In this document: positions 1 to 43,366 of the stretch, in pieces | Position numbering within the stretch: the first letter of the stretch is position 1 | Layout: every line of letters starts with the position of its first letter | Source: Candidatus Nealsoniibacteriota bacterium | GTDB taxonomy: Bacteria; Patescibacteriota; Minisyncoccia; Minisyncoccales; PWPS01 | Reading direction: 5' to 3' | DNA length: 43,366 nucleotides | Assembly: GCA_003551425.1 (NCBI GenBank) | Contig: PUMP01000001.1 | Coordinates: 1 to 43,366 of the forward strand | Notes under the pieces: model-generated | Seen by the model: the letters and a program-made list of their open reading frames with translations, nothing else | The model's database searches: none | Told to the model about the DNA's origin: nothing | Translations under genes and position numbers: made by a program

Positions 1-757
1 AAAAACATCTATACCACTCACAATCCTCCCCCGCAACCACTTTGTAATTATCATTGACTCTTTGAATGTCGTAGTAAGCACCAACGTCTTTCAAGGTAAG
101 AGGAATGGGAGGAATAAGATTGGTGAAATAAAAAACATTCATTAATATGAAGATAGCCATAATGCTAACTCCATATTTCCTTTTCTTTTCTCTTATGGGT
201 AAACTGTGAGGAGAAAGTAATTGCAAAAAGAGATAGATCAAAAGCAAGCTTAAAAATCCGCTTAAAAGAAAAACTGCAACACTTAAATTCTTAAAAATAT
301 GAGGAAAGATAAGGTTGGTATAAGAAAAGATGGCAAAAAAATAAACGCTTATATGAATTTCCGGTCGGACATTATATTTTCTAAAAACCTCGTTTCCTAT
401 CATTAAAAAGACCAGCATAAAGATAAAAGGCCAGCTTGCCGCAACAGATCCACTGTGAGAGTAAAAGATCAAAAAAGCACTAAAAAGAACTCCGAATGAA
501 TACTGCAAGACAAGGGGAGATAAAAGACGGGCATAAGAAAAAAAGCGTCTTGGAGATATAATGGTGTTATAAACATTAATAATCGTGATCGCTCCTCCAA
601 TAAGAAGCAAATGACCAAAAAGAAGGGTCATCGCCAGCGGGAAATTAATAAAACGAAAGGTCAAGACATCGGTAATAAAACCAAAAACCAAAGCACCCGG
701 TATTAAATACCTTTCGTATTTATCATAAAAACGTTTAAGCTTTTTTAATCTTTCCAT
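1..757 (-). CDS. Polytopic membrane protein, DUF2914-like; 3' end runs off the window
   Basis: Hand translation on minus strand from ATG at 757: MERLKKLKRFYDKYERYLIPGALVFGFITDVLTFRFINFPLAMTLLFGHLLLIGGAITIINVYNT..., ending ...LKDVGAYYDIQRVNDNYKVVAGEDCEWYRCF; absent from ORF track because no stop lies in the window. Confidence 0.75.
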   Translation of the reverse strand, partial: MERLKKLKRFYDKYERYLIPGALVFGFITDVLTFRFINFPLAMTLLFGHLLLIGGAITIINVYNTIISPRRFFSYARLLSPLVLQYSFGVLFSAFLIFYSHSGSVAASWPFIFMLVFLMIGNEVFRKYNVRPEIHISVYFFAIFSYTNLIFPHIFKNLSVAVFLLSGFLSLLLIYLFLQLLSPHSLPIREKKRKYGVSIMAIFILMNVFYFTNLIPPIPLTLKDVGAYYDIQRVNDNYKVVAGEDCEWYRCF

Positions 758-1719
758 TTTTTCTCTCTTATTAATTCTTCCAACAAGTTAAAAAATAAAG
801 CAATGCTTTTGTCTTCAATAATAGATATCGGCATCGCTTCTATGCCCATTTTTTCGAATTCTTTCACCAAAGAATTAACGGTACTTTCGGAGACTTCGTC
901 TTTTTTACTTATAAAAACATACTCTTTCTTTTCCAGTAATTCTTCGCTGTGTGCGCCGATCTCTTCACGAATCGTTTTATAATCTTCAATGGGAGAAGAA
1001 GAATCAGCGGCAATAAGATGAAATAAAATTCTAGTACGCTCTATGTGACGTAAAAACTTAAACCCAAGCCCTTTCCCCTCCGATGCGCCTTTTATAAGCC
1101 CCGGAATATCGGCAAGTATAAGCTCGTTGTAAACCCCCAGATTCGGCTCCAGAGTAGTAAAGCGATAATTGGCGACCTTGCTTTTTGCACGCGTTAGCTG
1201 ATTTAGCAAGCTGGACTTTCCTACATTGGGAAGACCGATAAGGCCAATATCAGCAATTAACTTTAATTCAAAACGTATTTGGAAAGATTGCCCGGATACT
1301 CCACTTTCCGCCTTTTGAGGACTGGTATTGGTTGAAGATCTGAAATAAAAATTTCCCCTTCCTCCTTTCCCTCCCTTCGCAACTATCTTTTCTTCATTTA
1401 TTTTGGTTATCTCAAGCATCTCTCCGGTGTCAAGATTACACACAACCGTTCCCACAGGAACAAAAAGAAACAAATCATCTCCCGCTTTCCCGGATCGGCA
1501 CTGAGGTTCTCCCGGTTTTCCATCTTCCGCTTCAAATTCTTTTTGAAAACGAAATCTGCTGAGCGCGCCAAGGTCGGAAACTCCCCGGACAAGCACATCT
1601 CCTCCCTTCCCTCCTTCTCCTCCGGTAGGACCAAGTGATTTTGCCTCCTTGTTAAAAAAGACAGCTCCATCCCCTCCCTTCCCGGCGGTAATCTTTATTT
1701 TCACATCATCTATAAACAT
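745..1719 (-). CDS. obg: GTPase Obg/CgtA
   Basis: Obg N-terminal Gly-rich fold (MFIDDVKIKITAGKGGDGAVFFNKEA) and G1 motif GLPNVGKSSLLN, DIPGLIKGASEGKGLG. Confidence 0.97.
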   Translation of the reverse strand: MFIDDVKIKITAGKGGDGAVFFNKEAKSLGPTGGEGGKGGDVLVRGVSDLGALSRFRFQKEFEAEDGKPGEPQCRSGKAGDDLFLFVPVGTVVCNLDTGEMLEITKINEEKIVAKGGKGGRGNFYFRSSTNTSPQKAESGVSGQSFQIRFELKLIADIGLIGLPNVGKSSLLNQLTRAKSKVANYRFTTLEPNLGVYNELILADIPGLIKGASEGKGLGFKFLRHIERTRILFHLIAADSSSPIEDYKTIREEIGAHSEELLEKKEYVFISKKDEVSESTVNSLVKEFEKMGIEAMPISIIEDKSIALFFNLLEELIREKKWKD

Positions 1720-1814
1720 ATATAAAATACTTTATCACTGAAAGCATCATATTGCCACATTTAAAATCTCCCCCTTCTAGAGGGGAAGAAATAAGAGATA
1801 AAAATCAAGTTAAT

Positions 1815-2258
1815 TTAAAATTCACACCCGACCTCTCTTGCCAGCTCTTCAGGATACCTGTTGCTTCTGCATAACCTCCCATCAATTTGTATTTCGGGAA
1901 CGGCTGTTTCGATCATTTCCTCGCTGCATCTTTCTTCTTCTTTCGTACACTCTACATAAATAGGATCAATAATTTCGTATCCTCCAAATTCTTCTACCAA
2001 GCTCGAACAAGCGGGACACCATTCAGAGCCATAGATTACCACTCCTTTTTCTTTTAGGCAATCCACAAGCTCAATCATTTCTTCTTCTGTTATTTCTTCT
2101 TCCGAAGTGGTTGTCTCAAAAGAAGCTATGCTTGCTTGCCCATTACTATCTAAATTCGCAACAAAAAGAGCTCCTCCGATGATAAATAGTCCTATTATTA
2201 TAGCCAGTATGTTTTTTTTCATATTTTTCTTATAATTTTTACCTTTATAAGATATCAT
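1815..2258 (-). CDS. Membrane-anchored thioredoxin-like protein with CPAC motif; likely true start is the internal MKKNILAIIIG near 2221
   Basis: N-terminal TM segment, then GSEWCPACSSLVEEF; a TTGAAA-N17-TATAAA promoter appears to overlap the first codons of the long ORF. Confidence 0.7.
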   Translation of the reverse strand: MISYKGKNYKKNMKKNILAIIIGLFIIGGALFVANLDSNGQASIASFETTTSEEEITEEEMIELVDCLKEKGVVIYGSEWCPACSSLVEEFGGYEIIDPIYVECTKEEERCSEEMIETAVPEIQIDGRLCRSNRYPEELAREVGCEF

Positions 2259-2279
2259 AATTCCTCTTTCAAGTAAATA

Positions 2280-2304
2280 GAGCGCTGTTAAAAAACAGCG
2301 CCCA
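2280..2304 (-). terminator. Hairpin GCGCTGTTTTTTAACAGCGC containing the stop codon of the 2288-2749 CDS
   Basis: 8-bp perfect stem; the TAA stop lies in the loop/3' arm. Confidence 0.5.
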
Positions 2305-2749
2305 ATAATCTTTTTTCGATCTTTTGTCTTGTGTCTCTTGGTATTGTGTCTCTTGTATATTCTAGCAGTTTCATTACTTCAACATCATCTACAGGATTCA
2401 CCTTGTAGAGATGTTTTACAAACCTATTTTTTATCAGCCTCTGTCTATTTTCTTTATCAATATTTTCCAAGACAGCAATTCCGTCCCGGAAATGCCCCTT
2501 TTTGATAAGCCAAGAAGCAAGACTTATCGAGAGTATTTCCCTTATTTCTTTATTGGACTCTTCCACAAGAGCCTCTATTGCTATCTCTACTTTACCTCTT
2601 CTTAGAAGCTTCCCCATATGATGTCCGGCCCTTAAATCACCTCGCATCATCTTTTGCTTCATCTTGCTTAAGTCTATTCTGCTAAAAAAATCCAAGAATA
2701 TAACCTCCCTAAGATCGATTTTAAATAAAGAACAACTTTGCTTTTCCAT
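2288..2749 (-). CDS. Hypothetical protein, 153 aa, helical
   Basis: Intact ORF with terminator hairpin at its 3' end. Confidence 0.6.
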   Translation of the reverse strand: MEKQSCSLFKIDLREVIFLDFFSRIDLSKMKQKMMRGDLRAGHHMGKLLRRGKVEIAIEALVEESNKEIREILSISLASWLIKKGHFRDGIAVLENIDKENRQRLIKNRFVKHLYKVNPVDDVEVMKLLEYTRDTIPRDTRQKIEKRLLGAVF

Positions 2750-2819
2750 ACTGTACCATAAAAATAAAAATATGTAAAGGCTTGCTTACTCTCTTTTTTT
2801 AAGTTAAGTTAATAAGGAT

Positions 2820-3386
2820 ATGTTAAAGCATACAGAAATCAAAAAGGGCAGATTAATTGTTTTAAACAACGATCCTTATGAGGTTATCGATTACTCTCAT
2901 AAAGTAAAGGGACGAGGAAGTTCTGTTGTGCAAACACGCCTTAAGAATATGCGCACCGGAAGAGTGTTGCAAAAGTCATTTCATCCCGGTGACGAAGTAG
3001 AGGAAGCAGAGATAGAAAAATTGGAAGCACGGTTTGTCTACGCCAATCGCGGAAAGTGCGTTTTTCACAAGGAAGGAGATCCTTCAAAGCGCTTTATTCT
3101 TTCTAAGGAACAAATAGAAGATAAGCTTGATTATCTTGTGAGCAACACTCTTGTCACCGCGCTTCTTTTCGAAGAAAAAATAATCGGCATTTCTATTCCC
3201 GTAAAAATAAATTTAAAAGTAAAAGAAGCTCCTCCGGGAATAAAAGGAAACAGCGCAGAGGGAGGAACAAAAACAGTAACTCTTGAGACCGGGAAAGTCA
3301 TAAACACTCCCCTCTTTATAAAAGAAGGAGATGTTGTAGAGGTAAATACAGAGACAGGAGAGTACGTAAGAAGAGCTAAAGAGTAA
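2820..3386 (+). CDS. efp: Translation elongation factor P
   Basis: EF-P KOW/OB domains: IKKGRLIVLNNDPYEVIDYSHKVKGRGSSVVQTRLKN... GDVVEVNTETGEYVRRAKE. Confidence 0.96.
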   Translation: MLKHTEIKKGRLIVLNNDPYEVIDYSHKVKGRGSSVVQTRLKNMRTGRVLQKSFHPGDEVEEAEIEKLEARFVYANRGKCVFHKEGDPSKRFILSKEQIEDKLDYLVSNTLVTALLFEEKIIGISIPVKINLKVKEAPPGIKGNSAEGGTKTVTLETGKVINTPLFIKEGDVVEVNTETGEYVRRAKE

Positions 3387-5301
3387 TATTTTCGTCACAA
3401 GAAAGGTAAGTTCCTTCTTTTTTTACAAATTGAAAGAATCTTTTAAAGACAGGGTGAGAAGAAAGAGTGCTTGAATCCCCTATAACAACAAGCTTTCTTT
3501 TTGCCCTGGTAAGAGAAACATTCAATCTTCTCATATCGGCAAGAAAACCGATTCTCTTTTCTTTGTTACTGCGCACTAAAGAAAGAATAATTATTTCTCT
3601 TTCCTGCCCTTGATACCCGTCCACGGTATGAGTTTTAACATTTGTTAGTTGACGCAAAAACTCCACTTGATCTTCATAAGGAGCGATGACTCCTATTTGA
3701 TCCTCCTTTGCTCCCGCCGCAAAAAGTTTTGAAACCACTTCTCTTACTGCCTCTCCTTCCAGCTTGTTGAAATAAGAGAAAGAGTCTTTTTTTTGCTCTT
3801 CAAAACGATTTAAAGAAGACTTCGTATCTATGAAAACAAAAGGAAAAGTCTCTTCCTTTATTCCCAAATCGGAAAGCCTTATATTCTCTATCTCTGAAAA
3901 AGGCTTTATTTTCCCTCCGTAAAATTCACTACTGGGGAACTTCATCAAAGATTTATTCATCCTGTACTCCGTATCAAGCAGCTTTGAAAAAGAGGGATGC
4001 CGCTTAATTAGCCCCTCAAACAAAGTTACACTAAGATCTTCTGTTTCCTCACCTATCACTGTCGGAGGGAGTTGTTTGTGATCTCCGGCAAGAACAAATT
4101 GAGAGCATTTAGAGAGCGGAATAAGCGTGCTGGGAATTGTCGCTTGGGACGCCTCGTCAATTATTGCTATATCAAAGTTAACTTCGTCCAATAACTCTAT
4201 AGCGGAAGAAGAGTTCGTGGATAATATTATTTCCGCCCTACTTGCAACGCGATGAGCTATCTCTTCTTCCATCGCCCTCATCCCCTCAAAATAACCGTCT
4301 GCTTTCTCTTTCAAAGAAAGCCACTTTGCCATGGAAGAGACTTCTCCTTTAGAGACCCCTCTCCTTCCCTTCCCCTGATAGTCAAGCTTCATTATTTCTT
4401 TATCACTCATCCCTCTTCTTTTAGATGGAGCCGGTTTTTTATATTTCTTTTGTTCTTCTATTAATTTTTCTCCTTCTTCTTTTAATTTATAAACGGAAGA
4501 ATAGTCTTTCTCGCTTTCCACCAAGAAAGAAAGGGTATGTTTTTTCAACTTTTCATTTACACGTGCCGGATGACCGATTCTTACTATCTTCGCTTTGCCC
4601 GCCAACCCTTCTAAAAGATTATCCACCGCCACATTACTTTCCGCGGCAACAAGCACCTTTTTGCCTCTTCTTGCCTCTTGCAAGGCAATTTCACTTATTG
4701 TCTTTGTTTTTCCCGTTCCAAAAGGTCCGTGAATCAGAAAAAAACTGCCGGCAGAAAGAGCGGAAGAAACCGCTTCTCTTTGTTTTTTATTTAGCTTCTC
4801 GTCTATAAAAGAGACCTCTCTTTCAGAAAACGGTTTCGGATCCTTTTCTCCCGTAAAATAATCAAGAACTTGATCGCCTTCCTTTGTCATATTATCCAAT
4901 ACCTCTTTCATCCTGCGAAAAGTGGTATCGTTTACATAAAGGTCAATGCGAATCTCCTTTAAAGGAAAAGAAGGTGCTTCTTTTATCGCTATAATTAAAA
5001 ACCTGCCTCCTACGGCAGTTACTGTTGAAGAAAATCCTTTTCCCAAAGGATCTCCTTTGCTCAGCAAAACTTCGTCTCCCACCGCTATCTCTGTTACAAT
5101 TTCAGAGTTTCTTCCCAATTTTATTAGCTTATAACCAAGCTCTTCTCCTATTACTCTTCCACGAAGCCCTAAAATCGCTCTTCCCTTTTTCTCTCTTTCC
5201 TTTCCGGAGAGAGAACGTATTTCATCTTCTTGCTCTTTCATCTCCGCCTCCCTCTCCTTTACGATCATCCACTTTAATTTTTCAATAAGATTATCTTTCA
5301 T
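3376..5301 (-). CDS. Superfamily 1 DNA/RNA helicase, IGHMBP2/AAA_11-AAA_12 type
   Basis: Walker A IHGPFGTGKTKT, DEASQA, QFVLAGDHKQLPPT, TVDGYQGQEREIIILSLVRSN. Confidence 0.92.
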   Translation of the reverse strand: MKDNLIEKLKWMIVKEREAEMKEQEDEIRSLSGKEREKKGRAILGLRGRVIGEELGYKLIKLGRNSEIVTEIAVGDEVLLSKGDPLGKGFSSTVTAVGGRFLIIAIKEAPSFPLKEIRIDLYVNDTTFRRMKEVLDNMTKEGDQVLDYFTGEKDPKPFSEREVSFIDEKLNKKQREAVSSALSAGSFFLIHGPFGTGKTKTISEIALQEARRGKKVLVAAESNVAVDNLLEGLAGKAKIVRIGHPARVNEKLKKHTLSFLVESEKDYSSVYKLKEEGEKLIEEQKKYKKPAPSKRRGMSDKEIMKLDYQGKGRRGVSKGEVSSMAKWLSLKEKADGYFEGMRAMEEEIAHRVASRAEIILSTNSSSAIELLDEVNFDIAIIDEASQATIPSTLIPLSKCSQFVLAGDHKQLPPTVIGEETEDLSVTLFEGLIKRHPSFSKLLDTEYRMNKSLMKFPSSEFYGGKIKPFSEIENIRLSDLGIKEETFPFVFIDTKSSLNRFEEQKKDSFSYFNKLEGEAVREVVSKLFAAGAKEDQIGVIAPYEDQVEFLRQLTNVKTHTVDGYQGQEREIIILSLVRSNKEKRIGFLADMRRLNVSLTRAKRKLVVIGDSSTLSSHPVFKRFFQFVKKEGTYLSCDENITL

Positions 5302-5745
5302 TCAAAAAAGTTTTTTCGCTTTTCCTTCTTCGTCCAAAATTTCATTAACCAAACGATCGGCCTCTTTATTAGAATTACGAGAAACCGTTTTAAATTTTAC
5401 TTTTTTAAAATCAAGACATAGGTTCCATAATTTCAAGAAAAGAGGTTGCAGCTTTTCATTTTCTATCTTGTACCTCCCTTGCATCTGATTTACAAGAAGC
5501 TCCGAGTCAGAGCAAAAAGTAACCTCCATTTCTTTGGCAAGGCTTTTACCAAACTGAGATTTAAACTTTTCCAAAGCCAGAATTGCTGCTTCATACTCCG
5601 CTTGATTGTTGGTTAGACTATCCCCAAGGTACTTTTTATATTCTTTTATTATCTCCTTTTTTTCGTTATAAAAAACCACTCCTGCTGCCGCCGGTCCGGG
5701 ATTTCCTCTTGCCCCTCCGTCAGTGTAAATAATTATTTTTTTCAT
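5302..5745 (-). CDS. rnhA: Ribonuclease HI family protein
   Basis: YTDGGARGNPGPAAAGVV, NNQAEYEAAILAL, SDSELLVNQMQGRYK, EADRLVNEI. Confidence 0.93.
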   Translation of the reverse strand: MKKIIIYTDGGARGNPGPAAAGVVFYNEKKEIIKEYKKYLGDSLTNNQAEYEAAILALEKFKSQFGKSLAKEMEVTFCSDSELLVNQMQGRYKIENEKLQPLFLKLWNLCLDFKKVKFKTVSRNSNKEADRLVNEILDEEGKAKKLF

Positions 5746-6859
5746 TAAAGTAATTAATTAAACATTTTTTAAATTTTTCTATATTTTCCTTTCTTACCTT
5801 AAATCCTGCGGCAACCGGATGCCCTCCGTAAGTCTCCAAATAATCTTTACAATGGTCCATTGCTTCCACTGCGTCATATCCGGAAGGAACTCTTGCCGAA
5901 CCACTGTTAAATTCCCCTTCATTAGCACACAAAAATATAGGCTTCTTGTGCTTCCTAATAATCCTTGAAGCGATTGATCCGGCAGAATGAGACAAGAAAT
6001 CACCTTCTTCAAAAATAACTACATCTTCTTCCGATACTCTTTGTAATATCTCTTCCGCAGCACTGTCAATCTCTTTTTGCCGCAACCTGTAATCTTTTTC
6101 AAGTATCCCTAAGATTCTCTCTATCTCTTTTTTTTCCTTTGTGTTAAGTAAAAGAAAACAATCGTTAACGCTTCCTCTGGACTTGGTTATGTTCATTAAA
6201 GACACCGCTTTTTCTACAAAATTTTCCCCGATATGTTCTCTCATAAAAGAAAAAGGGGCTTCTTTAGAACTTAAGAGAAGAGGCACCCCCTCGTCAAGAA
6301 TCTCTTTGTTGTCTTCTTTTTGCGGAACCATATCCGCAATTATCGCTAAAGAAGTAAGCATTAAAAAACGGTCTTTAGTCTCACGGAAATCATCTCCAAG
6401 AATCTCTTTTACCAGCTTAAAAACAATCACTGCATTAGCAACTCTTTTAAAAGGATAGTCGTCCCCCTCTTGCATTGGATCCAGAATAATAGAAGCTTCC
6501 GGCAACAAGGAAAGTGTTTTGTGATGATCTACAATAATAACTTCAAACCCCTGTTTCTTCGCTTCTCTGGCTCCTTCAAAATTTGTTATGCCGCAATCAA
6601 GAGAAACAAGAAGGGCCGGAGACTCCTTTTTAATGGACAAAACCGCTTCCTTGGAGAGGCCGTATCCCCGCTTCTCCCTGTCAGAAAGATAAACAGATGG
6701 ACTTAATCCGTATTTTTCAATGGTTTCCTTTAAGAGAATAGCAGAGGTTACACCGTCCAGGTCGGAGTCACCGTAAAGTACAATATTTTCTTTTCTTTCT
6801 ATCGCTTTCTTAATTCTCTCAGCTGCTTTTTTCAAGTTTTTCATATAATAAAGCCTCAA
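5720..6859 (-). CDS. DHH-family (RecJ-like) exonuclease/phosphoesterase; likely start is internal MKNLKK at 6844
   Basis: YGDSDLDGVTSAILL, SLDCGI, IIVDHHK and GGHPVAAGF (DHHA1). Confidence 0.9.
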   Translation of the reverse strand: MRLYYMKNLKKAAERIKKAIERKENIVLYGDSDLDGVTSAILLKETIEKYGLSPSVYLSDREKRGYGLSKEAVLSIKKESPALLVSLDCGITNFEGAREAKKQGFEVIIVDHHKTLSLLPEASIILDPMQEGDDYPFKRVANAVIVFKLVKEILGDDFRETKDRFLMLTSLAIIADMVPQKEDNKEILDEGVPLLLSSKEAPFSFMREHIGENFVEKAVSLMNITKSRGSVNDCFLLLNTKEKKEIERILGILEKDYRLRQKEIDSAAEEILQRVSEEDVVIFEEGDFLSHSAGSIASRIIRKHKKPIFLCANEGEFNSGSARVPSGYDAVEAMDHCKDYLETYGGHPVAAGFKVRKENIEKFKKCLINYFNEKNNYLH

Positions 6860-8045
6860 CGCCGGGCATAGGCCCTTTGCTCATATAATTAAGAAGAGCG
6901 CCTCCTCCACAAGAAATGTGATCTATTTTATCCGAAAAACCAAATTTCAAAATAGCGTTGCTTGTGTCCCCTCCTCCTATAATTTTCACCGCTCCGTGAT
7001 TGCGTGCAATCTCCGCAGCGATCTCATGGGTTCCTTTGCTAAATCTTTTTTCTTCAAAATAACCCATCGGACCGGCCCAAATAATAGTTCTTGCGTCTCT
7101 TATGATCTCTTTATACATTTTCCTCGTCTCCGTACCGATATCAAGAATATCTTCTTCCTGTCGCAGTCTTCCGGGAGCGGTTTCGCGAACATACGCCTCT
7201 CCGGTTTTATCAGAAGAAACACTTACATCCAGCGGAAGATGCAGTTTAGGAGAAGTGATCTCCATCTTCTCCACTACATCTACTATGTCCTCACTTGGCC
7301 AAGGACTGCTTAAATTTATCTTTTTAACAGCAAGGATGGTATCTACAATCTTCCCTCCGATAAGAACATGATCTGCTTCTTTCAAGAAGTAATTTATAAC
7401 CTTTATTTTTGATTTTATTTTTGCTCCTCCGATAATAACAACCACGGGACTTTCCGGATTTTTCTGTACTCTGCTTAATACCCTGAGCTCCTTTTCCATC
7501 ATAATACCGGCAGCACTCGGTATAAAGCGGGGAAGAAGCACCATAGAAGCGTGCTCTCTGTGAGCCACGGAAAAAGCGTCATTAATATAAACATCGGCCA
7601 AAGAAGCAAGCTCTTTGGCAAATTCTTCTAAGCAACCCTCTTCTCCTTCATGAAAACGCAGGTTCTCCAAAAGAAGAACATCTTTTTCTTTCATCTTGGC
7701 AATTTCCTTTTTTACATTTTCTCCAATACAATCATTTACAAACTTAACATCCCTTTTAAGCAAGGAAGAAAGCCTGTCTTTCGCCACGACAAGACTTCCC
7801 TCTTTCAAGGATCGGGAAAACAAACGGCCCCAAAAAGATCTTTTTTCTCCTTTTAAGGGTTTTGGGGAACGATGACTGATAATAATGACTTTTGCTTTAT
7901 TTTCCAATAAATAATTAATTGTCGGCAGTACTTGCCTTAACCGCATATCATTGGCAATCTTTCCGTTTTTTCCCAAGGGGACATTAAAGTCAACTCTTAA
8001 TAAGACATACTTTTTTTTGACCTCAATTTGATCTATATAGCGCAT
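6819..8045 (-). CDS. pgk: Phosphoglycerate kinase
   Basis: VLLRVDFNVPLG, LLLENLRFHEGEE, VVIIGGAKIKSKI, IIGGGDTSNAI, ISCGGGALLNYM. Confidence 0.96.
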   Translation of the reverse strand: MRYIDQIEVKKKYVLLRVDFNVPLGKNGKIANDMRLRQVLPTINYLLENKAKVIIISHRSPKPLKGEKRSFWGRLFSRSLKEGSLVVAKDRLSSLLKRDVKFVNDCIGENVKKEIAKMKEKDVLLLENLRFHEGEEGCLEEFAKELASLADVYINDAFSVAHREHASMVLLPRFIPSAAGIMMEKELRVLSRVQKNPESPVVVIIGGAKIKSKIKVINYFLKEADHVLIGGKIVDTILAVKKINLSSPWPSEDIVDVVEKMEITSPKLHLPLDVSVSSDKTGEAYVRETAPGRLRQEEDILDIGTETRKMYKEIIRDARTIIWAGPMGYFEEKRFSKGTHEIAAEIARNHGAVKIIGGGDTSNAILKFGFSDKIDHISCGGGALLNYMSKGPMPGVEALLYEKLEKSS

Positions 8046-8048
8046 ATT

Positions 8049-9605
8049 TTATTTTCTTTTTAAAGCTTCTCGAAGAGCTTCTTTTAATTTATTAATATTG
8101 CCACCCTCTTTCTTCTTCTCTCCACTTAACGCTTCTTTCAGAGAGAGACTTTTCTTCTCTTCTTTGGGGGCTTTTTCTTTTTTCCTACAAGTCTTACAAA
8201 AAGTAGGCCTTGATTCATCGGGAAGAAAAGGAACTTTTGTTTTTTTACCACAACGTGAGCAAAGCGCATCATATAACTCTTGCTCTTTCGAGTCCACCGG
8301 TTTTTGTAATTGATCGTCAAGCCATCTCTTCAGTTTTTCCTCCAACCTTGTTCTCTCCGTGGCATATCTTTCTCCGGAAACTTTAATAATTTTTTCTGCA
8401 ACCGTATCTTCGGGAATTTGTAACGGCGGTATGGTCTCCGCGGAAAAAGGTCTTCCCGATACTCCGTCTATCATTAGTTTTACATAAATATTCTTTTTGG
8501 GCAAATTTATAAAGTCCTCTATACTTACATCCGGCACAAACTCTTTTTCTAAAACCTCGGCGTCTTCCGAACCGACACGAAAAGAGATAATAGTACCCAC
8601 ATTTCCAAAGATAGCATCTTTCATATAATCACCGGACTTATCATACTCTTCCAACTGTCCTATATACTGATGGCTTAAGGTAAGAGAAAGTCGATATTTT
8701 CTTGCCTCGGAAAGAATATCTACAAAAGATCGCGTGGCAAAATTCTGAAACTCATCTATGTAAAGAAAGAAGTCTTTTCTTTCTTCCTCCGGAATATCAA
8801 CCCTTGCCATAGCGGCAAGTTGGAGTTTAGTAATAAGCAGCCCTCCCAGGAGAGTGGACTTGTCCTCTCCTATCTTACCTTTGGACAAATTCAAAATTAA
8901 AATCTTTCGATTATCCATTATCTCCTGCATATCAATTGTAGATTTGACTTGCCCTACAATATTACGAATTAAGGGAGAAGATATAAATTGCCCCACCTTG
9001 TTTTGAATGGGAGCCATAGCCTCCGTTGCGTACTGCTTGCTCCAGCTGGCAAACTCTTTTTTCCAGAAAGCTTTCACTACCGGATCGGTTGTTTTTTCCA
9101 CTACCTTTTCTCGAAACTCCGCATCAAACATCATGCGGTTTATTCCGAGAAGTGTGGAGTTAGGATAGTCCAGGAGAGCAAGAATGGTATTATTTAGAAT
9201 ATACTCCATTCGTGCCGACCAAACATCCGGCCACATTTTCTTAAAAACCCCCATTAATCCGGAGGCTACCAGATGACGATACTCTTTATCAACACTTTCC
9301 ATAACATTAAAACCAATAGCTTTGTCCGTGTCCGCCGGATTAAAATAGATCACATCATTTATACGAGAGGAAGGAACATAGTTCAGCAGATTTCTTGCCG
9401 CTTCCCCGTGTGGATCGACAAACCCGACTCCGTCACCTCTTTGTATATCTTGTATCGCCATATTCTCTAAAAGAACCGTCTTTCCCATCCCCGTTTTACC
9501 TATTGAATAAATATGGCGCCTGCGATCATCTCTTTTAATACCAAACTTCCGCCTTTTATTACGGTAATTGGTATATCCTAAATATGTGATATCGTTTTCA
9601 TTCAT
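8049..9605 (-). CDS. TraG/VirD4/HerA-like ATPase (type IV secretion coupling-protein-like)
   Basis: Walker A IYSIGKTGMGKTVLLENMA, GVGFVDPHGEAA, FFLYIDEFQNFAT; C-terminal zinc ribbon CSRCGKK...CKTC. Confidence 0.85.
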   Translation of the reverse strand: MNENDITYLGYTNYRNKRRKFGIKRDDRRRHIYSIGKTGMGKTVLLENMAIQDIQRGDGVGFVDPHGEAARNLLNYVPSSRINDVIYFNPADTDKAIGFNVMESVDKEYRHLVASGLMGVFKKMWPDVWSARMEYILNNTILALLDYPNSTLLGINRMMFDAEFREKVVEKTTDPVVKAFWKKEFASWSKQYATEAMAPIQNKVGQFISSPLIRNIVGQVKSTIDMQEIMDNRKILILNLSKGKIGEDKSTLLGGLLITKLQLAAMARVDIPEEERKDFFLYIDEFQNFATRSFVDILSEARKYRLSLTLSHQYIGQLEEYDKSGDYMKDAIFGNVGTIISFRVGSEDAEVLEKEFVPDVSIEDFINLPKKNIYVKLMIDGVSGRPFSAETIPPLQIPEDTVAEKIIKVSGERYATERTRLEEKLKRWLDDQLQKPVDSKEQELYDALCSRCGKKTKVPFLPDESRPTFCKTCRKKEKAPKEEKKSLSLKEALSGEKKKEGGNINKLKEALREALKRK

Positions 9606-9613
9606 AATTTTAG

Positions 9614-10957
9614 CTACTCTTCTACGGGAAGATCATAAGGAGCTTCTCTCTTCTTTGCGTCAACACGAGAAATAGCGGACGGAGGAGAGACAGTGCGCGA
9701 AGGAAAGTGAAAAATAGTAGCAAGTTCGGACGTGCTAAGGTGATAAGTAGCTCCTTTCACCTCAAGAGGATCAAAAGCAGGGTCACGATTTATATAATTA
9801 CGGAACATAGATCTTTTTTTAGTATAAAGACGGCGTTCTCGGAACCAAAACCAATCATACCAATTCTGCTTGACCTTGGTGATCGTTTTCCCCCAAGGAA
9901 TCATCATGTTCATGTTGTTGGTGTTGAATTCATTAAAATAACTCATCGGTATCTTCGGTCTTCCTCCTTGGAAACTGTCTCTCTTTGTTACATAAACATA
10001 ACGTATAAAAGTTTTAAAAACATGCTTTGACATTTTATGCTCTATCCCCTTTAAAATTTCTTTTTCTCCGCTAGTAAGCTTCATCTCGGGATACGCCTCT
10101 TCTTCCGCTTTTTCCTCTCCTACTTTCGGTTCCGGCAAAAATATCTTTATAATCTCTTGTCCTACTTCTCTTAGTATGGACTTTGGAGACGAGGGAGCCT
10201 TTCTTCCGGCAATTTTTTGACACTCCGCTTTCGCTTTATCAAAAAATCCTGTTTCAAGATTCGTAACCGGCCTTACTCCAATCTGAATCCATATCTGCTC
10301 TCCCGGACCGAGCTTACTAAGCCCCTCCATAAGAGCCGATATCGGATCAATTCTCTTTTCTTCCTTAGTCTCCCTTTCTGATTCAAAATCGGTATAAATT
10401 TTAATCGGATAGCAGTCATCTTTAACCATTGTATAGTCGGTACCCCACACATCCCATTCTTTGTTGGGAATGTCTTGCGGAACTTTTTTCGTATAATCTT
10501 CTACTTCTTCAATTTCTGCATCCGGATACTGGGCATAAATATGAGTTTCAAAAACATCTCTTTGTTTTTCCGGGATACGCATTAAAAAGTGTGGCACTCC
10601 CTCAATAGCCGCTATCTCCAAAGAAAAAGACAAACAATCCTCTCCTTTCCAATATTTTTCAAACCAATTGGGATCGACGTAAACTTGCCAAAGACCGGTA
10701 AGTACCGTTTCCATGGCTCGCATCGGCTTTAGGTTTTCCGAGGGAAGACGAATTTCAATCAATGTCATCGGGTTTTCGGTAGACAGCCACACGACGACAC
10801 GCCAAAAACGCCAATGAAATTTAAATATGGGATATAAAATAAAAGGCAAAGGAAGCCACCACCAGGTCGCCACTATTTCCCATATAACCTGTAAATAAGG
10901 CGCAGTCACTTCGTACCACGCCTCAAACATTTCGTTAAGCCAGGGTATATTTCCCAT
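9614..10957 (-). CDS. Membrane-anchored hypothetical protein, putative partner of the adjacent ATPase
   Basis: N-terminal TM (VIWEIVATWWWLPLPFILYPIF) with large soluble domain, 8 bp from the ATPase gene. Confidence 0.7.
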   Translation of the reverse strand: MGNIPWLNEMFEAWYEVTAPYLQVIWEIVATWWWLPLPFILYPIFKFHWRFWRVVVWLSTENPMTLIEIRLPSENLKPMRAMETVLTGLWQVYVDPNWFEKYWKGEDCLSFSLEIAAIEGVPHFLMRIPEKQRDVFETHIYAQYPDAEIEEVEDYTKKVPQDIPNKEWDVWGTDYTMVKDDCYPIKIYTDFESERETKEEKRIDPISALMEGLSKLGPGEQIWIQIGVRPVTNLETGFFDKAKAECQKIAGRKAPSSPKSILREVGQEIIKIFLPEPKVGEEKAEEEAYPEMKLTSGEKEILKGIEHKMSKHVFKTFIRYVYVTKRDSFQGGRPKIPMSYFNEFNTNNMNMMIPWGKTITKVKQNWYDWFWFRERRLYTKKRSMFRNYINRDPAFDPLEVKGATYHLSTSELATIFHFPSRTVSPPSAISRVDAKKREAPYDLPVEE

Positions 10958-11903
10958 CAGGAGTTCTTATAAAATACTTTTTATTACTTAAGTTTTGAAT
11001 AATGGTGTTCTTTTTCACTATTCTTTGCTCTGTAACAAGGTCAACTATTTTATCTTTCTCAAGAGATCCTTCTTTTTTTAAGATATTACAGATCACGTCT
11101 TTTACTTCCCCGGGGACATATCCCCACTTGGAAAGAGCATAAATCCCTCTCCCCACGAGAACAAAACGCGGATCTTTGATAAGTTCATTATGAACGGTTT
11201 GCGAGTTAGCTTCTTCTCCAATAAGCTTGGTTACTTCTTTAAAATGAAGGGGTTTGTTTACTTTTTTTACGGCAAGATAAGCTTTATCCCTTATTCCTCG
11301 CGGATTAATCTCAGGCCAGTCATGTAGTCCGAACCTTCCTTCGTCATCTTGAGCTAAAAGCTTGGAAACTTCCAAAGAAGATACAAATTTTTCAAAAGAA
11401 ATGTCTTTTCTCACATATAAATCTTCCGGAGAGAGGGCCTGTTTTTTCTCTTCTATTTTTTGGTAGCTTTCTTCTATTATATTATTTACAAGAACAATAA
11501 CTTCTTCGTTTTCCGCCCAGAAAGAATAGGTTTTTTCCGTTTCGGGAACTCGGACTAAATTATCAACAAAATTTAAAAGAAATACGATATAATTTTTATC
11601 TCCTCCCTCTTCGTTTAAAGATTCGATAAAAAGGTCTTCTCTTTTTAGACCTCCAAAAGACTTTATCTTTTCATCAAAAATACTAAAGAAATCCTTGTAT
11701 TCCACCGCCTTTTCTTTTATCTGCTTCACGGCGTCATTTTCGATTTGCCGAACCCTTTCCCGCGTAACCTGATAACTCTCCCCGATAAACTCCAATGTTT
11801 CTTTCTCTTCTCCTCCCAAACCATAACGGCGCATAACAATATCTTTATTTCTTTCAGGAAGAGCTTGAAGCAATTCCTCACAAATTTTTTGGTATTTTGT
11901 CAT
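10935..11903 (-). CDS. Sigma-70 region 4-like plus HARE-HTH domain protein
   Basis: ALPERNKDIVMRRYGL...TLEFIGESYQVTRERVRQIENDAVKQI (sigma region 4); NKPLHFKEVTKLIG...TVHNELIKDPRFVLVGRGIYALSKWGY (HARE-HTH). Confidence 0.82.
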   Translation of the reverse strand: MTKYQKICEELLQALPERNKDIVMRRYGLGGEEKETLEFIGESYQVTRERVRQIENDAVKQIKEKAVEYKDFFSIFDEKIKSFGGLKREDLFIESLNEEGGDKNYIVFLLNFVDNLVRVPETEKTYSFWAENEEVIVLVNNIIEESYQKIEEKKQALSPEDLYVRKDISFEKFVSSLEVSKLLAQDDEGRFGLHDWPEINPRGIRDKAYLAVKKVNKPLHFKEVTKLIGEEANSQTVHNELIKDPRFVLVGRGIYALSKWGYVPGEVKDVICNILKKEGSLEKDKIVDLVTEQRIVKKNTIIQNLSNKKYFIRTPDGKYTLA

Positions 11904-11945
11904 ATTAAGGGTTTATTAAAAAAATAAAGCTTGTTAATTTATACC

Positions 11946-12848
11946 TTATTTCTTCTTGTCGGTCAAATTATTCCAATCAAAAACAAGCGGAGCGGCAAGA
12001 AAGATTGAAGAATATGTTCCCAGTACAACCCCCAAGACAAGCGTAAGTATGAAATAAAAAAGAGTAGTGCCTCCTAAAATTAAAAGCGCAAGAAGTACAA
12101 ACAGGGTTGTTAGGGATGTACTGATAGATCTTCCGATTGTCTCGTTGAGACTTACATCAACTATTTCTTTTAACTCTTTCTCTTCTTTGTGTTTTTGTAA
12201 GTTCTCTCGTATACGGTCAAAAATAACGACCGTATCATTTATTGAATACCCGAGGGTCGTAAGCAAGGCTACCGCGATCGGTATAGTAACTTGAACTTCC
12301 AAAAAATACCCCAAAAAAGCAAAGATACCAAGAATAATAAGGATGTCATGGAGAAAGGCAACGGAAGTGGCAACTACTCCGTATTTGGTAGAGTTTATTG
12401 AGCCATCTTCTTCTTTGAAGCTAATTGCTATATATAAGATTACAAGAAGAGAAGCTATTACAACGGCAAAAATCGACCTGTGTCTCAACTCTTCTCCTAT
12501 TGTCGGTCCGATAGCTTCAAAGTGTGGCTCTTGAGGAGCTCCCGGCAATGTTTCCATAATACGTTCATACGTCTTTTCGTCGGCTTCTTCGGTTCTAATG
12601 AGCACGCCTTTTTCTCCCAACGGCTGTACTTGCGTCTCTTGCAAATCAACGCCTCTTAAGTTTTCTCTTATCTCTTCTATCGGAGGCCGTTCTTCTTCAT
12701 ACTTAACCTCCAGCATGCTTCCTCCGGCAAACTCTATTCCGGGAAGAAGCCCAAAAGTAAGAATAGCCCCTATGCTAAGTAAAACTAAAAGCGCACTAAA
12801 AATATAATAAATTTTTCTATGTTTGATAAAATTAAAAATCATAACCAA
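11946..12848 (-). CDS. secF: Protein translocase subunit SecF
   Basis: FAGGSMLEVKY, GYSINDTVVIFDRIREN, adjacent to secD. Confidence 0.95.
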   Translation of the reverse strand: MVMIFNFIKHRKIYYIFSALLVLLSIGAILTFGLLPGIEFAGGSMLEVKYEEERPPIEEIRENLRGVDLQETQVQPLGEKGVLIRTEEADEKTYERIMETLPGAPQEPHFEAIGPTIGEELRHRSIFAVVIASLLVILYIAISFKEEDGSINSTKYGVVATSVAFLHDILIILGIFAFLGYFLEVQVTIPIAVALLTTLGYSINDTVVIFDRIRENLQKHKEEKELKEIVDVSLNETIGRSISTSLTTLFVLLALLILGGTTLFYFILTLVLGVVLGTYSSIFLAAPLVFDWNNLTDKKK

Positions 12849-14239
12849 AGTTTTCTTATCTTCCCCAGTTTACTCTCTCCAAGTACATTGAGAAAACCAC
12901 GAGTAATAATCATCGCTGTAAAAATACTTACCAAGAGTCCGATAATAAGCGTAACGGCAAATCCGCGAACAAAGCTGGTGGTAATAAAGAAGAGTATAAC
13001 CGCTACCATAAGAGTGGTAAAATTACCGTCCCTGATAGAGGGCCAAGCTCTGTTGTAACCTTCCTCTATTCCTTTTTTAAGGCTGTTTCCTTTTCTCATC
13101 TCCTCTTTCATGCGAGAAAAAATAAGAACGTTAGCGTCAATTGCCATCCCTACGGAAAGAATAAATCCCGCCAATCCGGAAAGAGTAAGGTTGATGGGAA
13201 TAACTTGAAAAAAGAAAAGCACTAAAAGTCCGTAAATAGAAAGTGAAACTGCAGACACTACTCCCGCTAAGCGATAAACAAACGCCATGAAGGTAATAAT
13301 GAGTATAAATCCTATCATTCCGGCATAAAGGTAAGCATTAAAAGAATCTTCTCCCACCTCGGGGCCAATGCTTTGCTGTGAAAGAAGGTTTATAGGAACA
13401 GGAAGCGCGCCAATACGAAGGTCACGGGCTATCTCCTGCGCTTCTTTAATCGTGAAATCTCCTGTAATTTGCGCCTCTCCTCCGCTAATTTTTTCTTCTA
13501 CTCTTGCTCTCTGTAACAACTCTCCGTCTAAAAAAGTTGCCAAACTTTCTCCAATATTACGCTCGGTTATCTCCTCAAAAAGAACGGCCCCTTCTTCTGT
13601 AAAGCGGAGAGTAATAAAGGGTTCGTTGGTAACATGATGAAAAGAAACTCCGGCACTTTCAAGATGTCTTCCGGTAAGATCGGTTGTTTCAAAAGGATCT
13701 TCCAAAGCAACTTCCCAGTTTTCGATATCGCTCTCCTCAAGCTTTCCGAAGTCTTCCGAAGTGATCTCCATTAACGGCTTACCCAAGAAATCTTCTACCT
13801 CTTCTATTTTCTCTTTTTTCTCGGGAGTAATCTCACGAAAATCCAAGAAAGGTGTCTCTCCTATAACGTTTATCGCTTCTTCCAGGTCATGTGCTCCGGG
13901 AATCTCCACTATTAATCTCTCCCCCGTTACTCTTACATAAGCATCCGCTATTCCGTAAAGGTCAACTCTCCTCTCGATAAGATTGCGAAGGCCTTCCATG
14001 CGTTGTTCTCTATTTTCTGCAGGAACATCAGAAAAATCAGCCTCATAAACAAGATGAGCTCCTCCTTGGAGGTCAAGCCCAAATTGAAAATCCCTTTCCT
14101 GAAGTTGCGGGACGGTAAAAGGTAATTTTTCGTTTATAGTAACAACCCCCTTATTGAAATAAGCAGGAAACGTAATGATATAAACCAAAAACGTAAGAAG
14201 GATTATTAGCAATGCTGTTGTTTTCTTGTCTTCAAACAT
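12839..14239 (-). CDS. secD: Protein translocase subunit SecD
   Basis: FQFGLDLQGGAHLVYEAD, SVGMAIDANVLIFSRMKEE. Confidence 0.95.
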   Translation of the reverse strand: MFEDKKTTALLIILLTFLVYIITFPAYFNKGVVTINEKLPFTVPQLQERDFQFGLDLQGGAHLVYEADFSDVPAENREQRMEGLRNLIERRVDLYGIADAYVRVTGERLIVEIPGAHDLEEAINVIGETPFLDFREITPEKKEKIEEVEDFLGKPLMEITSEDFGKLEESDIENWEVALEDPFETTDLTGRHLESAGVSFHHVTNEPFITLRFTEEGAVLFEEITERNIGESLATFLDGELLQRARVEEKISGGEAQITGDFTIKEAQEIARDLRIGALPVPINLLSQQSIGPEVGEDSFNAYLYAGMIGFILIITFMAFVYRLAGVVSAVSLSIYGLLVLFFFQVIPINLTLSGLAGFILSVGMAIDANVLIFSRMKEEMRKGNSLKKGIEEGYNRAWPSIRDGNFTTLMVAVILFFITTSFVRGFAVTLIIGLLVSIFTAMIITRGFLNVLGESKLGKIRKLWL

Positions 14240-14277
14240 GCTGTCTATTATGGCATATTTTTAATATTACGTCAATT

Positions 14278-16746
14278 CTATGCACCGTGACACTTTTTAT
14301 ATTTCTTTCCACTTCCACAAGGACAAGGATCGTTTCTCTTCGCCACTTCTTCACTTTTTCTTTTTATCACAACCCGAGGACCCTCTGCTCTGGCTTTCGG
14401 TTTTTTAACCCGGAAAATGCGATCCGCTATTTCAGATTCTATATTTTGCATAAGATTATGAAACGCTTGATGCCCTTCACGCTTATACTCCACAAGAGGA
14501 TCTTTCTGCCCGTAAGCTCGTAATCGCACCGACTCGCGAAGCTCGTCCATCATAGTAAGATGGTCTTTCCATAAGAAATCCATTGTGCGCAGCACAACGA
14601 ATCTTTCCAACTTTTTCATCTCTTCCTCTCCTATTTCTTTTTCCTTTTCTTTATATTCTTTTTCGCTATAACCGTGCTTTTTTATAATCTCCAAGATATA
14701 AGCACGAAGACTTTGGGAGTCGCTTGCATCAGCTCTTTTTAAGATATCGTTTCGAAGCCTATAGAACCTCTCTCTGTGCTTAAATAAAACCTCATCATAT
14801 TTAAGAACATGCTTTCTGGAATCAAAGTGATGTCCTTCAACCTTCTTCTGCGCCGATTCAATAATACCAGAAACAAAACGCATATCTATGGGCTGATCTT
14901 CGGGAAGATTAAAACGTTCCATTAAATTCTCAATTTTTTCAGCTCCAAAAATACGCATCAAGTCATCTTCCAGTGATATAAAAAATTGACTTTCCCCGGG
15001 ATCTCCCTGCCTTCCACACCTTCCCCTTAACTGATCATCTATTCTTCGCGCTTCGTGACGCTCGGTTCCTAAGACATAAAGACCGCCGGCATTACGCACC
15101 TTTTCTGCCTCTTCCTTGTCGGGAGGATTTCCTCCTAAAACAATATCCACCCCTCTTCCCGCCATATTGGTAGCTACCGTAACCGCGCCAAACCTTCCCG
15201 CTTGAGCGATAATTTCCGCTTCCCTCGCGTGGTTTTTTGCATTAAGAATCTCATGAGGAATGCCGGAGCGGTTAAGCATCTTGGATATAATTTCGTTTTT
15301 TTCAATAGATACCGTTCCGATCAATACGGGTTGCCCATTTTCATGTCTCTCTTTTACCTCTTTTACTACGGCCTCAAACTTACCCATCTCTTTTTTATAA
15401 ATCAAGTCGGGTAAAGATTTGCGAATAAGGGGCTTGTTGGTCGGAATAACTATCACCTCCATGCCGTACACTTTAAAAAACTCTTCGGCAGAGGTAAGTG
15501 CGGTACCTGTCATTCCGGATAATTTATCATACATGCGAAACAAGTTCTGAAAAGTAACACTTGCCATTGTGTTTGATTCCGGTCTTATTTCCGTTCCCTC
15601 TTTCGCCTCTATCGCTTGATGCAATCCTCCCGACCATCTTCTTCCGGGCATAAGCCTTCCCGTAAAGTCATCAACAATAATAATCTCTCCGTCCTTTATA
15701 ACATAGTGCTTATCTTTTTCATAAAGCGGCCTTCCTGTTTGCGGAGCTTTTGCTTGTGCGCGAAGAGCTTGCTCTAAATAATACACCGAGTTCATTCCTT
15801 TCTCGTCATAAATATTCTCTACTTTCAATATTCCTTCAACCTTGGATATCCCTTCATCGGTAAGCGTTACCGCTTTTTCTTTTTCGTGCACTTCGTAATC
15901 CTTCCCGGGAACAAGCATAGGGACAATACGAGAAAACTCTTTATACATCTCTTTTTTATTTTCAAAATCCTCTCCCTCTTCAGGAACAGAGATAATAAGA
16001 GGGGTTCTCGCCTCATCAATCAAAACGGAATCAACTTCATCTATCACCGCATAATGAAAACCTCGTTGCACTTGATCTTGCAAACTTGGCGCCATATTGT
16101 CCCGTAAGTAATCAAAGCCAAATTGGTTGTTGCTTCCGTAAGTTATATCAGCCGCATAAGCCTCTTTCCTGCTGCAAGGACGAAGAAAATCTTCTTCTAC
16201 TCGAAAAGATCCGAGCTTATCACGGACTTCATCCTTCTTTTCATCCCCCGCCTTATAATCAGGATCGTAAATAAAAGACTGCCTGTCGTTTATGCATCCC
16301 ACGGAGAGCCCCAACAAATGATATATCTGGCCCATCCAGACCGTATCTCTTCGCGCCAAATAATCATTTACCGTTATTACATGAACACCTTTTCCCGTAA
16401 GTGCGTTTAAAAAAATGGGGGCGGTAGCGGAAAGCGTCTTTCCTTCACCGGTCTTCATCTCCGCAACTTTTCCTTGGTGAAGAACAACTCCTCCTACGAG
16501 CTGCACATCGTAATGCCTTTCTCCCAGCGTATACCTGGCTACCTCCCTGACAAGAGCGTAAGCTTCCGGGAGAAGGTTATCGAGATCTTCTTTTTCTGCT
16601 CTCTTGCGAAGTTCTTCGGATTTCTCCTTAATTCTCTCCGGAGAAAGATCTTTTATCTCTTTTTCGTTTATCTCGGAAACAACAGGCCAAATCTTTTTCA
16701 AGTTTTTTTCATTCGGGTCGCCAAATATTTTTTGAAAAAAAGACAT
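14278..16746 (-). CDS. secA: Preprotein translocase ATPase SecA
   Basis: MKTGEGKTLSATAPIFLNAL, VIDEVDSVLIDEARTPLIIS, C-terminal SEC-C NDPCPCGSGKKYKKCHG. Confidence 0.97.
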   Translation of the reverse strand: MSFFQKIFGDPNEKNLKKIWPVVSEINEKEIKDLSPERIKEKSEELRKRAEKEDLDNLLPEAYALVREVARYTLGERHYDVQLVGGVVLHQGKVAEMKTGEGKTLSATAPIFLNALTGKGVHVITVNDYLARRDTVWMGQIYHLLGLSVGCINDRQSFIYDPDYKAGDEKKDEVRDKLGSFRVEEDFLRPCSRKEAYAADITYGSNNQFGFDYLRDNMAPSLQDQVQRGFHYAVIDEVDSVLIDEARTPLIISVPEEGEDFENKKEMYKEFSRIVPMLVPGKDYEVHEKEKAVTLTDEGISKVEGILKVENIYDEKGMNSVYYLEQALRAQAKAPQTGRPLYEKDKHYVIKDGEIIIVDDFTGRLMPGRRWSGGLHQAIEAKEGTEIRPESNTMASVTFQNLFRMYDKLSGMTGTALTSAEEFFKVYGMEVIVIPTNKPLIRKSLPDLIYKKEMGKFEAVVKEVKERHENGQPVLIGTVSIEKNEIISKMLNRSGIPHEILNAKNHAREAEIIAQAGRFGAVTVATNMAGRGVDIVLGGNPPDKEEAEKVRNAGGLYVLGTERHEARRIDDQLRGRCGRQGDPGESQFFISLEDDLMRIFGAEKIENLMERFNLPEDQPIDMRFVSGIIESAQKKVEGHHFDSRKHVLKYDEVLFKHRERFYRLRNDILKRADASDSQSLRAYILEIIKKHGYSEKEYKEKEKEIGEEEMKKLERFVVLRTMDFLWKDHLTMMDELRESVRLRAYGQKDPLVEYKREGHQAFHNLMQNIESEIADRIFRVKKPKARAEGPRVVIKRKSEEVAKRNDPCPCGSGKKYKKCHGA

Positions 16747-16747
16747 T

Positions 16748-17149
16748 CTACTCTTCTTGAGTTCTCATTTTTTTAAAAGCTTGCTCTCCCTTCTTGCGTT
16801 TAGTTCCTATCTTGTTTTTATATTCTTTGACTTGGCGTTCCAATTCATATTTTACTTCGTCTATCGAGGCTTTTACCGTTTCGGAAACATCTTCCGCTTT
16901 TATGGTTTTCCCCGGAAGAATCATTTGTGCTTCCGTTCTAAAAATCCTTCCCTTTCCTTCTCCGGTAACTCTTTCTATCTCAACCTCCAAGATAATACGA
17001 TCCACTTCCTCTCCAACACGCTCTTGATCTTGAAGCTCTTTCTCCAAAAGAGCGGGAAGAAAGCGACAAGCGGAAGTAAGTTTTTTCTCTGCATACTCCT
17101 TAAGATGATCGGTAACCTCGATATTTTTTGTTCTTATTGAGATCTCCAT
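16748..17149 (-). CDS. hpf: Ribosome hibernation promoting factor/RaiA family
   Basis: IRTKNIEVTDHLKEYAEKKL...VEIERVTGEGKGRIFRTEAQMILPGKTIKAED. Confidence 0.88.
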   Translation of the reverse strand: MEISIRTKNIEVTDHLKEYAEKKLTSACRFLPALLEKELQDQERVGEEVDRIILEVEIERVTGEGKGRIFRTEAQMILPGKTIKAEDVSETVKASIDEVKYELERQVKEYKNKIGTKRKKGEQAFKKMRTQEE

Positions 17150-17216
17150 AAATAAAAATTATTAAAGCGAATAATCAGTAAAAGCATTTTATCACAAGAA
17201 AGATAAATAACAAAAA

Positions 17217-18146
17217 CTACATAAACTCTACCTCTTCTTTGAGAGAAATTCCAAAATTTTCTTTTACTTTTTCTTTCACTTCCTCGGTTAATTTTACAAT
17301 ATCCTCATAGGTAGCACCCCCTTTATTGATTATAAAATTGGCATGCTTTGTAGAGACTTGAGCTCCGCCCACGCTCTTTCCCTTCATTCCGCTTTTCTCA
17401 ATAAGAAAAGCGGCAGGAATAAAACCTTTTTCTTTGAATTTTTTCATCTCCGGAAATTTCTCAAAAAAATCCGGTTTTACTTGAGGATTCTTAAAAAAGC
17501 TGCCGGCAGAAGGAGCGGAAGGATGATTCTCTTGCCGGTATCTTAAGATCTCTTCCATTTTTTCTTTCGCTTCTTCCCCGTAAGGGAATTTCATCTCTGC
17601 GCTTAAAATAAGAAGGTCTTTTCTTTTTTTAAAAATACTCTCTCTGTAATTAAAAAAACACTCCTTGCCGCTTAGATAATTCTTTTCAAACGTATTAACA
17701 TTTAACGTTTCTACTTTTTGTAAAAAAGAATTGATGAATGTATCAAAAGCGCCGGCATTTCCTCGAATAGCTCCTCCGATAGTTCCCGGAACTCCTGCCG
17801 CCCACTCCATTCCGACTCCCCCTTCTTCCGTTACTTTTCGCGCTACCCGGGGAAGAAAAGCGCCCGCTTGAGATAAAAGATATACGCCGGAACTTTCTTT
17901 TTTTATCTCAAACTCACTCATCTTCATCAAAATAACAACTCCATTATAATAAGAAGGGAAAATCGTGTTACTACCTCCTCCTAAAATAAAAAAAGGGAGA
18001 TCCATGTCATGAGCCGCTTTTAAGGCGCTTATGATCTCCTCCACGGTTTCCGCTTCAAAGAAATATTCGGCAATCCCTTTTGTCCTTATAGTAACATAAT
18101 CTTCAAGAGATACTTTTCTTTTTGCCTTTTGTAAAAATTTAATCAT
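17217..18146 (-). CDS. murB: UDP-N-acetylenolpyruvoylglucosamine reductase
   Basis: FILGGGSNTIF, GMEWAAGVPGTIGGAIRGNAGAF, SAGSFFKNP, GGAQVSTKHANFIIN. Confidence 0.95.
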   Translation of the reverse strand: MIKFLQKAKRKVSLEDYVTIRTKGIAEYFFEAETVEEIISALKAAHDMDLPFFILGGGSNTIFPSYYNGVVILMKMSEFEIKKESSGVYLLSQAGAFLPRVARKVTEEGGVGMEWAAGVPGTIGGAIRGNAGAFDTFINSFLQKVETLNVNTFEKNYLSGKECFFNYRESIFKKRKDLLILSAEMKFPYGEEAKEKMEEILRYRQENHPSAPSAGSFFKNPQVKPDFFEKFPEMKKFKEKGFIPAAFLIEKSGMKGKSVGGAQVSTKHANFIINKGGATYEDIVKLTEEVKEKVKENFGISLKEEVEFM

Positions 18147-18161
18147 GTTCTTTTATCAAAA

Positions 18162-18206
18162 GGCCGGAAGCGTTAACTCCAATTCTGTGAGTACAGCCTT
18201 CCGACC
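18162..18206 (-). promoter_or_regulatory. Hairpin with 27-nt loop and U-rich 3' tract directly upstream of murB ATG (leader or second small RNA)
   Basis: Minus strand GGTCGGAAG-(27 nt)-CTTCCGGCC TTTT; 9-bp stem with one G-U. Confidence 0.6.
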
Positions 18207-18214
18207 CGTCGTTT

Positions 18215-18242
18215 ATTCTATCAAAAGGAAAAAACATGTCAA
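18215..18242 (-). promoter_or_regulatory. Sigma70-type promoter TTGACA-N16-TAGAAT upstream of murB
   Basis: TTGACA at 18242-18237 and TAGAAT at 18220-18215 on minus strand. Confidence 0.75.
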
Positions 18243-18261
18243 GAAAAAATTTGAAAACAAA

Positions 18262-18293
18262 GCAAAAAGCCTCGCTCGAGTGAGGCCTTTTGC
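18262..18293 (-). terminator. Intrinsic terminator GCAAAAGGCCTC-ACTCGAGC-GAGGCTTTTTGC followed by TTTGTTTTC
   Basis: 12-bp stem with one G-U; 8-nt loop containing CTCGAG. Confidence 0.8.
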
Positions 18294-18320
18294 CGAATTG
18301 GAGCAACTCTGTACTCACTA
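18262..18320 (-). ncRNA. Candidate small RNA ending in a strong intrinsic terminator
   Basis: Predicted transcript GTGAGTACAGAGTTGCTCCAATTCGGCAAAAGGCCTCACTCGAGCGAGGCTTTTTGC; follows consensus promoter; no convincing CDS. Confidence 0.6.
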
Positions 18321-18326
18321 CATACA

Positions 18327-18355
18327 ATACTATCAAAAAAAATTATAAATGTCAA
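18327..18355 (-). promoter_or_regulatory. Promoter TTGACA-N17-TAGTAT for the candidate small RNA
   Basis: TTGACA at 18355-18350 and TAGTAT at 18332-18327 on minus strand. Confidence 0.75.
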
Positions 18356-19350
18356 TATTGCTCTTTCTTGATAAACCATCTCTCCGCGAGACTTAAAAGA
18401 GAAAGACGGAAAAGAAAGAAAACGCCTAGAAAACAAACAAAAAGATCCGCCGTACGTATTGCAATTGCATACGAGGTTCCGGAACCAAAGCCCAGCCCTA
18501 AGGCGCTGAAACCAACCGCGGATATAGCTTCCATTCCGCCGAGAGCTGCAGGAATCGGAAGCAACATGGAGAGAATAGTAAGACTGTAAGCGACTACCGC
18601 TCCTCCCGGCTCGAAAGTGCCAATAAGGAAAAATATAAGAATAAAAGTGCGGGAAAGAAAAAGAAAATGCCGCAAAAAACTAAGAGCAATTCCCTGGAAA
18701 AGATCTTTTTTCTTCGAAGAAAAGAAAAAAAGGATTCTTCTTTCTATATCAAGAACGGCTTTTCCGTTTTCCGTGGAAGCAAACGACTTTCCAAAAATTT
18801 TAAAAATATAGCGCAAAATACTTTCCTTTCTGAAAGCACGGAAATAAAAGAAAAATAAAACAACGGAAAGAATAAAAATAGTGATTCCTCCATAAATAAC
18901 CACTGCGTGAAAAGATAAAGTATAAAAGAAAAAAAGAACCAGCCCGAAGAGAAGGAATATAAAGTGAGTGGTAACATCCATTATCTTGTCAATAATAGAA
19001 GAAGAGGCGCTCTTCTTGAGCCCTACCTCTTTTTTCATTAGAAAAATTCTTAACGCTTCTCCTCCAAAAAGAGAGAACGGTGTAAGAAAATCAACGGTAA
19101 ATCCTTTTATCAAGTAACGAATAACTTTCGATAAAGAGACCTCCTCTCCTTCAGAGCGAAGAATATTTCTCCACCGGACTGCACCGACAAGAACGATAAG
19201 AGCGGTTAAAAGTAAAAGAAACAACCCTTCCAATCCCAAAAAAAGACCAGCAGCTTCGCTGATTGTATCTATCCCCGCTTTTTCCAATACATAGGAAAAA
19301 AGGAAAATACCCAAGACAAGGGTAATAATGAATTTTAACGCTGTTTTCAT
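18352..19350 (-). CDS. Flippase-like/lysylphosphatidylglycerol synthase TM-region (UPF0104) family membrane protein
   Basis: Multi-TM protein; GFTVDFLTPFSLFGGEALRIFLMKKE...ASSSIIDKIMDVTT; ...PIPAALGGMEAISAVGFSALG. Confidence 0.82.
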   Translation of the reverse strand: MKTALKFIITLVLGIFLFSYVLEKAGIDTISEAAGLFLGLEGLFLLLLTALIVLVGAVRWRNILRSEGEEVSLSKVIRYLIKGFTVDFLTPFSLFGGEALRIFLMKKEVGLKKSASSSIIDKIMDVTTHFIFLLFGLVLFFFYTLSFHAVVIYGGITIFILSVVLFFFYFRAFRKESILRYIFKIFGKSFASTENGKAVLDIERRILFFFSSKKKDLFQGIALSFLRHFLFLSRTFILIFFLIGTFEPGGAVVAYSLTILSMLLPIPAALGGMEAISAVGFSALGLGFGSGTSYAIAIRTADLFVCFLGVFFLFRLSLLSLAERWFIKKEQY

Positions 19351-19351
19351 T

Positions 19352-21070
19352 TTAACTTTCTATCAGCGAGTTCAAGAAAAGCCTGGTGCTTTTTCCCACA
19401 TACCCGGTTCCCTCGGAAAGCCCGAGAGGAGAAAGAATTTGCTTTTTATGTTGCTCTTGAAAACGAATCACCGCTCTTTTTGTCATTCCAAGAAAATTAC
19501 CGGTCACCAAGCCTTCAGGATAAATATGATCTCCTTGATTTTTCAAAAACTCTTGCAAGCATCTAACTTCACTTGACCCCTTCATTCCGTAGTAAAGATT
19601 ACTCTCGATTCTTGCACAAGAAACCGTTCCTTCGGCTTGCGTGTTTCTTTGTAATATCCTGGCGCGCAAATTATTGATTCTTTCTTCTATTTCAGAAAGT
19701 TTTTCCAAAATTATCTGTAAATCGGGCATATCTTCTTCCTTTTCTCCTTCCACGTCATTTTTAATGCTTGCTTCCCATCGCAGAAGATAACTATCTTCCG
19801 CACCGTTAAAACCCGAAAACTTTTGCTGTAATGTGGGAATCAAAGTAACCGACTCGTATTTGGAGTTAAATCCTTCGATAAATACCTCTCCTTTCTTCTC
19901 ATCATCCATTTCAAAAAAATGAACCTCGCACTCCCCTTCTTTCTCGCATAAAACATAAGGAACCTCAAATCTTTTCTCTTCCGGAGACTCAAGTTTCAAA
20001 TGCAGAGTGCCTTTTCCCCCTATAATGCGATACCAATTTCCCGCCCAATTTTTTGTTCGGTAATCAACGGAAAGAGATCCTTTATCGGTAAAAGGAAGAA
20101 CATTTATAGTGGGAGTTATCTGTAAATCTTGCAGGTGTTCGTTTTTATAACAATAGCGTTCTCCCAAAGAGCAGTCGTTGACATAAACGGCAACTGTCCA
20201 GTCTGTAAATATATCGGAAAAAGTAACGTCATGGCCTTCTTTGTCAAGGGCATAATCAATACTGGGAATCCCGACAAGACTTGATTTTAGCGAATGCAAA
20301 AGAATTTCCTCTCCGTAATGATCCACCAAATATTGGCCAAAAAGGCCTACTACTCCATAGTCCGCGTTTTGCTCCGTCCATTCGGAGAGAGAAATGTCCG
20401 GATCACGCAAGAAACGTCTTACATTGTTTTCCAGGTTACTTCCTTCAAAATCATCATCGTATCCGAGAAAGGTAGGCATATATTCAGCGCGAAGCTCGTT
20501 AAGCCACACCTCCTCCTGCACTCCGTGCTCTTCTGTTTTTCGAGCAAAAGTAATAAGATGCATAAATTCATGCCCTAAAAGCCCGGGAAATAAATCATGA
20601 CTCAAAAGATTAGAATTTAAATAAACGATATTTCTTTCATTGGATCGTGAATATTGATACTTTGAGTACTGGTCCCCTGTTCTGTAATATCCCCCGGCAC
20701 CGTTTTGCATCGGATGCAAGAGGACAAATACACGGTCTTCCGGGGTTACTTCATGCTCCGGTTTCGGACCGAACTTAGAAGTAATTTTATCATAAATATT
20801 ATACTCAAACTCAGAGCCGAGCCTGTAAATGGCTCTCTCATATTCTCTTCTTCTTTCTTCCTCCAAATCTTCCCACCACTCCGTATCGATATAAAAGTAA
20901 TTTTTATTGGTAATACGGTGCAAATGCGCTTCAGTCTTTTCTCTCCCCTCTTGATCATAAGAGTGTTCTATAAAGAACTCTTCCGTATCTCCCACGGAAA
21001 AAGCCTCCCCGAAAGAAGGGATAAATAATACTGATACGAAAACCAATAATAATTTAAACCGCATTTTCAT
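19352..21070 (-). CDS. Secreted putative zinc metallopeptidase (HEFMH) with C-terminal peptidoglycan-binding domain
   Basis: Signal peptide; LLGHEFMHLITFARK; C-terminal VRCLQEFLKNQG..IYPEGLVTGNFLGMTKRAVIRFQEQH resembles PG_binding_1. Confidence 0.75.
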   Translation of the reverse strand: MKMRFKLLLVFVSVLFIPSFGEAFSVGDTEEFFIEHSYDQEGREKTEAHLHRITNKNYFYIDTEWWEDLEEERRREYERAIYRLGSEFEYNIYDKITSKFGPKPEHEVTPEDRVFVLLHPMQNGAGGYYRTGDQYSKYQYSRSNERNIVYLNSNLLSHDLFPGLLGHEFMHLITFARKTEEHGVQEEVWLNELRAEYMPTFLGYDDDFEGSNLENNVRRFLRDPDISLSEWTEQNADYGVVGLFGQYLVDHYGEEILLHSLKSSLVGIPSIDYALDKEGHDVTFSDIFTDWTVAVYVNDCSLGERYCYKNEHLQDLQITPTINVLPFTDKGSLSVDYRTKNWAGNWYRIIGGKGTLHLKLESPEEKRFEVPYVLCEKEGECEVHFFEMDDEKKGEVFIEGFNSKYESVTLIPTLQQKFSGFNGAEDSYLLRWEASIKNDVEGEKEEDMPDLQIILEKLSEIEERINNLRARILQRNTQAEGTVSCARIESNLYYGMKGSSEVRCLQEFLKNQGDHIYPEGLVTGNFLGMTKRAVIRFQEQHKKQILSPLGLSEGTGYVGKSTRLFLNSLIES

Positions 21071-21788
21071 TTTCCCACCAATCTTTAAATAAAACGACTA
21101 AGATTCCTCCTATAAGCCCCAAGACAAGAGCAAGTAGAAAAGTTTTTTCCGGTTGAGGGCTTTCTTCGCTTACCGAAACATCTCCCGCTTTTATTTTCTG
21201 TATCTCTTCCTTCTCTCTTTGCATATCCTCAAGCCTATGATTCTCTTGTAATAATTCGCGCCTAACGCTTTCCGCGTTTTCTTTTGCCGTAAAAAAGAAG
21301 AAAACCGAGCTTACGTCACGATCCCTCATCGCCATCTCTCCCAGCGCCGACGCTTGTGCCTCCAAATAGTCCATATGATTTTCAAGGGACTCTATTGTCT
21401 TACGTTGCAGCTTTATCCTTCTTTCTTTTTCTTCTTGCTTTTCCGATAACATCTCTTCATAACTTTCTTTAATTCTCAGAAAATATTCCTTAAGGCTTCC
21501 TTCCACCTCTTCTTCGCTCTCCCCTTTTGATTTAAGAACAATATTTTCTTCTATAACCTCCACCTCCATTTCTGAGTATTTTATTTCACTTTTTGCCGTT
21601 TCAAGAAGATCATCCGGATTTTCGACCATTAAAGTTAAACTTCCCTCATACAGGGCGGAAGAAAAGGAAAGAAAAAGACTGCCGAAAAATAAAGCGACAA
21701 ACATCACGCCAATTACGATAAATTTTCCCCTTAGGATCACTTTCAAGTAATCAAAAATTGTATATTCGTTTTTCATTTTATCTAACAA
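21054..21788 (-). CDS. Two-TM coiled-coil protein, Wzz-like chain-length regulator candidate
   Basis: N-terminal YLKVILRGKFIVIGVMFVALFFGS, long coiled coil, C-terminal TM; polysaccharide gene neighbours. Confidence 0.5.
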   Translation of the reverse strand: MLDKMKNEYTIFDYLKVILRGKFIVIGVMFVALFFGSLFLSFSSALYEGSLTLMVENPDDLLETAKSEIKYSEMEVEVIEENIVLKSKGESEEEVEGSLKEYFLRIKESYEEMLSEKQEEKERRIKLQRKTIESLENHMDYLEAQASALGEMAMRDRDVSSVFFFFTAKENAESVRRELLQENHRLEDMQREKEEIQKIKAGDVSVSEESPQPEKTFLLALVLGLIGGILVVLFKDWWENENAV

Positions 21789-21816
21789 TAACCAATATTT
21801 GTAAATTATGCAATAT

Positions 21817-22554
21817 TCATCTCTCCCCAGAAAAGAGAGGAATTATCTGATAATAAATCGCTCCGAAATATTCATGAAAAGCAAGATCCGATTTTCTTAA
21901 ATTTTGCGCACTGGGGAAAAAATCAAGAAGATGATAAGAGGAATACCTCTTTCTCTTAAAATCGGTAGGAGCAGGGATAGGATTTGCGCCAAGACGCTCA
22001 AATTCGCGCATGGATCGGTCCATATGGTAAGCGGAAGTAACTAAGAAAAACTCTTCTTCTCCCACTATTTCTTTTACATTCATCACGTTTTCCCGCGTGT
22101 TTCTGGATTTTCCTTCAATGATAATGTTCTCCGGCAATATTCCGCGGTGAATAAAAAAGTTTCTTACCGCTTGCGCTTCCTCGCTCGCTTCAATCAAAGG
22201 ATCCGTTCCTGAAATAATTATCTTCATCGGTTCTTTTGAAAGATGCCAGATACGCAAAACTTCGCTGCTTCTCAATACGTTGCTCTCCCTTCCTCCGAGA
22301 AGAAGTACCGTTTTGTCCGCCGCTTCCATATCTTCAAAAGTAAGCGGGCTATACTTTGCTTCCAAGGGGCTTAATATAAAATCACTGATCGGCGTGATAG
22401 AGAAAAAGAAATAAAACAAAATACCGGCAATAATAAGCACCTTTCCATATTTTTTCTTCTTCCGAGATAGAAAAAGCAAAAATCCCACTATAATAAAAAA
22501 CAGGATAAAAGTACTCGGCAAAAGAAGACTTTGCAATGCTTTAATTACAATCAT
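21817..22554 (-). CDS. YdcF/ElyC-like DUF218 membrane protein
   Basis: KTVLLLGGRESNVLRSSEVLRIWHLSK, IIIEGKSRNTRENV, FFLVTSAYHMDRSMREFERLG. Confidence 0.85.
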   Translation of the reverse strand: MIVIKALQSLLLPSTFILFFIIVGFLLFLSRKKKKYGKVLIIAGILFYFFFSITPISDFILSPLEAKYSPLTFEDMEAADKTVLLLGGRESNVLRSSEVLRIWHLSKEPMKIIISGTDPLIEASEEAQAVRNFFIHRGILPENIIIEGKSRNTRENVMNVKEIVGEEEFFLVTSAYHMDRSMREFERLGANPIPAPTDFKRKRYSSYHLLDFFPSAQNLRKSDLAFHEYFGAIYYQIIPLFSGER

Positions 22555-22575
22555 AAGTCTTTATTGTAACAGTTT

Positions 22576-23907
22576 TTACAATAAAAAAACAGTTCGAAGT
22601 GTTTTTAAAATAATCACAAAATCAAGAGAAAGAGAACGGTTCTTGATGTAATAAAGATCATATTTAAATTTTTCTTTCGCTTCTTCTATCGAAGTGGATG
22701 GCGGATAGTGAAGTTGCGCCCACCCGGTAAGTCCCGGGCGGACCAGATACCTTAGATTATAAAAAGGGATTTCTTTTTCAAAACGATAAGCAAGTTTAAT
22801 CCATTCCGGCCGAGGACCGACAAAACTAAGATCACCTTTTAAAATATTGTAAAACTGTGGAAATTCATCTAGATGTATTTTACGTAAAATAGATCCTACT
22901 CTGGTTACTTCTCCTTTATCTTTCTCTCTCCAAAGAGTATCCTCGCCTTTTTTCATGGTACGGAACTTATAAAGTACAAAAGGGTTTCCCCCTGCTCCCA
23001 TTCTTTCTTGCTTGTAAAGCACAGGTCCCCGAGAATCCATTTTTATAAGAAGCGCGATAACCGGAAAAAGAAAAGCGGTAAAGATAAGGCCAAAAAAAGA
23101 GAAAAATATTTCTATAATCCTTTTCATTGTCTCGCTTAGCTTTTTTCTCGGAGAAGAGATGTTCTCCAAAAACCAAAGTTCATCTATTGAATACAAAGGA
23201 ATCTTTTTTGTTATCTCTTCATAAAAAGTAGAGAACTCTATATAATAAACACGAAAAGGAAGAGAGGAGAATATTTCTTTTATTATTTTTTTATCTTCTT
23301 TGATCTGCGGAGTGAGCACCGCTATATTGGCGTTTTTCGATATCTTCTTTAGCTCCGCGATATTTTCTATTTTTATATCCTCCCCCACCTCTTTCGCCGT
23401 TCCTTTAATGTCATAAAGACCTATTATCTCGTATCCGGAAAGATTCCGATTCAATATCTCCTTAAGGTCCTCACAGAACCCTATTATTATCATCTTTTTC
23501 TTTAGGTTCTTTAGATTAAAAAGAAAAGATAAAAGATATCTCCATACAGAAAGAGTCGCTGTAAAATTCGCCGCCGTCAGGAAAAGAATAGCGCGAGGAG
23601 TAAGCTCAAGTTGCGGTTGGAGGTAAAAGTAAGCTGTTCCGATACCTACGGTAATTGCAAAAAAAACAACCAATCCTCTTAAAAAATCAGCACTCTTGCG
23701 AAAAAATGGAGCCTCATAAAAGTCCATGATAAAAAGCACGAAGGCCCAAGCAATAAAAAGATAAAGAAAAGGCTCTTGCAGTGCTTCAAAGTTTCGAGGA
23801 GACGGGGTAAAGGAGTTTCTTAAAAAAAGCGCAAAATAAAGAGAGAAATAAAAGAGACAAAAATCCCCCAAAAAAACAAAAATCGCGATAAATTTGTGGC
23901 TTCTCAT
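22576..23907 (-). CDS. Undecaprenyl-phosphate sugar transferase (bacterial sugar transferase family)
   Basis: GPVLYKQERMGAGGNPFVLYKFRTMKKGED, RKIHLDEFPQFYNILKGDLSFVGPRPE, VRPGLTGWAQ. Confidence 0.93.
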   Translation of the reverse strand: MRSHKFIAIFVFLGDFCLFYFSLYFALFLRNSFTPSPRNFEALQEPFLYLFIAWAFVLFIMDFYEAPFFRKSADFLRGLVVFFAITVGIGTAYFYLQPQLELTPRAILFLTAANFTATLSVWRYLLSFLFNLKNLKKKMIIIGFCEDLKEILNRNLSGYEIIGLYDIKGTAKEVGEDIKIENIAELKKISKNANIAVLTPQIKEDKKIIKEIFSSLPFRVYYIEFSTFYEEITKKIPLYSIDELWFLENISSPRKKLSETMKRIIEIFFSFFGLIFTAFLFPVIALLIKMDSRGPVLYKQERMGAGGNPFVLYKFRTMKKGEDTLWREKDKGEVTRVGSILRKIHLDEFPQFYNILKGDLSFVGPRPEWIKLAYRFEKEIPFYNLRYLVRPGLTGWAQLHYPPSTSIEEAKEKFKYDLYYIKNRSLSLDFVIILKTLRTVFLL

Positions 23908-23939
23908 ATTTTAATAATATCCTATAAGAATATTTCTGC

Positions 23940-23966
23940 AAATAAAAAGGGGCTTTCACCCCTCAA
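23940..23966 (-). terminator. Intrinsic terminator AGGGGTGAAAGCCCCTTTTT overlapping the stop codon of the 23956-24363 CDS
   Basis: Stem GGGG/CCCC with T tract; the TGA stop lies in the loop. Confidence 0.7.
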
Positions 23967-24363
23967 TTAAATCAATTAGCTTGTCAATCTCTTTTTGTGC
24001 TTCTTCTAAGCTTCCCTCCTTGTGGGTCCTTAATATCCTTCTAACACCGAAGGTGGTTCTTTCTATCCCCACATACCAGCTTTCGGTTTCTCCGATCATC
24101 TCTTCTATGAGGCTTATACTTTCCTCACTTTCATCCGCAAAACTAATCCAAGGATAGTCTTTTTTATCGTTGTCAAAGCCATTATGACCCTCACAAGATT
24201 TTTCGGTGACAAAGCCTTTCCTGTTAAGCGTTACCACCAATCTTTCTATTCCTTTATCAAGCTTAATGGCCCTTCCGCACTCACTACAACTATTTTCTTT
24301 ATTTATAAAATAAATGTTCTCTTTCTTGCAATTCTCGCAAATAAGAGCGCAATCTCCTTTCAT
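23956..24363 (-). CDS. Small protein with N-terminal zinc ribbon
   Basis: CENCKKENIYFINKENSCSECGRA; SD AAGGAGG before the start. Confidence 0.65.
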   Translation of the reverse strand: MKGDCALICENCKKENIYFINKENSCSECGRAIKLDKGIERLVVTLNRKGFVTEKSCEGHNGFDNDKKDYPWISFADESEESISLIEEMIGETESWYVGIERTTFGVRRILRTHKEGSLEEAQKEIDKLIDLIEG

Positions 24364-24402
24364 CTTATTACCTCCTTTCTTCTTAAATTATACAACAGAG
24401 CC

Positions 24403-25476
24403 TCAACTCTTGCAAGAGAATTCTTTTAATATATTGTATAAAGCTTCTAGACTGCTAATGCTTACCCACTCTTCTTTCCCATGGGTTCCTCCTCCGGAGG
24501 CGTTAGTTATAATCACGGGAATATTCTTCGCCGATAAGAAGCGGGCATCCGAGGCGGGAGGATATTTTTTAAATACAGGATCCTTTTGAATCATTTTCTT
24601 TAACGCCTCTTTGTATTTTAAAACATAAGGATTATCGGGAGAAGTATAGAAAGGAGCTCCGCTCGATATAACTTCCATCTCAATTTCTTTTCCTATAATT
24701 TTTTTTACTTCTTTTTGAATTTCTTCTTCCGTCCACTCTTCGGTAAACCGCAGATCTAGAAACATTTCTGCCTTTCCGGCAACCACATTCGTGGCAGTGC
24801 CTCCGCCAACCTTCCCTACATTTAAAGAATTTTTCCACTCTTTCTTGTTTTGCGGGTTGGGAAACCTGCTCCGCAATTTTGTATACGCATCTATTAACTT
24901 TTCAATCGCATTATCGCCTTCCCACGGACGTGCCCCGTGCGCTTCTTTCCCTCTGGCAACAAGCTTAAAATGAAGAATTCCTTTTTCGGAAAAAATAATA
25001 TCAAAATTATCTCCGCCATCAGGAATAAGGGCGACTTTACAGAAATAATTCTCTTCATTGAAAAGATAATTTATTCCGTCAAATCCTCCTGACTCTTCAT
25101 CGGTAGTAAGGATAAGACCTACGGAAGGTTTTTGAGGCGCCATATCTTTCATTAAATTCATTATTACGGCGCTTGGGCCTTTATTGTCTTTCGCTCCTCT
25201 ACCATAAAGTTTGTCTCCCTTTTTCTTGGGAACAAATTGATCTTTTTCCGCTTCCACTACATCCAAGTGCCCGATAAGAAAAAGTTCGGGAGAATCGTTT
25301 CCCTTAAAAGTTACAACCAAGCTATGTTTATCGTTCTTCTCAAATCTTTTCAAATTAAACTCTTCTCCGGAAAAAAAACTTTCACAAAAATCAGCTATTT
25401 CTTTTAATTTCTCGGGATTTTGTTTTGTCGACGGTATTTTTATCAAGTCTTCCGTCAATTTTAATATTTTTTTCAT
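24403..25476 (-). CDS. M20 family peptidase (ArgE/DapE/ACY1-like); ORF track start at 25485, but 25476 fits better
   Basis: LFLIGHLDVVEAE, LYGRGAKDNKGPSA, LTTDEESGGFDG, GKEAHGARPWEG; -10 TAGAAT at 25484-25489 overlaps the upstream ATG. Confidence 0.9.
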   Translation of the reverse strand: MKKILKLTEDLIKIPSTKQNPEKLKEIADFCESFFSGEEFNLKRFEKNDKHSLVVTFKGNDSPELFLIGHLDVVEAEKDQFVPKKKGDKLYGRGAKDNKGPSAVIMNLMKDMAPQKPSVGLILTTDEESGGFDGINYLFNEENYFCKVALIPDGGDNFDIIFSEKGILHFKLVARGKEAHGARPWEGDNAIEKLIDAYTKLRSRFPNPQNKKEWKNSLNVGKVGGGTATNVVAGKAEMFLDLRFTEEWTEEEIQKEVKKIIGKEIEMEVISSGAPFYTSPDNPYVLKYKEALKKMIQKDPVFKKYPPASDARFLSAKNIPVIITNASGGGTHGKEEWVSISSLEALYNILKEFSCKS

Positions 25477-25540
25477 TGATATCATTCTATAATCATTTTT
25501 TTATAATTCAAGAAAAAAGGAGCGATTTAACGCTCCCGAA

Positions 25541-26587
25541 TTATTTTTCACGCACCGCTCCTGCATAGGCAGTGCCTTGTGCAACATTTTGTGTTCCTCT
25601 TTCTCTGTATCTCTTCCATTCGTCTATTCTTACTACGGTATAAAGATACTTTAAATCAAACCCATCGGCCCAAAAAGACGGATTAAGGTCTAAAGAAATA
25701 TCTCCAACACCCGGCAAATAGACGCGAGGAAGCCACTTAACACGGAACACTCCGTAATCTTCTACTGGGGAAAGCTCTTCTACTTTTCTTTTCCACTCTT
25801 CAAGAGAGAGTTTCTCTCCGAAAATTATATTCTTCCCGCTCGTTCCACTACAAGGTTTTATAACTAGATTATCTTTGTTTTCCAGAGAGTGAGATGCACT
25901 GAGAGGAGCCCCTTCGGTCAAGTCCATTATCAATGATTTATTACCGGGACTTGTTTCCTCCGGAGAGTAAACGGTATTAAAGACCGTTCTCCTTCTTCTT
26001 TCGGAAAGAAACCATTTACTGTAGAAAGAAGAGAACTCGCTATATTCATTCCAGCGCACTCCTCCCCAACGCCAAATGGGAATACAATTGTCACGACCCT
26101 TTTTCAAGTCCACCATTTCCAGCTCTTTTTCAAGATTACGTCGAAAAGGCTCTTTCCATTCTTTCTTTACAATACCTTCCCCGGGGAAAAATAGTATCTT
26201 TTCACCGATCTCTTCTCTAATAACTTTTCCCAGCATAGCGACGGGAGCAGGATTTTCCGGATATAGCTCGGCGCAAGCCACAGTACATTCCGGATCTTCG
26301 GTATTAATCTCATATATTCCGTTTACTTCCACTTCTCCGAGATCATAAATGCCATTACCGATCAAGTTGGCGTGCGAAAGAAATCCGGGCACAAGGTCAA
26401 ATCTTATATGACCGCGGAAATTACCCCCTGTTTTCTTTGACACTTTTTCCCATATATCACGACACTCTCCAATCACTCTCTTCCGCTCTTCTTCTCCCAT
26501 AATAATCTCTCCGTTGAGCTTCTTTATCATAAGCTCTCCCAGCTTAGATCCTTCCTTAAATATGTTGCCGAAAAGAACAAGTTTCAT
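25541..26587 (-). CDS. ATP-grasp-like protein, paralog A
   Basis: NLVIKPCSGTSGKNIIFGE and SLDLNPSFWADG resemble ATP-grasp nucleotide/metal elements; paralogous to 26863-27912. Confidence 0.65.
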   Translation of the reverse strand: MKLVLFGNIFKEGSKLGELMIKKLNGEIIMGEEERKRVIGECRDIWEKVSKKTGGNFRGHIRFDLVPGFLSHANLIGNGIYDLGEVEVNGIYEINTEDPECTVACAELYPENPAPVAMLGKVIREEIGEKILFFPGEGIVKKEWKEPFRRNLEKELEMVDLKKGRDNCIPIWRWGGVRWNEYSEFSSFYSKWFLSERRRRTVFNTVYSPEETSPGNKSLIMDLTEGAPLSASHSLENKDNLVIKPCSGTSGKNIIFGEKLSLEEWKRKVEELSPVEDYGVFRVKWLPRVYLPGVGDISLDLNPSFWADGFDLKYLYTVVRIDEWKRYRERGTQNVAQGTAYAGAVREK

Positions 26588-26667
26588 TCTTATCCCTCCT
26601 TTTTATTTTTCCGGTTTTTCCCGGAGCTTTATTATCTTTTGATAACAAAAATCCGGGCCAAAACGAA

Positions 26668-26693
26668 AAAGCTCCCGGTTTTCGGGAGGCTTT
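26668..26693 (-). terminator. Attenuator terminator (segments 3:4) upstream of paralog A
   Basis: Minus strand AAAGCCTCCCGAAAACCGGGAGCTTTTT, stem CTCCCG/CGGGAG extended by AAAG/CTTT across one bulge. Confidence 0.85.
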
Positions 26694-26711
26694 CAGTATC
26701 TTTTTTGTTTT

Positions 26712-26801
26712 TTATATGCGCGAAAATTGAAAACCTCCCGAGTTAAGCTCGATAATAATAAGGACTACCAGAACAATATTCTTGGAAAGGTTTTCTATCA
26801 T
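26712..26801 (-). CDS. Leader peptide A: MIENLSKNIVLVVLIIIELNSGGFQFSRI (29 aa, Ile/Leu/Val-rich)
   Basis: ATG 7 nt after -10 box (leaderless); ORF spans attenuator segments 1 and 2 and stops before the terminator. Confidence 0.75.
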   Translation of the reverse strand: MIENLSKNIVLVVLIIIELNSGGFQFSRI

Positions 26802-26808
26802 ACTCACT

Positions 26809-26836
26809 ATTCTAGCTTTAAAAAATTTTTTGTCAA
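26809..26836 (-). promoter_or_regulatory. Promoter TTGACA-N16-TAGAAT of attenuator A
   Basis: TTGACA at 26836-26831, TAGAAT at 26814-26809, minus strand. Confidence 0.85.
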
Positions 26837-26841
26837 GAAGA

Positions 26842-26866
26842 AAGAGGCAGATAACTGCCTCTTTAA
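26842..26866 (-). terminator. Intrinsic terminator after paralog B
   Basis: AAAGAGGCAGTTATCTGCCTCTTTCTTC palindrome just after/overlapping the end of 26863-27912. Confidence 0.8.
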
Positions 26867-27912
26867 ATTTCCTTAAGAGTGTTCCCGTAACCTCCACCGG
26901 TAGTAACGTTAATAACGCCACTCTTTCGGTAATCATCCTGTTTCACGGCCCGCACTGGCGTGTAAAGATAGTGCAGGTCCTCTCCATTTGCAAAGAAAGA
27001 CGGACTGATGTCAATAACAATTTTTTCTCCTTTTACTTCAATGCCGGGAAGCCATTTAGCGCGAAAAGCGCCATAGCTTCCATCAGAAAGCTCGTATAAT
27101 TTGCTTTTCCACTCTTCTTTTAAAAAGTCTTTGCCAAAGAAGATTCCGTTACCGGAGCTTCCACGAAAAGGTTTTATTACCCATTCCTTGGGAGGAAAAG
27201 ACAGAATAAAGGGGATATTTCTCGGGAGAAGAACAACGTCTTTCGATGTCATAACGTGCCTTTTATCAGCCACATCATTTAGAGAAACAGTATTAAAGAC
27301 TCCGTTTTTCCTCTTGTAAAGCCACTCTTTGAAATCGTTTCCGAACTCCTCTTTTCCCGCAAGATCCACGTTTCCCCAACGCCAAAGAGAGCCGGGTGAT
27401 CTTTCCATCGCTTCTTTTTCAGAAAGGACGGAAAGTGCTAATCCTTCTTTTCTCATTTCTGAAATTAAGTGGTCTCCCCAAGAATCTTTAGCGACACACC
27501 TTCCTCGAACCATGCAAATCTCTCCGAATTGGTGTTTTAAAAACTTTGCTAACGTTCTCGGAGCTGATGGAGTTTCCTCTTTCATCTCCGGAAAAGCTGC
27601 GGCAAGAGAAGCGTCCGCAGCTACGCACTCGGGAGAGTGAGCATTTACTTCGTAAACATTATCGACACAAAGCGTTCCGATTCCTTCTCCATGGGTAAAG
27701 TGAGGAACAACATCAAATCTTATATGCCCACGGAAATTACCCCCCGTCTTCTTTGACACTTCTTTCCATACTTTTTCACAGTACTTTGTCACTGTTTCTT
27801 TTTCACTTTTTGTAATTGTGAAATAACCGCCGAGAACTCCGACAGGATTTCCGGCTACATGAAACAAGTCACTCTTAAGAAAAAGATCTCTTTTTAAAGG
27901 TACAAACTTCAT
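26863..27912 (-). CDS. ATP-grasp-like protein, paralog B
   Basis: EWVIKPFRGSSGNGIFFGK, VIDISPSFFANGEDLHYLYTPVRA; shares SKKTGGNFRGHIRFD.VP.F and WRWG.V with paralog A. Confidence 0.65.
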   Translation of the reverse strand: MKFVPLKRDLFLKSDLFHVAGNPVGVLGGYFTITKSEKETVTKYCEKVWKEVSKKTGGNFRGHIRFDVVPHFTHGEGIGTLCVDNVYEVNAHSPECVAADASLAAAFPEMKEETPSAPRTLAKFLKHQFGEICMVRGRCVAKDSWGDHLISEMRKEGLALSVLSEKEAMERSPGSLWRWGNVDLAGKEEFGNDFKEWLYKRKNGVFNTVSLNDVADKRHVMTSKDVVLLPRNIPFILSFPPKEWVIKPFRGSSGNGIFFGKDFLKEEWKSKLYELSDGSYGAFRAKWLPGIEVKGEKIVIDISPSFFANGEDLHYLYTPVRAVKQDDYRKSGVINVTTGGGYGNTLKEI

Positions 27913-27984
27913 TTTTAAACCCTCCCTTTCTCAGGACTTTTGTCCTGGGCTCTCTTTTTAATAAAAAAGAAGGCTCAAAACAAA

Positions 27985-28009
27985 AAACCTTCCCGCTTGG
28001 GGAAGGTTT
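27985..28009 (-). terminator. Attenuator terminator (segments 3:4) upstream of paralog B
   Basis: Minus strand AAACCTTCCCCAAGCGGGAAGGTTTTTTG, 10-bp stem and T tract. Confidence 0.88.
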
Positions 28010-28031
28010 CTTTCTTTTTTTTTACGTTATA

Positions 28032-28118
28032 TTAAAAATTAAAATACCTCCCAAGCAGGACTTTTTCAAAGCCTCCATAAAACGCAAAATAATTTGCTTG
28101 GAAAGTTTTTTCAATCAT
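28032..28118 (-). CDS. Leader peptide B: MIEKTFQANYFAFYGGFEKVLLGRYFNF (28 aa, Phe/Tyr-rich)
   Basis: ATG 8 nt after -10 box (leaderless); ORF spans segments 1 and 2; too short for ORF track. Confidence 0.75.
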   Translation of the reverse strand: MIEKTFQANYFAFYGGFEKVLLGRYFNF

Positions 28119-28126
28119 TGTTTCTT

Positions 28127-28154
28127 ATAATAATTATTCCTTCTATTTTGTCAA
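28127..28154 (-). promoter_or_regulatory. Promoter TTGACA-N16-TATTAT of attenuator B; -35 lies in last codons of the upstream CDS
   Basis: TTGACA at 28154-28149 (within AAC TTG ACA AAA TAG), TATTAT at 28132-28127, minus strand. Confidence 0.8.
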
Positions 28155-28904
28155 GTTTAATTTCATCTCTTCAACATAGCGCTTAACTACAACTTTTAAG
28201 TAGTCAGCCTCTTCTTTTTGTAATCCAAGAAGACATTCTTTTTTTAAGTCTTCTTCTTTCGAATTTTCCAGATAATCCAGGAATGTATGGAAATATTTAG
28301 GATGCCATATATACATTGTCACAAGTTCGTTGGCATCTTCTTGCGCTCTTACGGCAATCTCCGACATTTTATTGATAATGCTCTTGTCCTTATGGCGATC
28401 ATACTGAGGAGCGCTTCCCCAAATAGATAATCCTCTCTTTGGAAAATTATCTCTCTTTTGAAAACAAAAATTAAAGAGGTCGGAAAAACAGGAGTCAATC
28501 TTTCCTTGCAGTGATCTTTCGTGCCATAATTTCGGATCATCCACGCTTTCTCGGGAAAAAAGATACTCTTGATAAGCATGATTTACTTCATGAAGAAAAC
28601 GATATTTTTTAGTCTCCTCTCCGGGCTCAGGATAAAAGCTTTCACCAACTTCTTCATTTATTCCTACCCTAAAAATACAGTGTTTCCACTTTTCTTTAGG
28701 CATCCACTTTTCGGAAGTATAGATCTTTCTTGTACTGCTTGAGTAAATAAATCCCCACCCGTGCTTTTGCTCTTCAATCCCCTTAATATATCCATTTTCC
28801 ACTAAAAAAGCTCCCAATTCCGGTTCAAGGGTTCTGTTCTCGTCCCCCTCTATCGCTTTTCGGGGAACATTTAATATTTCTGTTACTTTTTCTTTCAAGT
28901 TCAT
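28143..28904 (-). CDS. Putative metallopeptidase-like protein with HEVNH motif
   Basis: KKYRFLHEVNHAYQEYLFSRE resembles a HExxH helix. Confidence 0.5.
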   Translation of the reverse strand: MNLKEKVTEILNVPRKAIEGDENRTLEPELGAFLVENGYIKGIEEQKHGWGFIYSSSTRKIYTSEKWMPKEKWKHCIFRVGINEEVGESFYPEPGEETKKYRFLHEVNHAYQEYLFSRESVDDPKLWHERSLQGKIDSCFSDLFNFCFQKRDNFPKRGLSIWGSAPQYDRHKDKSIINKMSEIAVRAQEDANELVTMYIWHPKYFHTFLDYLENSKEEDLKKECLLGLQKEEADYLKVVVKRYVEEMKLNLTK

Positions 28905-29209
28905 AATTTCTCCTCACTAAGCCTTATTATTTCTTCCAGATTATCCTTCTTGCCGCTTTTCACCTTGTGCCGGTGTTTGCATCGTAAACAGCGATAATGA
29001 ATAAAATTTTCTCCCCCTTTACGCTCTGCTCCTATGGGCTCCATAAGACCTCTACATTCTTCGCTTCTATCCCCTGGGTTTATGTCCACATGCTTGGACC
29101 AAAGGCACTTCGGGCAATGATCGGTATAGCCCTCCCCTTTAATGGCTTTACCGCAGTTTTCACAAACAAAATCCTCTGTTCTTTTTTGAAACCTTTTCTC
29201 AAAGCTCAT
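28901..29209 (-). CDS. RNHCP domain protein
   Basis: FQKRTEDFVCENCGKAIKGEGYTDHCPKCLWSKHVDINPGDRSEECRGLMEPIG...HYRCLRCKHRHKV. Confidence 0.9.
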   Translation of the reverse strand: MSFEKRFQKRTEDFVCENCGKAIKGEGYTDHCPKCLWSKHVDINPGDRSEECRGLMEPIGAERKGGENFIHYRCLRCKHRHKVKSGKKDNLEEIIRLSEEKL

Positions 29210-30311
29210 AAAGGTCTGTGGTCTTTTTTATAATATCCTCTTCTTTAAATCTATCTTCTACTATCTCTCTTCCTTTTTTTCCGTATTTTACGCGAAGACT
29301 CTCATTTTCAAGAAGCGTCTCTATGGCTTCTTGTAGCTCTTTCTTGCTTCCCGGAGTAACTAAAATACCGTTTTCTCCATTTTTTATTACTTCCCGACAT
29401 CCGGGATTATCGGTCGTAATTACCGGTTTTTCCATCGCTCCCGCTTCTAAAATAATCCTCGGAACTCCTTCTCTGTATTTAGAGGGAAAGACCACTATAT
29501 CGGAAGAATAAAGAATCTCTCTCACATCACTTCTATTTCCAAGATATTTTACTACTCCTTCTTGCTCCCATTTTTTTATTTCCCTCAAAGGGACGGCGGA
29601 AGGATTATCGTCAATCGGGCCCACCAAAAGAAACAGTGCTTTCCCTTTTAATCTCTCCGCAACCGCCTTGAACTCTCCCACTCCTTTCTTATATAACATC
29701 CGAGAGATCATGGATACAACCGTTTCATCTCCCTTTTTTACTTCCGCTCGAACCTTCTCTTTGGAAAAATAATCAAGATCAACTCCCGAGCTTTCAATGA
29801 GTGCACACTTTTTCTCTTGAAGACACCCTTCCCTTAAAAGCTCTTCCATGTCTTCTTTGTTTTGAAAAATTACTTTCTCACAAAAGCGAAAAGATAGTTT
29901 ATATAAAAAAACGGCTATTTTACGGATAAATGAGCTTTTTCTCTCAAAGGCATACCCTAAACCGTTAACCGTACAGTAAATTTTTTTTACTCCTGCCATT
30001 TTTTGCCCTAAAACTCCGAAAGTATTCGGTTTAACGGTAAAATTGTGACAAAGATCGATCTTTTCTTTTCTGCATAAATTAAAAACACGAAAAGTATAAA
30101 TAATATCCCCGCCCCGTAAATCCACGGCCCTCTTTAGGGGAAGGTTAAAAAAGGACACTCCTTCTTTTTCTATCTTTTCTTGGAATTGCCTTTCCGTTAA
30201 ACTACCACCGGCAATGACGGAAAATCCCCTTTCTATCATTTCCTTCATAAGTCCCATCCGGAAATTATAAAGAGAAAAATCGGTATTGGAAAAATAAGCT
30301 ATTTTTTTCAT
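29199..30311 (-). CDS. Glycosyltransferase family 4
   Basis: YFSNTDFSLYNFRMGLMKEM...; PSKYREGVPRIILEAGAMEKPVITTDNPGCREVI. Confidence 0.9.
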   Translation of the reverse strand: MKKIAYFSNTDFSLYNFRMGLMKEMIERGFSVIAGGSLTERQFQEKIEKEGVSFFNLPLKRAVDLRGGDIIYTFRVFNLCRKEKIDLCHNFTVKPNTFGVLGQKMAGVKKIYCTVNGLGYAFERKSSFIRKIAVFLYKLSFRFCEKVIFQNKEDMEELLREGCLQEKKCALIESSGVDLDYFSKEKVRAEVKKGDETVVSMISRMLYKKGVGEFKAVAERLKGKALFLLVGPIDDNPSAVPLREIKKWEQEGVVKYLGNRSDVREILYSSDIVVFPSKYREGVPRIILEAGAMEKPVITTDNPGCREVIKNGENGILVTPGSKKELQEAIETLLENESLRVKYGKKGREIVEDRFKEEDIIKKTTDLYEL

Positions 30312-31204
30312 ATAACTTGCCTCTCACACGCTATTTCAATATTATTTCTCATCTTGTCGTGTTTTCCCTCTTTAAATTCTTCTCCTTCTTTTTCTGTCTT
30401 TACATTATCTATTATCCTTAAAAGATTTTCTATCTTTTTTAGCGCTTCCTTGTTTTGCAGTATTACTTTATATGTCTCCAATTGTTTTTTTATTTGGTCT
30501 AAAAAAATTATTTGAGCTTCACTACGTCTAATCCTTTCTTTGGCTTCTTTATTGCCGGTCTGCAAAAACTCTGCACAATCGTCAAAAAGATTTTCGGCGT
30601 TATTTCTGTCAATGCCAATTACCACGGGAATCGGCTTTTCTATCTTCCCTTTATATATTTCTCCGTCACTGCCCTCTACTTCGGAACAATAATACTTAAC
30701 TTCCGCGGAAGAAAAGTCTCTTTCCGTTTTCCTTACATTCTTTTCCACTTTTTCCTCTACTCGATCATAATCGGAAGACAAACAAACATCTACCGCAAGA
30801 AAACTTCTCTTCTCCTCTTCATTGAACTCTATAACAAGGTCCGTTCCATTCTTATAATCATCATAATCGCAGGTCTTCAGTACTATCGCCTCTCCTCCAA
30901 ACCACTCATTAAGCTCGGCTACTTCTTCTATTACTTTTTCAAGCATTTTAGCTATTCTGTGATTTTCTTGTTCTTCTTTGGGAAGTTTTTTTTGCAAATT
31001 TTCATACTTTTCTTTCAATCTCTTGGCAAAATCTTTGTCTTTCTCCACTTCTTCTCTTCCGTAATAATCTATAAAGTCATCCATATTGATTCTTTCTTGT
31101 GATATTTTAAGATCAATGATCTCCATATTGGTTCTCAGAGATTCTTTTTCCAGAAAATCTTTTTGAGAAGCAAATTGCTCTCTTTCCGCAGGTTCTTTAA
31201 ACAT
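30308..31204 (-). CDS. Hypothetical charged/helical protein
   Basis: Intact 298-aa ORF, 4-bp overlap with downstream GT4. Confidence 0.6.
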   Translation of the reverse strand: MFKEPAEREQFASQKDFLEKESLRTNMEIIDLKISQERINMDDFIDYYGREEVEKDKDFAKRLKEKYENLQKKLPKEEQENHRIAKMLEKVIEEVAELNEWFGGEAIVLKTCDYDDYKNGTDLVIEFNEEEKRSFLAVDVCLSSDYDRVEEKVEKNVRKTERDFSSAEVKYYCSEVEGSDGEIYKGKIEKPIPVVIGIDRNNAENLFDDCAEFLQTGNKEAKERIRRSEAQIIFLDQIKKQLETYKVILQNKEALKKIENLLRIIDNVKTEKEGEEFKEGKHDKMRNNIEIACERQVI

Positions 31205-31212
31205 AATAATTT

Positions 31213-32355
31213 TTATCTTCCTAAAACTTTTTTAAACACTTTTATTTGTTCTTCTATCATCCTCTCTGTAGAAAAATTCTTAGCAGCGTATTTTTTCGCT
31301 TTTTCCGCCATCTTTTTGCTCTTCTCTTTATTTTCTATCGTCTCCACAACTTTCCTGCTAAAATCCTTGTCTCTTTTTACAAGTACAACTTTTCCTTCCG
31401 GGAAAAACTCTTCTTGCGCCGGAGACTTAATGGCAACCACCGGCACATTTGCAAGCATTGCTTCCATTACTACCAATCCTTGAGTTTCCGTCTTAGAAGG
31501 AAAGGCAAACATGTCACATGATCCGTAAACTCTTTGAACCTCTTCTTTGGGAAGCGGACCGGAAAACAAAGTCATGTCTTGGACTTTCTTTTTCTGGGCT
31601 TTTTCTTTCATCTCTTCGATATCCCCCGGACCGACAAAAAGAACTCTTGCTTTTATGTCTTTCTCTTTAAGCTCTTTTGCCACGTCAAGCAGAACATCCA
31701 AATTCTTCTCTTTGGAGATTCTTCCCACATAGAGTATTATCGTTGATCCCTTTGGAATATTGAACCTTTTCTGTATTTCTTTTTTGCTAAACGGTTTCGG
31801 AGAAGGCTTTATTCCCGTCGGAATCACATGAATGGAAGTTTTCACTCCGTAGCTTATAAGTTTCTTTTTCATCGCTTCCCCCGGAACCATGATGGCATCA
31901 ACTCTATTACATAAGTCCTTGCTCCTTCTTCTCATAGCGTAAGCCCCCATTTTTCCCGCATAAATTCTTCCGTACTCTTCTATAAAAGTATGATAAAAAA
32001 GAACTTTCGGTTTCTTTGATCTCATCATCTGCGCTTCAAAAGCGTTAGGTGCCCAGCTAACGGTATGAAGCCAATATGCATCAGGCTCAAATTCATCGAC
32101 TATTTTTTTAATCTGGCTTCTCGCCTGAATTCCAAAAACCCTTTCTTTTTTCTTGAATATATTGGTCGTAATCCCGTAAGCTAACGAAGAAGAGGCAACG
32201 GGACAATGCTCTTTTCTTGCTTTTCCTTTCCCATAATCAGGAGAAACGATTCTTACCTCATGCCCTTTTTTGACAAATCCGTCAATAGAAGTGTTCACGG
32301 AGACCGTAACTCCGTTTAATAAAGGATAAGTTAGAGAAGATATTATTATTTTCAT
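31213..32355 (-). CDS. Glycosyltransferase family 4
   Basis: SLTYPLLNGVTVSVNTSIDGFVKKGHEVRIVSPD; ILYVGRISKEKNLDVLLDVA; FPSKTETQGLVVMEAM. Confidence 0.92.
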   Translation of the reverse strand: MKIIISSLTYPLLNGVTVSVNTSIDGFVKKGHEVRIVSPDYGKGKARKEHCPVASSSLAYGITTNIFKKKERVFGIQARSQIKKIVDEFEPDAYWLHTVSWAPNAFEAQMMRSKKPKVLFYHTFIEEYGRIYAGKMGAYAMRRRSKDLCNRVDAIMVPGEAMKKKLISYGVKTSIHVIPTGIKPSPKPFSKKEIQKRFNIPKGSTIILYVGRISKEKNLDVLLDVAKELKEKDIKARVLFVGPGDIEEMKEKAQKKKVQDMTLFSGPLPKEEVQRVYGSCDMFAFPSKTETQGLVVMEAMLANVPVVAIKSPAQEEFFPEGKVVLVKRDKDFSRKVVETIENKEKSKKMAEKAKKYAAKNFSTERMIEEQIKVFKKVLGR

Positions 32356-32388
32356 TGTTATTATTTTATCATATAAAAAGAAAACCGG

Positions 32389-32844
32389 CTAAGAAATGCC
32401 GGCCTTTTCTAATCTTTTCGCCTCCCTTTTTGCATATTTAATACTTTTATTTATTTCGCTAAAACTGTCCAATCTTTCTTTAAAAACCTTTTCCAAAAAG
32501 ATTATTATTTCCTTCTTTTTGTATAAGTCCGCGAAGGCTATGTGCCATTCTCTATGAAATTTTTCAGGTAAAGAAACCTTTTTTTTACCACCCCTATTTT
32601 TGGGCTTTATATGGTGCTCGTCATAAGCAGAGCCTAATATAAGGGTGTCGTCTTCCCATAATTCATAGATGTCCTCAACAAGGACGATGCCCCCGTTTTT
32701 CTGTTTCTCTTCCATTAAATCACTAATCTCTTCAATGAAAGAGAAAGCATCATCTTCGCAATTTATTCTGTTTGCAAAGACTGTGTGCAACGCCTTCCCG
32801 AACCTGGAAGGCTTTTCTTCAAGGAACGACAGAAACTGATTCAA
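32389..32844 (-). CDS. Small protein with HNH-like motif
   Basis: DEHHIKPKNRGGKKKVSLPEKFHREWHIAF. Confidence 0.6.
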   Translation of the reverse strand: MNQFLSFLEEKPSRFGKALHTVFANRINCEDDAFSFIEEISDLMEEKQKNGGIVLVEDIYELWEDDTLILGSAYDEHHIKPKNRGGKKKVSLPEKFHREWHIAFADLYKKKEIIIFLEKVFKERLDSFSEINKSIKYAKREAKRLEKAGIS

Positions 32845-32872
32845 AGATCATCCCTCCCTTTTTCATATAATA

Positions 32873-33994
32873 CTAATTTTCTTCTGTTTTGCAATAATGA
32901 TCCTGTGGCTCTTTTTCCACATCTCCTTTAAATCCTTCACTGTCCATACAATAATAATCTCTGTCTCTACTGCAAAAAGCGACCCAAACAACATAAGAGT
33001 CTCCACCGGAAGAAACTCTTATTTGATACTCGTCGTGAAAGCCGCACTCGGGAACCCTTCCTTTCATCCAAGTCCAGTCGTCAGAAACTTCATGATCTTT
33101 ATAGCTTCCATATAAATACCGGTAATACTCGATATTTTCCTTTATTTTATGAAAGTGCTCTTTTATTTCCCCGTCCATTTCTTCTCTTTGCAAATCGCTT
33201 AGCATCTTTATTCTTGCATCCTCCATGGTCAAAAACTCTTCCGGAGGAGCGATGGAAAAGTCTTGATTAAAGTGGGAAAGGATAACAAGGGTGTCTTGAC
33301 CCAAGACTCCTCCTTGCGCTGTAATCTCACTTAAATCTATATCCCTATTCCAAGATATTTTTCTTATAAAATAATTCCTGTCCACCCAAATATCCAATTT
33401 TTCCTCTTCTAAGAGAACCGTGTAAGCGTAAAGCTCCATTCCTCTTACCATCTCTCTTCCCCGGTAATTTTTTAATTCAAGGTCACTGAGATTAGGGATT
33501 ATTTTTCTTATCTCTTCTTCTTTTCGGGAAAGAATTTGCGGAAGCTCTATTTCTTCTTTAAATATCTCGTTTAATTCTTCTCTTTTTTCTATCTTCACCC
33601 AGTCCCCTTTAATTCTTTCTGCATCTTCTCTTACTACTCCCCAGAAAGGAACACTGGAGACATTAAGATAAAGGTCTTCTTCCGACATAATTGTTTCTGC
33701 CTGAAAATCAAAAGAAGCGCCTTTGGAGTAATATTTGGTTTCATAGCTCCCTCTTATATCTCCCTTTTTAATGTTAACATCCATAATTCCGGAAAAAACT
33801 CCGTCAACGGAAAAATCCCCCTTATAATCAAAAGAGGTATTAATATTGCCGCGGAAAGAATCGGCTTGAAGAGGATTCTCCAAGGGTTTCGTTAATTTTT
33901 CCTCAGGATTAACTTCTTCTTCCGCAAAAAAATAGCTCCAAGAGAAAAAGGCCAATATTACAAGCAGCGCTATAGTCAGATAATTCTTCCACAT
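32873..33994 (-). CDS. Membrane-anchored extracytoplasmic hypothetical protein
   Basis: N-terminal TM and large beta-rich domain; promoter TATAAT 9 nt upstream of ATG. Confidence 0.65.
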   Translation of the reverse strand: MWKNYLTIALLVILAFFSWSYFFAEEEVNPEEKLTKPLENPLQADSFRGNINTSFDYKGDFSVDGVFSGIMDVNIKKGDIRGSYETKYYSKGASFDFQAETIMSEEDLYLNVSSVPFWGVVREDAERIKGDWVKIEKREELNEIFKEEIELPQILSRKEEEIRKIIPNLSDLELKNYRGREMVRGMELYAYTVLLEEEKLDIWVDRNYFIRKISWNRDIDLSEITAQGGVLGQDTLVILSHFNQDFSIAPPEEFLTMEDARIKMLSDLQREEMDGEIKEHFHKIKENIEYYRYLYGSYKDHEVSDDWTWMKGRVPECGFHDEYQIRVSSGGDSYVVWVAFCSRDRDYYCMDSEGFKGDVEKEPQDHYCKTEEN

Positions 33995-34039
33995 AATTTT
34001 TGTATTATAGCGGTTTTAAGGGAAAAATAAAAGCCCCAA

Positions 34040-34068
34040 TTGTAAAAATCGTCTAAAGAAATTATAAT
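34040..34068 (+). promoter_or_regulatory. Promoter TTGTAA-N17-TATAAT, 6 nt before ATG of the 34075 CDS
   Basis: Direct reading; implies leaderless mRNA. Confidence 0.75.
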
Positions 34069-34074
34069 CTACTT

Positions 34075-36276
34075 ATGAAAGATTTAAAGTTTATCTATAA
34101 AATAGGAATTGCATTAATATTGTTTTTACCTGTCATAGCGTGGCCCCCTCTTTTCTCTCCTCCCGCTTTCGGGAAAGGAATACTTTTTCGTATTATATTT
34201 TCCATACTTCTTTTTTTCTTTCTCTACGAAGGATTCTTCAAAGAGAAAGACAATATCTTTAAAAGAATCATCGGTAAAATAAAAGAAAAGAAAGACATTT
34301 TCTTTTTTTCTCCTCTTATCCTGCTTTTCTTTCTTTCTCTTTCCGTTCTTTTTTCCGTAGAACCCCTTTACAGTATCTTCGGCAGTCCGGCTCGCGGAGG
34401 CGGATTCGCAAACTTCTCTCTTCTCATTCTCCTTGCTTATTTTCTCTTCTTTTTACTTAAAAAAGAAGAGTGGAAAACGGTGTGGAACATATCTTTTTTT
34501 GCCGCAGGAATAGCTTGCCTTGCCGCTTTTTTGCAATGGCAAGGTCTTTTTGAAGGAATTATCGTAGAAGCCGCAAGACGACCTTTCTCTTTCTTCGGCA
34601 ACCCCACTGTCTTGGGGACCTATCTTTCTATTCTTGTTTTTCCGCTCCTCGGATTTGCAATAAAAGAAGAAGTAAAAAAGAGAAAAATTGCCTACTTTTC
34701 TTTGCTTTTATTAATTATTTTTACAATTCTTCTTACCTATACCCGCGCCGCTTTTTTGGGTGTTTTCATCGGTTCCTTATACTTTTTTATCTTTTTCCCG
34801 GTGAAAGAAACAGCCTTTAAACTTCTTCGCGGGGGTGCCTTCGTTTTGATTGCGCTTTCTGTTTTTTCCGTGTATTACGTAAACACCTTTCCTTTACCTG
34901 CTTCTATAGAAGAAAATAGAACTCTTTCCGGGCTTGCAGGAAGAATGGACGCGGAAAGGGCTCTGGAAGATCCGCGTATCGGAGGAATCATTACAGGATG
35001 GAACGCAATAAAAGAAAGGCCTTTCACCGGCTACGGCCCGGAAAACTTCGCTTACGCTTATAACCGCCATTACGACCCGGACACTCCTTTCATTCATCTT
35101 GGCAGGTACTGGGACAAAGCACATAATCTCTTTATAGAGATCGGCGTGTGGGGAGGCTTTCCCGCTCTTTTGTCGCTACTTTTGATATTCCTTCTTGCCT
35201 TTCGCGCTCTTTCGCGGGAAAAAAGAATAGAAAATCACTCTCTGCAAGCGGCTCTTGCTACTTTCTTTGTGGCAAATTTCTTTACCGTAGATGTATTCTC
35301 TATTTATCTTTTATTCTTCCTTCTGATCGGATACGCCTTTTCTCTTGTTTATAGAGAGCATGAAATTAATCTAAAGAAAGAATTTGAGAAAAGAAGAGGT
35401 TTTGAAAAGTACAAAAATTTATACCTTGGCATATCTATTCCCCTACTTCTCGTTTTTATTTACACCTTCAATATTCTTCCTCTCGCCGCTAACAGAGATA
35501 ACAATATAGCGGAAAGGCACAAAGATGCAATAAGATGCGACCAAGCAGTGGAAATGATAGAAAAAGCAACTCAAAAAGAAACCGTAATAAGTTCTTATAT
35601 ACTCGCAAATAAAGTTGATCTTTTGGAAAGATGTCTTGACGAAGGCCCAGAAAAAGCAAAAAGGGTTCACGATCTGGTTGAGAGAGTAATGGAAATCAGG
35701 CCCACCACTACCGGTGGAGGAGAGGCTCTGGGATCGGCAAAAATGGCTCTTTTTCAATATACGAAAGATGAAGGTCTTCTCTTGGAGGCTTTAGAAGCAT
35801 ACTCAAAGGCAATTGAAATGAATCCCAAAAGACATAACCCCTACAGAAGTAAAGTGCAACTTCAAGTAAAAATAAATGACTATGAAGGAGCGCTCCGGAC
35901 CGCAAAAGATTGCTTGGATATAAGAGATGTAAGAGAGTGTTACTTTTACGGAGGAGTTTCTAAAGCCGCTTTAGGGAAAGACGCAAAGGAAATGATAGAA
36001 AAAGCAAAAGAAGAAGGGTATAACACGGAGTCCGTTGAATCATTAAATATATTGCTTTCCGCTTATATTTCCGCAGAAAACTACGAAGAGACAATTCCTG
36101 TTTATAAGAAACTCATCGAGAAAGATCCGGAAGAGATGCAGTATCGCTCTTCCCTGGCTACCGCATACCGTGAGATTGAGGAATACGAAAAAGCGCGGGA
36201 AGAAGCAATGGAAATACTTAAAATAAGTCCCGGAGCGGCTCCCATTGTAGAAGAGTTTCTCCGCACTCTCCCTTAA
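34075..36276 (+). CDS. O-antigen ligase/Wzy-type polytopic membrane protein with C-terminal TPR-like repeats
   Basis: Multi-TM; GRMDAERALEDPRIGGIITGWNAIKERPFTGYGPENFAYAYNRHYDP...HLGRYWDKAHNLFIEIGVWGG; C-terminal TPR-like helices. Confidence 0.85.
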   Translation: MKDLKFIYKIGIALILFLPVIAWPPLFSPPAFGKGILFRIIFSILLFFFLYEGFFKEKDNIFKRIIGKIKEKKDIFFFSPLILLFFLSLSVLFSVEPLYSIFGSPARGGGFANFSLLILLAYFLFFLLKKEEWKTVWNISFFAAGIACLAAFLQWQGLFEGIIVEAARRPFSFFGNPTVLGTYLSILVFPLLGFAIKEEVKKRKIAYFSLLLLIIFTILLTYTRAAFLGVFIGSLYFFIFFPVKETAFKLLRGGAFVLIALSVFSVYYVNTFPLPASIEENRTLSGLAGRMDAERALEDPRIGGIITGWNAIKERPFTGYGPENFAYAYNRHYDPDTPFIHLGRYWDKAHNLFIEIGVWGGFPALLSLLLIFLLAFRALSREKRIENHSLQAALATFFVANFFTVDVFSIYLLFFLLIGYAFSLVYREHEINLKKEFEKRRGFEKYKNLYLGISIPLLLVFIYTFNILPLAANRDNNIAERHKDAIRCDQAVEMIEKATQKETVISSYILANKVDLLERCLDEGPEKAKRVHDLVERVMEIRPTTTGGGEALGSAKMALFQYTKDEGLLLEALEAYSKAIEMNPKRHNPYRSKVQLQVKINDYEGALRTAKDCLDIRDVRECYFYGGVSKAALGKDAKEMIEKAKEEGYNTESVESLNILLSAYISAENYEETIPVYKKLIEKDPEEMQYRSSLATAYREIEEYEKAREEAMEILKISPGAAPIVEEFLRTLP

Positions 36277-36878
36277 GGGACTCTTGCCAACGTAAAGCCC
36301 CACACCCTGCTTCCCTTGAATGTTTTTGCATGGCTCTCCATTGTTTCTCCGCTTATCCAAACATCGTCTACCAGAACCACCTGCTTTCTTTTTTCTTCTT
36401 TGCAGGGAGAAATAATCTCTTTTTTAAAGGCATTGGACAAGTTTTTTGCAATCTCTTTTGCGTGATTGAACCCTTTCTTCTTTGCGGGGATATAAGAAAG
36501 GGCTGTTTCTTTGTCAAGCAAAAAAGACAAAAACTCGGAAAATCTTTCTTCATTTTCTTTCATGGAGTAAATTCCGTATTCCACCATCTCTTGAGGAATA
36601 TCAATGAGTTGACTTTGTTTTGTCTCCAAAATTAATTTTTTTACCAGTCCCTCGTAATCCCACAAACTGATAAGACCGTCCAACCCTTTCTTGTGAGAGC
36701 ATCTTTTATGCCTTCTTCCGAAAAAAGCCGCTTCTTTGCAAGCGGGACAAATAAAATTCGCTTCCGACATAAAAAGAGTGCAGTCCGTGCAAAGATATCT
36801 CCCCTCTTTATTGCATCCAATACAAAACTTGGGGAATAAAATATCCAGTATTTTCCTTACTATTTCATTTTCCGGCAT
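36273..36878 (-). CDS. comF: ComF family phosphoribosyltransferase-like protein
   Basis: LFPKFCIGCNKEGRYLCTDCTLFMSEANFICPAC; FNHAKEIAKNLSNAF; VVLVDDVWISGETM. Confidence 0.88.
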   Translation of the reverse strand: MPENEIVRKILDILFPKFCIGCNKEGRYLCTDCTLFMSEANFICPACKEAAFFGRRHKRCSHKKGLDGLISLWDYEGLVKKLILETKQSQLIDIPQEMVEYGIYSMKENEERFSEFLSFLLDKETALSYIPAKKKGFNHAKEIAKNLSNAFKKEIISPCKEEKRKQVVLVDDVWISGETMESHAKTFKGSRVWGFTLARVP

Positions 36879-36953
36879 AAGGGGATTATAACAACACTGT
36901 TTTTATAAGTAAAAACCCCCACTAGCTTTCGCGGAGGTCTTGTTAAAAAAGAG

Positions 36954-37262
36954 CTAAAAAGGAAAAATTTTCCCCGATATTGTTCTAAGGTGCCTTTCCA
37001 CTTTTTCTATTTCCTCTTTCAGCTCTTTTAATTCTCTCCTTATCTGATCATTTTTGAGATTTTCGGGAATTTTTTCCCAGGCTTTCAGCATCTCTCTTCT
37101 CCCCCATTCTTCTTCCGTCAACATCAAGAAGTTTCTAAGATCGTTGATTCCTCCTCGTGAATCAAAGATCTTGTCTCTAATCTCTTTCCGCAAGAAATCA
37201 CCTTTCTTCCTGCTTCTGCCTTTCTTATGCCTTTGCAGAGAAACAACTGACAAATTAATCAC
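36954..37262 (-). CDS. Small charged hypothetical protein
   Basis: ORF with SD-like AGGAGG and a downstream terminator-like hairpin. Confidence 0.55.
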   Translation of the reverse strand: MINLSVVSLQRHKKGRSRKKGDFLRKEIRDKIFDSRGGINDLRNFLMLTEEEWGRREMLKAWEKIPENLKNDQIRRELKELKEEIEKVERHLRTISGKIFPF

Positions 37263-37314
37263 CTCCTAGAACTGAATTTCCTATACTATACCACATATTT
37301 TGAAAAAGTAAATA

Positions 37315-37926
37315 TTACTTCCATGTAACCTTATATTCATCATAATCTTCCCCTTGATGCATACATTTTGTTTCTTCCACAAGAACATCCTCTTTATTCA
37401 AAATAGACTCCATTAAAACAGTAATAAATCCTCTGTGCTCAACGCACAAAAGAGGATGTGCTCCATAACCTTCTCTTCTGACAATCATATACTTTTCTTC
37501 CTTGCTATACTCAACCGCTTCAAGATTGCCAAGATCATAGTGCTTTTTCCAGTGTTTTGGAATAACGTCAAGTTTCCCTTCAAAAGAAGTAAAATAGCGA
37601 AGAATAATCTTATCAATAAAAGATATTCTGAAAGTAAACTTTCCTAAATTAAAAATATCTTCTTCCTTCCATTTGAAAATATCTTTTGCTAAAAGTAAGG
37701 CGATGTAATACGATCCTTCATTTATCCAAGCCTTACGGCTTTTTATCAAGACTCCCATCTCTTTCATTTTTTCTTGTAATGTTTCAACTCTCTCTTTGCC
37801 TTCTTTACTTAAAGCATATTCTAAAAAAGCCTCAAAAACCTCTCCCCTTATCTTCCCTGTAAGACTCTTAAGCTCGTCCACATTTTTTTGAGATATTTTT
37901 TCTGGCATATTGAAAGGCAGCGGCAT
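37315..37926 (-). CDS. Hypothetical protein, 203 aa
   Basis: Intact ORF directly downstream of serpin gene. Confidence 0.6.
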   Translation of the reverse strand: MPLPFNMPEKISQKNVDELKSLTGKIRGEVFEAFLEYALSKEGKERVETLQEKMKEMGVLIKSRKAWINEGSYYIALLLAKDIFKWKEEDIFNLGKFTFRISFIDKIILRYFTSFEGKLDVIPKHWKKHYDLGNLEAVEYSKEEKYMIVRREGYGAHPLLCVEHRGFITVLMESILNKEDVLVEETKCMHQGEDYDEYKVTWK

Positions 37927-37929
37927 CCA

Positions 37930-39141
37930 CTAGAAAGGATCTACCAACTGCCCCATAAAGAGAATCGTTTCCGTTTCCGCTTCTTCTATCGTAAAGAAGA
38001 ACGGCTTATTGAGCTCTATTATTGTAGGATCCATGGGTGCCGTCTCGACTCTCATCTCTACCGCCGTAGCCGCTGCTGCTTCCGTTCCTTCTTCATCAAC
38101 TTCCAGAAAAGAGCTGTGATAAACTTCGCCTATATATACGTTTTCTTCTAATTCTTCCGTATCCACCATTCTTGAAAAGTCAGCGTCATATTTATTAAAA
38201 GCATCCACCATCCCCATGATTTGTAAGGTCTCCGATAATTTAATGTCTTCTTCCAGCTTAAACTTAGGCATACGAAGAATTATCTCTCCCTTATTTGTCG
38301 GTTTTGCATTTCTTAAAGTCTCTCTGTCAAGATCCCTGTAAAAATCAGATAAATTTCCGCCAATCGGCATAAAGGCGTGAAAGAGATAGTCTCCGTCTTT
38401 GTACTCTAAAGTTACCGCCTTCATGTCTTCACTTACTTTGTAACGATAATCGGCTTTATTTTCCATCATCTCTACCTCCTTTTCTTCTGTGCCGTAAAAG
38501 ATTCTTTCCGTAGTATCTTCCTTATCAAATTCTTGCTGCCAGGTCCCTTTAAAATAAATGGCGTTTACCAGATAAGCGATAACGTCTCTCTCTATCGGTC
38601 CGGGATCAATAATCTCTTCTATTTTGTCTTTTGTCTGCTCTCTTACCCATCGGTTGATATTCTCCCCTGTTTCGGGAAGACTCTTAAGTTCGGCCTCAAA
38701 ATATTTCACTCCATCATCCTTATAACCCTCTAAAAAGGGAATATCGTCTCTTAGGAAGAAAGAGTTGGCAATAGAGACTTCCGTTTCTTGAGAGATGTTC
38801 TCAAGATATCTTTTAAGTCCCAGCGCTTCTTCTTTCAAGCTCTCCTCTTCTGCTCCAGAAAGGACAAGCACATCCTCCATCTCCTCTTTTGTTTTTCCTT
38901 CCGATCCCATATGGGCGAGCATGAGAGCGGTATGAATGCTATAGGGCGAGATAAAAGAATTTTCTCCCTCCTCTACTATCTCTTTAAAGCTTGCCAGAGC
39001 AAAATCATTTTTGCGAGAAGAAAGATCGCCAAGCTCTTCCGGAGACATAATCTCTATTTCTTCCTCAAGAGAAATCCAGAGATAAGCTCCTGCTAAAGAA
39101 AGAGCCATTAAAAATATAAATAATAAAATTGCTTTTTTCAT
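37930..39141 (-). CDS. Serpin family protein, membrane-anchored or secreted
   Basis: NSFISPYSIHTALMLAHMGSEGKTKEEM; LVNAIYFKGTWQQEFDKEDT; FLEVDEEGTEAAAATAVEMRVETAPMDPTIIELNKPFFFTI; N-terminal hydrophobic segment. Confidence 0.93.
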   Translation of the reverse strand: MKKAILLFIFLMALSLAGAYLWISLEEEIEIMSPEELGDLSSRKNDFALASFKEIVEEGENSFISPYSIHTALMLAHMGSEGKTKEEMEDVLVLSGAEEESLKEEALGLKRYLENISQETEVSIANSFFLRDDIPFLEGYKDDGVKYFEAELKSLPETGENINRWVREQTKDKIEEIIDPGPIERDVIAYLVNAIYFKGTWQQEFDKEDTTERIFYGTEEKEVEMMENKADYRYKVSEDMKAVTLEYKDGDYLFHAFMPIGGNLSDFYRDLDRETLRNAKPTNKGEIILRMPKFKLEEDIKLSETLQIMGMVDAFNKYDADFSRMVDTEELEENVYIGEVYHSSFLEVDEEGTEAAAATAVEMRVETAPMDPTIIELNKPFFFTIEEAETETILFMGQLVDPF

Positions 39142-39254
39142 AAGAAAATTATATTAGTTTATAAATGATATCAAAAGGGTGTAAAAAAACAAGCCTTGAC
39201 TTGCTTTTTTCTTCTTTTACAATGAAATAATATTATAAAAAGGAGGGAGAAGAG

Positions 39255-39434
39255 ATGATAAAGGTTCATCCAAGGAGCAAGCAGCAAAAGATCATCGCTT
39301 TGGCTCTTGTAAGAATCGGAATTGCCACACAAAGAAAAAATGAATTTTTGGTAGACGAGTCCATTAAGGCAATGGATATAAAACATCTCAACAGAACTTT
39401 TCCAATAAAACGTCTCCTTAAAATGGATGACTGA
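39255..39434 (+). CDS. Small protein, 59 aa: MIKVHPRSKQQKIIALALVRIGIATQRKNEFLVDESIKAMDIKHLNRTFPIKRLLKMDD
   Basis: SD AGGAGGGAGAAGAG-ATG; TTGACT-N16-TACAAT-like promoter upstream; terminator GAGAGCACCGCAAGGTCTCTCTTTTTTT immediately downstream; below ORF track cutoff. Confidence 0.7.
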   Translation: MIKVHPRSKQQKIIALALVRIGIATQRKNEFLVDESIKAMDIKHLNRTFPIKRLLKMDD

Positions 39435-39463
39435 GAGCACCGCAAGGTCTCTCTTTTTTTTAT
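39431..39463 (+). terminator. Intrinsic terminator after the 59-aa ORF
   Basis: GAGA..ACC-GCAA-GGT..TCTC followed by TTTTTTTT. Confidence 0.65.
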
Positions 39464-39494
39464 TTTCTTAAAATTCATGCTATAATAGTTAAAT

Positions 39495-40418
39495 ATGAAT
39501 AAAGAAAAAATACTGGAAGAACTTAGCGTCATCAAACGATGCAAAAAATACGGCCTTCCCATGTGGAGATGCCCGCAACTTCTATTTATAGTAATGGGCT
39601 TTATAATAATACTCACCATTATTGTTAGTTACTTTATCAGCTTGGAGTATTTTGTAGATCCCCTCTTGGTGCTTTCCCTGGTTTCCGTAGAAACAATAAT
39701 CCTACTTTTTATCGCTTTTATTATCACCAGAAGCTTTGAAAATCTAGCCGAAGCCAATCAACTCAAATCAGACTTTGTCGGGCTTGTGTCACACCAGATG
39801 CAAACTCCCCTGACGGTTATAAAATGGAACTTGGAAGAGATGGAGGACTTGGGGGTTTCAAAGAATCAAGAAAGAAACATCGAAGATCTGAAGAAGAATA
39901 CAGAAAGAATGGTGCAAACGGTAAAAAACTTCCTGGTTATTACCAAAATAGAAGACGAAGGCTTGCACACGAAAAAGGAAGAGGTTTCGCTGCAAAAGGA
40001 GGCGGAAAAATTAATTACCGATCTTTTCTCCAAAGATAATTCGGAAATAGAGTTTAACGCGGAAGACGACGTACCTCCCGTTCTCGGCGACCCGGCCTAT
40101 GTCTCTATTGTGATTGAAAACTTTCTCTCCAACGCCGTTAAATATTCAGAAGACAAGGTTGTGGTGAATATAAAAAAGAAAGGCAATAACGCCCTTCTCG
40201 AGGTGATAGACTCCGGGATAGGTATTCCTGCAAGAGAGCAAAAAAAACTTTTTAGTAAATTTTTCCGCGCCCAAAACGCTATGGAAAAAGGAAAGAAAGG
40301 GACGGGACTTGGCCTTTATTTATCCAAGAAGATTATTGAAAACCTGGGAGGAAAAGTAGGAATGAGCAGTAAAGAGGGAGAAGGCTCTACATTTTGGTTT
40401 ACTCTTCCCACGCAATAA
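39495..40418 (+). CDS. Membrane sensor histidine kinase
   Basis: Two TMs; H-box LVSHQMQTPLTVIKWNLEEM; N-box IENFLSNAVKYSE; DSGIGIP; GTGLGLYLSKKI. Confidence 0.93.
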   Translation: MNKEKILEELSVIKRCKKYGLPMWRCPQLLFIVMGFIIILTIIVSYFISLEYFVDPLLVLSLVSVETIILLFIAFIITRSFENLAEANQLKSDFVGLVSHQMQTPLTVIKWNLEEMEDLGVSKNQERNIEDLKKNTERMVQTVKNFLVITKIEDEGLHTKKEEVSLQKEAEKLITDLFSKDNSEIEFNAEDDVPPVLGDPAYVSIVIENFLSNAVKYSEDKVVVNIKKKGNNALLEVIDSGIGIPAREQKKLFSKFFRAQNAMEKGKKGTGLGLYLSKKIIENLGGKVGMSSKEGEGSTFWFTLPTQ

Positions 40419-40423
40419 CCTTT

Positions 40424-40516
40424 TTAGACAAAAGCTGTCCCTACCGCAGTAAGGATAAAAGAGACGGCGATTATAATAACTATAGCTTTTTTTGCTATTT
40501 CTTTTCTTTTTTTCAT
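40424..40516 (-). CDS. Candidate 30-aa hydrophobic peptide MKKRKEIAKKAIVIIIAVSFILTAVGTAFV
   Basis: -10 TAGAAT 7 nt upstream of ATG; not in ORF track. Confidence 0.35.
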   Translation of the reverse strand: MKKRKEIAKKAIVIIIAVSFILTAVGTAFV

Positions 40517-40531
40517 AAGTTTAATTCTAGC

Positions 40532-40560
40532 AAAAAAATATCGCCTCTAAAAGAGGCGAA
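40532..40560 (-). terminator. Intrinsic terminator TTCGCCTCTTTTAGAGGCGATATTTTTTT
   Basis: Stem CGCCTC/GAGGCG with T tract. Confidence 0.8.
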
Positions 40561-40576
40561 TTTGTTTTATAAGAGA

Positions 40577-40903
40577 TCAGCTGTCTTTCATTGAAGGACG
40601 TTTTTCTTCCTGCCCTTCAATTTCTTTCTCCAGATCATTGATCATGGCCCTTACAATCATTTCCAGCTTTTTGTATTCCGCTATTGCTGTTTTCTTTTTT
40701 TTCTTAGAAAGAGAGTCCCAGGCCTTCTTTACTTCATCTTCACCGTGTTTCTTTTCTGCACTCTGCCTTCTTATCCACGACTGATTCAAAATAAGTTTTG
40801 CCTCAGAGGCAGAAGCTCTTACCTCGTGGTAAAGGAAGCTTGCCAGGCGCCGAGTTATCTCTTCCTTTTTTTTAGCAAAAGAAAGAATGTTCTCTTCTCT
40901 CAT
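40577..40903 (-). CDS. Small charged hypothetical protein
   Basis: SD AAAGGAGG, terminator CGCCTCTTTTAGAGGCG-ATATTTTTTT downstream. Confidence 0.6.
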   Translation of the reverse strand: MREENILSFAKKKEEITRRLASFLYHEVRASASEAKLILNQSWIRRQSAEKKHGEDEVKKAWDSLSKKKKKTAIAEYKKLEMIVRAMINDLEKEIEGQEEKRPSMKDS

Positions 40904-40986
40904 CTTTGCTCCTCCTTTTTTTAAATTAAAGAGAATAAATTCTCTCTTATCAGACTATACCATATTTTTCAAAAAAATAAAGGCCT

Positions 40987-42069
40987 TCAGGAAAAAAAGT
41001 ATAAAACGTAATGATTGACTAGGAATGCGGAAAAAATAACAAAGATGATTATCATTTCATTTGCTATCATAAGAGTAAGATTCATTCTTTGCATCAGTAA
41101 GAATTTTAAAAGAAGAGAGAAAAGAAGTATTGCCGATACTATGACAAGAATATGGGTAAGAGATCTTATCGGAGACGATATTATTTTCCCCCAAAAAGAG
41201 ACATACTCTGGCTCTTCCCTTGATATGCTTATAACATCCTCTGGCTCTCCAACTGAAAGAATTACTTCATCATCTGTCTTTTCCATAAAAGCAAAAGACT
41301 CCTCTTTTTCTACTTCTTCTACTGTTTCTTCTGTTACTGTTTCTTCTACTGTTTCTTCTGTCACCGTTTCTTCTACTGTTTCTTCTGTTACTATCTCTTC
41401 CTCTTCTTCGGTCACAACATCATCTATCTCTTCCTCAACTAAGATCTCTTCTTCCTCTTCCACTATAGAAGCAAGAGGAGGTATCTCCATCCCGGATCCA
41501 AAAAGTTGTACTACAAAAACCGCCTCTCTGTTCCCCTTATACTCTCCTACTGCCGTTGCTATTCCTATCTCTTCAAAACTTTCATTTATTATATTCCTCT
41601 TGTGAGTAGGAGAATCCATCCAGGCCTGATCAACTCTATGAGTTTCCGTAAAATTAACCGCTAAGTTCTCTCCTGCATGACGGTAATTATAGCCGGCCGC
41701 ATCAAACCAATACCAAGGAGTTACTCCTTCCGGAGAAGTATGAGCAAAATATCCTTTCTCCGCCATATCATCAGCTTTCATTTGTGCTGCGCTTACAAGA
41801 AGTGGATTTACATTAAGTGCTTTTACTTCTACTTTCTCCCTTCTTATATTCGTAAGCTCCACCAACTCTTCGGGAACAATTCTTGCAAGAAAATCTTCAA
41901 AAGATATTCTTCCTACAAAGTTTGCTAGGAATAAAAACTCTATGAAAATAACAACGAGAAAAACAAGAAGAACGTTTCTTGGTTTCAAAAAACAAGGTTT
42001 ATTTCTTTTATTGCATGCCTTAATATATCTTCTAAAAGGCAAAAACAGCCTTTTTATCTTTTTTCTCAT
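40987..42069 (-). CDS. CAP/SCP-like domain extracellular protein with acidic TVEE repeats and C-terminal TMs
   Basis: LVSAAQMKADDMAEKGYFAHTSPEGVTPWYWFDAAGYNYRHAGENLAVNF...AWMDSPTHKRNIINESFEEIGIA. Confidence 0.9.
   Translation of the reverse strand: MRKKIKRLFLPFRRYIKACNKRNKPCFLKPRNVLLVFLVVIFIEFLFLANFVGRISFEDFLARIVPEELVELTNIRREKVEVKALNVNPLLVSAAQMKADDMAEKGYFAHTSPEGVTPWYWFDAAGYNYRHAGENLAVNFTETHRVDQAWMDSPTHKRNIINESFEEIGIATAVGEYKGNREAVFVVQLFGSGMEIPPLASIVEEEEEILVEEEIDDVVTEEEEEIVTEETVEETVTEETVEETVTEETVEEVEKEESFAFMEKTDDEVILSVGEPEDVISISREEPEYVSFWGKIISSPIRSLTHILVIVSAILLFSLLLKFLLMQRMNLTLMIANEMIIIFVIFSAFLVNHYVLYFFS
41317..41392 (-). repeat. In-frame tandem repeat encoding TVTEETVEE units
   Basis: Repeating ACTGTTTCTTCT / GTTACTGTTTCTTCT motifs inside the CAP-domain gene. 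Confidence 0.85.
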
Positions 42070-42076
42070 GTCTTAG

Positions 42077-42105
42077 ATTATACCAAAAAAAGCCCAAATT
42101 ATCAA
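42077..42105 (-). promoter_or_regulatory. Promoter TTGATA-N17-TATAAT, 7 nt before ATG of the CAP-domain CDS
   Basis: Direct reading; implies leaderless mRNA. Confidence 0.8.
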
Positions 42106-43275
42106 CTAAGAGAACTCAATTTCTTCCTCTTTTTCCTTTCTTCTTTTAAGAAAAAATATTAAAAACAATAAGAATAATATTAGAAGTAGATACCAGATAA
42201 ATGTAGAGTAATCTATCATCTCGTCAAGAGCTCCAATAGTAGCGCCAAGTTTTTCTCCCCATGATCTCGGTTCCGACTCAGGATCCACTACCACGGGCTC
42301 CACTTCTCTCTCGTCTTCTACACCAATTACCTCTTCTTCAAACTCTTCTTCCGTTATTTCTCTTGGCAGCTCACGGTCAGGACCAGCATCTCTTTCCGGG
42401 TCTCGTACGTCTTCAACTCCTTCTACGATTTCTTCTTCTATTGTCTCTTCTATTCCTTCTTCCGACGTAATAAACTCACGCTCCACAGTTATTGCCAAAG
42501 AGGAGTAAGCGACGCTACGATAATAATAGGTAGTTCCGGGCATTAGTCCAGTAATAGTAACAGAATGATCACTGACTCTCTCTTCCGTCCGAGGAGTAAA
42601 AAAAGTATAGCCGTAAGAGGGCTCCCCTTCTTCAAAATCAAACTGCCCAGGAGAAGTGTCATAAATTACTCTCCCAAAAGCCGTTCGATTGGTGCTCCAA
42701 GTAATAGTTGCTGTATCTTCGCCAATCTCTTCTATGCTTTCATTAAAGATACGAAAAGCAACAGATCCCGTTCCGGCGGTAGTTATCACTTCCACCACTT
42801 CCTCCCCCTCTTCTTCGTCCTTTGTCCCCCTAAAAGTAAATACAAAATCAAAGACTATTTCTTTGTCTTGGTATTCATTGCCAGATCCTTCTTGAAATTC
42901 AATTGCAAATTGATAGCTCTTCTCTTCGTTCTTTTTTATTCCTTCATTGGACAAAGTTATTGTTTCTCCATCTAAAAAGTCCGCTAAGTTTATAGTCTCA
43001 TCTCCTGCTCTTAGCTCAATTACCTCCGCTAGGTCGTAAGTTTGTATACTGTAGTCCCTCTTTCCGCCCAGAGTTATGCTCTCATAGTCATTATCGGAAT
43101 TATTTTTAATAGTAACCGTGCTCTCCTCTTCATCTCCGGGAATAAGGTTCTCGGCGTCAAAGACGGGAACCGGCGTAATCTCTATATTGCTTGCCAAAGA
43201 AAAACCGGGCAAAAGCAAGGCAAAGCCAGTTAAAATAAAGATTTTTTTAAGAAAATTACTCATCATCTCCGTCAT
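42106..43275 (-). CDS. Secreted/membrane-anchored protein with Fn3-like domain and C-terminal TM
   Basis: Signal peptide; ATITWSTNRTAFGRVIYDTSPG...HSVTITGLMPGTTYYYRSVAYS; C-terminal TM and basic tail. Confidence 0.75.
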   Translation of the reverse strand: MTEMMSNFLKKIFILTGFALLLPGFSLASNIEITPVPVFDAENLIPGDEEESTVTIKNNSDNDYESITLGGKRDYSIQTYDLAEVIELRAGDETINLADFLDGETITLSNEGIKKNEEKSYQFAIEFQEGSGNEYQDKEIVFDFVFTFRGTKDEEEGEEVVEVITTAGTGSVAFRIFNESIEEIGEDTATITWSTNRTAFGRVIYDTSPGQFDFEEGEPSYGYTFFTPRTEERVSDHSVTITGLMPGTTYYYRSVAYSSLAITVEREFITSEEGIEETIEEEIVEGVEDVRDPERDAGPDRELPREITEEEFEEEVIGVEDEREVEPVVVDPESEPRSWGEKLGATIGALDEMIDYSTFIWYLLLILFLLFLIFFLKRRKEKEEEIEFS

Positions 43276-43366
43276 TAGCTGTTAAAGTATCATTTTCTTT
43301 CTCTCCTTCATCATCTTCCTCCTCTTCTTCATTATCAATACTCTCATCTTCTTCTGTGTCTTCAGT
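43256..43366 (-). CDS. C-terminus of a truncated CDS with a strongly acidic tail
   Basis: Minus-strand frame TEDTEEDESIDNEEEEEDDEGEKENDTLTANDGDDE* open to window edge. Confidence 0.55.
   Translation of the reverse strand, partial: TEDTEEDESIDNEEEEEDDEGEKENDTLTANDGDDE

Follow-up and report, generated by a model that had tools for sequence, protein, structure and literature searches.

What do two paralogous genes of a genome-reduced patescibacterium gain from lying behind two short hydrophobic leader peptides, and which signal would each leader read? Both genes lie on the minus strand of a 43,366-nucleotide stretch of DNA from Candidatus Nealsoniibacteriota (the window). A sequence-only reading had proposed that they are controlled by parallel attenuators with different amino acid inputs, and the present analysis follows up that proposal.

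Architecture of the locus

Listed in order of transcription, the elements of the locus are as follows.

28127..28154, minus strand: promoter of copy A, TTGACA-N16-TATTAT; read by eye, the N16 spacing recurs in the leaders of relatives
28032..28118, minus strand: leader ORF A, MIEKTFQANYFAFYGGFEKVLLGRYFNF and stop, Phe/Tyr-rich, without SD sequence; Phe-run leaders in relatives
28095..28106, minus strand: segment 1 of attenuator A, ACTTTCCAAGCA, able to pair with segment 2 (computed fold)
28046..28057, minus strand: segment 2 of attenuator A, TGCTTGGGAGGT, antiterminator arm (shuffle test and ribosome-position model)
27982..28008, minus strand: terminator A, segments 3 and 4 with U tract, −13.4 kcal/mol (computed fold)
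27932..27947, minus strand: post-terminator hairpin of A, CAGGAC-AAAA-GTCCTG (sequence and fold); similar ones in several, not all, relatives
26863..27912, minus strand: copy A, circularly permuted ATP-grasp ligase-like protein, 349 aa (AF2, Foldseek, Cp1B profile match)
26809..26836, minus strand: promoter of copy B, TTGACA-N16-TAGAAT (sequence)
26712..26801, minus strand: leader ORF B, MIENLSKNIVLVVLIIIELNSGGFQFSRI and stop, Ile/Leu/Val-rich, without SD sequence; ILV-run leaders in relatives
26729..26742, minus strand: segment 2 of attenuator B, CTCGGGAGGTTTTC, antiterminator arm (shuffle test and ribosome-position model)
26666..26693, minus strand: terminator B, segments 3 and 4 with U tract, −12.4 kcal/mol (computed fold)
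26611..26657, minus strand: post-terminator hairpin of B, CCGG (sequence and fold)
25541..26587, minus strand: copy B, paralogous ATP-grasp ligase-like protein, 348 aa (AF2, Foldseek)
24403..25485, minus strand: M20 deacylase/peptidase (DapE/ArgE-like), with a terminator between it and copy B

The anatomy ascribed to both copies, namely a TTGACA-N16 promoter, leader ORF, segment 2, terminator, post-terminator hairpin and strong SD sequence, was recovered in full on the minus strand. The region 5′ of copy A runs from the terminator through the post-terminator hairpin and GGGAGGG to the ligase gene, that of copy B from the terminator through the CCGG hairpin and AGGAGGG, and both strong SD sequences belong to the ligase genes. 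The leader ATGs are located 7–8 nt past the −10 box, so the leaders probably start leaderless. As to the segment order, 2, 3 and 4 stood in both copies; a clear segment 1 was seen in the window's copy A alone, so that most leaders appear to be switches with two states, 2:3 or 3:4.

Compared with chance, the leader regions fold with z scores of −4.0 (A) and −4.2 (B). Pairing of segments 2 and 3 was equalled by 18 of 1000 dinucleotide shuffles in leader A and by none of 1000 in leader B. The bias claimed for the peptides, F/Y-rich in A and ILV-rich in B, is indeed present. Composition alone is weak for leader A (5.5% of chance small ORFs in the same genome reach 5 F/Y in 10) and strong for leader B (0.1% of chance small ORFs are as rich). 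Nevertheless, the bias of both is made secure by the relatives, where it recurs as Phe and ILV runs.

Conservation of the attenuators

Homologs were found in 7 of 247 genomes within the order, the relatives carrying the label Candidatus Nealsonbacteria, which fits the CPR origin guessed in the sequence-only reading. The set comprises 13 proteins, 12 of which have a readable upstream region, from seven genomes. The objection that most homologs might lack a leader or terminator was checked, and all 12 readable homologs carry the same device of leader run and terminator. Parallel attenuators with different amino acid inputs on paralogous enzymes are thus a kept feature. The other A-type leaders contain Phe runs such as KFFFFFFR, B-type leaders contain ILV runs, and one distant homolog has a Leu run. 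The F/Y richness noted for leader A holds for the window leader, its relatives being Phe-only without Tyr. From genome to genome, the homogeneous runs keep their position in leaders that otherwise vary.

In every one of the 12 leaders the complementarity of segments 2 and 3 exceeds that of dinucleotide shuffles (at most 23 of 1000 as good), and the leader stop lies 18 to 27 nt 5′ of the terminator. A ribosome-position model gave a terminator probability of about 0 to 0.3 with the ribosome on the run and of at least 0.93 with the ribosome at the stop in 8 of 12 leaders, including both window leaders. In the other four (G004_B, G011_A, G013_A and G013_B), equilibrium still favours the terminator at many or all ribosome positions along the run; these leaders would need kinetic trapping of the 2:3 pairing. 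The post-terminator hairpin was dismissed as a universal part, being absent or different in several relatives. When 645 kb of G000 (about 30 kb of this genome lie outside the scan) and 608 kb of G002 were scanned for attenuators, both ligase leaders were among the best candidates, together with a Val/Leu leader preceding a non-coding RNA. Computation thus establishes the RNA anatomy and its conservation, and we consider it very likely that copies A and B are each under a ribosome-mediated transcription attenuator.

Leader composition had been expected to segregate with the paralog clades. This is true for most proteins; the tree, however, forces at least two switches of leader type. Copy B of G002, which has an ILV leader, groups with the Phe copies, and the G069 protein, which has a Phe leader, groups with the ILV copies. 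The AU test spoke against a single clade of B copies plus G167 (p = 0.034) and against a single clade of Phe-leader proteins (p = 0.027). Even so, wherever a genome contains two copies, one has a Phe leader and the other an ILV leader.

The ligase-like proteins and their neighbours

Copies A and B share 36% protein identity, and their AF2 models have a pLDDT of 89 and 90.8, respectively. Foldseek matched copy A to glutathione synthetase and Cp1B, and copy B to the putative glutathionylspermidine synthase 3n6x, GspS, YjfC and Cp1B; the E values to glutathione/glutathionylspermidine synthetases were 1e-10 for A and 1e-9 for B. TM-scores by query of about 0.46–0.57 indicate proteins related to the Cp1B/GspS type but divergent from it. 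Copy A also has a profile match to Cp1B (E 2.4e-5), the sequence match spanning only about 37 residues. Residues R65, D67, E88 and N90 of copy A (R-x-D / E-x-N) are invariant in 13/13 proteins and correspond, by spacing and motif rather than structural superposition, to R139, D141, E163 and N165 of Cp1B, which matter according to mutational analysis (PMC12568646). No Pfam model matched the ligases at curated cut-offs; the viral contigs searched held no relatives, and a viral structure library gave no match. Judged by modelled fold and motif, copies A and B are likely amide-bond-forming, circularly permuted ATP-grasp ligases of the Cp1B/GspS/YjfC kind.

Cp1B couples hydrophobic amino acids with an acid to give E-64 precursors and prefers aliphatic amino acids, whereas Cp2B prefers aromatic ones (PMC12568646). 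By analogy with Cp1B, the amino acid sensed by each leader might also be the substrate of the ligase behind it, an assignment that we make tentatively and would not yet call probable. A comparison of Phe-leader with ILV-leader proteins yielded 11 separating columns, the highest number among 36 labellings that differ from the clade labelling by a one-for-one swap; as the next-best labellings reached 10 and 10, these columns are not evidence of specificity residues.

The M20 gene adjoins the B copy in all six genomes with a B copy and was absent from the 10 non-carrier relatives searched. Its product matches PF01546 (1.5e-24), scores under the respective cut-offs of all NCBIfam models listed and conserves H73, D75, D100, E130, E131, D156 and H335, which in this family are metal-site residues. 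Most likely, this linked enzyme hydrolyses an amide of the kind made by the ligases. In G069 the Phe copy is located 3′ of pheST, in G011 and G013 3′ of a prephenate dehydratase gene. Prephenate dehydratase genes also occur in the non-carriers G010 and G012, apparently behind a similar upstream gene, so this adjacency may reflect a mere insertion site.

IlvD and chorismate synthase, one marker enzyme per pathway, were not found in the draft genomes of the carriers. The carriers are therefore probably auxotrophic for Phe and branched-chain amino acids, and the attenuators would not serve as feedback on biosynthesis. This agrees with the surprise voiced in the sequence-only reading at meeting attenuators where biosynthesis is missing. 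Prephenate dehydratase was rejected as proof of Phe biosynthesis, because carriers lack chorismate synthase and none of the inspected prephenate dehydratase genes has a Phe attenuator.

Proposed mechanism and alternatives

We propose two separately transcribed paralogous amide ligase genes with one attenuator each. A shortage of charged tRNA-Phe for copy A, in this genome perhaps of charged tRNA-Tyr as well, or of charged Ile/Leu/Val-tRNA for copy B would stall the ribosome on the codon run; segment 2 would then pair with segment 3, the terminator would be blocked and the ligase made. With good supply, the ribosome would reach the stop past segment 2 and mask this segment, and the 3:4 terminator would end transcription. 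We infer that charged tRNA would exert this control in vivo. The most likely reaction of the ligases is the coupling of a hydrophobic amino acid, perhaps the sensed one, to an acyl donor via an acyl-phosphate, as in Cp1B. Taken as a whole, two attenuators controlling paralogous amide ligases are a probable explanation of the locus. As to purpose, a first guess, and a doubtful one, is that an auxotroph would in this way capture or retain membrane-permeable amino acids that are in short supply. Equally speculative is a starvation-controlled cycle of ligation and release for scarce hydrophobic amino acids, with a switch and a ligase per amino acid class, shared release by the M20 enzyme and a third, Val/Leu switch on a free-standing structured RNA. 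A ligase that consumes the very amino acid in short supply is an odd logic, which counts against a starvation role.

This oddity also weighs on the idea that an amide, E-64-like or a dipeptide, is released towards host or competitors on starvation, as its synthesis would use up the limiting amino acid. The chemistry of Cp1B and its paralogs of aliphatic versus aromatic preference (PMC12568646) and the accessory distribution of the module favour such a product, but the annotated neighbours include no recognisable epoxysuccinate synthase-like or export gene, and we regard such a product as unlikely. Under a detoxification role, uncharged tRNA would induce the ligases although the amino acid itself need not be their substrate: the ligases might conjugate inhibitors of PheRS or Ile/Leu/ValRS or toxic analogues, the attenuators sensing the resulting uncharged tRNA. 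The patchy spread (7 of 247 genomes) and the Phe copy beside pheST in G069 are consistent with this. However, resistance or export genes were not recognised beside the module, and the M20 deacylase that the module keeps would reverse the conjugation, which makes detoxification quite unlikely.

Two further explanations concern the leaders themselves. Any ribosome stop 5′ of segment 2 would give readthrough, and leader peptides are reported to control some antibiotic resistance genes, such as msrD (PMC10314930), so the attenuators might answer general ribosome stalling, for instance by an antibiotic, rather than one amino acid. Distinct runs of F, ILV or L kept at one position within otherwise changing leaders render this improbable. 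The ILV and F runs also look like membrane segments; the leader ORFs might then act as small hydrophobic proteins, the terminators being incidental. Yet in all 12 cases the leader region is complementary to the terminator arm and the stop lies 18 to 27 nt ahead of the terminator, which makes this reading very improbable. The preferred explanation remains attenuation by amino acid-specific stalling.

Relation to known systems

The E. coli trp, phe and ilv operons are classical cases of ribosome-mediated attenuation, and textbooks present such amino acid attenuators as feedback control of biosynthesis. Further examples are Listeria Rli60 upstream of ilv-leu (PMC5864092) and those of Actinobacteria (PMC1262725). 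The present attenuators share with all of these the leader ORF with its regulatory codon run, the alternative 2:3 and 3:4 hairpins and the intrinsic terminator before the gene. In contrast to amino acid operon attenuators, they precede ATP-grasp ligase-like genes rather than biosynthesis or aaRS genes, occur in organisms without IlvD and chorismate synthase, serve two paralogs with different inputs, and have leaders without SD sequence and a mostly unclear segment 1. The Rfam Phe_leader (RF01859) gave a weak full-length match to leader A of 37.6 bits (gathering score 55) and an equal one (38.9) on the opposite strand; being sub-threshold and strand-symmetric, it does not make leader A a member. 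The entire window gave no Rfam match at the gathering threshold, and a T-box riboswitch was discarded, none appearing among the permissive matches either.

The ligases resemble Cp1B/Cp2B (PMC12568646, PDB 9cjn) in fold and R-x-D / E-x-N motif, and the aliphatic versus aromatic paralogs parallel the ILV versus Phe leaders. Unlike Cp1B, they share only about 12% identity with it over the structural alignment, have 350 versus about 500 residues, occur in other organisms and have no epoxysuccinate pathway recognised nearby. The fold is also that of glutathionylspermidine synthetase, YgiC/YjfC and eukaryotic-type glutathione synthetase, and the YExN stretch aligns at low probability with VYEYN (328–332) of E. 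coli Gss; unlike this group, the ligases lack a Pfam match at curated cut-offs. LysW-ArgX/LysX-LysK systems pair an ATP-grasp ligase with an M20 family hydrolase, and ArgX and LysX are weak Foldseek matches of the ligase. The present ligases, however, belong to another ATP-grasp subgroup, and we know of no attenuators of this kind for the LysW systems.

No paper on attenuation in Patescibacteria was found in the open-access literature. The switch type is classical; its use on ATP-grasp ligases in auxotrophs appears undescribed. Here, attenuators are kept specific where marker enzymes for the sensed amino acids are missing, and they precede enzymes that would presumably use up amino acids. Should the regulation be confirmed, the leaders would reveal which amino acid an uncharacterised enzyme family handles; this would lead straight to the substrates of such ATP-grasp enzymes and offer insight into the ways in which genome-reduced Patescibacteria endure amino acid scarcity.

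A further attenuator

A Val/Leu attenuator of the same design precedes a structured non-coding RNA in two related genomes. A small peptide encoded in this RNA was considered and rejected, its start codon, inspected by eye, not being kept in G009. A covariance model of the RNA gave convincing matches only in G002 and G009.

Tandem ligase-like genes under predicted parallel attenuators

A description of tandem paralogs behind parallel leaders, made in the sequence-only reading, proved accurate for both copies when compared with the window sequence. The genes are:

27912..26863, minus strand: copy A, ATP-grasp ligase-like paralog, in tandem with copy B
26587..25541, minus strand: copy B, ATP-grasp ligase-like paralog, in tandem with copy A
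25485..24403, minus strand: M20-type hydrolase, following copies A and B

The two ligase-like proteins are 36% identical in a protein comparison. Each ligase gene is preceded, in order, by a TTGACA-N16 promoter, a leader ORF, an intrinsic terminator, a hairpin and a strong SD sequence. Both leaders start without an SD sequence at an ATG 7-8 nt past the -10 box and read, up to the stop codon, MIEKTFQANYFAFYGGFEKVLLGRYFNF (leader A, Phe/Tyr-rich) and MIENLSKNIVLVVLIIIELNSGGFQFSRI (leader B, rich in Ile, Leu and Val, ILV). Hairpins with T runs 3′ of copies A and B in the window, and 5′ of the M20 gene in relatives, suggest that the three genes are transcribed separately. When the transcript of leader A is folded (27880-28010), the ligase SD region pairs with a stretch past the terminator, possibly a second, translational layer of control. 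An ORF immediately upstream of the module (28143-28904) carries an HExxH motif (HEVNHAYQE) without a Pfam match, and the relatives' stretches show no counterpart next to the module. Another ORF (37930-39141), its translation judged by eye, resembles a serpin-type protease inhibitor, unusual in so small a genome.

Both leader regions fold better than shuffled sequences (z = -4.0 for A, -4.2 for B). Complementarity of the leader to the 5′ arm of the terminator was equalled by 18 of 1000 dinucleotide shuffles for A and by 0 of 1000 for B. Composition taken alone is weak for leader A (5.5% of the small ORFs of these AT-rich genomes have five F/Y in ten residues); for leader B, matched by 0.1%, it is strong. 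It is the relatives that decide whether more than chance is involved.

Conservation of paired inputs

Ligase homologs occur in 7 of the 247 genomes searched in the order, the window's own counted, in one further genome of the class (G386) and, as a single weak match, in the rest of the phylum sample. Named records among these relatives are Candidatus Nealsonbacteria, and we tentatively take their sample codes to stand for soda lake sediments (cf. PMC6146748).

Five genomes of the window's family possess the ligase pair, each with one Phe and one ILV leader. Up to the stop codon, the relatives' A-type leaders read MKNILRKNFFFFRTDLAKSGRLF, MLKSRITKFFFFFFRNPQKSGRFSS, MKISGKNFFEFFFFTDKVSGDFCD and MKNFPKTKEFFGFFFTELGSGGFS, the B-type leaders MKTHPKNILLIVLIIILEGYSGGFRMIQ, MKENFLKNIIILIVLIILDKNSGGFQFSKI, MKTFRRFLIIVLLIITEPISGRFLLGDL and METSGNLFLIIMLIVTELSSGGFRFEKL. 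The only ligase copy of G069, directly 3′ of pheS-pheT, has a Phe leader (containing RFFLAFSFFTFFPKGG). The G386 ligase has a Leu leader (containing ILLLSLLLGLLKG). The ligase of G167 is truncated by a contig end; pairing of segments 2 and 3, the antiterminator, was significant against shuffles in all 12 readable leaders.

Leader type largely tracks the protein tree, with two exceptions: copy B of G002 (ILV) groups with A proteins and the G069 ligase (Phe) with B proteins. AU tests argued against a single clade of B copies plus G167 (p = 0.034) and against a single clade of Phe-leader proteins (p = 0.027), modest values given the long branches. Tree and AU tests break the leader-type clades, so that having one Phe and one ILV leader per pair is, on these sequences, more stable than the descent of the copies.

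Modelled switching mechanism

A ribosome was placed at each codon of the 12 leaders in turn and the free downstream RNA was folded. For 8 of them, including both from the window, the terminator (segments 3:4) had a probability of about 0 to 0.3 while the ribosome occupied the regulatory run, and of at least 0.93 once it had reached the stop codon. The exceptions were G004_B, G011_A, G013_A and G013_B, whose terminator was still likely at equilibrium across much or all of the run. Here, the modelled pairing of segments 2 and 3 precedes transcription of segment 4, and thus these leaders would depend on folding order. The modelled mechanism is classical ribosome-mediated attenuation, ON under shortage: lack of Phe, or of Ile/Leu/Val, would lead to production of the matching ligase. 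A clear segment 1, able to pair with segment 2, is missing from most leaders, and therefore lack of translation alone would not force termination. In both copies of G011, the attenuator terminator is separated from the gene by a long structured insert; the two inserts resemble each other (L015 10835-11190 and 12510-12990) and are probably a repeat element.

Ligase-like proteins, hydrolase and apparently missing biosynthesis

Pfam and NCBIfam searches of the ligase proteins returned nothing above cut-off. Confident AlphaFold2 models (pLDDT 89 for A, 91 for B) matched glutathione synthetase, glutathionylspermidine synthetase, YgiC/YjfC and Cp1B, an amide ligase of E-64 biosynthesis, in Foldseek. 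Cp1B was also the only informative solved relative by sequence profile (E 2.4e-5 over 37 residues). An RxD...YExN motif (R65, D67, E88, N90) is invariant across the homologs and has the same spacing as R139, D141, E163 and N165 of Cp1B, mutation of which reduces or abolishes activity (PMC12568646). Hydrophobic amino acids are ligated both by Cp1B, which prefers aliphatic ones, and by its paralog Cp2B, which prefers aromatic ones (PMC12568646). The parallel to the ILV and Phe leaders is suggestive, not proof.

Wherever a B copy occurs (six genomes), the M20 hydrolase follows it. A search for this type at 1e-20 was negative in G069, in G386 and in ten genomes of the same family that lack the ligases. 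Among solved structures, a protein named only peptidase M20/M25/M40, and DapE, are closest to it. In G386, the ligase lies between an N-formylglutamate amidohydrolase (PF05013) and a second ORF, ATP-grasp-like by eye and without a Pfam match (L030 6890-7684, 9375-10670); an N-acyl amino acid hydrolase once more adjoins the ligase.

IlvD, a marker of branched-chain amino acid (BCAA) biosynthesis, was not found in any of 18 genomes checked, nor chorismate synthase, the marker for Phe, in any genome with ligase homologs. Both families were detected in 14 of 14 control genomes. The carriers are therefore probably unable to make the amino acids sensed. Prephenate dehydratase is present without detectable chorismate synthase in G010, G011, G012, G013 and G014 (including loci L016 2312-3142 and L015 9838-10671).

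With the biosynthetic pathways apparently missing, the purpose of the response must lie in uptake, retention, release, defence or signalling. The reading we favour, though with little confidence, is that the ligase couples an acyl donor to the sensed amino acid and the M20 hydrolase reverses this, which would retain membrane-permeable amino acids. Alternatively, the ligases might detoxify synthetase inhibitors, or the module might produce a secreted amide. The switches may also have a signalling role, for which the BCAA attenuator Rli60 of Listeria is a precedent: it can serve host sensing, the bacterium being kept partly auxotrophic (PMC5864092). The type of switch is already known. Four features appear undescribed in the open-access literature searched: the genes targeted, the setting in auxotrophs, the pairing of inputs on paralogs, and the lineage.

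Further candidate switches

Leader, terminator, complementarity and promoter were scanned for in 645 kb of the window's genome (about 30 kb were missed) and 608 kb of G002. In each genome, both ligase leaders rank among the best candidates, as does one Val/Leu leader in G002. Among the weaker ones there may be a few more switches, and matches whose leaders are G- or K-rich and of low complexity are probably due to chance. The Val/Leu leaders, MNHSVKAINVVVVVVLLLKKGALLC and MKEKINQSLSIVVVVLLLRRGALFF up to the stop codon, belong to a third attenuator, built like those of the ligases, in G002 and G009:

L038 1705-2015 (G002:C1 about 51705-52015): Val/Leu attenuator and RNA
L152 1468-1790 (G009): Val/Leu attenuator and RNA

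No ligase match was found in G009, and an Rfam search of the controlled RNA gave no family at its cut-off. The attenuator precedes not a protein gene but this RNA, which is strongly structured, about 170 nt long and has a terminator of its own; between G002 and G009 the RNA shows 10 compensatory pairs and no broken one.
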